Assembly (NCBI GenBank): GCA_020080175.1
Contig: JAGHQL010000050.1
Location: 83,513 to 147,512, forward strand
Direction: 5' to 3'
Length of the DNA: 64,000 bases
From: Glutinoglossum americanum
Lineage: Eukaryota > Ascomycota > Geoglossomycetes > Geoglossales > Geoglossaceae
In this document: positions 1 through 64,000 of the stretch, piece by piece
Layout of the letters: each line of letters begins with the position of its first letter
Numbering within the stretch: the first letter of the stretch is position 1
Made by a program: the position numbers and the translations under genes
Notes under the pieces: generated by a model
Told to the model about the DNA's origin: nothing
Seen by the model: the letters and a program-made list of their open reading frames with translations, nothing else
Database searches by the model: none

Positions 1-1
1 T

Positions 2-1151
2 TCGAACCTTGCATGGAATTCGACAAACTCAAGCCTCGCAATCAAGGCCGCTTACAAACACCTCTTCAAAATACAATTTTCTGAGCTTTTACCGGTCCTG
101 CCCGAGGGCCTCCAGTACCCATCCAAGGTTCCTATTTTCATCATGGCTGATACGTCCGCGGCGTGGAATGAGACCATTATTCTCTATAAAATCCTGAAAC
201 TTTCTGGAGCTACAATATATTGGAGTGGACAAGAGGGTGCTTGGGACTATTTTACCCAACGCATCAATTTTGGCATACTTTTCGTAAGTGACATACCATC
301 TATACCACGCCTTTTTCCATTTCTTTACCGGGGTATACGCGGAAAGTATTGCTGACGTGAAATTGCTTCGAAAAGTTGCACAACAACTACCGACGCTACG
401 GCCTTGCAACCGTCCCAAGGCTCGCTTCAATCGTAAACAAACACATTACTATCTTTGAATTCGGTCGGCTGCACCACGAAAGCACCTCTAAACTGGCGGT
501 GACAAATCGAGGAAGTTTTGGTTGTCGCCGGTTATTCCCGCATGGTGGCTGTATACTCCTCACCGACAACATGCTAATGAACGACCCGAGAGGCTCTTAC
601 GAAGTCATTAGAGTATTTAAAAAGCGGTTAGAAGACAGCAAGTCAAATACATGGAAACTGGTCTTGCGCCCTGGAGATGTGGAGGGCTGGTGTCTCGGAG
701 CGATAGTTTCTAAAGCTAATATGGACAGTGAAGATTCTAGCACTGTAGTTGCGTGAGTGATCTCTTTTAATTTCTGTTGAAAGCCGCTAACACAAGGCAG
801 CCGATGCAATATCTTTCAGGAGATTTCCGAATTTATTTACACGGGCCCAGAAAACTTGCACAATAATCCTGATGGGTTTAATATTAGGCAAATCGCTGGA
901 GATTCTGTGTCGGGAGGCAACGATGCATTACTTCAAGTTCAAAACCTAGCCCTCTGGGCTAATAGTAATTGCACAAAATACCGACGCTTTATAGCAGTTA
1001 ACCCTACTCAAAATGTTCCTGGGGCTGAGGATTTTCCAATTGTAAGTAATCAATATGATTAAAGTTCAAAATGTGAAAATTAACGGAGGATAATACCATA
1101 TAGGTGGAATTGATGTTGCCTGAGCAGTTTATCCGAAAACATGCTCATTAA
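2..1151 (+). CDS. Unrecognised protein, C-terminal part (5' end outside window)
   Basis: I do not recognise this protein. The reading frame is open from base 2, so the gene begins left of the window. Four exons, 2-283, 376-752, 801-1041 and 1104-1151, join in phase (948 bases, 315 residues and a TAA). Donors are GTAAGT, GTGAGT and GTAAGT; acceptors are AAG, CAG and TAG. The agreement of three junctions with an open frame is the main evidence that this is a real gene and not chance ORFs. The product is soluble-looking, with no clear membrane segment, and has a WKLVLRPGDVEGWC stretch and a Gly/Asn-rich NPDGF...SVSGGND stretch near the end. An ATG at 143 lies inside the open frame, but the frame upstream of it reads like protein too, so it is probably not the start. 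It converges on BRX1. Function unknown. Confidence 0.5.
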
Positions 1152-1952
1152 TAGCAGCAGCTTATCATAACTACTTTAACTGCATCACAGTGATAAGTTA
1201 AAGTTTTATGTTCCAAACTATCCACCTCGCGCTACTACAGAACGACAGCTATAGTAGAACCTCGATATCTTGCTGACTAATCGACTGGAGATACTACAGT
1301 TTCTCTTCCACAGGTGTTCTGTCCAACTGAGAAAGATATCAGATAAGAGACGATGGGGAAGGGGTGACTATGGAGTAGATGACTATAGAATGGGAGAAGT
1401 ATAAAGTTGAAAAGCCGAACAAAAATAATCCCCCCTTTAAGCTGTTAGGGAATTAAGGACTATCGAACGGGTATCAGGTTGATAGTGGGAGTAGTTTGCT
1501 TTTTCATATGTTTTCTATGTGTCGGCAACGGCGATCACCGATACCTTGTAGGATGGAGGAGAAAGAAGTACCGCATGTTCACTCTTGGATGACAAACAGA
1601 AAACTTGTTTTTTTTTTACATGAGCCCAGTTCACCCCTTTTTGTGGGTGACGCTATATACCCCACTCAAGTTCTTTGTCCGCCTCTTCTTAGCCTTATGA
1701 TGTGCGTTACAGATAACGTCACTGCGTCATTTCGGTCGTGGTTTTTCCTTTGTCTACTTGTCCGTTGTGCGGACATGAAAGGTGGGGAGTGAGAGAACTT
1801 CCTATTCTCTTTGAAACGCTTTTTTTTCCGGTATCAAAGAACCCCACACGTAGCTTTTGTCTCGAGATTAGCGTGCGTAGTGCCCGGGTCGAACTTTAGT
1901 AATCTATATGTAATATGTACATACAAATCCGCCGCCCACCCCCCTTCCCGCA
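1152..1952. other. Convergent intergenic region
   Basis: This is the space between the end of the left-edge gene and the end of BRX1. It holds 3' flanks and small T-rich runs. I see no coding exon, RNA gene or repeat in it. Confidence 0.6.
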
Positions 1953-2994
1953 CTACGCGAAAAGCACACCATCCTCTAACTCCCCTCTCTTCGCCCCGGG
2001 GACCTTGCTCCTCAGCCCCAACTCCCCCTTCTTGACGGCCCTCCTGACCCCTTCCTCGCCCCTCCTGTGGTACCTCCCCGCTTTCCGGAGCCTGACCTCC
2101 TGCCTGAGCACGTTGGGGCTCACGAACTCGCGGTTCTGGTATATGAGCGGCCCGCCGAACGAGGACTCCTGGATCAGGATCGGGGTCATGACGAAGCGGG
2201 GGCCGATTTCGGTCAGGGAGAGCGTCGGGTCGTTGGGGTTTAGAGCGGGGGAATCGTCGGCGTCGTCGGCGCCGCGAGCGTGAGCACCCCCCACTCCAGC
2301 CTCCACCTCGTTGATCTGATAGCACCGAACCCAAATCCTCCCGTCGACGATCGAAAACCCCATGACCCGATCCACAAACGGCTTGCTCCCCCTCGCGCCT
2401 CTCGGGACCCCGAACGCCTGCGCCAGCATCTCCTTCAGCAGCCGCCAGTGCGGCGCGCCGTCGAACGCGGCGTCGAAGCTCAGCACCGGCCTCGACCCCT
2501 TCAGGCAGTTCCCCGGGAAATGCAGCTCCTCCATGGTGTGCAGGTTCTGGAGGTGGAGCTTCGCGGTCGGGCCGTTGGGCGGCTTGCTGAGCCACAGGTA
2601 GAGGTCCTGGGCCTTGCGGGCTTCGAAGAAGAGGATGTTGTTGCAGTTGTAGAGGTCGGCGAGCTCGTTCAGTTGGTGCAGGTGGGTTTTGGTGTCGAGT
2701 TTGGCGTCTTTGCGGGAGTGGGGGAGGAGGGCGTGGAGGTCGTTGAGGAGGTGGCGGTGGCTGGGTGGCCGGGTGGATGGTTAGTTAGGTGTTGGAGCGG
2801 AATGGGTCGTCGATGTTGAGGTTTGGAAGTTCTTTCAATTTCTTGATGGCTGGTACGCACCGATACGTTACACCCCTCGACGATAGAATCAAGACTCTCT
2901 GCTTGTTCTTCCGCACACGGCCATCAGCGGTTTCCCCAGATTTCTTCTTCCCATCTCCGTTTGTCTGCGACAATGATTTGTAGACTGCTGCCAT
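1953..2994 (-). CDS. BRX1: Ribosome biogenesis protein BRX1 (Brix domain)
   Basis: This is a nucleolar assembly factor of the large (60S) ribosomal subunit, which acts in 27S pre-rRNA processing. Exon 1 is 2861-2994 and exon 2 is 1953-2760; the 100-base intron has a GTGCGT donor, a CTAAC branch site and a CAG acceptor, and splits an Arg codon. The product is 313 residues, close to yeast Brx1 (291). Family blocks are seen in order: an RVLILSSRGVTYRHRHLLNDL block near residues 35-55, YNCNNILFFEARK-QDLYLWLS, then NCLKGSRPVLSFD, a GVPRG...SKPFVDRV block, FSIVDGRIWVRCYQI, and EIGPRFVMTPI with FGGP-IYQN. The second exon is strongly GC-biased compared with its surroundings, which creates long antisense ORFs with no protein character. 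The C-terminal tail is Arg/Lys/Glu-rich, as usual. Identification is secure. Confidence 0.93.
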
Positions 2995-4227
2995 GGGTGT
3001 GCTTTCGGTGCTGGGAGTTCCAGGAAATCCCAGTTGAGGCTCTTCGGGCGCCAAGAAACATACCTCTGCCCGAATCCGGAGGGCGAGCAATGCCGCCCTG
3101 TGCTCGCGCGAGCGGGGTGAGCCAGTGCTGCGCAGGCAGTCGCCTCGATCAGTTCATCAACCAAGACTCTGTTCTAGCTAATTACATCGTTCACTCTGCC
3201 TTGCGTGCTGCTGCCGACCCGGCAGTGTCTCTACGTACGCCCATGGAGGCTAGGAGCACTCCACCCAAAGTTAGAGTCTGCAATGGATGTTGGTGATGAT
3301 TCAGTTATGCACTTGACGACAAAACAGTTTGTATCACAGCCAGCATTTCTGGGCAGGAAGATAACATGGAAGGCTGGTGTCTCTGCTACTTAGTATATTT
3401 AAAGGGTATCCTTGCTTTCTATGATTATCGAGCCCCTCGTTTCGTCTCAGAAATAAAACTGGTACTTCTTAGACGTAAGCTTCTAGACTGGAATAAATTG
3501 ACATGGGGTAGCTCACTGAGGCACCGTTCACAGAAATTCCCCCACATCTCCCAGCTCTCTTCACCTCCCTCATGCTCTTCTTCAAGAATAGAGATATTGA
3601 AACATGGCTTCCTTTGACATTTCGCATTCTCAATATAATGGATGATAGTAAGCGTACATATATGAAAATACTACTAAGCAGAGCTGACTATGTGACTTAA
3701 GGCTACGACAAACGATCCTAGTCATCTGAAGAATCATTACTATTTAGTGACGATGTCATCCTGAAAGTTGACTTGCCCTTGAGAGGGAAGCTCCAACAAG
3801 GATGACGGCCGTACAATAGTAGAAGCCATCAGAAATTGTACCAAGCATTGCTGCTTTGTAATTGATGGGTTCTCCCATTTATTTTCCGACCTTGTCTCGA
3901 AGACTCTATAGAACTTTTGTAGAGTCTTAAACAGATGCCCTGGTAAGAAGTCTAACAGACCAAAGCAGTCTCACTTATTGCATTGCATCAACTTCCTACG
4001 AGCGCATCTCTGTGATTTTATGCTGATGAATCGTGTCTGAAGTGAAGAGGCAAAAGAACTAACGAATGAAACTACCGTATGAAAATGAAATTGCACTGCC
4101 AATCTTGTCTCGGTGACCACCTCAAATCGGGAAAGGAAAGAATGCAAGTCAGAATTATAGCCCTCGAGCATCGTTCTCTTAAAAATTCTTCCGACTCGAT
4201 CGCCATTCAAGTCTAATTCCCATTGGA
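2995..4227. other. Intergenic: BRX1 promoter and WW-gene 3' flank
   Basis: Both flanking genes are on the minus strand. The stretch should hold the BRX1 promoter at its left end and the terminator of the WW-domain gene at its right end. Several short ORFs are present, but none shows a family motif or a consistent exon structure. I see no RNA gene. Confidence 0.55.
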
Positions 4228-7017
4228 CTAACGCGACCCTTGCTGCCACCCTTGGGTAGTGGGTGGGTATCCGCCAGGCCCCCCAGGCCCACCAGGTATC
4301 GTAGAGCCGTAACCTCCCTGCTGTGGTGGCTGCGGCTGCCCGTACCCACCGGGTCCACCAGGTCCGCCGGGTCCACTAGGTCCACCAGGCCCACCAGGCC
4401 CACCAGGCCCACCGCTGGTCGAACTAGGCGTTGTAGACCCATAGCCCCCCTGCGGCGGCTGTCCGTACCCTCCGGGCCCGGTAGGTCCAGTAGGACCCGG
4501 CTTGCCACCCGGTGAATACTGGCCATACGCCTGCTGTGTGCCCGGGCCTGAGCCTTGGCCTTGGCCAGGGCCTTGACCTTGTGCTTGGCCAGGGCCTTGA
4601 CCTTGTGCTTGGCCAGGGCCTTGACCTTGTGCTTGGCCAGGGCCTTGNNNNNNNNNNGGCCTTGACCTTGTGCTTGGCCAGGGCCTTGACCTTGTGCTTG
4701 GCCAGGGCCTTGGCTCGGAGATGAGTACTGGCCACCAGTCGGACCCCCCTGAAGCGGCGGCGGCGGTGGGTAGCTGTCGTATCTGCTGCCCTGTTGTGAT
4801 GGCGGGTAGTTGCCATGGGGGGGTGATGGGTGGGGTTGCGAGTGGGGCTGCGATTGGCCATATGGCGAAGGAGGGCCACCTTGAGGTGGAGGAGGGTAAG
4901 ACTGGTTGGGATTGGAAGGCTTCTGCCCATAGGGAGCGGTTTGTCCCGGGGGCGGGGGAGCAGATGCGCTGTACGATTGTTGGCTGTATGGTGGTTGATT
5001 CTGCCCCTGTGGTGGCTGCTGACCGTATGGTGGTTGAGCCTGTCCCTGTGGTGGAGTCGGAGTCGGCTGGCCGTACGATAGCGGGCGTCCTTGCCCTTGC
5101 GGCGGGGAGTTTTGACCATAGGGTGGGTGGGGCTGTCCTGGTGGTGGAGGCTGTTGGTTGTATTGCGGACTCTGTCCCGGTGGTGGGGGGTAGGACTGGT
5201 TGGGTGGCGGCTGTTGGCCGTATGGCTGATTCTGTCCCGGTGGTGGGGGAAAGGACTGGTTGGGTGGCGGCTGTTGGCCGTATGGCTGGTTCTGCCCCGG
5301 TGGTGGGGGGTAAGATTGGCTAGGTGGAGGTTGCTGCCCATGTGGTGGGTTCTGACTTGGCGGCGGGGGGAATGACTGTCCATACGAATGCGGCTGCCCC
5401 GGGGGTGGAGGAAAGTTTTGTTGGCCTGGCTGAGGCGGCTGACCTGGTTGACCTGGCTGGCTAGACTGGCCGTAAGCAACCGCACCTACGGCCCCGTAGC
5501 CTGGTGTGCTACCTTGGTTAGGGGATAAACCGTAGCCTTGGCTAGGTTGTTGGCCATACTGTTGCCCAGGAGCGTTTGGCCCACTTTGTCCGTATGATGG
5601 GGTATTTCCAGGTTGGCCATGTTGGCCGGGGGCGTTTGGTCCACTTTGCCCGTACGATGGGGCATTTCCAGGTTGGCCAGGTTGGCCAGGTTGACCAGGG
5701 GCGTTTGGTCCACTCTGTCCATATGATGGAGTATTCCCAGGTTGACCAGGAGCTCCCGGCTGGCCAGGGGTCCCATATCCTTGCGGGCCAGATGGGTTGT
5801 ACTGGTTCTGTTGTCCATACGGTGTGGTAGGGTTCGGTGAAGAGCCCGGCTGGCCCGGCTGGCCTGGCTGGCCCGGTTGGTACTGCGCTGGGGGAGCTTG
5901 GCCTGTATAACCACCCTGACCAGGCGGCTGGCTAGAGGAGTAACCGTAGTCGTTTGGTTTAGTTTGCCCGTGTTGCTGAGAGTAAAATATCAGTGCATGT
6001 GTACAATAGCAAAAACTCCGTCATTGAAAGAACATCGAGCAAGGAGCATACCGACGACCCGAAGAGCGAGCCAGCAAGTCCTCCCAACAGGCCACCCGCT
6101 CCTGGTTGCTGCGAATGGCCACCAGAAGACGAGCCATGCCCCCCAGAGCCCGATTGCCCTTGAGGCTTACCCGCATGGAGCAAGTTCCCCGCAAGCTGTC
6201 CAACCAAACCACCACTCCCGTGCGACCCGCCTTGAGATCCTCCATGCGAACCTCCGCCCGACCCTCCGCTTAGAAAACTGCTAGCAAGGCCTCCCAAACC
6301 GCTCTGCTTCTGGGGCTTCCCATGACTGCCTAGTAGAAGATTTGTTGCCAGTCCCTTATACACCGCCTCAACCGTCAGCTTCTGCATCCAACTCTGCCAC
6401 ACCAACAAGGGCACTCACGCCAAGGCCTCCAGCCCTCGTACTGCTATACTCCTCCGTAGAGCCATCCGCAGCCCTCATCCCCCCTTCTGTCTCCGGCGGT
6501 TGCGAGTATGGGCCCGTCTGCGGCTGCGGGGTCGCTTCGGGGGTTGGCACCGTAGGGGCGGGGTGTTTCGGCACCTCCCACTGCGATACGCCGGTGCTGA
6601 GCTGCACAAAGTAATATTTACGAGAGATGCCATCCCATTGCGCGATCCTGAGAGATTTCCGGTGAAGTTAGTACGAGAAGGCGCCGAGAGGTTGGTGGAA
6701 GGAAAAAAAAAACATCACGGTCATGTCAACAACTGCACATCACCGCACCGACCCAAAAAAAAAAAAGACCCCTCAGACGGAACCCATCAAAACAGACACG
6801 CTCCTAACGCCGACAGCTATGAGATCCCACTGTGCAAATGTCCATGCGAACGTACGAGCACACGGGCATACAAAGTTTTCCCTCCCCGTAAAAGTGAAGC
6901 GCAGGAAAGTGAGAGTGGGGTAAAAACATACCAACCCTCTGGCAACTGCGGAGGAGATTCAGTTGGCCCCTCCTGATTCTGCGGCGTGGGCGGCTGCGCA
7001 GGCTTCGTGTCCGCCAT
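4228..7017 (-). CDS. WW-domain protein with very long Pro/Gly/Gln-rich tail
   Basis: A WW domain (residues about 25-60) binds proline-rich ligands. Exons are 6932-7017, 6419-6647, 6052-6366 and 4228-5975. The WW core is split by the first intron between its two tryptophans: LPEGW ends exon 1 and IAQWDG...STGVSQWEVP follows. A middle block is rich in GGLxGGLAG and Gly-Ser-His. The last 580 or so residues are low complexity: PGQPGQ repeats, YGQ...PPPPGQ repeats, an eight-residue PGQAQGQG tandem repeat, and a collagen-like GGPGGPGG end. The third intron could instead end at 6382 (37 bases), which keeps frame; I prefer 6367 (52 bases). An assembly gap lies in the tandem repeat. The pattern suggests a disordered, condensate-prone protein; the actual role is unknown. 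The WW domain is certain, the exact repeat length is not. Confidence 0.8.
4560..4712 (-). repeat. 24-bp tandem repeat (8-residue PGQAQGQG unit) around the gap
   Basis: At least five near-identical 24-base units are visible, encoding PGQAQGQG within the WW-gene tail. The array is interrupted by the run of N. Further, longer and less perfect repeats of about 60 bases occur in the same exon near 5150-5350 (YGQQPPP-type units) and 5570-5760 (PGNxPSYGQSGPNAPGQ units). Confidence 0.9.
4648..4657. other. Assembly gap (10 N)
   Basis: Ten N inside the 24-bp tandem repeat. Both the repeat phase and the reading frame show that 10 is a placeholder and not the true length (see findings). Confidence 0.99.
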
Positions 7018-8377
7018 CGTTCTCTTCCTCTGTCTTCAGTCGCGTACGGATGCCAACGAGAGAGGATCAGAGCCGTTTCGCTGTCGTTGTTTTTGTTGGC
7101 TGCTTGGACGTTTGGGGAGAGCGAGTAAATTGCTTAGTGGCGGGTGTGGAGACGGTTGCGCGCTGTGCGGTGCGCAGTGTGCAGCGTGCAACGTGCAGAG
7201 TGCAACGTGCAGCGTATGGTTTATATTTATGTGAGGGAATTTCTCTCGATTGGAGAACAATCGGTGTGGACTGGGGTGTACTGGTGGCGATGGATGATAC
7301 TACTACGCGCAGGCGGTAGAAGGGGATAACGATGCGAGGATGGGTGAGATGCGACCCAACTCTAACTGAGGTGCATATTGTGCATTCGTATCCGCCCTTT
7401 TCTTCTTTTCTTTTTCGCCGGAACACCCTTCGACTCTTCTGCGTGAGTGGGTGGTGTAGGAGTTGTGGTGGTGGGCAGATGGAAGGAATATTTATTATGA
7501 TCCCCGGGTGTTCGTTGGTTGGCGGTCGGAGGCCTGAAGCGCCTGAAGCGGGGGAGTCTGACGCTTGGGAGTCTGACGCTTGGGAGTCTGACGCTTCCTT
7601 TCCTTCTTTTCAGCCAAACCTGCAAACACGGCTAACGCAAACATGGCTAACGCGCTCGCAGGTTAACGTGCTAACGTGCTAAAGTGCTTCCCCTTCCCCC
7701 TGCCAACGCCAGCTTCACAGCCGCTCACCGTTCTGGCTGCAGCGTCGAGCAGAGCTGAAGCTGTGGAGACTGTGGAGACTGTGCCACGCGCTATTGGTCC
7801 CACCCACGCCACAGCATCATCACTATCGTGGCTGTGCAATCGCCAATTCGCTTTCTAACTCTCTCTCGGTCTTCCAGCCCCTCCCCGACTTCCGCTCAAA
7901 CTTCCTTCGATGCTGCAGTGACACCCATGCAGCGCAGGCTGCGGATGCCATCGATTCCGTTTCCCTTCTCTCCTTCGTGCCGCTCTACGGAACATCTCTG
8001 GACCGAGACGAGAAACCTTCGGGGTGGTGATCCCCCCCGATAAGGGAAGATAAACCTTCCTGAGTCTAGAGAGGTTCTTTCACTTTATTGGCTCGCGGCT
8101 GGAGAGTTGTGTAGTACAAAATGGGCATTCGTTGTTATCTTAGCGGGAATCTGTTGTTGTATGCAAGCATGTTGTGTTGTACGGTACATGCTTGGAGGGC
8201 AAACCTCTCTACCCATAGTGTGTGCGCGACAACTAAAGCAAAGAAATTCCCAAGAGCTATCGAACAAGAAAGAAGAAAAAATTGCAATGCCTGGTATCCC
8301 ACCTTGTTCCCAATCTATAGTTGCTTATTCCCTCTGCCTTGTAAGATACGATTTAATGTAGCACGCGCGAATTCTTG
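7018..8377. other. Promoter of the WW gene and 3' flank of the acetyltransferase gene
   Basis: This is 1.36 kb between two minus-strand genes. It holds short direct repeats: GTGCA-type motifs near 7160-7215 and a repeat cluster at 7532-7596. Short ORFs here have no recognisable protein features. Confidence 0.5.
7532..7596. repeat. Short tandem repeats upstream of the WW gene
   Basis: Two copies of the 9-mer GCCTGAAGC (7532-7549) are followed after two bases by three perfect copies of the 15-mer GGGAGTCTGACGCTT (7552-7596). No known site is recognised. Confidence 0.9.
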
Positions 8378-11300
8378 TTAGTAATCTGCCAACCTCAGCT
8401 TTCTCCCAACGTTCCTCCTGACTGTGCCCACAGCCTTCTCGTTCGGGTTGTCAATATCCTCGCTGCTCCTGAGTGCCTGGAGTAGCATGCCCGCATCGAA
8501 GAAGCCATCTAAAAAAAGGCAACGAAATGGGAAACGATCAGTATCTATGCTTTATGCTAAGACAGAAATGCATGCTAGGAGATAGTGCGGACAACACAGA
8601 ATGCGATCGGAAGGGTGGGGTTTCGGTGGTGGTGGAGTGCGTCGAGGAAGAGGAAGAGGAGGAGGAAGACGAGGAAAAGGAACAACGAGGGTAGGGAGAG
8701 GAAGGGGGAGTGGCAGCAACAGGAGCTGCGGCGGCAGCGGCAACGCTAGCGCCGCCGGGGGAAGCTGATGGGGTAAATATGGGCAGAAATGAAGACGCCT
8801 TGCATAAACAACGATGACCCGGGGGATTAGGGGTGGGTGTCGTACATCCTCCAAGCATGTCTTCTTCGGTCTCCGAGGGAGAATCATCTGGCATCCGGTT
8901 CCTACCGATGACGCCAGGAATCACCCTTCCACGGCTCTTCGCGTGCCCGCCGCTCAAGTGCGGACGTTCTTCGGCCTCGCGAGCCCGGCTAGTATTGGGC
9001 GAAGTGGCGCGGTGTTGTGTTTGGCGCAGTAGATAGCGGATCTCCTGGAAGTAGTTCTCCAGCGTGTTGACGAAGCGGTTGGTCTGTCTGTGTTTCGAGG
9101 AAGCACAAATGGATACGGACTCGTCTTTGATGATATAACCAATGCCGAAGCCATCACCTGACGTCGGGCCAAAACCAAACTGCCTCAGGGAAGGGTTGCC
9201 GCAATTAGATGTCGATAGGATGGTGTTGTTTATCTTGTCCCAGCCAGCGTCCGCGAATAGAGCAGGCATTGTGTGGGTTGTAGGCCTGCTGGGTGTGTTC
9301 CCGGGTTGCAACCCATGCAATCCATCATCAGGAAGGCCTAGCGCCTGGCCAGGGTTATGAGAGCCGGGCTCAGGCTCATCTTCAACCGCGCTTGAATAAC
9401 CATTTGAGCTCATCCCATTACTACTTGCTGCTTCCGCACCTTCGTCGTCTAGCGCTCTCTGCCACACACAAAAAAGTGCGTAGAGGTGGCGATCATGCCC
9501 GAGCCCTTTCGCGCATTCTTTAATATTAGCGGAGTGTTTCTGGCAAGCTATCTTCAAAGCATCCACCTTCTCCTTCGGGGGCACATCAGCCCAGAACTTC
9601 TTGACAAACCTGACTGATTCTTCAGTGACCGAGCGGACAGCCTCTGTTCGGCCGTGAAGGAAGACCTTGGTCATGGCAGGCTCATATGTGCACTCGACTC
9701 GTCCGTAAAGACCATAGTATGCAGCTTGATATGCCATTTGCACAAATGCATCTGGGGAAAATCCCATGGAGGTGATGAAGTTCTTGCCGTAACCCGAAAA
9801 CTCCAGAGTCTGGAACTCGTTCTGATTAATGAGGTCCGCCAACCTGGTCTCCGCAAATCGTAAGGCTGTGTTTAGTTCCGGGATCATGGTCCACTCGAGC
9901 TTGTGCGGGGTGGTGCTAACGTCTCCAAAACTGGTGAGATCTCTCTTCGACGGATCAGGGCTTGCAGATGCCCACATAGTCGGTGCCTGGCCATTAATCG
10001 TCCGGGCAAACCGTAGGATTGTATCCGTGTAGACATCGCTGGCCATCCGCAGAACCGTATGCCCATCCACACCGGTATGCTCAAAATTTATTCCAGCGCT
10101 GCCGTTGTTGCAGACGATGATTTGCAGTTTGTCATACCAACGATTCGTGCAAGTCCCAACTTGAACACCATCGACCACCTCGCTTGTTCCGCAGAGCATG
10201 TTCATGCACAGGTCAGCTCCGGTCTGCGGCGAGGCATAATCCAGACAAAGTATGAACAACGAAGAGTCGACGATCGCGAGGCATTCAGCATTGTTAGAGC
10301 CCTCCTCCCTCGTGAGGACATCTCTTAAACTGGCCCATACTTTTCGGTTCTCCGTGCTCAGCACACCTAGCGCGCCCTTTGCGGCTTCTTTGATAGGTGT
10401 CTTCTGCGCATCTTCTACGATTGCCTGAAGATTTAGGGCTACATCCTTCTCGGACATGATAAGGTCTGAGTTGTCATCCAAGACGTCGAACCAGTAGAAC
10501 TGACCGCGACACATTACTACAAGATGCTTCGAGGTCGGGTCTTGATGGATCTGGCAGCCGTTCTCCGTCGGTACTCTTGCCGTGCCGAAGATGCGAGAGT
10601 ACTGATACATACAGAGTGGTTGCCCACGTACGGTATCCGGGGGTAGCTCTTCCTTTCGGATAGCTCGGACAAAAGATAGAGCGGAGATGACGAGGGAGGC
10701 GGCTCGTGTGACTTGGTTATTCCTAGCTGGCGTGGGGTCATCTTCAAGGAGAAAGCTACGTTTATGTTAGATATGAGCGAGGCCTATGATAGCGGGCAAT
10801 GGCATACAATGGATTGAGATTTAGGACGACAGCTGTGAGATCGTCAGCATGTCTACCGGGGGGGATACATCCTTTCTAGCAAGCTTTGACTTACGATTGT
10901 CGAAATTAAGATATGAATCGTACCCTAACGTAACCCGTTAGCTGCTGCGCTCTATACCCGCTGACAGCATAAACAAAATTGGGCTCCAAAGGCTCCAACC
11001 ATTCACGGAGGCGATACTTACAGAACTGCTCGATATAACTTGTTTTGCTACCGGCATATTTCTTCAACCTCTCTTGTAACTCCGGGCCCTCGGATCTCAA
11101 GAACGCCTGTACTGCAGCAGCGGACTCCTCTTGCTCTCGACCCGACTGCAGCGGTTGTAAGGCCTCCAAGTATTTCCTACATGACGACTCAAGATCTGGT
11201 ATAGGCAGCTTTGGGAGCCGATCTTCATGAGCAAATGTGATCCCGGGCCGATGAGTCTGCCCGTAGTAGGATATAGGATCTCGAAGGGTTGCGGGAAAAG

Positions 11301-11439
11301 AGTTTGCAGTATTCTGTGCGGATGAATCTGAGGGATTGTTTTCTGAGCCGGCGGCGGCGGTTGACGCCAACGCGGCTGGCGCCAATGCCGCCATGGACTG
11401 GTTTAGAGACTGGGACATTGCGAATGTACGAACTGGCAT
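8378..11439 (-). CDS. Carnitine O-acetyltransferase (YAT2-like, cytosolic type)
   Basis: It transfers acetyl groups between CoA and carnitine so that acetyl units can move between peroxisome, cytosol and mitochondria during growth on fatty acids, acetate or ethanol. Exons are 11022-11439, 10895-10924, 10808-10832, 8846-10755 and 8378-8508 (837 residues). Two of them are micro-exons of 30 and 25 bases, which encode the conserved WYDSYLNFDNP-VVLNLNPFF segment. The catalytic histidine is in NFEHTGVDGH, and the carnitine/CoA-binding region follows. The end LGGYGFFDAGMLLQAL is joined across a 337-base intron that holds a purine-rich repeat. The first ATG is at 11439; MSQSLNQ eight codons downstream is an alternative. 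No clear mitochondrial or peroxisomal (SKL) signal is seen, which fits the YAT2 class and not CAT2. Confidence 0.9.
8640..8700 (+). repeat. Purine-rich (GAGGAA) low-complexity tract in an intron
   Basis: GA-rich simple sequence lying inside the last intron of the carnitine acetyltransferase gene. On the coding strand it reads CT-rich and can be mistranslated as poly-Ser. It does not belong to the protein if the spliced end is right. Confidence 0.7.
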
Positions 11440-12842
11440 GGCAGGCAAAAAGGTACGGTGTCAGCTCAGCTTCCATGTGGTAAGAACGTATAGCAAGTCT
11501 TGGTAGTGAGAGGTGACCCTAGAGCGACTAGCAAGCTTTCCAGAATTAAACACTGAAGAAGGAAGTGGTTCTTAAGATGATTGAGATAGCCACTGTACTA
11601 AAACATGAAAGGGGTGCGGGCCAAAACCAGCGGTGAGTCCCCCACGGCCATTTTTGTAAATATAAGCAACATATGAATCAGGAGGTGGTCACAGCCCTCC
11701 GAATAACGGATAGATAACCGGAGCACTAGTAGATCCCGGGTTGGAGGATCGTCGTAACACGGGTGCGTGGAATCTGAGCTGCAAAGGCTTGGCTATGTAT
11801 CGTACAAAACAGATATCAACTGACCAGATAATTTCTCAGTGAAAATATGGCTAAGCAAGTAGCTAACCTAACAACGTCTCAGGGGGGAATCCCTGGATCA
11901 GTAGTCAGTACCTCAATTACCACATAACCCGACTATAGAGAGGAGAGGGTGTGAGATCAATCCAACTGAGTGTCAATTAATCCCTAACGAGCTATACAAG
12001 TGAGCCCACCGTTTCAGTGGAGCAGAATAAAAAGTCCTCCCTGGTAAGACCTGGTAAGGGCTCACACTCGGTCGAGAGGGATGTGAGGGGTTATTCAAGA
12101 AAATCTGCTCTCAGTGATCAGTACCCTCTTCGAAAGTATGCCAGAGCGAAACCCTCTCCGGTGGTGGGGGGGGACGGAAGAGAGTGGGGTGAGCTTCGCG
12201 GCTCCGCGTATGACAGACGGACGAGAGGATGCTTTATTTGGGGGATCTGCTTGAATCAGTCAGCGATGGTGTCGCTTCCGCAAGCCTTAGAATGAACGGT
12301 AAGGGCTACATATATGGTTCCTTGTTTGGTATGCTAAGGGTTGCAAAACCCCGGCTTGTCGGCACCGTGACGATGACGGTCTTTGCGGATCAAAGGGACG
12401 GGAGTGCAAGAGTGGGATGAGACCTTGGTGATATACGCCACTGCTCGCCGGAATCGGGAGATGTTGGTAGTGGCAAGGTTGGCTTTGTTGGTAGACATTT
12501 TTGACGTTTTGGTAGAGGTCCGGCATCACCCTCGCGCATGACCTCACAAGCATAGCCATGGCAGCGCATGACGGGCCAACGGAAGACGCCTCGCTTACCG
12601 CGAACCGACGCGTAAATGGGAAATATTTGAAATTCGGTTTATTCGGATATTTCGGCTAATTAATAGCTATGGGGGAAGTGTGTGGTGTTGCTTAATTTGA
12701 CCTTTGGTCCGCAAAATGCCATCGAGAGTGGCTTGACTTGTTCCTTTCATTGCTACTACTGTACATCATCCGTGAACATGTACATATCATGTACACACAC
12801 GCACACAAATAATGCAGTCCCAAGTGTCGGAGCAGTATAGCT
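11440..12842. other. Intergenic region, no gene seen
   Basis: This is 1.4 kb between two minus-strand genes: the acetyltransferase promoter on the left and the MFS 3' flank on the right. ORFs of up to 92 codons occur, but none has a recognised motif, signal peptide or splice partner. Confidence 0.5.
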
Positions 12843-14352
12843 CTAGAGCTCTTTTGCTTCCTTGTTCTCCTTGGGCGCCTTCCTCTCCGTTCCGGGAGGG
12901 GACCTTAGGCTGCCAAAAACAAGTGCAGAAACGCCCAGCATGCCCATTCCGCCGATAGAGTAAGCAACCTCTCGGCCCGCCCACCAGTAGAGGGTGCAAA
13001 AGATTAGTGGTCCTAAGGCTCGCCCAGCTTGACCTGTCATCCGTAGGAGGTTAGCGACCGACCCACGGCCCACCCAATGTGAGAAAATACAAGGGATGAC
13101 GTACCCCAGCTTCTGTGATTCCCTAACTTCCCTCCTCTTTCCTTGACACCAGCCTCAAAACTAGCTAAGCTTGTTAAACCGGTCACGACCGTTGCGCTGG
13201 TCACGGCTAACAGTGCCGCGGCAGCGTAGAGCATGCCCTGCGTTTGGACGCGAGCAAGCAAGAAGAAGCTCGCTGCACAGCTCACCACCCCCGTCTGTAC
13301 AACCCTGAGCGGGGGGGAGCGGCGTGTAAAGGAGCCTTGAAGTATGGATGCGGTAAGCCCAACGAAGCCTAGTAGACGTCCAGACTGGGAGGAGCCGTAT
13401 GCAAAGAGGTCATAGGTCATGAATGGGAGGGAAAACTCCATGCCGGAAAATATAAGGAGGAAGACGAAATGAGTGAAGTATAGCGTGAGGAGACTATTGG
13501 TGCGGGCACCCGGGCTCACCGCCTTGCCAGCCTTCAACTTGGCAGGAGCGCTACCGTTCTGCGGTGATTGGGAAGACATCGGCAGGGTCTCCGGCAAGTA
13601 CAGATATAGAAATAGCGTCTCAGCGACCAGGAGAAACAGGGAAAACCCTGCTGCCGTGGCAAATGGGTTGGCAGATACAGTCGTCACATTTGAGAGAGCC
13701 GCTCCCAGCGCGGGACCCAAAGTGAAAGCCACTGAGAAACACACTCCGACCATAGCCATTGTGCTTCCACGGGATTTCTCATCGCTGACATCTGTCGCAA
13801 TAGCCATGGCCAATTGCACATTGCCTTCGCTCAGCCCGCCGACAACTCTACTTGCTAGGAAAGTTCGGAAATCAACCGCAGCAACCCACAGTGCCACCGA
13901 GAGTATGTTGCCCACCATCGACCATAGCAACGCGGTTCTTCGTCCATGTCTATCAGAGAGCTTGCCGATGATAGGTGACGCGATGGCCTGAAGGAAAGAG
14001 AAGAGGGAACCGAGTGCGCCGCCAAGCAGGACAATATCGTAGTGGTCGCTAATGGGGCGTGCGAACGAGTTCTTATATGTATTGAGGTATGCTAGTACCC
14101 GGTTTAAAGCAGAATTAGAGCTCCCGCCAGCAGCCTCGAGGCTGCGGTAGAACTCGAGGAGTTTTGGGAATAATGGAAGGATAAATGTGAACGAGATCTG
14201 GATTTGTCCTTCGTGTCAGCCCAGGAGGTTATTGGAATCACCAGAATGGCGACTGACGGGGTGCGGCAACGCACTAGATCTAGCAAGAGCGAGATGAACA
14301 ACACCGTGAGGATCTTCTTCCTCTCCTGAGGTGATATCGTTACAGCCGCCAT
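12843..14352 (-). CDS. MFS transporter, MFSD10/TETRAN type
   Basis: This is a twelve-helix major facilitator of the DHA1 drug:H+ antiporter class, related to metazoan MFSD10 (TETRAN) and bacterial Tet efflux pumps; the substrate is unknown. Exons are 14275-14352, 13105-14197 and 12843-13033 (453 residues), all in phase. The loop 2-3 signature GKLSDRHGRR follows helix 2, GLSEGNVQLAMAIATDV is the helix 4-5 motif, and the family-typical GQAGRALGPL...WWAGREVAY comes after the last intron, whose donor GTACGT and branch GCTAAC are clear. The N-terminus reads DLISFTFILPLFPKLLEFY, as in MFSD10. It is probably in the plasma or vacuolar membrane. No neighbouring gene suggests a cluster. Confidence 0.88.
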
Positions 14353-17306
14353 GACGTATGGGAACTTTAAAATAGCTCAAGAATCAAACTCCAAAAAGTA
14401 CGTGGTACAGAAGCAACTACGCTACCACCGTGATCATTAGTATTAGAACAACAATGGACACGCGTCGGATATCGCGAAGAGATATCTGAAGAAAAAGTGG
14501 CCAGCGTGTTCACGAGCCGGTTAAAACGGAATTTTCGTTGCGTTTCGTTTCTATCCTGGAGTTTATTCGGATCTCCCCTAATCCGGCCCATCGCTAATAT
14601 CTCCATATGCGGAAAAAAAAAACTTTTCTTTTTTTTTCTTTTGGGTGATGGCTCGGAACATTTGTGTTGGCGCGTGAGGCTGGGGTAAAATCTATTTTCT
14701 GCGTTTTCTGACGAGAAACTGAAGAAAATAATACTGCAGGGAGGGGGATGGATGGATGAGCTCCCTATTTTAACCTATGCGGGGAAAACGCCATATACTC
14801 TACCGGAAACGTTCTTTTTGAAGAAACTGCTAGGGAGGTTAGTAAGCACGAGCGAACTCGGATTTGGGCTTGTAGAATTCTTTGGTTTGGCCCGTTGTGG
14901 TTAAGCGCTTTAATTTACGACTATTCTCAACACGGCCAATGAAGTCTTCTCCCTTTTCCCTCCCAGTTTCCCCAACGCGCTGTCTGGGGCAATGCGTAAG
15001 TTTCGCTGATTGCTCGCTCCGATTATCCCGTAATCTCCAAAAGGATCAAGCAAGCGACCTCTAGGATATATGCCCTGAGAGTCGCCTGTGCAATCCGAGG
15101 GTGGCCCCTTCAGGGTAACCGCGCGACTTCGTAATACTTCACGTCGCATGAATCGCGCTCCGTATTACAGCTGAAGAAAGGCATGGAGTTGCAAAGGAGA
15201 GCAGTGGGCATATATAGTCCTTTACCCCCTGGACATGCAGAAGTCGTTGGGATGAAGCATGGCGCGCGGTTTTCTCTGGACTCGATACGGCTTGGTACCC
15301 CTATCCGAGAGACCGCGCGCATATATCAGTACGAGTTCGCCAGGAGGGGTTAAATCCTTTTCTTCGAAGTTGGGCTGTAAGGACAGGGTTTTCCAACATT
15401 GGTGATTTGACGAAGAAAACAAATTATGTATTTCGTGAAGATTTAAATTGCCAGGGGTACGAGCCGACGAGGCCCTGTAATGTCCGAGTTTGGGCTGAGG
15501 TTATTACGGTACATCATGCTTATCGATCAGATCAGATCGCCGGTTCATGCTTGAAGGTAGGTAGAGTCCTCTAGGCTCAAGTTGCGATCGTCAGAGTACA
15601 AGTATTGTAGATACATGACAAGAGCTGAGGAAAGGAGAAGCAACCGTGTAACCCAGGAGTTCACCAAGGGATTCGATGAGCAAGAACGAAAGGAAACCCC
15701 TTTTGGAACTCCGAAACAATCTGATCGCTGCCCACGTGAGAGACGATCCTTAAATAAGCCGGAGTTGGAGCCGGGCCGCGTTCTGTTGTCCACTTTAGTC
15801 TTCGGATTTCCACGGTTCCACCCCAGCCTCTATCGTATAAACACTTCTCTCCGTATAACCTAGCCCTCCTTCATTTGTACGCAAGGCTGCTGGGGTTCCA
15901 GTTTACCAGCCCGAGGCGTTTCTCGTACTAACGAAGGAATGCTGCGGCTTCAGCTGGGGGAATTCCGGTACATGTATACGAGTCTATTGTTGGGAACAAG
16001 ACATGAGAGGCTACCAGTCGCTTCCGACCTCTTAAATTAAAAATTAGGCTATTAAAGGTGCACGTTTATGGCAAGGAAAATGAAGACGAAGTGCTATGGG
16101 GCGGTCCTTGCCGCTTGACATCCCAAGTACCATAGCTTTACAACGGCGGAGTGCTTACGGGGTATACCGCGGGTACTGCAGTCTCTACTCAGCATACTTG
16201 GTTGTCTCTGGGATTTCCCCCTTATCCCTGCGTGCTCTAGATACGGCCCCGAGAGTCCGGCTTTTTGTCAGCGAGAATTACGTGTCGGTAGAACGACGCC
16301 TGCCCAGTCTGTATTCGTCGTGTTTCAACCACCGTACCACTGGTACTTGGTGTGTGCAGCTTGATTAGCTGTCTCACCATCTTCCAACGCCGTGGCCCGC
16401 TTTGCCCAAGAAATTTCTCAATGTGGGAGGGAAACGGGTCGGAAATTCGTTGGAGGCGATGTCGAGGGCTTTGGTAAAGTTTATTAGAATGCCGTGTCCA
16501 ATGGGCAAGGCGGATCGGTACGACAGATCAGCGGTTACACGACGTGTAATGATCCCGGGGTCGCTCCGCGATCGATGGAGCGCTCTCAGTCACCGTCGCT
16601 CATTGTCTGCTGGCGAGGACTAATTAGCTGTAGATGAACAAAAAAGTCAGCGGGTAAAGACCAATTCTCGCATTGTCCCACTGTTCTGCATCCCTTATCT
16701 CACGATAATGAATCCTCAGGCTGCCGTGCGCTAGCCGCACCGAAAAGGGATTGTGCACGTATTTGTGGGGCGCCGCGGCCGGGAAGTGCTGGGCTTGTTG
16801 ATCCTCTCGCTGGGATTGCGCAGACGTTCTGCAAGGGTTAAGGTTTCGTACCTGACCCGATTGTCCACTTAGAGCGATGCTAGCCCGGTCGCCAAGACCC
16901 TACTCTCTTATCTCCTGGTTTCAAACAATTTGGTTTGCAAGTGCTCTCTGGGTCCTTAAGACCTTTCGCAGCCGCTTGTCCTGTTCTTTTCCTCTTACCA
17001 CCGCCGGTCTCAAACACATTCCTTTCAATTCCTAGCCATCGGCTCTGGCCCTCATTCTTTGATCCAGTCTCTCAGCACTTTCATTCTTTTAAGTGTTATA
17101 GAGCTGTGTCTCTACCTCTCATTTATATTTGTTTGTGCGAATTGTGTTCGGAGCATATCCATCCACTGTGACTGTTTATCTCCAGCGCTCGACGAGCTTA
17201 ACGTTTAAATACCACCGGAGATCCGAGATCCCGATCTTTGCTGTCAATTAGGCATAAACAAACAGCCAAGTGCATTCAGATCAGAGAATCTCGACATACA
17301 AACATA

Positions 17307-17310
<4 letters not shown>
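14353..17310. other. Three-kilobase gene-free stretch
   Basis: This lies between the divergent MFS transporter (-) and CAP protein (+). It contains homopolymer runs near 14610-14640 and moderate-length ORFs on both strands (for example around 15582-15863 and 16096-16368) without recognised motifs, signal peptides or splice partners. I found no transposase, reverse transcriptase or rRNA/tRNA signature. It could hold an old element or a long non-coding RNA, but nothing in the sequence proves either. Confidence 0.4.

Positions 17311-17340
<30 letters not shown>
17311..17340 (+). repeat. (CA)15 microsatellite in the 5' leader
   Basis: Fifteen perfect CA units end eight bases before the start codon of the CAP-protein gene, so they probably lie in its 5' UTR. 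Confidence 0.95.
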
Positions 17341-17343
<3 letters not shown>

Positions 17344-17348
17344 GCAAC

Positions 17349-18287
17349 ATGCGTTCATCAGCTTTCGCTGTTGCTCTCCTCGCGGCCTCCGCAGTAGCAT
17401 CGCCAATTCAGAAAGCGCGCGACTATGTCACCGATATTGTGGTTGTCACAGAGACCGTGTACGTGACTGCCGGCGAAGAAGGTGGATATTATCACACCAG
17501 AACTGCTGTTAAGACCGTCATACCCACACCCCTCGCCGATCCCGCACCATCACCAACCGAGCCTGTTGTTATAGTTACGGAATCTCAGGCTCCACCCCCC
17601 TCTCCTGAGCAACCCCAAGAAGCCCCAGCTCCTACAGAGGCGGCGCCCTCTGCACCTGCGCCTGAATCTTCACCCGCAACTTACGTCCCTACAGGTGATT
17701 ATGCGACTAACGCTGTTAACGCACACAATGTCCACCGTTCTAATCACTCTGTTGGTGCCGTGAGCTGGGATGCGGATCTTGCGAACATCGCTGGCCAGAT
17801 CGCCGCGAGTTGCAATTTCGCGCATGATACGTAAGACTCACTGCCTAAAAATCTGGTAAATTGCTAACTGATTCTCAGCACAACTGGAGGTGGTCACTAT
17901 GGCCAGAACATTGCCGCTGGTAACCCACCTGAGGAGATCGCAAAGATCGTTTCCGACGAATGGTACAATTCAGAAGTCAACCTCTTTCCTCAGTACGGAG
18001 TTGGAACTCCCGACATGGGCAACTTTGAGGCGTGGGGTCACTTCACACAGGTAGTATGGAAAGACTCTAACCTCATCGGTTGTGCTACACAACATTGCCC
18101 CAATGGTGTTTCTAACACGATGGGTGGCGTTGGACCTTACTTCACTGTTTGCAACTATAGGAACACTGGTAAGTGATTATATTCATCCATGTGTGAAGTC
18201 TAATTGACATGACTTGCAGGTAACGTCCTGGAATTTTTCGACCAAAATGTATTTCCGCCCCTTGGCCAGGCCACCGTTACAGGTTAA
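17349..18287 (+). CDS. Secreted CAP/SCP (PR-1, Pry-like) protein
   Basis: CAP-superfamily proteins of fungi are exported and bind sterols or fatty acids. Exons are 17349-17830, 17879-18168 and 18220-18287 (279 residues). A signal peptide is clear: MRSS followed by a hydrophobic Ala/Val stretch with an AVAS-P cleavage region near residue 19. A Pro/Ala/Glu-rich linker spans about residues 62-118, followed by the CAP domain. The domain has AHNVHRS, VSWDADLANIA, GHYGQNIAAG, the CRISP signature WGHFTQVVWKDS and a CATQHCPN segment. The His/Glu/His cavity residues appear present. The start at 17349 was chosen because it gives the signal peptide; in-frame codons upstream run into the CA repeat. Expression and role cannot be judged from the sequence. 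Confidence 0.92.
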
Positions 18288-19192
18288 ATAGCTACCTCGG
18301 GGAGTGGCGGATCCTTCTGCTATGCTCATAGCTCTGCGAGCAATCCTTACATTTTCATGTACAGAATATCTTTTCTTCTGCTTTTGGCGCCGCATCTATT
18401 TTTGGCCGGTACAAAACTGCATCACCGCCTCGAGCGAACGATCATCTCTGTAGGCGGTGCCGATGCACTGCTAAGTCAGGCTAACTTCTGAATACAAGAT
18501 ATCGTCATTCTCCCCACAGCTCAGGTGTTGACTATCCTGTCTTTCCTTAGCTTTGTAAGGAGATGTTATGTAGCATCGCGCTTCGGAGTTCTGAATATAT
18601 GTTGTCCTAGCTTCGACCTTCATCTGGCTAAATAGGGGCCGCGCCACTGTGGCTAATGCTAACAGGACCCACGTGCAAATGCTGGTGCGATCTAATTTTC
18701 GGCAGCTGGTAATAGTGACGTATCAAATTGCGGTGTGTTAGGTTTGAGATAGATACCGGGTGGGTAGGATAGCAGAATATCTGAAGAGGGATAGATCACT
18801 ATAGAAAGGAATGACTATCTGACTTCCTGATTTTGTTTTTAAAATCAGGGATCAGTCCAACGATATTAAAGTATTCACATCGCTCCTTTTTGGCACATAT
18901 TGAAGCGTCAGTGTAGTTATACCGTAGGTCTCCAATGTTGCAGGTGATTGTTAAGCGTGCGTACCTGCGGGAAGTATTCAGCCGAAAACTTCCCTTTGTT
19001 TTGCACGTTGATATCAGGTATCAACTACCCCATCTTGCGCAGCTTGGCGCCGATAACGATTACGCATGCCGAAATCGCCATCTACGAATCACTTTCTGCG
19101 CCGCTAGCTCTATAAATCATCGACAGTGCATAGGCACGTCGCATCTCTCTTCGCGTTCTGTAGCCTTCTCTCGGTGATTCTTATCGTACAAG
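18288..19192. other. Intergenic region with no gene seen
   Basis: About 0.9 kb between two plus-strand genes: a terminator region and then the promoter of the thioredoxin-fold gene. No coding exon, RNA gene or repeat recognised. Confidence 0.6.
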
Positions 19193-21819
19193 ATGGCCTC
19201 CACAGCCGCGCAGCCCATATCATCAGGCAGCCCTCATCGGGTTGGGGACGGCCGGCCGGTAATGGCACCGGCTTTGAAGCTTATGAATAGATTAGCAGAG
19301 AGTCGGAGTCCATATGTGCGACTATAACAATACACTGACAAATAACTTTGTCTTGTCCAGTGGGCTGATCGTTAGCTTTGCGTACCCTACAGGTCCGCGG
19401 ACACATGAACAATCCTGTAGCATGGCAGATGTGGGGAGAAGATGCCATCGGGTTGGCAAAGAAGCACAACAAGCTCATTTTCGTGAGTATCGGCTATGCG
19501 GCTTGTCATTGTATGTATTGGCGTACTTAAAGTTTGCTTGCTTATGAACTGTATTTTCGAATTCTGATCATGTATTTCGTCTGCAGGGTGCCATGTTATG
19601 GAGCGCGAGTCCTTCGAGAACGAAGAGGTTGCCCGGCTATTAAATTCACATTTCATTCCTATCAAAATCGACAGAGAAGAGCGCCCAGACGTTGACAGAA
19701 TCTATATGAACTATGTTCAGGCTACAACAGGTTCAGGAGGGTGGCCTCTCAACGTTTTTATTACTCCTGACCTCGAGCCTGTTTTTGGTGGGACATATTG
19801 GCCAGGCCCGAACTCAAATACACCCGGGATGAGTGACCAAGTCGGGTTTCTGGATATCTTGAGGAAGATCAGTGAGGTGTGGAGAGACCAGGAAGAGAGA
19901 TGCTTGAAGAGTGCAAAAGATATTTTGCAACAGCTGAGGGAATTCACGGATGAGGGTAATCAGGGCCAAGTTGGGGAGGATGAAGGTGATACTTTGGAGA
20001 TCGATTTACTGGAAGAGGCGTACCAGCACTTTGCTGGCAGATATGATAAAGTGAATGGCGGGTTTTCAGGTATACCCTGCTACGCAGGTTTGGATAGTAT
20101 GCCATGTGGCTCACGTTATTTCCAGTTGCACCAAAATTTCCTACACCGAGTAACCTAGCATTTCTCTTGCGGCTCGGTGCTTTGCCAGCAGCCGTGGAGG
20201 ATATTGTTGGAGATACCGAAATTGAGAACGCAACATATATGGCTATTTCAACCCTACGGCATATGGCTAGGGGAGGTATTCATGACCACATCGGCCATGG
20301 GTTTGCGAGGTACTCGGTCACACCTGACTGGAGCCTGCCGCATTTTGAAAAAATGTTTGTCTGTTCCCTTTGACCCTTCAACTATTGTTTGATAACATAC
20401 TGCAGGCTCTATGACCAAGCCCAATTGTTGAGTGTGTATCTGGATGCCTTCTTGGTGTCAAAGGATCCGGAGATGCTTGGTGCGATCTACGACATTGCAG
20501 ATTATCTGTGTGCCGATGCGCTCAAAGCTCCTAATGGCGGGTTTTTCTCCGCGGAAGACGCAGATTCCCTTTATCGAAACTCAGATACTGAGAAAAGAGA
20601 GGGTGCATTCTATGTCTGGACACGGAAGGAGTTTGATAATATTCTTAACGAACGTGAAGCAGAGGTTTGTGCAAAGCTTTGGAACGTTAACCGCTATGGT
20701 AATGTAGCCCCGGAGAACGATGCCCATGACGAATTTATCAACCAGAATGTATTGGCGATTGTGAAAACACCAGGACAGCTAGCGAAGGATTTTGGTATGA
20801 GCGAAGAGGAAATTGTGAAAACAATCAGATTGGGCCGGAGCAAGCTACTTGAGCATAGGGAAAAAGTTAGGCCGAGACCAAACCTTGATGATAAGATAGT
20901 GACAAGCTGGAATGGGTTGGCAATTGGCGCCTTAGCTAGGGTGTCGAATGCATTAGAAAAGATTGATCCGCAGAGAGCAGGGGAGTGCCGAAGACACGCA
21001 GAAGAAGCTATGCATTTTATAACGAAGAATCTTTACGACGAGCAGACAGGAAGGCTAAGAAGGGTATTTAGAGAGGGTCCAGGAGACGCTCCAGGCTTTG
21101 CTGACGACTACGCTTCTATGATATGGGGTTTGATTCATCTCTACCAAGCAACGTTTAACGAGAGCTACCTCGAGCTTGCAGATCGCCTGCAGAGTAAGCA
21201 TGCATTCCATTTTGAGGGGTCCACTAAGCAAGCTTAACAACTAACCTACCTGAGCTCGTGATCAGAAACCCAAACCTCACTGTTCTGGGACAGCCAAAAC
21301 GGCGGCTTCTTCTCTACTGAAACCGATGCACCCGACCTCATCCTTCGCCTCAAGGATGGCATGGACTCTGCCGAGCCCTCTACCAATGGTCTCTCTGCCA
21401 CCAACCTCTATAAACTCTCCAGCATCCTCGGCGATGACGAGTTCTCTACCTATGCACGTAAGACTTGTGCTGCTTTTTCAACAGAGATCTTGCAGCACCC
21501 GTTCCTATTCTCATCCATGCTGCCTGCAGTGGTGGCATCTAATCTAGGCATGCGCAGTGTGGTGCTAGTGGGCCTGAACAGCGGCAACCCGGATGTAGCG
21601 AGGCATCTAGAGAAGCTTAAAACAAGACTCCTTACTAATACCACCGTGGTGGCTATCGAGGGGGCTTCGGACAGCAATAAGTGGCTGAGGAGCAGGAACG
21701 GCTTGCTGGATACCATGGCGAAAGATGGAAGACCGAGGGTGCAGATCTGCGAAGGGGGTAAGTGCCTAGAGGCGTTAGATATGAAGGATATTGAACAAGC
21801 ACTTGCGGAGCTGGGGTGA
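19193..21819 (+). CDS. SPATA20/YyaL-like protein (thioredoxin-fold DUF255 plus six-hairpin glycosidase-like domain)
   Basis: This is an orthologue of the bacterial YyaL/YaaP and animal SPATA20 family, whose biochemical role is poorly known. Exons are 19193-19315, 19393-19510, 19587-20069, 20126-20354, 20406-21193 and 21266-21819 (764 residues), all in frame. The N-terminal thioredoxin-like domain carries the family motif [13 protein letters not shown]; the Trp codon is split by the second intron. [14 protein letters not shown] and [23 protein letters not shown] follow. The second half has the alpha/alpha-barrel blocks [35 protein letters not shown] and [12 protein letters not shown], then [11 protein letters not shown] and GGFFSTE. 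The end carries a short VCEGG-like ICEGGKC. No targeting signal is obvious. A 207-base gap separates it from the CENP-W-like gene. Confidence 0.92.
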
Positions 21820-22026
21820 TGTTGATTTTTCCTAAGCGATCTAGCCATCAAGTGGTTGTAGATATGTGGCTGCTTATTACTCTACTTCGTTGGGTAAATG
21901 ATCCTACTATTCCTCAAGCATGAAGATAAGGAGATCACGTGATGGCATCTAGGTGCTGCTACGCGATTCAAAACAAACCATCTCACCATAGACACGTCCC
22001 CAAATTGTATTGCTCATAGCCTCGCA

Positions 22027-22513
22027 ATGGCAACAGCGCCCAAACTATACCCTCGCGCTACAATCAAAAAGATTGTAAAGGCACATTCAAAGAGGGGGCT
22101 CTCGAAGAATGCTGATGTTTTGGTATGTCGAGGTGCTTTCTTTCTAACTCAATCTAGATTAAATCGGATGGAGGCCATGGCTGACCATGCGTATAGATTT
22201 TTCTAGATTACGTTTTGTTCTTGCAAGAGTGAGTCTTGATATCCCTAGTCTTTTGATCTGTTCTGCCGAAGAACTGTGAATGAGAGTGGGCGAGACAGGT
22301 GTACAGTGCTAATTAGAAACTGTAGCCTGATGAGGGAAGCATCGATTCATGCCAAACAGGCTGGGGAGAGGGGCATCTCGGCCAGGAATATTAAGAAAGT
22401 GACGGAGGTATGTATGCTATAGAAAATGCTGTTAGCAGCTCCTAGTAGCTGATAGAACAGCTAGCTGACTAGAGTGCGAATTGTAGGGGTCGCTGAGGAA
22501 GTTCAAGGGGTGA
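22027..22513 (+). CDS. CENP-W-like histone-fold protein (78 residues)
   Basis: A very small basic histone-fold protein resembling CENP-W (Wip1 in fission yeast), which pairs with CENP-T at the inner kinetochore. Exons are 22027-22122, 22197-22228, 22326-22407 and 22487-22513, all GT-AG and in phase. One coding exon is 32 bases and another 27, so simple ORF calling misses the gene. The family pattern is seen in order: YPRATIKKIVKAHS, LSKNADVLIFLDYVLFLQ, LMREASIHAKQAGERGISA, then RNIKKVTEGSLRKFKG at the C-terminus. It could alternatively be another small histone-fold subunit of the NF-Y/DPB3 kind, but length and motif order fit CENP-W best. Confidence 0.82.
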
Positions 22514-23174
22514 GGAATATGGATAGGCCACACATTGGGGAGCACGCTGCCTCCAAAGAGAATTGCGCTGGAGTTAGGATCATTGATTGTGTTGATTCTG
22601 AGGGGTCATTGGCGTTTACGTGCGACGTACGGCGTCAATAATTAGTATCTTTAGTGCATCCTGTATCGGGTTAATATCTGAAATCGTCATGCAACAAGAG
22701 AACGGGCTTGCAGAAGTCGCAATTAGCTGAAGGAACCAGGTAGCGCGGTCGCGTGGTGAAGCGCTGCATTATGCAAGAAATTCCGAATAAATTCTGCCAG
22801 CTCTAACCAAAATTTGCAGCTATCGATCTCAAGAAATTGTAATGTATAAACTTATAACATCGGAAGACATACTACTAGAGGCCTTGCTCTATTTCTTCCA
22901 TGTTCTGTAGCGTTCGGCAAAAATGATCTGGCGCAGCTGGGGTAAAGGGGCCTAGCTCAAAATTTCTACTTCCTCCAACACCAAATCCACAACCCTCTCG
23001 CAAACAGCAACATCCAATTCCACTTCCTCCTCTTCAAACTCTCAGCTACATTACACTACCTATTACGCACTGCAGTGAAATTTAAAATACCGTCAAGACT
23101 CTACTGCGCACAGCCTTAATCTTATACTTAAAAATCTCTTAACTCAGCCTTGCACAAAAAACACAAAGCGTATC
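22514..23174. other. Intergenic region, promoter of the RGG protein
   Basis: 660 bases between plus-strand genes. The last 200 bases are C/T-rich, as is common in fungal promoters of strongly expressed genes. No gene seen. Confidence 0.55.
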
Positions 23175-24861
23175 ATGGCTTCCGCCGCTACGAATCCTCC
23201 AAGTCAAACTGAATCTAACCGTGCAAAGAAGAAGAAGACTAAAGTAGATGTCTCTGGGAAGGCCTCTAGCGTCTCTTCTGGAACCGCCCCGAGCGCTGAA
23301 GCTGCGCCAGGCTCTGTACCTGTCAATGGTAATGCGGGGAAGGACTACGAGAGCCCTTATGTGAAAGAATTGTACAAGTGAGTAACACAGCTAATCCTCT
23401 TGAGTGTACCTGGTGAGGTATGAACTGCAGCAACCGCTAATGCTTGTTTGACCCTAGGTCCATCCGTAATGTCACCAAGAAAATCGTGAGATCCCTCTTA
23501 GGCTAGTGGTCTACGCCTCTCGAATACATATGCTGATGAACTTGCAGAACGCGACTGCCAAAGTCGATTCTATTCTTGCCGAAAATCCTGGCAAGTCCTT
23601 GGATGAACTTATTGCCTCCCGCAAAATCAATGCCGACCAGAAAGCTCAAATTCTGAAGAAGCCGTCTCTACAGGCATCTCTTGCTCAACTCGAAGAACAA
23701 GTTGCCCAATACAAGAAGTTTGACGAAGAGTACCAGGCCCGTATTGCCTCGGAGAAGGCTGCTCTCGAGGCTCTCCATAAAGAAGAGTTGGAAAAGGCCA
23801 AAGAGGAAGCGAGACTCGAAGCTAAGAAAGAGGAGAAGGAGAGCCTGCTGCTCCTTATGAAATTTCTAAGATTGGCCGCTGCTAAGAGGCAGACTGGCGA
23901 CGAGGATAGTGATGAGAGTAAGGCATTTGAGGGTGTGTTGCTGCAGGTTTATGGTGGCGATGCCAATGCCCTTGCAACGGCTGAAAAGCTTATCCATGGG
24001 TCGGAAGATCAAGTCTTGGGAGTTGACCTCAGTCAGATTGATTTCACGTGTGAGTTGAATCACCTTTTGGAGTACATTATACTCGTTTGCTAAGATGAAA
24101 TATATCTAGTCGCCCAGGTCAAACAAGCTTCTGTCGATTACGAGCCCGTACCCGCCCCTGTCGACGCCCCGCTAGACGAAGCTGTTGAATCTTACCCCGC
24201 CCCTCCACCAGTCACTGAAGATACGGAACCACATACAGCCACTGAACCCGCGGCGGCCAGCGCTGACTACAATGACCTAACTAATAACGAACAATTCGGC
24301 AACGACTCTACAGGTTCTATCGGAGCCATCGAGTCTCCTGTCGCCCCTCTGCAGTCTAATATCGATGCTGGTGCTGCGAACGAAGCCGCTACAGAGGGCT
24401 GGGATGCTAAGTTATCGGCTTCAGGTGAAGGTGCAGATAGCTGGGTGGAGATTCCTCGCGAACCAGTAGAAACCGAGACGGCTTTGGCCGCTAACCCAGT
24501 GGATACTGTCGCGAAAGAGAGCTGGGCGGATGACCATCCCGTATCAGCCCCAACAGGGCCTGCAGCTAATGGGGCCTCTGGCGGCAATGATGGGTTCCGT
24601 GAAGTCCATCACTCTCGGGGTGGGCGCGGTCGAGGTGGTCACCAAGGTGACTATGTTCGAGGGGGCGGTTTCCGGGGACGTGGTGGTTTTAGAGGCGATA
24701 GGGGCGGTGAGGGTGGAGGGTATAGAGGGCGTGGTGGATATAGGGGCGATCGAGGTGAGGGGGGGTATCGCGGTAGGGGGAGAGGGGGTTTTAAACGAGG
24801 CGGCGCCGAAGGCGGATATCAGCAGTACCAGCGGAAACAGGACGAGCCAGCCAGCTCATAG
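23175..24861 (+). CDS. YAG7-like protein with C-terminal RGG box
   Basis: A conserved Pezizomycotina protein, probably an RNA-binding cytoplasmic factor; the family name is from memory and less certain than the architecture. Exons are 23175-23377, 23458-23485, 23548-24049 and 24110-24861 (494 residues). The second exon is only 28 bases. A Lys-rich N-terminus (AKKKKTKVD) is followed by the conserved block ESPYVKELYKSIRNVTKKI and NATAKVDSILAENPGKSLDEL, then a long charged coiled coil (about residues 110-180) and a helical segment near FLRLAAAKRQ. An acidic, disordered Pro/Glu/Ala region precedes the tail, which is an RGG/RG box of roughly 60 residues (about 420-480). RGG boxes bind RNA and are usual targets of arginine methylation. 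Confidence 0.8.
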
Positions 24862-26537
24862 CTCTAACCGCTTAGGGGTTAGGTAGGAGCGGTTGATGCG
24901 TACCGATTATGACTCTTGTTGTGGTTGGTACGCGGAGTTGTTCTTGCTACGAATAGCCTCCGGTATGTACCAGTCTTACTTGTCTTAGGCTTGGAGCCTT
25001 GCGGTGAAAACGGCTCGGTACGACAGTAATGCCGTATATGTCTACGGACAAAGCCTTCCTTTTATGGGAATAAAATTTTAAGGAAACTCATGGGTCGCAT
25101 CAACATGTTCTTTTTTTTAAGCCTGTGACGGGTTGGAAAAGCAAAACTTCATGTCAGCATATTGCATAATATGGAGCGTCTTTGCTTGATTTGCAATTAC
25201 GATTCTCTTATCATGAATGCATACTACAAGAGGTCAGCTCTCTGATTCTTTGAATGAGGATGCCGAGTCGGTTTGATTTTATCTACATGTGAGGCATGAG
25301 TAGTGTTTTGAGTGGAATATAGCCGGTGGACCAGGTCCGGTCTGAGGTAAGGATGACGGATTCTATAGAAGCGGAGGATGAGACGTGCCCATATGTGAAA
25401 TCGAACTTGACGTGGTTGACCTCTCTCTTTGATCGGGAATCCCATGTTGCTTTTCCAGATCTTCCCGCAAGGCTCAAATGGGTGTGGAGGACCTCGGGTC
25501 GTCGAATACCCGCTGTTTAGCTGTGTGAAGGCGTTCAAGCGATTGGTTCGTTGGTGTCGTCAGTTGGAGAACTAGTCGATAATTCTCATCGGCAGGACTT
25601 CAATCTAAGTGTCGTTAAGGAGGTGGGCCAGAGGAAGGCGATGGACCAAGAACTAAGGTGAGTTTTGTGAAGGGTGTGGGTGATGCTATGTAATGATCTC
25701 CGTGCCCATCTTCACGCAACTCTCCCCTGTTTCCGAGAGAGGATGGTCGTCGCATGGGTGATCGCAGCTTGGGTATTGGTTCACCCTTCTTTCTCCACCC
25801 CCACAACGCGGCAACGGGGGATCTTGTCCGATAGGCGAGTCGTTTGTCCACGCAAATGCCGGCCTAAGTTGTAAAACCGGGCTGGCGGGAACGATAAGCT
25901 TTGCGGCCTGCGTTTCCAGATGATGCGGTTCTTATTGGATGGATCTTTAGAATTTCATTTGATTTTGGTGTGGAGACGTATTCACTAGAGCTGACTAGCT
26001 CCCGAACATGACGTATTTAAACGGTAGTGAAGCGCTGTGCAGTGGAAAACCCACTCTTGCCATCTCATATACAGCCAATTGAATTCGAACATCCTGTTGC
26101 CATCACGGTTGATTATTAGTGAAAATTGTGCATAGTAACCACGGGTGCGTGTCGGAAACTCAAAACGTGACCTGCATAAAATTAGCCGACTTGGCTGCTA
26201 CTAGGGTAGCGATCGATGGTCTACCAGAGACTTGCCAACATCCATCTCATAATCATTCTTTTTTTCGAGCTGGGACGCCTGGTATCTGTATGATATTCAG
26301 AGGGTCTAGAGCGACGATACCTGTGGGGCGCGCGTGACACCTGGACGCTTCAGAGTACGGCACTCTCATCTTTACGCTCGTTACTTCCCCTCTCCCGACG
26401 TCGACATCGAACCACTCCGGCTATTACGACGAACTTCAACCCACATTTCCTACAACGAGATCACATCGGATACTACTTCCCACCAAAAACTCACTGCCTT
26501 TTCATTACGATTGACCGGCTGGGACAAAGAAGTGACG
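24862..26537. other. Intergenic region, 1.7 kb
   Basis: This holds the 3' flank of the RGG gene and the promoter/5' leader of the histone demethylase. The reading frame of the demethylase extends upstream to about 26334 without a stop, so part of this may be translated if an upstream start is used. No other gene, tRNA or repeat recognised. Confidence 0.5.
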
Positions 26538-30684
<4,147 letters not shown>

Positions 30685-31539
30685 GTTGAAGAGAAGAACC
30701 CTTCACAGCTCTCATCTGTAATTCTCTTTAGGTTATGCATAGCCCTCTTCTAGGGAAAGTGCGCGAAGCTCTACAAAAGGAGGTGATGCTCTCCAATGTT
30801 GCTACGGCATTTGTGCCCTTGGTGCAGAGATGCCTTGAGATTGATATGGGCTGTCACTTTCTATTGTCGTTCTTGACAAATCAAATGTTTAACTCATTCC
30901 GAATTCCTCACTCTGGTTCATTGATTTCGGCGCTTAATGGCCTTCTATTTGGATGTGGGTAGGGGGCGGTTTGCTGGATTTTTTGCTTTTTCTCGGCGCA
31001 TATGCTTCGATCGGTGGCCAGAGATGACTTTATTCGAGCTCGCTACACCATTTCCTCATCTCTCTAATGCATTCATGACGTATGGGGATAAGGGATCAGT
31101 GATATAGGCCGAGATGCCGGTAAATCGCCGAAACGGTGAGGGAAATCCCCGTCACTTCTCAGGTATGAGAGTACTTCTACCTATGTGATTATTTATTTCA
31201 ACAAGCATTTTCACATGAATGCTGTTTATGGTGGTACTGGCAGTGTATCTATTGAGATACAATCTATATCTATCGATACTGTACTCGTGCCCTCGATGTC
31301 CCAGGAAGTGCCATATTTCCGCCTCCCGCGGTTGATATAGTCTAGTGACATTGACTCTCAAGTAATGCGCAAACTCCCCCTACACGGCATTCCACCGTAT
31401 GGGGGACAAATCGCAAGCCATGCCTATTCCTTTCCCCTTCCCCCCCCAACCACCCCAGATCCGCTAGGAAAATAAATAAAACTCCAGGGTATGTCCACCG
31501 AAACATAGCTGGAACGTTGCCCACCGACCCGCTATCAGC
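30685..31539. other. Convergent intergenic region
   Basis: Terminators of the demethylase (+) and RAD57 (-) should lie here. No gene or repeat seen. Confidence 0.6.
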
Positions 31540-32872
31540 TCACCCATTCTCACTTTCCACCTCAGTAGCCTTAACCCCACCCGTCGTAATTACAAATTCT
31601 ACCTCTGTCCCCCTACCCCCCTCTGCCCACGGTGCAAACACGATTTTCATCCAGCGTCTCCAACGCAGGAGCTCCTTCTCGCCTCCCACCTCACCGTCAA
31701 CAGCATCAGCACCGCCATAAACGGGTTCTTTGATCAGCGCAATGCGTGCTGAGAGGCAATTGGTCCACGTCAAGCCCAAGGATGGTGTTTTGGGATTCGG
31801 GATGTTAGGGAGAGAGGGGGAGTGGATTGGGTATTCGTCACCCCAGCCGGTGAACCAGCGTTGTTGATGGTCGAGAGTTAGGATATCTGCGGGGCGGGTT
31901 GTGGTAGTGATGGACGACGACGACGACGATGACGATGGGGCCGGAGGGGCGGGGCCAAAACGATCAGAGACTTGATTCGCGACTACGATCGCGACGTCAT
32001 GTTCCCTAGCCAAGTGTCTCAATAGTTGTCCCAGCCTCAGCAAGTCCACCGACCTCTTCGCCATATTCGCACCGCCCACCCCCCCCGCGCCCCCCGCGTT
32101 CCCAAGCTCCGCCCTAAAATTCGCCGCCACCGAATCTATAGCCACAAGCCCAACGCCATATCTCTGGATCGCGACCTCGAGCTGGTAGTTCAGGATGTGT
32201 TCCTGGACTTCGAGATCCGCGCATATGATGCTCAGGACGCGGTCCATCGATGGGGGTGGTTGGACATCCGGGAAGCGGGACCGGATGGAGGAGAGGAGTT
32301 GCGAGAGGCGGCGGGTGCTGATGGGGGATTCGGTGGCTATGTAGAGGGCTGATTTGGAGAGGCCGCCATGGGTTGGGGGGAGCTGGGCGGCGAGGGAGAG
32401 GGTCAGGAGGAATTGGGTTTTACCGGCTGCGCTGGAGATACGTTAGAGGGCAATTCCTGGTGGTCCTGGAGGAGTTTAGAAGATACCTCTCACCGGTGAA
32501 TTCGGTGATATGCCCCGTTGGTATGCCGCCCTTTAGCGCAGCGTCCAGCTTCTCATCCAGCGTACTAACTGTCTTCCAGCCCTCTATGGCCTCCACCCCC
32601 GTCCTCCTCAACCGCCCTTTCCTATCCCCCATCTCCACACCACCGCTTACCGCCCCATCAGGTCCAATCCCCAACTCCCCCTGCAACGCAGCAACAACGG
32701 CATTGGTCAACCTACGGATATCGAGCAGGGGTAAACGAGCACGCTTGGATACCTCGAGCGCATCGAGAGTCAGCAGGTCAGTGGTGGTGATGAAGTTCTT
32801 TTCGAGGGATGGGAGGAGATGCGTGTATTGTTTTACAGGGAAGGTGGGAAGGATTGTGAGAAGGTCTGTCAT
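31540..32872 (-). CDS. RAD57: DNA repair protein RAD57 (RAD51 paralogue, XRCC3-like)
   Basis: A RecA-fold ATPase that, with RAD55, helps RAD51 load on single-stranded DNA during homologous recombination. Exons are 32487-32872 and 31540-32431 (425 residues) with a 55-base intron that falls inside the Walker A motif: GES is followed across the junction by AAGKTQ. An N-terminal helical domain (MTDLLTILPTF, HLLPSLEKNFITTTDLLTLD) is typical of fungal RAD57. The Walker B strand is GLVAIDSVAANFRAEL; VANQVSDRFG is the RAD51-family block that follows. A Ser-rich low-complexity insert and Gly-rich loops occur in the second half. The start at 32872 is the first ATG and matches the family start; the frame is open a few codons further upstream. 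Confidence 0.85.
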
Positions 32873-33187
32873 AGAGGGGATTTTGATTAACAATACGTTT
32901 TGTTTTCTGCGGGGGTGGCGTTTGTGGGGTGAAGTAATAAGGTTTATGGAGATGAGACCAAATAATTATTTTTTTTTGCAATGACCGATACACTATACTC
33001 TACGGAGTAAGTTGAGGGGCAAACCGAAAGGGTGGCCATTGGCCAGAATTCCTTTTTTTTGCCAGAGACAGACTCCGATTTCTGAGATCTTCGGAAACGG
33101 GAGTCCCGTCGTATTTGCGGCAACGGGGCCTAGGGAAGAAGCAATAGAATATAGAGCCATTTAAATGCTTAACAGCGGTTAGCCTCA
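32873..33187. other. Short intergenic region, RAD57 promoter and WD40-gene 3' end
   Basis: 315 bases between two minus-strand genes, AT-rich with T runs. Nothing else recognised. Confidence 0.6.
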
Positions 33188-34533
33188 TCAATCACTATCC
33201 TCCATCAGCTCTGCAAGCTCCCGTTCTTCATCTTCCGTGATAATCGCAACAGTCATTGGTTTTGATGGCTCCCCCATAACTCCACCGACCTTCTTGGCCT
33301 CTTCAGCAGCTGCTATTGCCGCCTGCAGATCCTTCTGTTTGAGTGACCACCGTCGAACTGTGCAGTCAATCGAAACGCTCAAAAGCGTCTGACCTAGCAG
33401 AGCTAAGCCGGTGACCTCCTCAAAATGGCCAGAGAACGTGTGATATAATTTCCCAGTCTTAACATAACGATGATTAGCACATCCAACAAAGAAACCAGGG
33501 AGGGAAAGGGTAGCATACAGCAACGTCCCATACCCTGACTTCTTCGTCTCTACATGCGGTGATCACCCATCTCCCAGAGTCATCCAAAATCACGTCTCGG
33601 ACAAAATCTGGATGCACAAGCGTAGTGTCCGTCTTCCAAACCCCCTTTTCTAGGATCAGCCTCTTCGCCGTATTGTCCGCAGAAGCAGTCCACATATCAC
33701 CGTCTGCAAACCGAATCTTATATATACTAGTCTCATGTTCTAGAATTGGCTCAGAACTGACTAGCTCCTTAGCATTGTGAGAGTTAATTCGCCATTGTTT
33801 AATTTCCCGTTCGCTACCGCCGCTGAAAATAACCGCCACATCGTCCAATGGGTCGTCTTCAAACGGACGTAGAGCAAGAGCCTGAACGCCTCTCGCGTGC
33901 CCCTTGAGAGTATGCAGCTTTGCGCCCGAATTCACATCCCACACGATGATTGAAGCATCTGCGCCGCCCGAAATCAAGAGCTCGCTGCCGGTGATGCGCA
34001 GCACAAAATGAAGGACTGCTTTGACAAAGTCCGAGTGTCCGCTGTATTTCCTGAGAACTTCCCGGGTCTCTGGGTCCCAGCTCCAGACCAGCTTATCCCA
34101 CGACCCTGCCAATATTCTTCCTGATGCTACATCTAAGCATGTCACTGGAGCCGCGGGTCCGCGGTAGACGTGTGACTTATCACCAGTCTATTGCCGGCCA
34201 CACCCTCAGCGAGTGGACTCGTAAACAGCGAAACCAGAAGAATATCTTACAGACTTCAAGTACAATCCTCCTCACTGTACCCCCGCTCTCAGCTATGTAT
34301 GCGCGTCCGATATCGCGAGGGTCAGGCTCCACAGCGAGAATCTTACTAGGAAGAGTTATCGGATTCCCATTTTTGTTGCGGGCTTTCTGAGACCTGCGAG
34401 CGGTCTCTCCAAGTGACGTCCTAGTGGGAGAGTTAGCACCAGTGGTAGCATTTGATCTGACACCCCTCGCTACGCATGTCGGATGCACTCACTCGGTCTG
34501 GAAGAAATGCCCTGGGTCTGTAGAACGAGACAT
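33188..34533 (-). CDS. WD40-repeat protein
   Basis: A 381-residue beta-propeller protein found across Pezizomycotina; I cannot name it more closely. Exons are 34493-34533, 34255-34420, 33519-34187 and 33188-33457. At least six repeats are visible: SGPAAP-type RGPAAPVTCLDV, then GSWDKLVWSWD, GGADASIIVWD, GSEREIKQW, TASADNTAKR, ACRDEEVRVWD and SIDCTVRRWS. The acidic C-terminus ends EELMEDSD-like. The second intron uses a weak GTCTGT donor; the neighbouring GTAAGA would break the frame, so I prefer the former. The first exon encodes only 13 residues. It lies 643 bases from YPT1 and shares its strand. The function is probably scaffolding; partners are unknown. Confidence 0.8.
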
Positions 34534-35176
34534 TGCCCCTTCCTGGCTACTGGGAGTATCTCCTCTCCTCTGTACTACGGCGCTCGGTTGAACTAACTAT
34601 CGGATGATCACGTCTACGAAAGAACTCGGTGCTTGCATTGAATCACGGTCACGTGGACCTTCACCATCTTTGTACAGTAGTTAAGGGGGCACAAGACACG
34701 AGCAAGCACTTGGTTATTCACAAAGGGTTTCTAACAATCACCATCGTAAAGGTAGAAAACTTCCTGTTGCAAGACACTTCAATATCACGCAAAGAAAGAA
34801 TAGAGGAAACATTACACCACAAGGAGGACCGCAAAGAGGAAGAAGGGGGTTCAGGCTGTCATAAACCCATATCATAACCGCCGCCATCCCACTACACAAG
34901 GTTTACTGCAAACTCCCGTCACCGCATTCCAAATTATACCGAGATCTCCCTTCACCCCAGTGTGATCAACCTATTATTCAGCTCACCAACTCATATACCT
35001 CTGGCCTTCATTGAAATAACTCCCTTAAACCCATCGAACAGAGTAAAAGATCCAAGGAGAAAGCAAGATGCAGTTGTCTATTGAGAAGCAAAACGGTGCA
35101 TCGTTCGGAAAATGCACCATGATGAAGATCGGGTAGGCTGCTAGCATGGTTGCGAGTGATCGAGATGCTGGTTCCT
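34534..35176. other. WD40-gene promoter and YPT1 3' UTR
   Basis: 643 bases without a recognised gene. The right part lies just downstream of the YPT1 stop. Confidence 0.6.
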
Positions 35177-36128
35177 CTAACAGCATCCACCTGCAGATCC
35201 CGACTGCACGCCTTGCCCCTGCCCTACCTGTACGGTTGGCTTGTTATTGACGGTAGTAGTACCCATCCTTTCTTTGATTTGCCTCGCCATAGTCAGGAAA
35301 GCTTGCTCAACGTTTGTGGCGTTTTTTGCAGACGTTTCGAGGAATGGAATCCCGAGGCTATCGGCGAATTCCTAAGGCAAGACATGGCCATTAGCCTAGG
35401 TTTGCTATGCTTTCAAGGCGGTAGCCGCAAACCTTTGCAACAGTATACTCAACAACTTTCTTGTCAGACATATCGCTCTTGTTGCCAACGAGCAGTTTGT
35501 TGACGCCTTCAGTGGCATATCTGTCAATCTCCTGTAGCCACTGCTTTACATTATTGAAGGAGTCCATATCGGTCACATCGAAGACGACGCAGATGCCATG
35601 TGCACCACGATAGTAAGAGGATGTGATAGTCCGGAAACGCTCTTGACCCGCGGTATCCCACTGTTGATGGAGGGTTAGAAACAATGTACTTACGGTGAAC
35701 CGGGCATAAAAGACGCACGATTTGAAGCTTTACAGTCTTGCCATCTAGTTCGATCGTCCGGATTTTCTAATCCACATTAGCTTCTCCGTTCCACTACGCC
35801 AGTCCCTGAGTATGGCCGTACAAAGTCAACACCAATTGTCGAAATGTAGCTCTCAGTGTAGGTGTCGTCGGCGAATCGCAGCAGAAGACAAGACTTCCCA
35901 ACACCGGAGTCACCGATGAGGAGAAGCTTAAAGAGGTAGTCATATCTAATGAATGAAATCTCAAATCAGTCAACTAAATAACAACGTCATGCCATTATCA
36001 GAAGGTAAGGGACCGGAGGCGAAATATGTACTCTATAGTAGCGAAGTTAGTGCTCAGCATCGCGCACTATCGAACCTGACAGGTGACAGGTGACAGATTT
36101 GGAGGTCTACGTACCACTCAGGATTCAT
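35177..36128 (-). CDS. YPT1: Rab GTPase YPT1 (RAB1)
   Basis: A small GTPase that controls ER-to-Golgi transport and early autophagosome formation. Exons are 36118-36128, 35822-35945, 35719-35766, 35433-35660 and 35177-35371 (201 residues), all in phase. The first exon has only 11 bases (MNPE) and the third 48. Motifs: P-loop GDSGVGKS, switch I with [36 protein letters not shown] (G4), ETSAK (G5), and the C-terminal double-geranylgeranylation CC preceded by a Gly/Ser/Gln tail. The [18 protein letters not shown] start is diagnostic for RAB1/YPT1 and not SEC4. The donor after exon 1 is GTGGTA, unusual but forced by the frame. An ancient, essential housekeeping gene. Confidence 0.95.
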
Positions 36129-36550
36129 CTTGACGAGCTGCTTCTAGCTTAGAATCACTCAAAAGATTCCTTCGGTTATTCTTTAGTATGGAGAAGCTTG
36201 ATAAAATACAGCACCGATTTTGAGAAATAAGCAGGAAGGTGAGTTGGTTGGAGAAGGAGATGGGCAAGAAGGTAAATGTAAAGTAAGCCGAGCGTCACCG
36301 TCCCCAGGGTCGTTTCGTTGCCTGTAGTGAATGGGACCCGGGCGCTAGTCCTCTTTGAGCGACAACGAACAGAATGCGCTCCTCACGCAGGGACCATCTA
36401 TACCACTGAGACACACGCTAGGCAGTCACAGGCGCTAAACTACATTGCCACACGAAACTTATTCGTTACCCACTCTACTCAATATTTTTGCCTTGTCAAC
36501 TATAACAAACTTGACAATGAGAAGGAAGTTGCTAGGTGAACCACACCCCT
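36129..36550. other. YPT1 promoter and aminopeptidase 3' flank
   Basis: A 422-base space. A stretch at about 36310-36430 has weak tRNA-like box elements on the minus strand but does not fold convincingly by eye. Confidence 0.5.
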
Positions 36551-39500
36551 TTATGCGTAGCCATGGGCTTTCAGCCATTCCAGGACCAACAGCTCATCCC
36601 TATCTTTGTATTTCGCGTTGCCTTTGATTGTATCGGAAATCACATTCAAGCTACGGTCGTAGCCTGTATTATCCTTATCCTTAAAGAATTCCGCGATATC
36701 CCTCTCCACATCATGATCAGAGAACTTATTCAGCGCTTGCCTCAGCCACCTGTCAAATACAACCATATTCCGGGACAGCCGAGATGACACTTCTGGCCAG
36801 TTCTGTTTAACATACTGCCAGAGACCTAGTCGAGTGTTTGGGTTGGTCGCAAGAGCAATGGCTGGAGTATGCATGTCCTGAACAGCCACTTGGTCGGAGA
36901 ACATGAACGCAAGCAGGTCAGCAAGAAGATCCGGTGTTTGGATACGCCCCATGGATGAGAGACAAATTTCTTTCCCATCGACAGAAGTCGAGTTAAGGTA
37001 TTCATTTTTCACGGCCTCATACTCTAGCCTCCCTCCGCCTTCGATAACTGTCCGGAATACTGCCAAACGTAGGTTCTGGTGAATGGCATTCCTATCCTCT
37101 CCAGAAGTATATAGTTTGAATTGCTGATGTGCCTCCTTGATGACCCTAAAAAACGTCAGCGGAAGGACAAAATATTATTATTATATACTAACTCCTTGTG
37201 TCCAGCCCCGCCAGCAGCACTAATAAGCAATGCGCGCAGTTGACCAGTCAAGAAATCTTCTTTATCACTAAACTCCCAGCCAATCTTCTCTACGGCGGGT
37301 GTAACAAGCTGCAGAGTAAACTTCCTTAGCCCGGCCGCAATCTCCTCATTTCCAGCGAAGATTGAGCGGACATTCGTAAGTGAGGTGATGACTTGAGCCC
37401 AAACCCTACACGGAAGTCAGATCTCTTCTAAGTGAGTATTAGCCTCGGAACATACAGGTAGCTATCCTCATCCTTTAATCCCTCAATAAATGCTAGGAAG
37501 CCGGCGGTTGTACCGTGGCCTGCGACCGCCAAGGCCGCTGCATCCCCGATTAAACCAATCTTATCTTCGACTGATAGCTGATTTTTAAGGGCACCAAGCT
37601 TTGCCAACCTGTCCGGCGGGTAGTTTGTCCGGAAAAAGCCATTGTTATTCGTGTTTAGCTTATAAAATGACTCATCGATTCCCTGGAGTGTCTGCGTTTT
37701 AGATGTCAAAGTCGCAGCCATGGCCTGGCTGGACCTCAGACCCAGCGGAATCCACCAAGTAGTTTCGTCCTCCTCGGGTTTAACATCACCACTTAACAAG
37801 AAGCGATTTTGACGAATTGCTATTTGTCCAGGCTTCTCAGTAATGGTTACCACAGGGAAACCAATCTTCTTGATCCAGTTATCCTAAGCATAGTCAGTCA
37901 CTCTGTATCGCTAGACACCGGGGTTTTCGACGAACCATAACGCCGTTGACATCTTGTCCTGACGCTTCGCTCAGAGCAGCCCATAAATCACCTGTTGTAG
38001 CATTCTCTGAGGAAAAATTAGCGTAGACCCAGTGGTATGTAAGTTAGTCATACTGTATTGATGAGCCTTAAGATAGTTCGACACCCCCATCAAAAAAGTT
38101 TCAACCCCCAAGTGACCACTCAACATCCTGATGACGGAACTACCCTTCAAGTAGCTGATGTGATCGAAGATCTGGTCGATTTCCAAGGCGTCCTTTACTG
38201 GAACCTCAATTGGATGAGAACCGCGAAGAGAATCGAGTTGAAATGCTGTTTGAACGGATTCAGTCTACGTCATTATTGGGCTATTTGTTAGTGTCAAGCT
38301 TAAATACTGGGGTGAGGCACCTCGAGACATGCGACGTACGACAAACTGGCCCCAGACGTTCCAGTCTAGTCGAATAATATCTTAGCAAATCATAAATTCT
38401 AACGCAGCTATCTCAACGCCACATACCTGGATATAAGTGATCTATTGCCAACCATCCTACCCAGGTCGCAAAGCCTTCATTAAGCCATAATTCGCTCCAC
38501 CAATCCATTGTTACAAGGTTTCCAAACCATTGATGGGCCAACTCTATGGAATGTTAGGAACTTGGTACTATGCTGCTATCGGCAGTAAAAGAGGTCATAC
38601 CATGAGCCACGACGTAAGCTACGCGATTCTTATATCTCGCATCGGAGCTGGCTTCATCGTAAAGAACAGCGGTAGTACGGTACGTGATGAGGCCCCAGTT
38701 CTCCATAGCGCCGTGAGTCTAGCAAGCGTTGGTCAGCCAAAAAAAAGCCCTCCGTGACCAAAGGAGAAGGGGCCGTGTGGAGGAGTGAGACATATAATGG
38801 GCTATGGAGTCAGTAGATGCACACATAACGGGTACATTATCGGGGAGGCTGCGAACGATATGCGCTTGAAAGTGACTTACGAATTCATGGACGGCAAGAA
38901 GATCCACTTTTGGTAGCGGATAATCAATACGAAAAACCTAATAGATCGAGATAAGCCAAGGGTATTCAAAGGCTTTCTAATTTTATGGTGTGTGGTAAAT
39001 ACCTCGGAGAAGTAGTCCACAATTTGAGCAGCATTCTTCAAGGCAAATCGGCCTTGCTCCTTCAATCCCTTTGTTGTATACACACGAACAGGGAGGTTCC
39101 TTCCGTTATATTTTCTGGCAGTAAAGTCCTCTGTATATTCGAAATCCCCGAAAGCCCAAGCAAGCAGCTGTCCTAGGTAAGCTGGAGGCTGCAGGATTTT
39201 TCGAGGGAAGTAATGCTACTCACGTATGTGCTCATCACCGGGGTCCTGTCAAAGGACACAATCTTCAATCCAGGCTTACCCCCTTTCTTGACCTCTTTCT
39301 CAGGCATGTTGCTTAAAGCTACCTGGTCCTCGGGAATTTCAATTTCAAAATCAAATGTTGCTTTGAGGTTGGGCTCATCAAAACATGGGAATGCTCGTCT
39401 CGCGTCGCAGGATTCGAATTGAGTACTGAACATATAATGAAACTCTTCGTCTCTCGGCACAGACGGAACCGGAGGTACGGCTGGTTTATATTTGGAGCGG

Positions 39501-40280
39501 TAGAAACCGGCCATGGCACTGTTCATGGTACCGTTAAAGTCGATGACGAGGAGGGCTTTGGAGGAGACTGGAAGATCCGTAGGAAACAACAGAGTCACGC
39601 GTTGTAGTTTCTCGTTGTAGGAGATAGTGGAAGCCTTGAAGGACTCTTGTGCTATAGAGAATGTTAAATTAACCCCATACACTCTCAATCTAACAAACGG
39701 TGGGAATAGCTTACTCTTTGTGCGTTCCACAATGACCTCCGCACTGTTGACCTTGAGTTGATTGGCATTGAGTACTACCTCCTTTATGCTTCTCTTGATA
39801 TCAACGTCAATCTTGACGGTGCCCTGATAGCCGAAAGCGCCGCCAAGCTCGAGGCCATAGAGAGATATGGTATAGTTGGTAGGCTTCAAACTAACGTTTG
39901 GAGGTATCTTTTAGCGGAGGATCTCAGATAGAGGCTTAGGGACCATACGCGTCGGGTAAGACATCACGATCCTTGGATGCCATTTTGACAGGTTTTTCCG
40001 ACTGAAAAGCGAGCTTACTGGTTAGGCTGTTCTGAGCGGACGGGCTGGCAAGTGGAGTCTGGCGTTGGTTTTTGTTTAGAGAGTGTGCAGCAAAGAGCTC
40101 TTTTAAAGGCTGTGGTGGGGTTGCACTTTGCCCCGCGTTCGGCTGTGAGGTAAAGCCGCCCCGTTGTACTGGAAAGGGTCTAAGTAGAGTTGATCCACAT
40201 TCTCCAAGGTTGAGGCTGCAGATACGAGCTCTAGCCACCGGCGACAGGCGCCCAACCCAGGCTAGTCCAATGCTTGCCAT
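36551..40280 (-). CDS. M1-family zinc aminopeptidase (APE2/AAP1 type)
   Basis: Removes N-terminal Ala/Arg/Leu residues from peptides; orthologue of yeast Ape2/Aap1 and mammalian puromycin-sensitive aminopeptidase. Thirteen exons: 39963-40280, 39715-39907, 39224-39651, 39003-39167, 38881-38937, 38601-38718, 38427-38543, 38340-38365, 38054-38264, 37936-38006, 37456-37883, 37193-37405 and 36551-37145 (979 residues). Substrate motif HGAMENWGL; zinc site HELAHQW with its third ligand in LNEGFATW. The intron between exons 6 and 7 cuts the glutamate codon of HELAH; exon 8 has only 26 bases. The first donor (GTCTTA) is weak and least certain. The start at 40280 adds an Arg-rich, mitochondrial-leader-like N-terminus; [10 protein letters not shown] at 39983 gives a shorter cytosolic form, as seen for yeast APE2. 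Confidence 0.9.
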
Positions 40281-40746
40281 GGATTCTTCTGTTCTCGTAA
40301 TAACAAGTTTTGGAATCCACCTCACCCCATCGGTTGGGTGGTGAAACTTCCGCCCTGAGTGGCCCAAAATTTGGGTTTCGAGGTACTCCCAAGCCTCAAG
40401 CTTGGCTGTGGATTTACCTGACTCTCTAGCGGTTGGGCACTTTGCATTCCTTATAGTCCAACGGAACGGAGATATTGTAATTGCCCCAGAACAGCGCAGT
40501 TGTAATATTTGGGCATGGTTGGTCAGTTGGGAGATTTTTTCCCCCCAAAATATCAATTAACCACCCTGTTGCTACGCTGCTCGCCGACGGTACAAAATTA
40601 TATAAGGTGGTATAATATAACCAGCTAGACTCCAACAAAATGACCGATAGTATCCTCCAACCCCAAAACCCATAACATCTGTCGTTATACATGGTGCATG
40701 TCAAATATCTGTTGCTATGACGTTCTTACTGCCCCACCGGAATCCA
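40281..40746. other. Aminopeptidase promoter region
   Basis: The aminopeptidase reading frame stays open upstream to about 40556, but the sequence there has no protein character. No other gene seen. Confidence 0.5.
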
Positions 40747-41151
40747 CTAAAGCCTTATGTTCACATCTAGGCAAGGGACTCTCCATTCCCTCCGTCCAAG
40801 TAAGCTCCTAATCCATTCTACCCCGATGCCAGTCCATTCAGCCCTCGTCTCCAATTTCCTTCTCACTCCTTCTACTGCTGCGCCTGCCATTGCTGCCACG
40901 GTGTTGTTCAGCGCAGTCGCTAGGAAAGAGATGTCTTCGGATGTTGAATTTGTGATTGCTGGTGATTTGTTGATGAATTCCGGGATGGGGTTGGGTAGAG
41001 GAGATGAGAGGTGTCGTGGCTCAAACCAATTGCTATGGAAGTCGAAGAAGCAGTGGTCGGACCAGTTGCAAGATGAGATGAAGAGTATTAAGAGGAGCGC
41101 GGAGCAGTAAACACATGGTCGGTTTAGGAAATAGGTTGAGACGAAGAACAT
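40747..41151 (-). CDS. Doubtful hypothetical protein (134 residues)
   Basis: I do not recognise this ORF. From the ATG at 41151 the product begins with two short hydrophobic stretches separated by NRPCVY (VSTYFLN and ALLLILFISS), then a Pro/Asn-rich region, and an amphipathic segment with NNTVAAMAGAAVEGVRRKLE. The hydrophobic start could be a signal or membrane anchor. The frame is open upstream of the ATG. No intron signs. It sits between the divergent aminopeptidase and EDC4-like genes and could be spurious. Confidence 0.25.
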   Translation of the reverse strand: MFFVSTYFLNRPCVYCSALLLILFISSCNWSDHCFFDFHSNWFEPRHLSSPLPNPIPEFINKSPAITNSTSEDISFLATALNNTVAAMAGAAVEGVRRKLETRAEWTGIGVEWIRSLLGRREWRVPCLDVNIRL

Positions 41152-41763
41152 TAAAATGAACGCTGGGGAGGCATTCGTTGGAATGAACAGAAGGGGGAGC
41201 CAACTGCAGTCGCATGAGGAGTCAGCATGGTGTCGCACACATATACGCAACTAACTGAAGAGCGGTAGACAAGTGGTCCTTTACCTTCGCAAGCAAAACA
41301 TGTTGGCTACTTGTCTGTCTGTCCGTCTCAAGAACTACTTTCAAAGCTGGCTGGCAGACGGCACCCTGCCTGCGAGCGGGCGGCTGGTCTGCAGCTGTGC
41401 TCGTGGATCAGGTGCGAGAGTTTTTAGGCCTGCGGACGAGAAAAGAAAGAAAAATTACGATCTCTTTGGGTTCTAGAGTAATGTTGAAAGTTGGAGTGAT
41501 GAGTTGGCGGTGTGAAAGATTGATGCCAGATTAGGTTTAGTGCCGCATGATCGTTTCTCACAACCGCAAATTCACTCCAACAAGCTCTCGGCGTCATCTA
41601 ACCTCTCATCTACTTCCACTTCACATCGTTAAGCACAGTTTTACGAGTCGCTTCCTTCCCATTGCCTTCTCGAAAGTACACTGCTGTTTATCACTCTATT
41701 TGATAGTTCAATCTTAATTATCGTGATTTTGTGCGTTTCCAACGCGTTTGAGGGCTGCTAGAT
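41152..41763. other. Promoter/5' leader of the EDC4-like gene
   Basis: 612 bases; the last 150 are C/T-rich, as in many fungal 5' leaders. No gene seen. Confidence 0.5.
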
Positions 41764-44700
41764 ATGGCAGACCCAGACCAGTTGAGCAGCTCCTTCGAAT
41801 CGCTTCTCGATCGACTCCGTCAACAGAGCGCCAACAGCCCAAATGCAATACCTTCCGCTAGTGACCAGTCTACGAATCAGCGACATCATCAGCAGAATCA
41901 AGCTCAAAGCCTTCAGCAGCCGAACGAGTTGTTACGGTCGTTTTTTAATCCTCCGGTCACCCAAGCTTCTCAATCTCAATCTCAGCCGTATGGATACCAA
42001 CAGAAAACCTCTTCGTCACCAATCGCCTCCCCATTACCCAGTAGCTCTCATCCTCGCTCCGGCGTAGCAAGTCCCCTAGGTCCAATTCCGCAGAACCGAA
42101 CCCCAGCACCCTCTGCGGAGCATGCGAATGCAGAACAACGCGCAGCGAGTTTACTTAGCCTTTTGAAGTTTCCACCATCAACCTCAGTCTCGTTACCTAC
42201 CACACCTGCAGCTCAGACAAAGCCTTGGACATCCACGATACCTAATGGCGCACAAAATTTCCAATCCCAACAAAATCAAAACGGCCACGGGAGGGCAATA
42301 TCAGCGTCAGACTTGGTGGCCTCTTTTATGGGGAAGCAAGCGATTTCACTGTCAAAATCCCCCCCTACAACATCGCATGCACAGGACAATGCTGAGATCA
42401 AGCGCGATCCTGCGGAACCTTCGTTGGCAGCCGCGCCCAACCCACAAGAATTTCTCCTGCAGTTGCTCAATCGCCCTAAGCCAGCACAAGACGATGCCCT
42501 ATCGTCGCCTCAATTAGCGAAGAACGAAACACCCTCCGAACAACATAGCTTAGATGCGCCTATGACAAACCTCACCCAAACCCTCGCAGAAACTTCTCTT
42601 CAACAGTCTTTCCCAGGCCAATCTCAGTCAAACAAGCCTTTCCCTCTGGCTACGAATGGGTCTCGACAGACCATTGGGACGGATGGGGACGGTCACCCTG
42701 TCAGCTCAAAAGCAGAGCAGACCACCCAACAACCTCCAACATCACTGTTCACATACGTGAATCCTTTTGATCAGCTAGCTGCGTCCTCACCGCGTAATCG
42801 TACACCTAAAATCGAAACTCCTCGTTCAGAGGCGCATGCATCAGCTGGAGAGGCAACGCCAGGCACTGATGATGGTAATAAGCGGAAGATTAAGGGATCT
42901 CCTGACTCGGCGCAAGTCCACTCGAGGAGGAAATCGAGCCCGAATGAAGAAGATGCTTCATCAATTCTATCGTCTCCTGCTATGAGCTTATTGCCCGATG
43001 GGCGGAGCCATCTGGAAGCATTGATGGGCATCGGTGCTCCCGATAAGGCAGATACCACAAAGGAACCACCTGCTGAGGTAAGCACACAACAGGACAAGCA
43101 AACCCAAGAGATCCCTACAGAGGCTCAGCCCAACGAAGCTGAAATGTTAAAGAATATGGAGAACGAAAAAGGTGTAGCTACTAAGGAATTGTCTAAGGGG
43201 AGGGAACAGCCTTTGCATGATACAACAGTAGAAACTAAGAAAGAAGTCGGGAAAGATGGAGACCAAGACGTGCTAGAGGAGGGCATTCCTAATCCGGTTG
43301 CAGAGGCGGTGAAAAATGTCGTTAACCACGCTGCTGAGGGCAACCTGGCCGATAGTTGGGAAAGCGCAGATGGAGAGGATACCCCCGAAAAGGATGAAGA
43401 GCTAATTGTCCGCGTCTACGATTTTCCGATGAAGCCTTTCGTTTCTATAACTTTGAAGCCAATTGAAATCCCCCGAGCAATCTTTAGGGTAGATTCGGTA
43501 ATGGATATTTCACGCCTGAAGAAGGACTTTGAACAGATTGACCGGACGCTTGCGACATCCACAAACAAATTTATTGTTTATGCACTGGCGAAGAATGGGG
43601 GTTTTAGGATCATTCGACAGGCAGATGGTAGAGATAAACAGGTCTTCCGTGGCATTCACGATCGAATATTCAATGTCTCTGCCTCGACTGCCCGATCAGC
43701 TTCCCCGACATTTGGCACAGAAGCCGTACTAGGTACAGGGCTAAGTGGGACCATTTATTGGACCTTGATTCGCAAACCGTCCGAGGATTGTTTTGATCAA
43801 GACGTTGAGAGTTATGGTTTCATCCTCCCGCCAACACCGGACGCTCACGCATCAGGCGGGCAGTTGAAAACGAGAGCGAAGACAAGCTCTTGCCACCCGG
43901 AATTCTTTGCTATTGGGCGGGGAAAATCGATTTTTATCGTATGGCCTTTAGTTGCGAGGGATGACAGATACACCAAAGACTCTAAAAAACATAGGGTCGT
44001 GGATTCCGAAAAATATTTCAAGGAGCGATGCCTGAAGATCAACACCGGAAAGGCTGGAAAAGACTTTACTTTCAGTGAAGATGACTCCGCAATTGTGTCA
44101 CTCGACAAAGCTGGCAGAGTCAGGGTGTGGGATGTGCAAGAACTCTTGAGTGAGGCATATGGAGACCCGAAATTGGTGAAGATGCCAGTTGAAGTCAACA
44201 CCCCGCTTATGACACTCATGACGGCCATTCCTTCAGAGAAAGCTTGGCCCACGTCTGTTCTCTTGGTAGACAAGCTTCGCCCTTACGTTAAATGTACCGC
44301 ACTCAGATACCTTATTGTGGGCATGAAGCAGAATCACACGCTCCAGCTTTGGGATCTTGGACTTGGCAAGGCGGTGCAGGAGTTAAATTTTCCTCATGAT
44401 AAAGAGTCGGATGCTATTTGCAGTGTCGCCTACGACCCCGCCTCTGGGATCATTGTAGTTGGGCACCCGACGAGGAACTCGATCTATTTCATCCACCTTT
44501 CGGCGCCGAAATACAACCTCAGCACCATGTCTCAGGCGCGATACATCCAGCGCGTTGCGCAGAAGGATTCTTCGATACCAAAACCTGACGCCACAGCTAT
44601 CATGAGTGGATTGAGAGAGTATTCATTTGCAACAAAAGGACAACTTCGGAGCCTCGATGTTCTGTCTCGACCCCACCCTCCAGTCCTCACGGAACGCGAC

Positions 44701-46678
44701 GATCCCGTTTTGTTTGAGCTCTACTGCATGCATTCTAGAGGTGTAACCTGCATATCTATCAAGAAAGAGGACCTGGGTTGGAGTAAGGATAGTAGAGTGC
44801 TGCATCCGGTGAATGCAGTGAAGGAAGGCGTAGTGGAAATTGAAGACCTCCGAGAAATTCCGGCTGCGATTTCCACCGAACCATCCTCATCGGTGAACGA
44901 AAATGACGGAGCTACAGCATCTCCTACGGCTTTAATTGCCAAGCCTATTCCGAAGGAGATCGTGAAGAAGAGTGTGATAGGCAGTGCTAGACCAAACAGC
45001 GCTGTGAATCCTCAAACTGTGGTCATTGCTTCTACGCTTGCCAGAGTAGAGAGCAAAACTGATGCTGCGCGTACTGCCTTGATAAACGGCACAAGTGAAG
45101 GCTCGACCAAACCGGAGAAGTCGAAACGAGTTAGGAAAGACGAACTAGCATCTTCTGTGTCCAAGGCAACAGACTCACCATCCTATGCTATCGCCGCCCG
45201 TCAAGGCAAGTCACCGTTACCTCGCGTGCCGGCTTCCCCGAGCAAAGAGGGTAGCCGTTCCACCCTACCAAAACCAATGTCTGTAGTCCCTGAGGTTCCC
45301 GGTGGTACTGCGAACGAGACTGAGCATTCCCCTGTCCTTCCTGATGCTGGGTCCATAAATTTGGGTATCTCCGGAAACTTCCTTGATAAGGAGATGAAAA
45401 AGGTTGAGAAGGCCGTTTCCGCTGAATTTTCGAAGGTCATCACCCGCGAGCTGGGCGCCCTTTACAGCCGCTTTGACGAAGACAAACGTATACAGCAAGC
45501 TACAGGAGACGCAAAGCAGGATGCTGTCTTGCGACTTATTTCTAGCACCTTGTCAGAAAATGTTGAGAAGACTCTCGGACGCATTATCAACACAAACATC
45601 CAGCAGGTCGTTCTCCCGTCTATCGCTGATGTCACTGCCACAGCGATCGATCGAAGGCTCGCGGAGAATCTCGCTCAAAGCCTCAGTCAGAATATCCCTC
45701 GGGAACTTAAAACTGTACTCCCTGAGACTATCAGTCGAGCTATCCAGAACCCAGATGTCTTACGAGTGGTTGCGGACTCTGTCTCCCTCAAGCTAGCGGG
45801 ACATATTGAGAATGAGTTCTCAACAGTTCTCCACAACACGATCTCGCCCGCATTTAAGTCCCTTGCAATTGAAGCTGCTAAGAAAATAGCTGGGGAAGTT
45901 GAGCATCGCACTGCGGAACAACTCCGTAGAGCTGACGTACAACGTCAGAGTGATAGCAAGAAGATGGATCAATTAACCAACCTCATTCGTGGGCTATCAG
46001 AAACTGTGCATACTATGGCATCTGCTCAGGCTGAATTTCAAAGCGAGATCCTCAAATTGCAGCGGCAATTACAGCATCAATCTGTCCGAGATGAAGATAC
46101 ACCAACTCCACCTACCCAAGAGAAGTCTCCAGAGGAATTAGAAGCTGAAGCGATCGTACAAATGTTAGATGATGGCAGAATTGAGGAAGGCACAGTTATG
46201 GTAAGGGTTATGGGAACCTAGGATATTTCCGCCGCTGACATTGTGTTATGGTACAGTGGCTCCAGTCCGGTCCCCGGCAGCCCGAACTTTTCGACCGAAT
46301 CTTTGCCCGTCAAGGTCCTGGTTTCGTTCGTTCTTTATCTCCGCTCGTTATGCTCTCTGTCGCTGCCGCGATTACAACGTCTTTCGACTCCTTTCCAATA
46401 GAGCGCCTCCAATGGCTGGAAACCATTCTTCTTGTAATGGATCCATTGGTATGATTCCTTTGCGTACTGGGTTGCTTGCCAGAGCGAACTGACGTGTTCT
46501 ACAGCACCAGGAAGTTCGCGAGATGGTTCCAAAGATCATGGACGTTCTGATTCAGCGTATGGAGCATATGTACATGGGTCTCTCTGAGAGCAATGCAGGC
46601 GATCCGGTTTTGAAAAAGCTTCCCGCGCTCTGGAGAAAAGCAAAACAACTGAAGCAGGCGGCCGAGCGGGGTTATTAG
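41764..46678 (+). CDS. EDC4/Ge-1-like mRNA decapping scaffold (WD40 plus C-terminal helical domain)
   Basis: A P-body scaffold expected to join the decapping enzyme DCP2 with its activators. Exons are 41764-46200, 46257-46448 and 46505-46678 (1600 residues). The first 480 residues are Gln/Ser/Pro-rich and disordered. A WD40-like propeller spans about 540-1010, with blocks VSLDKAGRVRVWD, LIVGMKQNHTLQLWDLG and ICSVAYDPASGIIVVGHP. A Ser/Lys linker follows, then a long alpha-helical region with amphipathic repeats (TLSENVEKTLGRIINTNI, PSIADVTATAIDRRLAE) and a coiled coil (about 1395-1435). The conserved tail motif WLQSGPRQPELFDRIF lies just after the first intron, which is the strongest link to EDC4. 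It could be another propeller scaffold, but domain order and the C-terminal domain fit EDC4 best. Confidence 0.78.
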
Positions 46679-47416
46679 GCCATTACCCCAACGATCTGAA
46701 GTGGGTAGTTTAGAAGTCCTACAAAGTCCCAGGCTGGAGGTTAGCGGAGAAGACGCTAAAGCGGAAGTAAGAAGCGCTATGATGTTAGGATATCTGGATG
46801 TGAAAGCTGGGAGCAATCAACAATACAACTCGCAAGATGGTGACACCGATTTATACATTCCAGAGACCGGTACGTGGGGTCGAAAGCTACGGAGCCTGAA
46901 GGGTATCTGAATCACGACCTACTCCGTGATCCAGCTAGTCATTCAAGACTTTCAACTTTCAACTTTTAACGCCCAACTGCCACTTTCGGACTCGTTTCAT
47001 GATGTGAGGGGGAGTTGAACATCAAGACCTTTCTTTATCGAAACTCATGCCTTGTTGTTTCAGGGCCCGGTTTCACCGCGGGGAAGCCGTCTATGTCTAG
47101 GAGTGGGCTGAGGTCTTACGGGGGTTAATTTTTCTTCGCAGTAAAATAGGGCATTTATGAGGAAAAGCAAGGAAATACTTGCATCAGCGTGTAACTCTAG
47201 GTAGTAATTCAAATGGATACGGTTATGAATTCATGCCGCAGCCGATATCGCATGGCATGGGTGGACACCTACCAAAGCTTGGCGCTAAACCACTAATTTT
47301 TCCCGTCAAAAATATTCCGGTTAACATCATTAAATTGATTACAGTACCTACACTGACTGATCCCCACTACCGGAGGAATCTTGAAAAGCATAGTAACTGT
47401 ATTTGCATTTGTTAAT
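46679..47416. other. Intergenic region
   Basis: 738 bases between plus-strand genes; terminator and carrier-gene promoter. No gene seen. Confidence 0.6.
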
Positions 47417-48793
47417 ATGGCCCCGGCAATTGTTCCAGTACCCCATGGGTCTGCAGCGAAGGCTTTTGAGAAGGAATCAACGCTTTCGCGGTTGCTAGGT
47501 TCAGGTGAGCGATAACTAGATGCATTATATCAATTAACTACTAAACAGAGTTATTAGGTTCTGCTGGAATTGCGGAGCTAGCTGTCTTTCATCCCGTACG
47601 ATCATCACCCTCCCAGGAGTTGGTCGTGACTTCACACTCATGATCACTATAGGTAGATACGATTGCAAAACGGTTGATGAGCAACCATGGGAAGGTCAAT
47701 TGCTATGACCCTCGATTGCGATCACTTCAGATAGCTGATGTACGGTTTGTAGATTATGTCAGTCTCGAAACTTAACTCGGTCATCTTTAAGGAGTACGCG
47801 GACGTTGCAGTTCACCGCAAATTTTTCTCGTTATTCCCAGGTATTGGATATGCAGCCGGCTACAAGGTATATTCAGGGCAAAGGAGAGATAATCTTGGTA
47901 TAAGATTATCTAATTGGAGCACCAGGTTCTACAAAGAGTTTATAAGTATGGAGGACAGCCGTTCGTCCGCGACTACTTAGCAAAACATCATGGATCGAGT
48001 TTTGATGAGGCCTTTGGAAAGGGAACTGGAAAAGCGATTATGCATGCAACAGCCGGAAGGTATTTCCTCTTCAGCAGATTAGCATATAGTATCGGGAGTA
48101 TGCTGAACGCATGTTATGCATATAGTTTAATCGGCATTGGCGAGATAGTCCTTCTACCCCTAGATGTATTAAAAATCAAACGCCAGACCAACCCAGAGGC
48201 TTTCAGAGGCAGAGGCATATTCAGAATCATCAAAGACGAAGGATTCGGTCTATATCGTGGCTGGGGGTGGACAGCCGCCCGGAACGCCCCTGGTTCATTC
48301 GCTGTAAGCTTTTCCGATTTAATTGGAGGCCCATTGGATAGCTACGTGTCCGCAGACTAACACGAAAGCCTACGTGCAGCTATTCGGAGGTTCCGCTTTC
48401 GCCAAAGAATATATCTACAAGCTCGATGACTACAACAGCGCCAGTTGGCTACAGAATTTCGTAGCTTCCATCGCCGGTGCTAGCGCCTCCCTAGTCGTGT
48501 CCGCACCCCTTGATGTCATCAAAACGAGAATTCAGAATAAAAACTTTGATAACCCCGAGAGCGGATTCCGGATAGTGCGGAACATGGTCCGAAACGAAGG
48601 CATGACTAGTTTCTTCAAGGGGCTAACACCCAAGGTACACCTCTTACTGCCATCCCTTGCTAAGTGTGACTCTTTGCAATTGTAGAGCGTGAGGGCTGAC
48701 TGGACCCAGTTGCTGATGACGGGACCAAAACTCGTGTTCTCGTTCTGGCTAGCGCAAACATTAATCCCTACGTTCAACAGGATGGGCATTTGA
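47417..48793 (+). CDS. GGC1: Mitochondrial GTP/GDP carrier (GGC1-like)
   Basis: An inner-membrane carrier that brings GTP into the matrix in exchange for GDP and affects iron homeostasis in yeast. Eight exons: 47417-47504, 47558-47595, 47653-47694, 47753-47866, 47926-48059, 48126-48303, 48380-48634 and 48710-48793 (310 residues), all in phase. Three carrier signatures are present: PVDTIAKR, PLDVLKIK and PLDVIKTR. GGC1-specific stretches include LNSVIFKEY, LFPGIGYAAGYKVLQRVYKYGGQP, SLIGIGEIVLLPLDVLKIKR and GWGWTAARNAPGSFALFGG. Two exons are only 38 and 42 bases. Identification at the level of the GGC1 subfamily is firm by motif content. Confidence 0.93.
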
Positions 48794-49218
48794 TAGACAC
48801 GATCTAGCTTTTCCAACACTCCACACAACCCATCCAAAAGCACCAAATTTTCCTTTCCCTTTTGCCACTTATTAACTCGTAATATGCTTGAAGGCAACCC
48901 TCCGATTCTCCAAAAGTTTTTTTTTTTTTCAAGCGAGCATGTATCCGACCTGATATCCAGCCCCTCCCGAGGGCACACAAAAGCTATCCGCTCGCAGGAT
49001 AGTGGTAGAGAACTTGTATTTGTACAGAATATGAATGGGGAGAGCCGCGGGGCAGACACTCCGCTATGCATAATGAACCCAAGCGCACAGCATGCATCCA
49101 AAGCTTGGCACTCGAAGAAAAAGGTGCCCAGCACGGCAACTTCCGCAGCCCAGAAACCGCCCCATTCATCAAGATACCCATAGGCCTCCCCGCACGCACG
49201 AGGTGAAGAAGTCAAAAA
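48794..49218. other. Intergenic region
   Basis: 425 bases with a poly-T run near 48918-48930. No gene recognised. Confidence 0.6.
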
Positions 49219-49579
49219 ATGGCTACAACAGCGCCTCGTTTCCAATACCTCATCTCCAAGTAAACGCCCCTCTCTTCCCATCCCTAACCTCAATCTAACA
49301 TACCCCATCAACGTAGGACACTCGATCCCGTCTTTGCGGTCTTCATTGGTGTCTCTGCTGCTTTTGTCAGGATACACCGGGAGGAGAAAGATGCGGGGAG
49401 GGCGGAGGGAGGGGTGTTAGAGGTGGTGGATACGGGGCTGAGGTAAGTGGGTTGTTGTTTCATGGGGTGTGAGGTGTGGAGTGTGGGGGGTTTGGCTAAT
49501 GGTGGCTTTGTGGGGTAGGAGGGCGGGCGTGACAGAGGAGTGGAGGGGGAAGTTAGGAGTTGGGAGAGGGGGGGAATGA
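49219..49579 (+). CDS. NCE101-like membrane microprotein (non-classical export)
   Basis: A tiny membrane protein of the fungal NCE101 family, tied in yeast to signal-peptide-independent export. Exons are 49219-49259, 49317-49442 and 49519-49579 (75 residues). The core QYLISK-TLDPVFAVFIGVSAAFVRIHREEK crosses the first intron and matches the family pattern: one membrane segment followed by RxxREEK. If the second intron (GTAAGT donor, TAG acceptor) is retained, translation stops at 49446, giving 56 residues, closer to the yeast length of 53. I list the spliced form because the donor is strong and the frame continues (LRRAGV). Either end keeps the conserved core. Confidence 0.7.
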
Positions 49580-50241
49580 TAGGTGGGGTTTTGAAAGAGC
49601 CGCATGATTACATGGTGGTTTGCGGGTTATTCTACAGCGCGAGTTGAGTCACTACGGAGTTGCGCCTCACACCGAGTCACCGCTATAGCGACATCTTGAG
49701 CACGGATGAGGTACACACGAATGGATAATGGGGGCACATGGCAACCTAATCCGGCGAAGGGGCTCCGGATTTCTTTTCTTTTTTGGAAGGGAAAAATGAA
49801 AACAAAGATGAATTTCGACTTCACACTGTATTAGAACACACTCTCAAGCAAAAGCAAAAATGAGAACAAGAGAAGAAAAAAGCCAAGCTCGAGGGGTTAA
49901 AAAGTCCATTCATTTTGCTCGTCTGCGGAAAAATGGATTCCCCGTTATGATATCCATTCCCCAAGAATGTTCGCTTGGTTGGATCTCTAATTCAAATGAA
50001 CGTACGCCATTTGGGTTATGACAGAGTTTCCGATATCGGGGCCAAGCAAAGGCTGGCTCCTTCAACCTCGCCACCTCACCGCTTCATCACGGAAATAACC
50101 TTCACCACTGCCATACCATAAATCTTTCCAGCATACCAACTGACCTGTAACGCCCGAGAGAGAGAAGTACCAATAGCAGATAGCAGGCTGTGGAGAACGA
50201 AATGACGCAGTTGATCGCGGGGTGGGCGAACACGTCAGCAT
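49580..50241. other. Convergent intergenic region
   Basis: 662 bases between NCE101-like (+) and ATG8 (-), mostly 3' flank; no gene seen. Confidence 0.6.
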
Positions 50242-50797
50242 TCAGCAGAGCTCACCGAAGGTGTTCTCGCCCGAATAACTACGATACAGCGTGTTAGTAC
50301 CCGCCGGATCAGATTAAACAGCAAGAGATTCAGCATACGTGATATACAGAAATCCATCCTCGTCCTTGTGCTCCTCATAGATGCTGCTCATCAGTGCAGC
50401 AGTGGGTGGCAGAACCTCATCGACGAAGATGAAAATGGCCTTTTCGGGTGAAAGTTTGATGCGCTTGCGGATCACATAGACGAACTGGCCGACGGTCAGG
50501 TCGGCAGGGACAAGATATTTCTTCTTATCGATGGTCGCGATGTCGGACTTCTCGACCTTTTCGCAGATCACCTAAGGAAGCAACGGGTGAGTGGATGAAT
50601 GATAGATATCACCCTTGCGACACGGAGGGTATAGATATCGAGAGGTTCAGAAGGTCGATGTAGAGGCCGACGACCTGCGAAGGAGGTGGTGGCCGGGAGG
50701 TACTTACTGGGATGCGATCGGCGTACTTCTGACGGATACGTTCCGCCTCCGCCTTGCGCTTCTCAAAGGGATGCTCGTCCTTAAACTTAGACCTCAT
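50242..50797 (-). CDS. ATG8: Autophagy ubiquitin-like protein ATG8
   Basis: Conjugated to phosphatidylethanolamine on autophagosome membranes after ATG4 cleavage. Exons are 50708-50797, 50339-50571 and 50242-50278 (119 residues). The N-terminus [21 protein letters not shown], the central [23 protein letters not shown], and [17 protein letters not shown] are diagnostic. The last exon, just 37 bases, encodes the processing site: ATG4 should cut after the Gly of TFG, removing only Glu-Leu-Cys. Reading on without this splice gives a false C-terminus (AESLAV), so the short exon matters. Arranged head-to-head with HEM13. Confidence 0.97.
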
Positions 50798-51322
50798 CTC
50801 GAAGATAGCTAGAACTTGTTGTTATTATGTTTGAGTGTTTGGAAGGGAAGATGGGGCTAGATGGGGTGGCGGTATGGTATTTGTAGTTGATGGGAGAGAA
50901 GTATGACTGACGACGAGTCGGTGAATAGGCGGTTAATGGGGGCGGGGTGTGTGTGAGCAATGCGACGACGACGCAGCCACCACAATTCCATTTTCGGTCT
51001 AGCGTAGCCGCTGCTTACTCATTTTCGTCCCATTGTTCCACCATAGCGATGTTACCCAGTTGTATCCAGCATCGTCGAGAGGGCATTGTGGGGAATGGAA
51101 AGTCCGTGGCAGTATAGATCTCGAATTTGAAACTGTGCTGTAGCTTCCAGCGGGTCGAATGTCTATCATGTTCTTCTAACCCATCTAGATTCCCCCCAGC
51201 GATGCAAACAAGCTAAACACCTATCCTAGACATCTAAACAATTAAAATTTTAATCCACCGTATTCAGAAAATCCAAAGCTCAAATGCTTCTCTGGTAACC
51301 AACGCCCATCCAATTAGATGCC
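50798..51322. promoter_or_regulatory. Shared divergent promoter region, ATG8 / HEM13
   Basis: 525 bases between the start codons of two divergently transcribed genes. It must contain both promoters and 5' leaders. I did not recognise a specific factor-binding site. Confidence 0.5.
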
Positions 51323-52628
51323 ATGGCTTCTAGTAGACCGTGCTTGCGTCTAGCCAGGTCCCTCCGCACATCACAACCCCCATTAAGCATCTGGAACTCA
51401 ACGGCTCGACGAGCATTCACAGACTTCAAAAGACCACCACCACGACGGAGAAATAATCCCAATGGTCAAGATGTATGGGCACCCTACCTACGGGTATCAG
51501 TGGGCGTGGTATTTATCAGTGCAATTATCTACTCAATGGTACGCTGGAGGGGCTGCCGCCTATACAGAGCATCACATTCATAGCTAACCAATCTTCGATC
51601 AGGCCACAGACACCCCAGAAGCCCTCGAGGTCCTATCAATCGCAGACCGTGACACCCTCCAGAAGAACGAGTCAGGCGTAACCTCTTCATCTCCAATGCT
51701 CCTCCGCATGGAATCCTTCATCAAATCAGAACAACAGCGGATCGTCCGCGCACTCGAAGAGGTCGATGGCACCCGTTTCCGCACAGACACCTGGACACGC
51801 AGTAACGGCGGCGGAGGCATCTCCTGTGTCCTTCAGGATGGCAATGTCTTTGAGAAAGCCGGCGTCAACATCTCCGTCGTTTATGGCTCGCTCCCACGAC
51901 CCGCAATCGCAAAAATGCGAGTTAACCACCCAGCCCTGGACCCCACGCTCGAGTCCCTCGAATTCTTTGCCGCTGGTCTTTCGCTAGTGTTACACCCAAA
52001 GAACCCCATGGCACCGACCGTCCACCTCAACTACCGCTACTTCGAGACCGCGAACCCCGACGGCTCTCCCGCTGTATGGTGGTTCGGCGGCGGGACTGAC
52101 CTCACGCCTTCCTACCTCTTCGAAGAAGATGCAGTACACTTCCACCGGACCACCAAAGCCGCCTGCGATGCCCACGACCCGAATTACTTCCCCCGCTTCA
52201 AAGCCTGGTGTGACAAATACTTCTACCTTCCCCACCGCAACGAAGCCCGCGGCGTCGGTGGCATTTTCTTCGACGACCTAGATGCCAATACCGCGCACAT
52301 GGACCAAGAACAGATCTTCTCCTTCGTACAGTCATGCCTCCGCTCCTTCCTCCCCTCCTACCTCCCCATCATCAACCGCCGCAAAGACATGCCCTTCACG
52401 GACAGAGAAAAGCAATGGCAACAGCTACGGCGCGGTCGGTACGTTGAGTTTAACCTCATCCACGACCGTGGGACGAGCTTCGGGTTGAGCACCCCGGGCG
52501 CGAGGGTCGAGGGTATACTGATGACCTTGCCGTTGACGGCGAGGTGGCAGTATATGCATGAGCCAGAAAAGGGCAGTCGGGAGGAGAAGATCGTACAGGT
52601 TCTGAAGAAGCCTGTGGAGTGGGTTTAG
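51323..52628 (+). CDS. HEM13: Coproporphyrinogen III oxidase (oxygen-dependent), mitochondrial
   Basis: Converts coproporphyrinogen III to protoporphyrinogen IX in haem synthesis. Exons are 51323-51538 and 51603-52628 (413 residues). The first exon encodes an Arg/Ser-rich, acid-free leader (about 45 residues) and then a single hydrophobic segment, [15 protein letters not shown], near residues 58-72. This looks like a bipartite signal for the intermembrane space, unlike the leaderless yeast enzyme. The catalytic domain carries [63 protein letters not shown] and [19 protein letters not shown]. The end EWV is complete. Confidence 0.96.
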
Positions 52629-53140
52629 ATAGCTCGTTTCCCACCGCAGAGACGACAGGAGGTGGGAATTGGGGATAAGTAAACCGCCTGTAAAATACCA
52701 CCATCTTGTAATAGTATCATTTCGTATTACTACCAGGTATATGTAGAACATACGCTCGGAAGCAACCAAAAAAGGGGGGAACCATGGGCGGACGGTATAC
52801 GCAGCGAATATGTATCTATAGCCTTGTACGTTCAGACGTTACGAAATATCATAAACGCATCAACGCACCTATGAGGAACACTATATAAAACCCCAACACC
52901 ATGCGCGTTCTACATCCCTCGAACCAAAAAAAAAACCACCAACCATCCCCTCCCATAAAAGTCAAAAAAAAGGTTCGGAGTATCCTCCTATTTACTTTAC
53001 CGCTGTGATTTATTTATTTGCTCGATCTATTCTCCACTCATTAGATTAGATATCCCCAATACGCCATCCAGTCTCACACTCATATATACCTCATTCCCTC
53101 CTACACCTTCCCCTTCCCCCTTTCATCCATTTAATTTTTA
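52629..53140. other. HEM13 3' flank
   Basis: AT-rich flank with A runs; no gene seen. It marks the change from the gene-rich arm to relic-rich DNA. Confidence 0.6.
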
Positions 53141-53149
53141 TTATTGTTA

Positions 53150-53270
53150 TTATCAATACAGTTGCTAGCGAAAAGGTATCTGGATCTTGATGCTTCAGCC
53201 ACCATTTTTGGGTACTTTAGCGCTATTTTTAAACGCTTCTCCACTTGTGCTCTCGCCGCCCAAAGCCACA
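53150..53270 (+). repeat. Divergent dispersed repeat, copy A
   Basis: Shares with 57805-57902 the order TTATTATCAAT, ATCTGGATCT (CATCCAGATCT in the other copy), a CCACCATTTTT-type stretch, and the near-exact CCACTT(T)GTGCTCTCGCCGCC followed by AAAGCC. Same orientation. The two copies lie on either side of the NLR-like relics. Confidence 0.6.
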
Positions 53271-53599
53271 CAACAGAGTCGCACATTTTTAACTAGCTAA
53301 CCGTCAATCATCCCCCCACGACATCATGCCCTGCAGAATGTAGCTTAAGACCTGTCACCTTTGCCCTTGCTTGGGCTTTAACAAACAAGCCTTGTCGTTT
53401 ATAAACTCTATGTTGATCCTGTCACGGCTGACGTCAGTTGGCGGCGTTGGTTGCCGCAGGCGTCCGTGGATGGCAATGGGCTGGCTCGGCGCGGTTGAGC
53501 AGGTCGGGCAGGCTAGGCTACGAGAGAGGTACGAGCGAGTGGTTTAACCAGACCATGTATTGCCTAGATACAATATGAGTTTACAGGTTATGGGGTTAT

Positions 53600-54575
53600 T
53601 GACCGACGGGGCCTCCTAAAGGCGCTTACCGGTCCTCATATATGCAGTGGGGGTCTGCCAAGGCATTGCCCAGGGCAACGCCACCTCCTACGACACCACA
53701 TCGGCCGAACTGGTATGTAATACTTCTCCGCTTGATACCATGAACAGCTGACGGGCGCCACAGGTTCTCCAGGCCGAAGTGTATCCCCGAGGTTGGCACT
53801 TTTCAAGATGGAGGACTCTGGCAGAATAATCCGATCCGCATAGCTCTTTGGGAGATTCCAGCGATATGGCCATCAGTCGAGGAACCAGACTTCGTTGTAT
53901 TACTAGACACAGGATATTCACATGTGCAGGCTGAAGTTTCCCATCCATCCGGCCATCATGGTATATGGAGGGACGGATTCATACTTCGACTATACCGTGT
54001 GTTCATGTCATTCATGAGTGGCAAGAAATTCTAGTAAGAGTTCCAAAACCATAGGAGAGCGGACTCAAAAGGGCAGTATTTCCGGCTTGATATCGAGTTT
54101 GATAGCAGAAAGCTCAGTCTAGATGACACAAGTAAGATGCAGAAACTTAGAACCAAAGCTTGGACTGAACTTTCCGGATTTGGAGAGATAGACGCCATAG
54201 TACAATGCATTATTGCATCCTTCTTGTACTTCGAGTTGGAGTCGACCCCAAAGAAACGCAATGGACAATACTCACATCTTATGCTGCTTATGTCGAAGTC
54301 ACTCCGCATTCGAAGTACCGCTTGGTCGACTATCGAAAAGCTCAGCTAGATTCTTTCTTGAAGACCATTCAATCCCTGGGAAAGTCGAGGACCGCTCGTC
54401 TTTCGGCAGGGGGAAAATTTCCGGAAAAGAGCTATGCTGCCCCCGCCAAGAATGTCTGATTAAAACTAGGTGCATTCCGGCAAGTATAGAAGTCACCTCC
54501 ACAATAGCTAGAAAGGAAACACAGAAGCCGACACGGGAGCAGATACTCACGTCATTTAAAGATGACCATTTGTAG
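53600..54575 (+). pseudogene. Patatin-like phospholipase relic (C-terminal half)
   Basis: Patatin-fold lipases form effector domains of many fungal NLR-like proteins and act on phospholipids. After an apparent intron (donor near 53716, acceptor near 53763) the frame carries the patatin catalytic-Asp motif as DGGLWQNNP at 53807-53833. It continues through a family-typical LLDTG segment and stops at two adjacent stop codons (54032-54037). The same frame then carries on past the stops with FRLDIEFD, CIIASFLYFELESTPKK and a shift of frame near 54270-54290. The N-terminal half with the GxSxG nucleophile is not found nearby. With several breaks and a missing half this is a pseudogene. It runs tail to tail into the minus-strand NACHT relic. 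Confidence 0.6.
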
Positions 54576-54580
54576 TACGG

Positions 54581-56500
54581 TCAGGAGCTGAGTTCCGGCC
54601 GCTGGGAAAGAACTTGGTGTAGAACGGCTCGGATAAGACCTTCTCGGGATTTCTGAAGTATTGATTGACCCAGATCGAAGAAGAAATATCCTGCCATGAC
54701 AAAATTACTGTCGCAAGCCCAGTGCAGCAAATACTGACGTAACCGCGGATCACCGTAGATATATTTCATGAGCGTCGAATTTCCGGACCCGGCTTTACCG
54801 CTTATCCAAATTACGGGCTCGCTATTCTACAACCAGCTAACGAAAGGAGACCCAAGAGTAACATCGTCCTCTATATTAGCGTCTGAAAGTATCCATTCGA
54901 AAGTCTTTGCATGCGCTTCTGCAATATCGTCTTCGCGGTCGTACATCGACGGGAATTGGAGCCTTTCCAGAAGATCTGGGACGTCAACGCATTGACGAAA
55001 GCAGGTTGGGGGCAGCAAGCAGACCAGCTCTCGCGTTGGGCATTCACCAACCCATCCCGCTCTAGACGATAGAGTTAGCTCGTTAAAGTCCGGGCAATAT
55101 GCTATGGAAACATATTTTAATGTTTTGCTATTGGTACTGCAGAAAAGGTTCACCCTTTAAATGCATTACATCTCCTCAACGTCAACAACATAATCAGCCC
55201 CCGCTGATACAGATACAGAAGGGACTTCAAATTGACTCTCTGACAGTGTGTCCAATGAGTAGACGCGGAGCCGATGCCTGAAAAGCATTGTTTTTGGCTC
55301 TCGCAATTTGCTCACCTTGTGCGGCTTCTTTTGCTGCCATCCGTACAAAAGAAACAATATGACCAGAAACGCGCTGATATCCAATGTCTTTGGAATCCGT
55401 GAATTTGCACATATCCATATGATTTGCAGGGACGCTGCTAGTCCTAACTAGAAACCCATCAATTGAGGCAGAGTACTCGGGAACCATCTGCTTCGCTGTC
55501 AGCACGAATAGGTACACGGCATTTTGGCAACGTACAACCACCGGACCCGTTGGTAGTTCTTCGGAAACGCATGCAAGTGGCATTTCATTGCTTATCGATG
55601 CAAAAGACTTTCTCTGGTGTTCGAGGATATCAGATTCCTGAGCTAATAGCCTGACGAGTTTGCTGTTCGGCTGCTGCAGAGCAACTTTCGCGATATTGGC
55701 GACTAATTCTCCAAGCCACGCCCCGGAACACCTCACAGAGGAAGTCCCTGGATGAAGGCTAATGTGAGCATGCTTAAAAAGTCGCTCTGGGCGGGGTGCA
55801 GTGGACCAGACACCTACCACTCCTTTCGTCCATACATAGATGGCTCCAAGCGCAGTGTCTTGCCGATTGTTATGATACTCTGAGGACCTGATTAGGGCCT
55901 AATTAAGATTGATAACTGTCAGCACACATGTGCGGACCTGAGTAATAGATGGTACAACCATGCAGCCATTAGACCCTTTAGGTATCTATAGTAACCAGTG
56001 AAGGACGTCCACTCGCCTGTTTGATGACCAGACCGCCTAGACCGTGTCCAACGAAAATGATGGGTCGTTTCTCCTGTTTACTATTAGCAGCTTCCCGATA
56101 AGGTGTGCCTAATTTCGCTCTAACCTCCACATCTGTATTCCGCGATCTTGATATATCATTTAAGAGGTTTTCGGCATGGCTGAAGATACTAGCCTGACTA
56201 GCGGCTTTTGTCACCTTCAAAACACCCGAGTCGTACCCCCAGGTGATTATACGAGTATCGCTAATATCGTTCTTAAGAATATCGCGGGGCCAACAAACCT
56301 CCCCTAAATATGGTGGAGTAGGTCAGGCAACGTGATTTACCGCGGCTGTTAACGTACCCTTCGTCCAAGTCTCGAATGCGTCTCCTCGAAGCCCGTGAAC
56401 GAACCACACACTAGAGAGTTTCAATATGCCTTTAATGCACGATAGAGTTTGCTTCCTAGGAAGCTTGAGGGCACAGCATACTCCGCTATGACCTCTTCTG
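54581..56500 (-). pseudogene. Esterase-NACHT (STAND NLR-like) gene relic
   Basis: Fungal STAND proteins of this build (alpha/beta-hydrolase, NACHT ATPase, repeats) act in non-self recognition and cell death. On the minus strand VHGLRGDAFETWTKG (near 56380) opens a DUF676-like esterase. Intron-joined VCWPRDILKNDISDTRIITWGYDSG and the nucleophile-elbow region GHGLGGLVIKQ (near 56045) follow; the elbow has His where Ser is usual in GHSLGG. A linker with LPTGPVV and KFTDSKDIGYQRV comes next, then the NACHT start with WISGKAGSGNSTLMKYIY near 54780. A TAG at 54827-54829 falls just before this P-loop, the Walker A Lys is Asn, and the copy ends at 54581 before Walker B and the repeats. Thus a dead, truncated NLR. 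Confidence 0.7.
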
Positions 56501-59221
56501 CACCGGGCCATAGTATGGTTGGCCCAGGTGGTGCCATATTCGACAGGGATAGGAAGTCAGGAAAACCAGCACAGCTCTATGGGGTAGGAATGGCTTGGAA
56601 CAGAGCGTCCAAACAAGACTAAAGCGAACAGCGCCTTTTTTGCTCACTATTCTATTCTCGATGGCTGCATCGCTGAGGATTAATCTGAGCAGGCAGGCCA
56701 AGCCTCCATATCCTTTTCTGCCAGCCTTGCGGCTCCCGATGAACTAAACCTCTTTTCACCAAGCCGTAGAGGGGTCCTTCGCTCTGCCACTTTTGCAATT
56801 TGGTCTTGGGCGATTAAATGAGGGCTTTGAAAAAGGGCGAATCTCATGCGATGTTCTGAAGTGGCAGGTACCTTGGTGTGCAGGTCAAGATCTACATTTT
56901 GCTACGTACAGCAAATCCAGCATAATATTTTTATATCTTATACTAATGTACTTATGTAATAGGAAATTAGACCTGTATTTCCTATTCTGTCATCTCTTCT
57001 CTAACTATCTGATAGTCCAGAAAGACCTGTTCCTGAGAAATTTCAATATGTGATAAACTCATCTTATCTGATAAGTTTGCAAGTTGTATTACGCAGGGGC
57101 ACTCGGGCCAAAAAACCGGTATTAGCCGACAGGCTAAGACGTTCCTGCACCGTGCTTATCCGCAGAGCCGCCTGTAACTGCCGTCGGGCGCGCCGCCAAC
57201 GTCTGACCATTCCAACTTTATAAAGAAGAAATATGCTAATATTACCTGAGGAGAATTCTAAAGTTATAACTATATGGATTTAGATAATTAAGAAACCGGT
57301 TGATAATATCAGGCTGCCTTGAAAATAATCTTATATAGAGAATAAGAGGAAAATAATTGCCTGAGGCACGAAGCCCCCCACAGTATAAGACTAACGAGGC
57401 ATGAACTTGGACACACTCGTTGACATTAATATATATCTGGTAGGAGCAATTGAGCCACATATCTTGATGACTGCTGTGCTGGCATCAGGATTCTCTGCAT
57501 GAGAAAGGTCATCGTCGACCGCCACCATCTATATGCTTTTTAAGCTCCTTCGAGCCAATTTGGAGCCATAAGTTCGCGGTAGGTATATTGCCAATTCAGA
57601 AAATGCCTCATCAGAGAGCGGTATTAGAAGACACAGCTGATGGGCAATAGGCGAGGATGGGGGATAAAAGAGGAAGGAAATAACAATAGATTTATGTTGA
57701 TGGTTGAACCTCGAAGAAAAGTGGCAGAAGAGCCCAGCAAGACGCCTTACCGGAAGAGGAGTAGCTAAACCAGATGGGGAAATCCACCAGCATTTATATA
57801 ATTATTATCAATGTAGATGCCAGTGATAGAGCATCCAGATCTCGAGGGTTTTGCCGCCGTTTTTCGATGCTTGTCCACTTTGTGCTCTCGCCGCCAAAAG
57901 CCGCGCGCCGACGCGATGGGTTTTTTTTAGCCTACTCACCACCACCGCGAGAGATTGAGAAATGGGCCGACAGCCGGAAGTCTCCAAGGTTCACTTATTG
58001 GATTGGCGTTATCGCTCGATCTTTTACTCTTTTTATCAGCATCACAGCTCCGGCGCTCGCTGCGGTTCAGGTTTGGGTGCCGTACTGCGCCTGGCGACCC
58101 GCCAGGTATGCCTGCAGGAAGCCTATGAGCGGTCCGAAGCTAGCGGCGACCTCTCCGGTGTGATTTGTCGACACAAAGATAGCATTCTCCTGCCTTTGAA
58201 ATTTGTGACGGCGGCAGACAGCAAACGGCGGGAGTGGGGTATGTTTTGCATACTATTGTTGCTCTAGAATGTATCGGGGTGGGGCAAGAAGCAAATAATC
58301 GGGAGTATACGGAAGAGGAGATGAAATAAGAGTGCCACCACTCGTTCCAAAATACCTTGCCAATCATACTGACCATGCCTAAAGACAGCCCGTTCCTGAG
58401 GTTCTATGGGATCACCCAGCATATCCCTAAATAATGAAATGGAGCCTATGCCAGAAACCTAAGGAACGCAACCGAAGAATGCTTCTTATCAACTCAGAGA
58501 AGGGACAACCGAGAATGACAAGCGATAGACATGAAATACGCCAGAGAAGCTGTTCGGTATGCGTCGCAAACCTGAAGTCCCAGGCGATGGTGTGAATACC
58601 ACCATGAGCGAGGCACGCTACCCCGACGAGCGTGAGGGTCCAGGGATCTTGTGTGGGAGACCGAGTAAAGGTCTATAACTGCAGCTATAAAGCAGACGCT
58701 TGTGGGGTGCCACGGCAAGTGCCGGATCCGAGAGAGCCAGAATCCACCGCTTGACTACCTGTATAGTAATAGGAGGGGGAGAATCAGGCCTCTGGGCTGA
58801 TTCCGGCGATCTAGCCCGCTGCAGGAACAGTGGGGATGGAATCTCGAGTCAAATTTCCGACCAAATAGATCCAGCCTCACGCCCCTCTCTGTCAGTAGTT
58901 CCCTTGCGTCACCAACCGCGAGATAGAGATTCTGGCATAGTCCAATTTCCGACTGCGCGCGTCTGATACCGCGAAACTGAGACGCAAGGGCCCATGTCTC
59001 AAGGCGCCTACAGCAAAACAACAGACGGGCTATAGCGGTCTGCCATTTCAGACGTACGTTACCAAGAGGGTTATTCCAGACAATGTCGTCCACACTTGTA
59101 GGGTCTTTAATATCGAGCGGCTTCCCTATCCAGGCCGTGTATATGTAGTCAGTGCGGGAATAAATGTGTCGTTGCGTATGGCGTGGGCGCTCGCGGGTGC
59201 TAAATCCAATGGAGTACCTTT
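56501..59221. other. AT-rich gene desert
   Basis: 2.7 kb without a convincing gene. About 56890-57470 is notably AT- and TpA-rich, as left by RIP-like decay. ORFs near 57774-58163 and 58755-59252 show no motif, and the first overlaps a dispersed repeat. No RNA gene seen. Confidence 0.5.
57790..57905 (+). repeat. Divergent dispersed repeat, copy B
   Basis: Direct-orientation partner of the repeat at 53150-53270; the best-conserved block is the CTCTCGCCGCC core at about 57883-57893. Confidence 0.6.
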
Positions 59222-60604
59222 TCACCCTACATTCGGAATATTTTTGGCCCATGTTACCTTATAAACGCCGTCCGGCATCGACCTGAGGCTCGTGAGAGCT
59301 AGTGCAATGATAATCAAACGCGAAACCATGTATATAGTGGTGAAAGCAAGAACTAATAACGAGTGAATAATCGATCCACAACAATCGAATAATAGAGTAG
59401 TCAAGCAATCCGCACGGTATATTACAGCCCCAAAGTCGTCGTCGGGGTCGGGATCTTCTTCAATACCGCGGTCTCGCAGGACCTGGAGTTTGGCATTGAG
59501 GGCGTCGATAACGAACAAAACCGAAGGAATGGTACTTGACAAGATGCTACAGACTCTCCAGAGCATCCTCTCTACTGGAGTAGGGAAGTCGAAGTTCCAG
59601 GCTGCGACGTGGATACTGCCGAACACCAGGGTTGCGATGGCCAGCCAGGTCGTGACAGATTGAACACTTGCCTCCTCCAAACGCCGATAGCTATCGTTGG
59701 GTATACGATCCCCCGAGGCTCCATAGGAATGCGTCGGGCGAATAGCGAGGGTATCACTAATAAAAGAGTTCGAAACGCTACTATCCCTGAGAGCAGAGCG
59801 TAGCGCATCGTAACTGTGAGCGGAAGCTCCGATATACATTGGGGTTTCAACATCCTTAGGCTTGAACCACAAGGTTGCATATGTCGGAACAGCACAAGCC
59901 GCAAAGGCCAATGTAAGGATCTCAAGTTGCGAGCATGGGAGATGGTATGCAGACCGAGCAATGACGGATATCACCAACCAGAGGATTTGCATCACGGTGA
60001 GAGCCTTGGTAAAAATATCGACCTTGCTTTTATCCTTGATATCCGCGAGCGGAAATATCTGCATTGCGTACCAGCCCTCATCCTTCCACTGCACGAGCTG
60101 CGAAGCAGTCACGAGGATCGAATAGTCCGCCCCCGAACCACTACGATCTCCCCCCTCCCTACGGACCCGGACACCGCCCATGTTTACAAAAAAAATATGC
60201 GTGAGAGTCCACTCCTCCTCCAGGCGACAATTAGAGCCAGAGGAAGCGCCTTTGGAGACGCCCCATCGCCCCCGGTCATGGAACGCGCGATGGACAGGTA
60301 GTCCTGCTTTTTTGAATGTATCCAGCACTTCCCACGCCGAACCAAGTTGAGAAAGCGCAAGCGCTAGGATAAACTCGGGGAATGCGACAGTTATTGCCAT
60401 CCACTTCACCTTGCGCAGGAGTTTTGCGACACTGCCATCGTTCGGCGCAGGGACATTGAGATGAAGAACGCTCCACGTGCAAAGGACGATAGTGAAGAGA
60501 CAGCTTTCTAGGATGTTTAGTGTCCCACGGTGGCTGGGATTACTAACCCATCCGGTACGGTGACTTTGCGTTGGATGAGAGGGGACAGTAGTGTTTTGCA
60601 CCAT
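59222..60604 (-). CDS. Conserved fungal multi-pass membrane protein, function unknown
   Basis: A single-exon, 460-residue protein of a large Pezizomycotina family. I know the family by pattern but no function. Near the N-terminus it has GWVSNPSHRGTLNILESC followed by LFTIVLCTWSVLHLNVP, the hallmark of this family, then a basic RKVKWM loop. Roughly six to eight hydrophobic segments follow (near residues 30-50, 75-95, 190-210, 215-235, 320-340, 350-370 and 410-440), with a long hydrophilic loop (about 100-185) and a Ser-rich loop (about 245-305). The first ATG, at 60604, lies 18 codons ahead of the GW motif. It is the only intact gene in the relic-rich right end. Confidence 0.75.
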   Translation of the reverse strand: MVQNTTVPSHPTQSHRTGWVSNPSHRGTLNILESCLFTIVLCTWSVLHLNVPAPNDGSVAKLLRKVKWMAITVAFPEFILALALSQLGSAWEVLDTFKKAGLPVHRAFHDRGRWGVSKGASSGSNCRLEEEWTLTHIFFVNMGGVRVRREGGDRSGSGADYSILVTASQLVQWKDEGWYAMQIFPLADIKDKSKVDIFTKALTVMQILWLVISVIARSAYHLPCSQLEILTLAFAACAVPTYATLWFKPKDVETPMYIGASAHSYDALRSALRDSSVSNSFISDTLAIRPTHSYGASGDRIPNDSYRRLEEASVQSVTTWLAIATLVFGSIHVAAWNFDFPTPVERMLWRVCSILSSTIPSVLFVIDALNAKLQVLRDRGIEEDPDPDDDFGAVIYRADCLTTLLFDCCGSIIHSLLVLAFTTIYMVSRLIIIALALTSLRSMPDGVYKVTWAKNIPNVG

Positions 60605-61237
60605 CTTCTGTGAGATTATCTTGAAGTTCTTTTGCGAATTGCCAACCGACAATGAGATTGCGACGAAGTAGCAATAATGATCCGGAAACCAACTTTAGTA
60701 ATAACCGTGGTGCCGCGACATCCAGGCAGCTAAGTCGAAATTCCAGTAGGACCAGTGGCAAGTGTCCAGCTAGCAGAGAGTAACTGCTGCGATTAGTTGG
60801 TTCCAAAGAATTTATAGATCAGACGCCCGAACGAACCAACTCGTTTATAACTACTTAGGGATTGCCTGATTTGGAAGCTGTAGAGGGTATTGACTTTGAA
60901 GTGTGATGCATACCAACCCTTACTTTTTCGTTTTTCTGGTTTAGTGTTGGGCTGGGTCAATGCCCTTGGTACTGTGGATGAGTGGGTTCGCTGGTGGATT
61001 GTTGATTAAAGTGGGAGGTCGTGGAAGGTGAGCTACCCTTGCCAAGGTTCAAGGTTATAAAATCGGCCCCGACCTCACCGTAATCTAGCGGGCGAGCAAC
61101 GCCGCCTTGTACTACGGTACAGGGCAAAAGTTTTGTTAGTATGGACGCCACGACAAGGGTTGCGGGAATTACCTTCCCTCGCTGTTTTCTCTCAGCTTTC
61201 TCCCGGCTTGCTTTTGTTCCTGTTCCCATACTAATCA
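60605..61237. other. Upstream flank of the membrane-protein gene and of the transposon relic
   Basis: Contains the promoter of the minus-strand gene and the unknown left end of the Tc1/mariner relic. I could not find the terminal inverted repeat. Confidence 0.45.
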
Positions 61238-62081
61238 ATGGAAAATATTAGTATTCTTCCTTCTACTCCTAGAAAGAAAACTCATCTTACTTATGATCAA
61301 CGTCATGATATTCAGCTTCTACATTCTCTAAGATGGTCATATTCTAAAATCGTAAAACATGTTGATGTGACAGAACGACAAGTTCAGTACATGTGTCAGG
61401 GGCCTGCAACACCACAAAAATGCAACGGTCGGCCTCCAAAACTCAATACAGAACAGATTTAAGAACTTATTAAATTTATTACTGCATCTTGAATCTGTCA
61501 ATGAATGTCTTATAGTCAATTAGCTTCTACACTTAATTTTGGATGTAGAGAATATGCTATTCAATCTGCTTTAAAAAAAGAAGGATTTAATCGATGTGTT
61601 GCTCATCGGAAACCTCCAATTAGTGAAAAAAAATCAGCTATTAAGGCTAGCTTAAACAAAAAAACATCATTATCAGACTCGAAAATAATGGGACAAGATT
61701 CTTTGGATAGATGAAACTTGAATTACTGATAGTCAATATACAAGAACATAAATAACACAACAACCTGGAGAAAAATGAAATAAAACTTATGTTGTAGAAA
61801 AGAAACTATACTGATAAGGTTAAATGTTTTGAGAATGCTTTTCAGAGAAAACTAAAGGTTTAGAAATCTTTTAGAAAAAAAACTAGAGGATAATCAATAT
61901 GGAATCACATATGGATTATACCGTTCTGATTATTTATAAATAGATAAGAATGTATCCTGAACTTCAGATAATACAAGATAAAGTTTCAGGATATGTAGCT
62001 AAAGTAATAAAATAAGATTTTCAAGAGAGAGGAGTTTATCTTATTCTTTGGCCTCTCCTTTCTCCTGATCTAAATTTTATC

Positions 62082-62086
62082 AAAAC
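62082..62086. repeat. Target-site duplication AAAAC, left
   Basis: Pairs with 63578-63582 around the outer LTR insertion; both sides join to restore the transposase frame. Confidence 0.85.
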
Positions 62087-62430
62087 TGTAAGAACCCTTG
62101 ATATCAAGGCGATATGAAGGCACTCTGACATCGAGGGTTCTCGGGAGTGTGACGGCTGCTTATATAAGCTGGGCCGCGAAGGTTGGGTGCCACGAGCATC
62201 AAGGCCGAGCTAGCCCTAAGAGGTCAGTCACAACAGAGCAAGGGGGGGCTGGCTGTATGGCACGATGGAAGAATAGACCTAATGGTCTTTGATAGTCTAT
62301 CTAATGTGATTATGATATTAACTGATAAGGTTCCCTTCCGGACCCTCCTCGACCTTCTATATATACTAATGGCCTTGAGGGACTCACGGGTAGGGACCTG
62401 CCTGATTCCCTCTATGGACGTGTACAGACC

Positions 62431-63040
62431 CCTTGCCTCCGGCCGTACTTCCATTGGGGAGTCCTTATGATGCTCATGTGGTTCCCTTACTGTCAGGTTC
62501 TAGGGGGATGCCGCGGGTACTCGAGGGTCGAGGGGGTCGTTCGGGAGGTCGTCCGTGGGCTCGCGAATGAGTTCTTGAGCTCGAATGGGTGTCACGGCTC
62601 GGCAGGATATCCGGCGGGATGTCAGAGGCAGGTAGGCTGAGTAGGTGGATGGATATGGACTACTGGGTGGCTTCTATTAGATGAACTATATACAAGAGGT
62701 GTGTTGACCGATAGAGATTGAAGAATCAACTCTGTCGGTCAGAAAAGGAGCTTGAGAGCTTGGCTTAAGCACAGACCCTATACTGATCTAAGCTTACAAG
62801 CCCTGTCTTTATGTGCCGTGACACTTACCACCGGCCATGCCTTCTGCCGCTGCCTGTGCTCCTATGTGGAGTTCCTATGATGCTCATGCAGTTCCTTCGC
62901 CACCGGCCGTGCTCCTATATGGAGTCCTTATGATGCTGTGTGGTTCTTTCGTCACCAGCTGTGCTCTTATGTGGAGTTCTTATAATGTCCATGTGGTTCC
63001 TTCGCCGGCCATGCTCCCATGTGGAGTTCCTATGATGATG
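62431..63040 (+). repeat. Minisatellite of about 50-bp units within element X
   Basis: Units share the order CGGCC, TGCTCC, TATGTGGAGTTCCTATGATG, TCATGTGGTTCCTTCGCCACC with drift. One unit lies before the innermost insertion (62431-62490) and about four after it. The inverted copy at the right window edge carries the same units but seems to have one fewer. Confidence 0.75.
62491..62823. mobile_element. Innermost solo LTR ('Z') inside X
   Basis: 333 bases, beginning TGTCAGGTTC and ending GTGCCGTGACA, flanked by the duplication CTTAC (62486-62490 and 62824-62828). It has cut a minisatellite unit of X; removing it restores the ...GGTTCC-CTTAC-CACCGG... unit. A TGTCACGGC motif at 62590 is an inverted match to its end. 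Confidence 0.75.
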
Positions 63041-63742
63041 TCATTGGTAGAGCCTTGCAGGCCCCCCTCATATGTCACCGGCTTAATGTATTATGTATAG
63101 AGTGGACCCTCCCTATGCTCTGCTAGCCTTCCTTAGGGCTAGCCCTCCTTCTCAGCTTGTTTGGTGGCCCACCAGGCCCTTACCCGGTAGCTACCATAAC
63201 AGGGAGGTTCGGTAATAGTGTGATGTCGCACCTCGCAGCAACAACGATAGCTAGGCGCCTGGCCTACATATGGATAAGACTTAGATATATAAGGGCTAAT
63301 AGGTTGACTCAATGGTTTGAGGATGACTACACATCGGTCCGACTTAGAATGTATGGCAGGCGGGATAAACTTGATTCTAGTAAGTAGGAAATGTAAAAGA
63401 CTGATCGCTAACCTCCAAGCAGGAGGCCAGCGGGTCATATATATACATGACGGTGAACGCATAATGGCTGAGAGATTGCATTGCATATGGATGAGACATC
63501 GTCGATGTCATGTAAGCTGATTACCTGGCCGCAGAGGCTCAGGGGCCTCACCGGGTAACCGACCACGAGTCATGACAAAAACAGTTTGAGATATGATGAA
63601 AAATTACATCTAAAAGCATTTTCTAGAAAAGATAATATATAATTATTTACAGAAAGTGGTGAAAGAAACTTAGGAAGCTATTATAAAAAAAGATTTAGAT
63701 GATCTTGTTGGGAAGATGTATGATCGTTATCAGGCTGTTATT

Positions 63743-64000
63743 TGTTATGGTGGCTACCGGGTAAGGGCCCAGTGGGCCACCAAACAAGCTGAAAAGGAGG
63801 GCTAGCTCTGAGGAAGGCCGGCAGAGCATAGGGAGGGTCCACCCTATATGTAATACACTAAGCTGGTGACATACAAGAGGGGCCCGCAAGGCCCTACCAA
63901 TGACATCATTATAGGAACTCCATATGGGAGTATGGTCGGCGAAGGAACTGTATGGGCATCATAGGGACTCCACATAGGAGCACGGCCGGTGGCGAAGGAA
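63743..64000 (-). mobile_element. Second copy of element X, inverted, running off the window
   Basis: From TGTTATGGTGGCTACC on, the plus strand is the reverse complement of the right half of X (63201 leftwards), including the GGCCCAC...CAAACAAGC block and the minisatellite. It starts inside the transposon relic, so it is a separate insertion of the same family in the opposite direction. Its other end lies beyond 64000. Confidence 0.8.

Follow-up and report, generated by a model that had tools for sequence, protein, structure and literature searches.

A broken Tc1/mariner element at the end of a contig

The window, i.e. the whole stretch of 64,000 nucleotides of Glutinoglossum americanum DNA that was analysed, corresponds to positions 83513–147512 of contig C264, and its right edge is the end of that contig in an assembly of 317 contigs and 25.8 Mb. 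Pfam matches in the window included an EDC4-like pdc1, coproporphyrinogen oxidase and JmjC; neither RNA families nor tRNA genes were found in 60600–64000 or across the window. Toward the contig end, a Tc1/mariner element with a broken transposase lies on the forward strand in two parts. The left part (61112–62086) was 65% identical over 862 bases to one genomic relative (L026) and 67% over 404 bases to another (L027), and the right part (63583–63742) was 67% identical over 129 bases to L027, resuming where the left part stops. A DNA search with this element detected two other mariner copies in the genome, on contigs C307 and C285, which were 66–67% identical to it.

A stop-free piece of the transposase (61505–61711) matched PF01498 HTH_Tnp_Tc3_2 (E 8.8e-5), and the window copy also matched HTH_23 (E 0.0012), both below the curated cut-off; the DDE domain of the transposase was seen in the relative L026 (DDE_3, E 4.6e-9, above the cut-off). 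The left terminal inverted repeat (61112–61143) and the left end of L026 were 87.5% identical across 32 bases, and TA (61110–61111) precedes the repeat. Its right counterpart was found on another contig, C15, where, after removal of an insertion described below, 30 of 34 bases including the TA agreed with the left repeat, and the second TA copy lies at about 1008–1009. Both the pair of inverted repeats and the TA duplication, two hallmarks of Tc1/mariner, depend on the link between C264 and C15.

Nested insertions and their empty sites

The two mariner parts in the window are separated by Y, an LTR-type element at 62087–63577 (+ strand; 432 bases without its insert; TGTAAG...ATGACA), which is flanked by AAAAC at 62082–62086 and 63578–63582. 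Within Y lies X (62148–63201, +; 716 bases without its insert; TGTGAC...ATAACA), flanked by GGGAG at 62143–62147 and 63202–63206, and carrying a minisatellite with a unit of about 52 bases whose tandem array occupies 62856–63037. X in turn holds Z (62491–62823, +; 333 bases; TGTCAG...GTGACA), flanked by CTTAC at 62486–62490 and 62824–62828, whose best genomic copy was 99% identical (contig C160). A sequence-only reading of this stretch had proposed exactly such TG...CA ends and exact 5-bp duplications, and all three pairs were perfect. It had also proposed that taking out each insertion restores its host, and the uninterrupted relatives bore this out: mariner L026 reads straight through the Y site, the Y copy L067 through the X site and the X copy L029 through the Z site, with the target site present once in each of the latter two. 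The third mariner, L027, likewise aligned across the Y site, to the left and then to the right part of the window element. The order of events, mariner, Y, X and then Z, is given by the nesting itself, as that reading had it; the decay of the mariner, which that reading set before Y, is not dated by the nesting.

The three-layer nest of the sequence-only reading therefore stood, and two further insertions, X2 and X3, had been missed. X2 is an inverted X-family copy (63743–64000, − strand) that reaches the contig end and was 87% identical to X positions 459–716; it is preceded by TTATT at 63738–63742. Contig C15 (locus L054) opens on the remainder of an inverted X-family copy, followed by TTATT (C15 222–226), the transposase C-terminus and the right inverted repeat, which is split by X3 (C15:336–998), a fifth, X-family insertion with the duplication GTACC/GTACT. 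The reading frame that ends as YQAVI in the window resumes on C15 as IDAQGKFIRY-stop, and the mariner relative L027 terminates, as read by eye, in IDAQGKFVPY-stop; L027 also aligned in succession to the left part of the window element, its right part and the C15 part. On this sequence logic the two contigs are apparently adjacent, and the gap between them would hold about 236 bases of X2 that are present in neither contig. The mariner would then extend from window position 61112 to approximately C15:1007 and hold Y (with X and Z within it), X2 and X3, so that one element carries five LTR-type insertions, three of them nested, the count of five depending on this link. The nesting assigns X2 and X3 no place in the sequence of Y, X and Z.

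Similar nests were found elsewhere in the genome. At 50–1549 of L062 (C304:91900–94500), Z holds a Y-type element (ACTAT/ACTAT) that holds X (CTTCA/CTCCA), making a second three-deep nest with another order. L034 has X in Z (CTCCA/CTCCA), and L049 and L081 have Z in Y with the duplications GTATG and TAAAA, respectively; weaker nests, with one or two mismatches in the duplication, were seen in L014, L023, L041 and L065. Since Z lies in X in the window and X lies in Z in L034, the periods in which these families were active overlapped.

Two readings would dissolve all or part of this stack. The repeat copies might have been misjoined, so that the nesting would be an assembly artefact; the assembly is indeed fragmented (317 contigs) and broken at these very repeats, but misjoins would not produce a perfect 5-bp duplication at the exact ends of each of three elements, and similar duplicated nests occur on other contigs (L034, L049, L062 and L081), so we give this reading almost no credence. 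The other concerns only insertions four and five, which would not belong to one element if the inverted X-family copy at the window end and the start of C15 came from two different mariner copies. The lack of overlap between C264 and C15, the large size of the X family and the shortness and AT-richness of the TTATT site leave some room for this, and the mariner DNA search might miss a fragment as short as that on C15, making a further degraded copy possible. Against it, the only other mariners detected (C307 and C285) have their own right ends in the fetched loci, the frame runs on across the TTATT site and the C15 inverted repeat matches the window's left one at 30 of 34 bases, and we regard two separate mariners as highly unlikely.

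Genomic copies of the three families

Queries for the genome search were the left part of X, the right part of Y and all of Z; the best 40 of 107 (X), 122 (Y) and 105 (Z) first-look candidates were scored, giving 41, 52 and 42 match rows, respectively, some of which are pieces of one copy. The fetched loci and the window together contained 55 left ends of X, 41 of Y and 49 of Z, for 38, 23 and 22 of which a right-end partner was found. A perfect 5-bp duplication flanked 18 of the 38 X pairs, 13 of the 23 Y pairs and 12 of the 22 Z pairs, compared with means of 0.56, 0.74 and 0.60 when the right flanks were shuffled. Where the duplication had one mismatch, this was a transition in every X pair (8 of 8) and every Y pair (6 of 6) and in 4 of 5 Z pairs; the remaining pairs, with two or more mismatches (12 X, 4 Y and 5 Z), represent decayed or truncated copies or false pairings. 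TG...CA ends were seen in the window copies and in nearly all of the listed genome copies, some with TG changed to TA or CA to TA. The lengths of X copies clustered near 664, 716 and 768 bases, successive sizes differing by one 52-base minisatellite unit. Copies sharing the ends of X, Y and Z were thus present at dispersed sites, but a full-length retrotransposon with matching LTRs, which the sequence-only reading had suggested looking for, was not found among the best 40 candidates per family.

In L051 (C283), 473–2069, one X seemingly lies inside another in the opposite orientation (matches 473–810, 819–1694 and 1695–2069). In L028, at the end of C241, an X copy adjoins sequence that reads, by eye, like another Tc1-type transposase, and the mariner relative L027 begins directly after a Y-type right end. 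It seems that dead mariners often host such insertions. In addition, X lies in L050, L052, L055 and L059 (contigs C15, C197, C285 and C1) within an element whose inverted terminal repeats measure about 100 bases (GGGATAATTACTCGC...); the left end of this element was not seen in L059. Comparison of L050 with L071 as an empty site, and L052 alone, suggest a 9-bp target duplication for this element, as in Mutator-like transposons. The X copies inside it lack the 5-bp duplication, as if X had been captured once and had then spread along with the element.

Mutation patterns were counted by comparing the window elements with aligned stretches of at least 200 bases (69 X, 44 Y and 49 Z), at sites with identical neighbours only. 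Transitions far outnumbered transversions (3598:154 for X, 1641:166 for Y and 1267:114 for Z). The variable fraction was highest at CpG (0.54, 0.50 and 0.31 for X, Y and Z) and lowest at CpT (0.13, 0.16 and 0.08); CpA (0.32, 0.44 and 0.21) ranked second in X and Y and third in Z, below CpC (0.24). The classical RIP indices were not clearly raised in X, Y and Z: TpA/ApT was 0.83–1.0, versus 0.80 in window positions 1–60000, and (CpA+TpG)/(ApC+GpT) was 1.42 (X), 1.26 (Y) and 1.03 (Z), versus 1.21. As judged from these counts, which had no unique-sequence control, the pattern looks RIP-like or methylation-deamination-like. Identity is consequently a poor clock for the copies of these families.

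Probable solo LTRs in a broken transposon

The best reading of X, Y and Z is that they are solo LTRs, which fits the TG...CA ends and 5-bp duplications. Y integrated into the mariner transposase, X into Y and Z into X, whereas X2 and X3 would have entered the mariner itself, where X3 split the right inverted repeat. At each integration an integrase would have cut the target with a 5-bp stagger, visible as the duplication; each retrotransposon would subsequently have been reduced to a solo LTR, most likely by recombination of its two LTRs with loss of the interior, and the copies would afterwards have been changed by RIP-type C-to-T mutation. Terminal direct repeats of note, as in a miniature LTR element (TRIM), were not found, the longest exact matches between the first and last 130 bases being 9 (X), 9 (Y) and 6 (Z) bases; since no long terminal direct repeat lies within X, Y or Z, a TRIM was rejected.

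Retrotransposon coding sequence was located through 22 RVT_1, 5 RVT_2 and 14 rve matches in the genome, most of these loci being compared with the places of X, Y and Z by position only. This comparison linked none of the X, Y and Z copies to a reverse transcriptase, and no same-strand pair of one family bracketing a reverse transcriptase or integrase was seen by eye among the best 40 candidates per family. The two readable 3′ ends of coding elements, on C14 and C103, carry other LTRs. At the copia 3′ end on C103, the LTR-like start matched none of X, Y and Z, its sole match being 76 bases in L003. The LTR on C14 belongs to another family, W, which gives a parallel within this genome: it occurs as LTR-like copies and, on C14, also immediately follows a purine-rich tract that lies downstream of a chromovirus-like pol. 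In the surrounding locus (L087, C14:3800–7300), a stretch of about 1.6 kb, apparently holding a reading frame in antisense, separates W from this pol, whose C-terminus looks chromodomain-like by eye.

A loose scan for purine tracts and for the TGG that starts a primer site covered the flanks of 136 left ends (50 X, 39 Y and 47 Z) and 90 right ends (50 X, 19 Y and 21 Z) from 61 loci. Two left flanks were purine-rich and five right flanks had TGG, and five of these seven copies have a duplication with no or one mismatch. The exceptions lacking a good duplication were an X copy in L051 with a purine-rich left flank and a Z copy in L071 with TGG in its right flank, as a 3′ or 5′ LTR might have; apart from these two, the flanks are host target sequence rather than primer site or polypurine tract. 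The left flank in L051 matches the 3′ region of the C14 chromovirus in antisense, by which match the X copy probably lies in a chromovirus remnant. The flanks shared by the X copies of L050, L052, L055 and L059 were considered as retrotransposon interior and rejected, being the X-carrying inverted-repeat element; those shared by Y and Z copies were read as further copies of Y, X or W lying alongside, and one 48-base flank match was found between the X copies of L041 and L048.

That none of these 136 left and 90 right ends was shown leading into a retrotransposon interior, and that copies up to 99% identical exist, could also mean that X, Y and Z are complete short non-autonomous elements without an interior, mobilised as units by the integrase of an LTR retrotransposon. 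This count covers the best 40 candidates per family, though, and several contigs end within X, so that full-length copies may be missing from the assembly. Moreover, we know of no mechanism that moves an LTR alone, and in fungi and yeasts solo LTRs commonly outnumber full-length elements; we therefore consider mobilisation as units unlikely. A more radical version, in which the families are LTR-only, with an interior never present in this genome, and land preferentially in dead transposons and in each other, would amount to a new kind of non-autonomous retroelement, and we hold it to be very improbable. The missing interior for three LTR-type families may well stem from the assembly and the limited candidate sets. 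We infer, with considerable confidence, that one Tc1/mariner element served as a landing ground for LTR retrotransposons, of which solo LTRs, later mutated in the C-to-T manner of RIP, are the residue.

Solo LTRs of Ty3/gypsy or Ty1/copia elements share with X, Y and Z the TG...CA ends, the 5-bp duplication, the many dispersed copies and the lack of recognised coding capacity, and differ in that no full-length parent was found here among the best 40 candidates per family. Nested clusters have been described in Mycosphaerella graminicola, where the account of 78 such clusters reports LTR insertions with verified 5-bp duplications and DNA transposons also serving as base (PMC4522978). In both cases LTR retrotransposons have entered a base element, a single base can hold several primary insertions, 5-bp duplications verify the layers and mutation is RIP-like; the clusters of that account span 7.5–63 kb, whereas in the window nest a mariner of about 1.2 kb serves as base and all layers seen are short LTR-type units. 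For fungal Tc1/mariner elements, nested insertions are discussed as a guide to relative age in a study of Paracoccidioides (PMC2836289). As in the elements presented there, the window mariner has terminal inverted repeats, a TA target duplication and Tc1-type transposase domains, but it is broken and about 65–67% identical to its two genome relatives. Set beside the clusters described in these sources, the window nest is a further, compact example.

The stack is thus an ordinary kind of genomic wreckage, although the stacking is real and its order readable, and it settles no open question. What it offers is a compact stratigraphy, five insertions in one element if the link to C15 holds, in which the duplications make layers and empty sites checkable. 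The nest also suggests that two contigs of the assembly, C264 and C15, adjoin, and together with the other nests it documents overlapping periods of activity for several LTR families in this genome.
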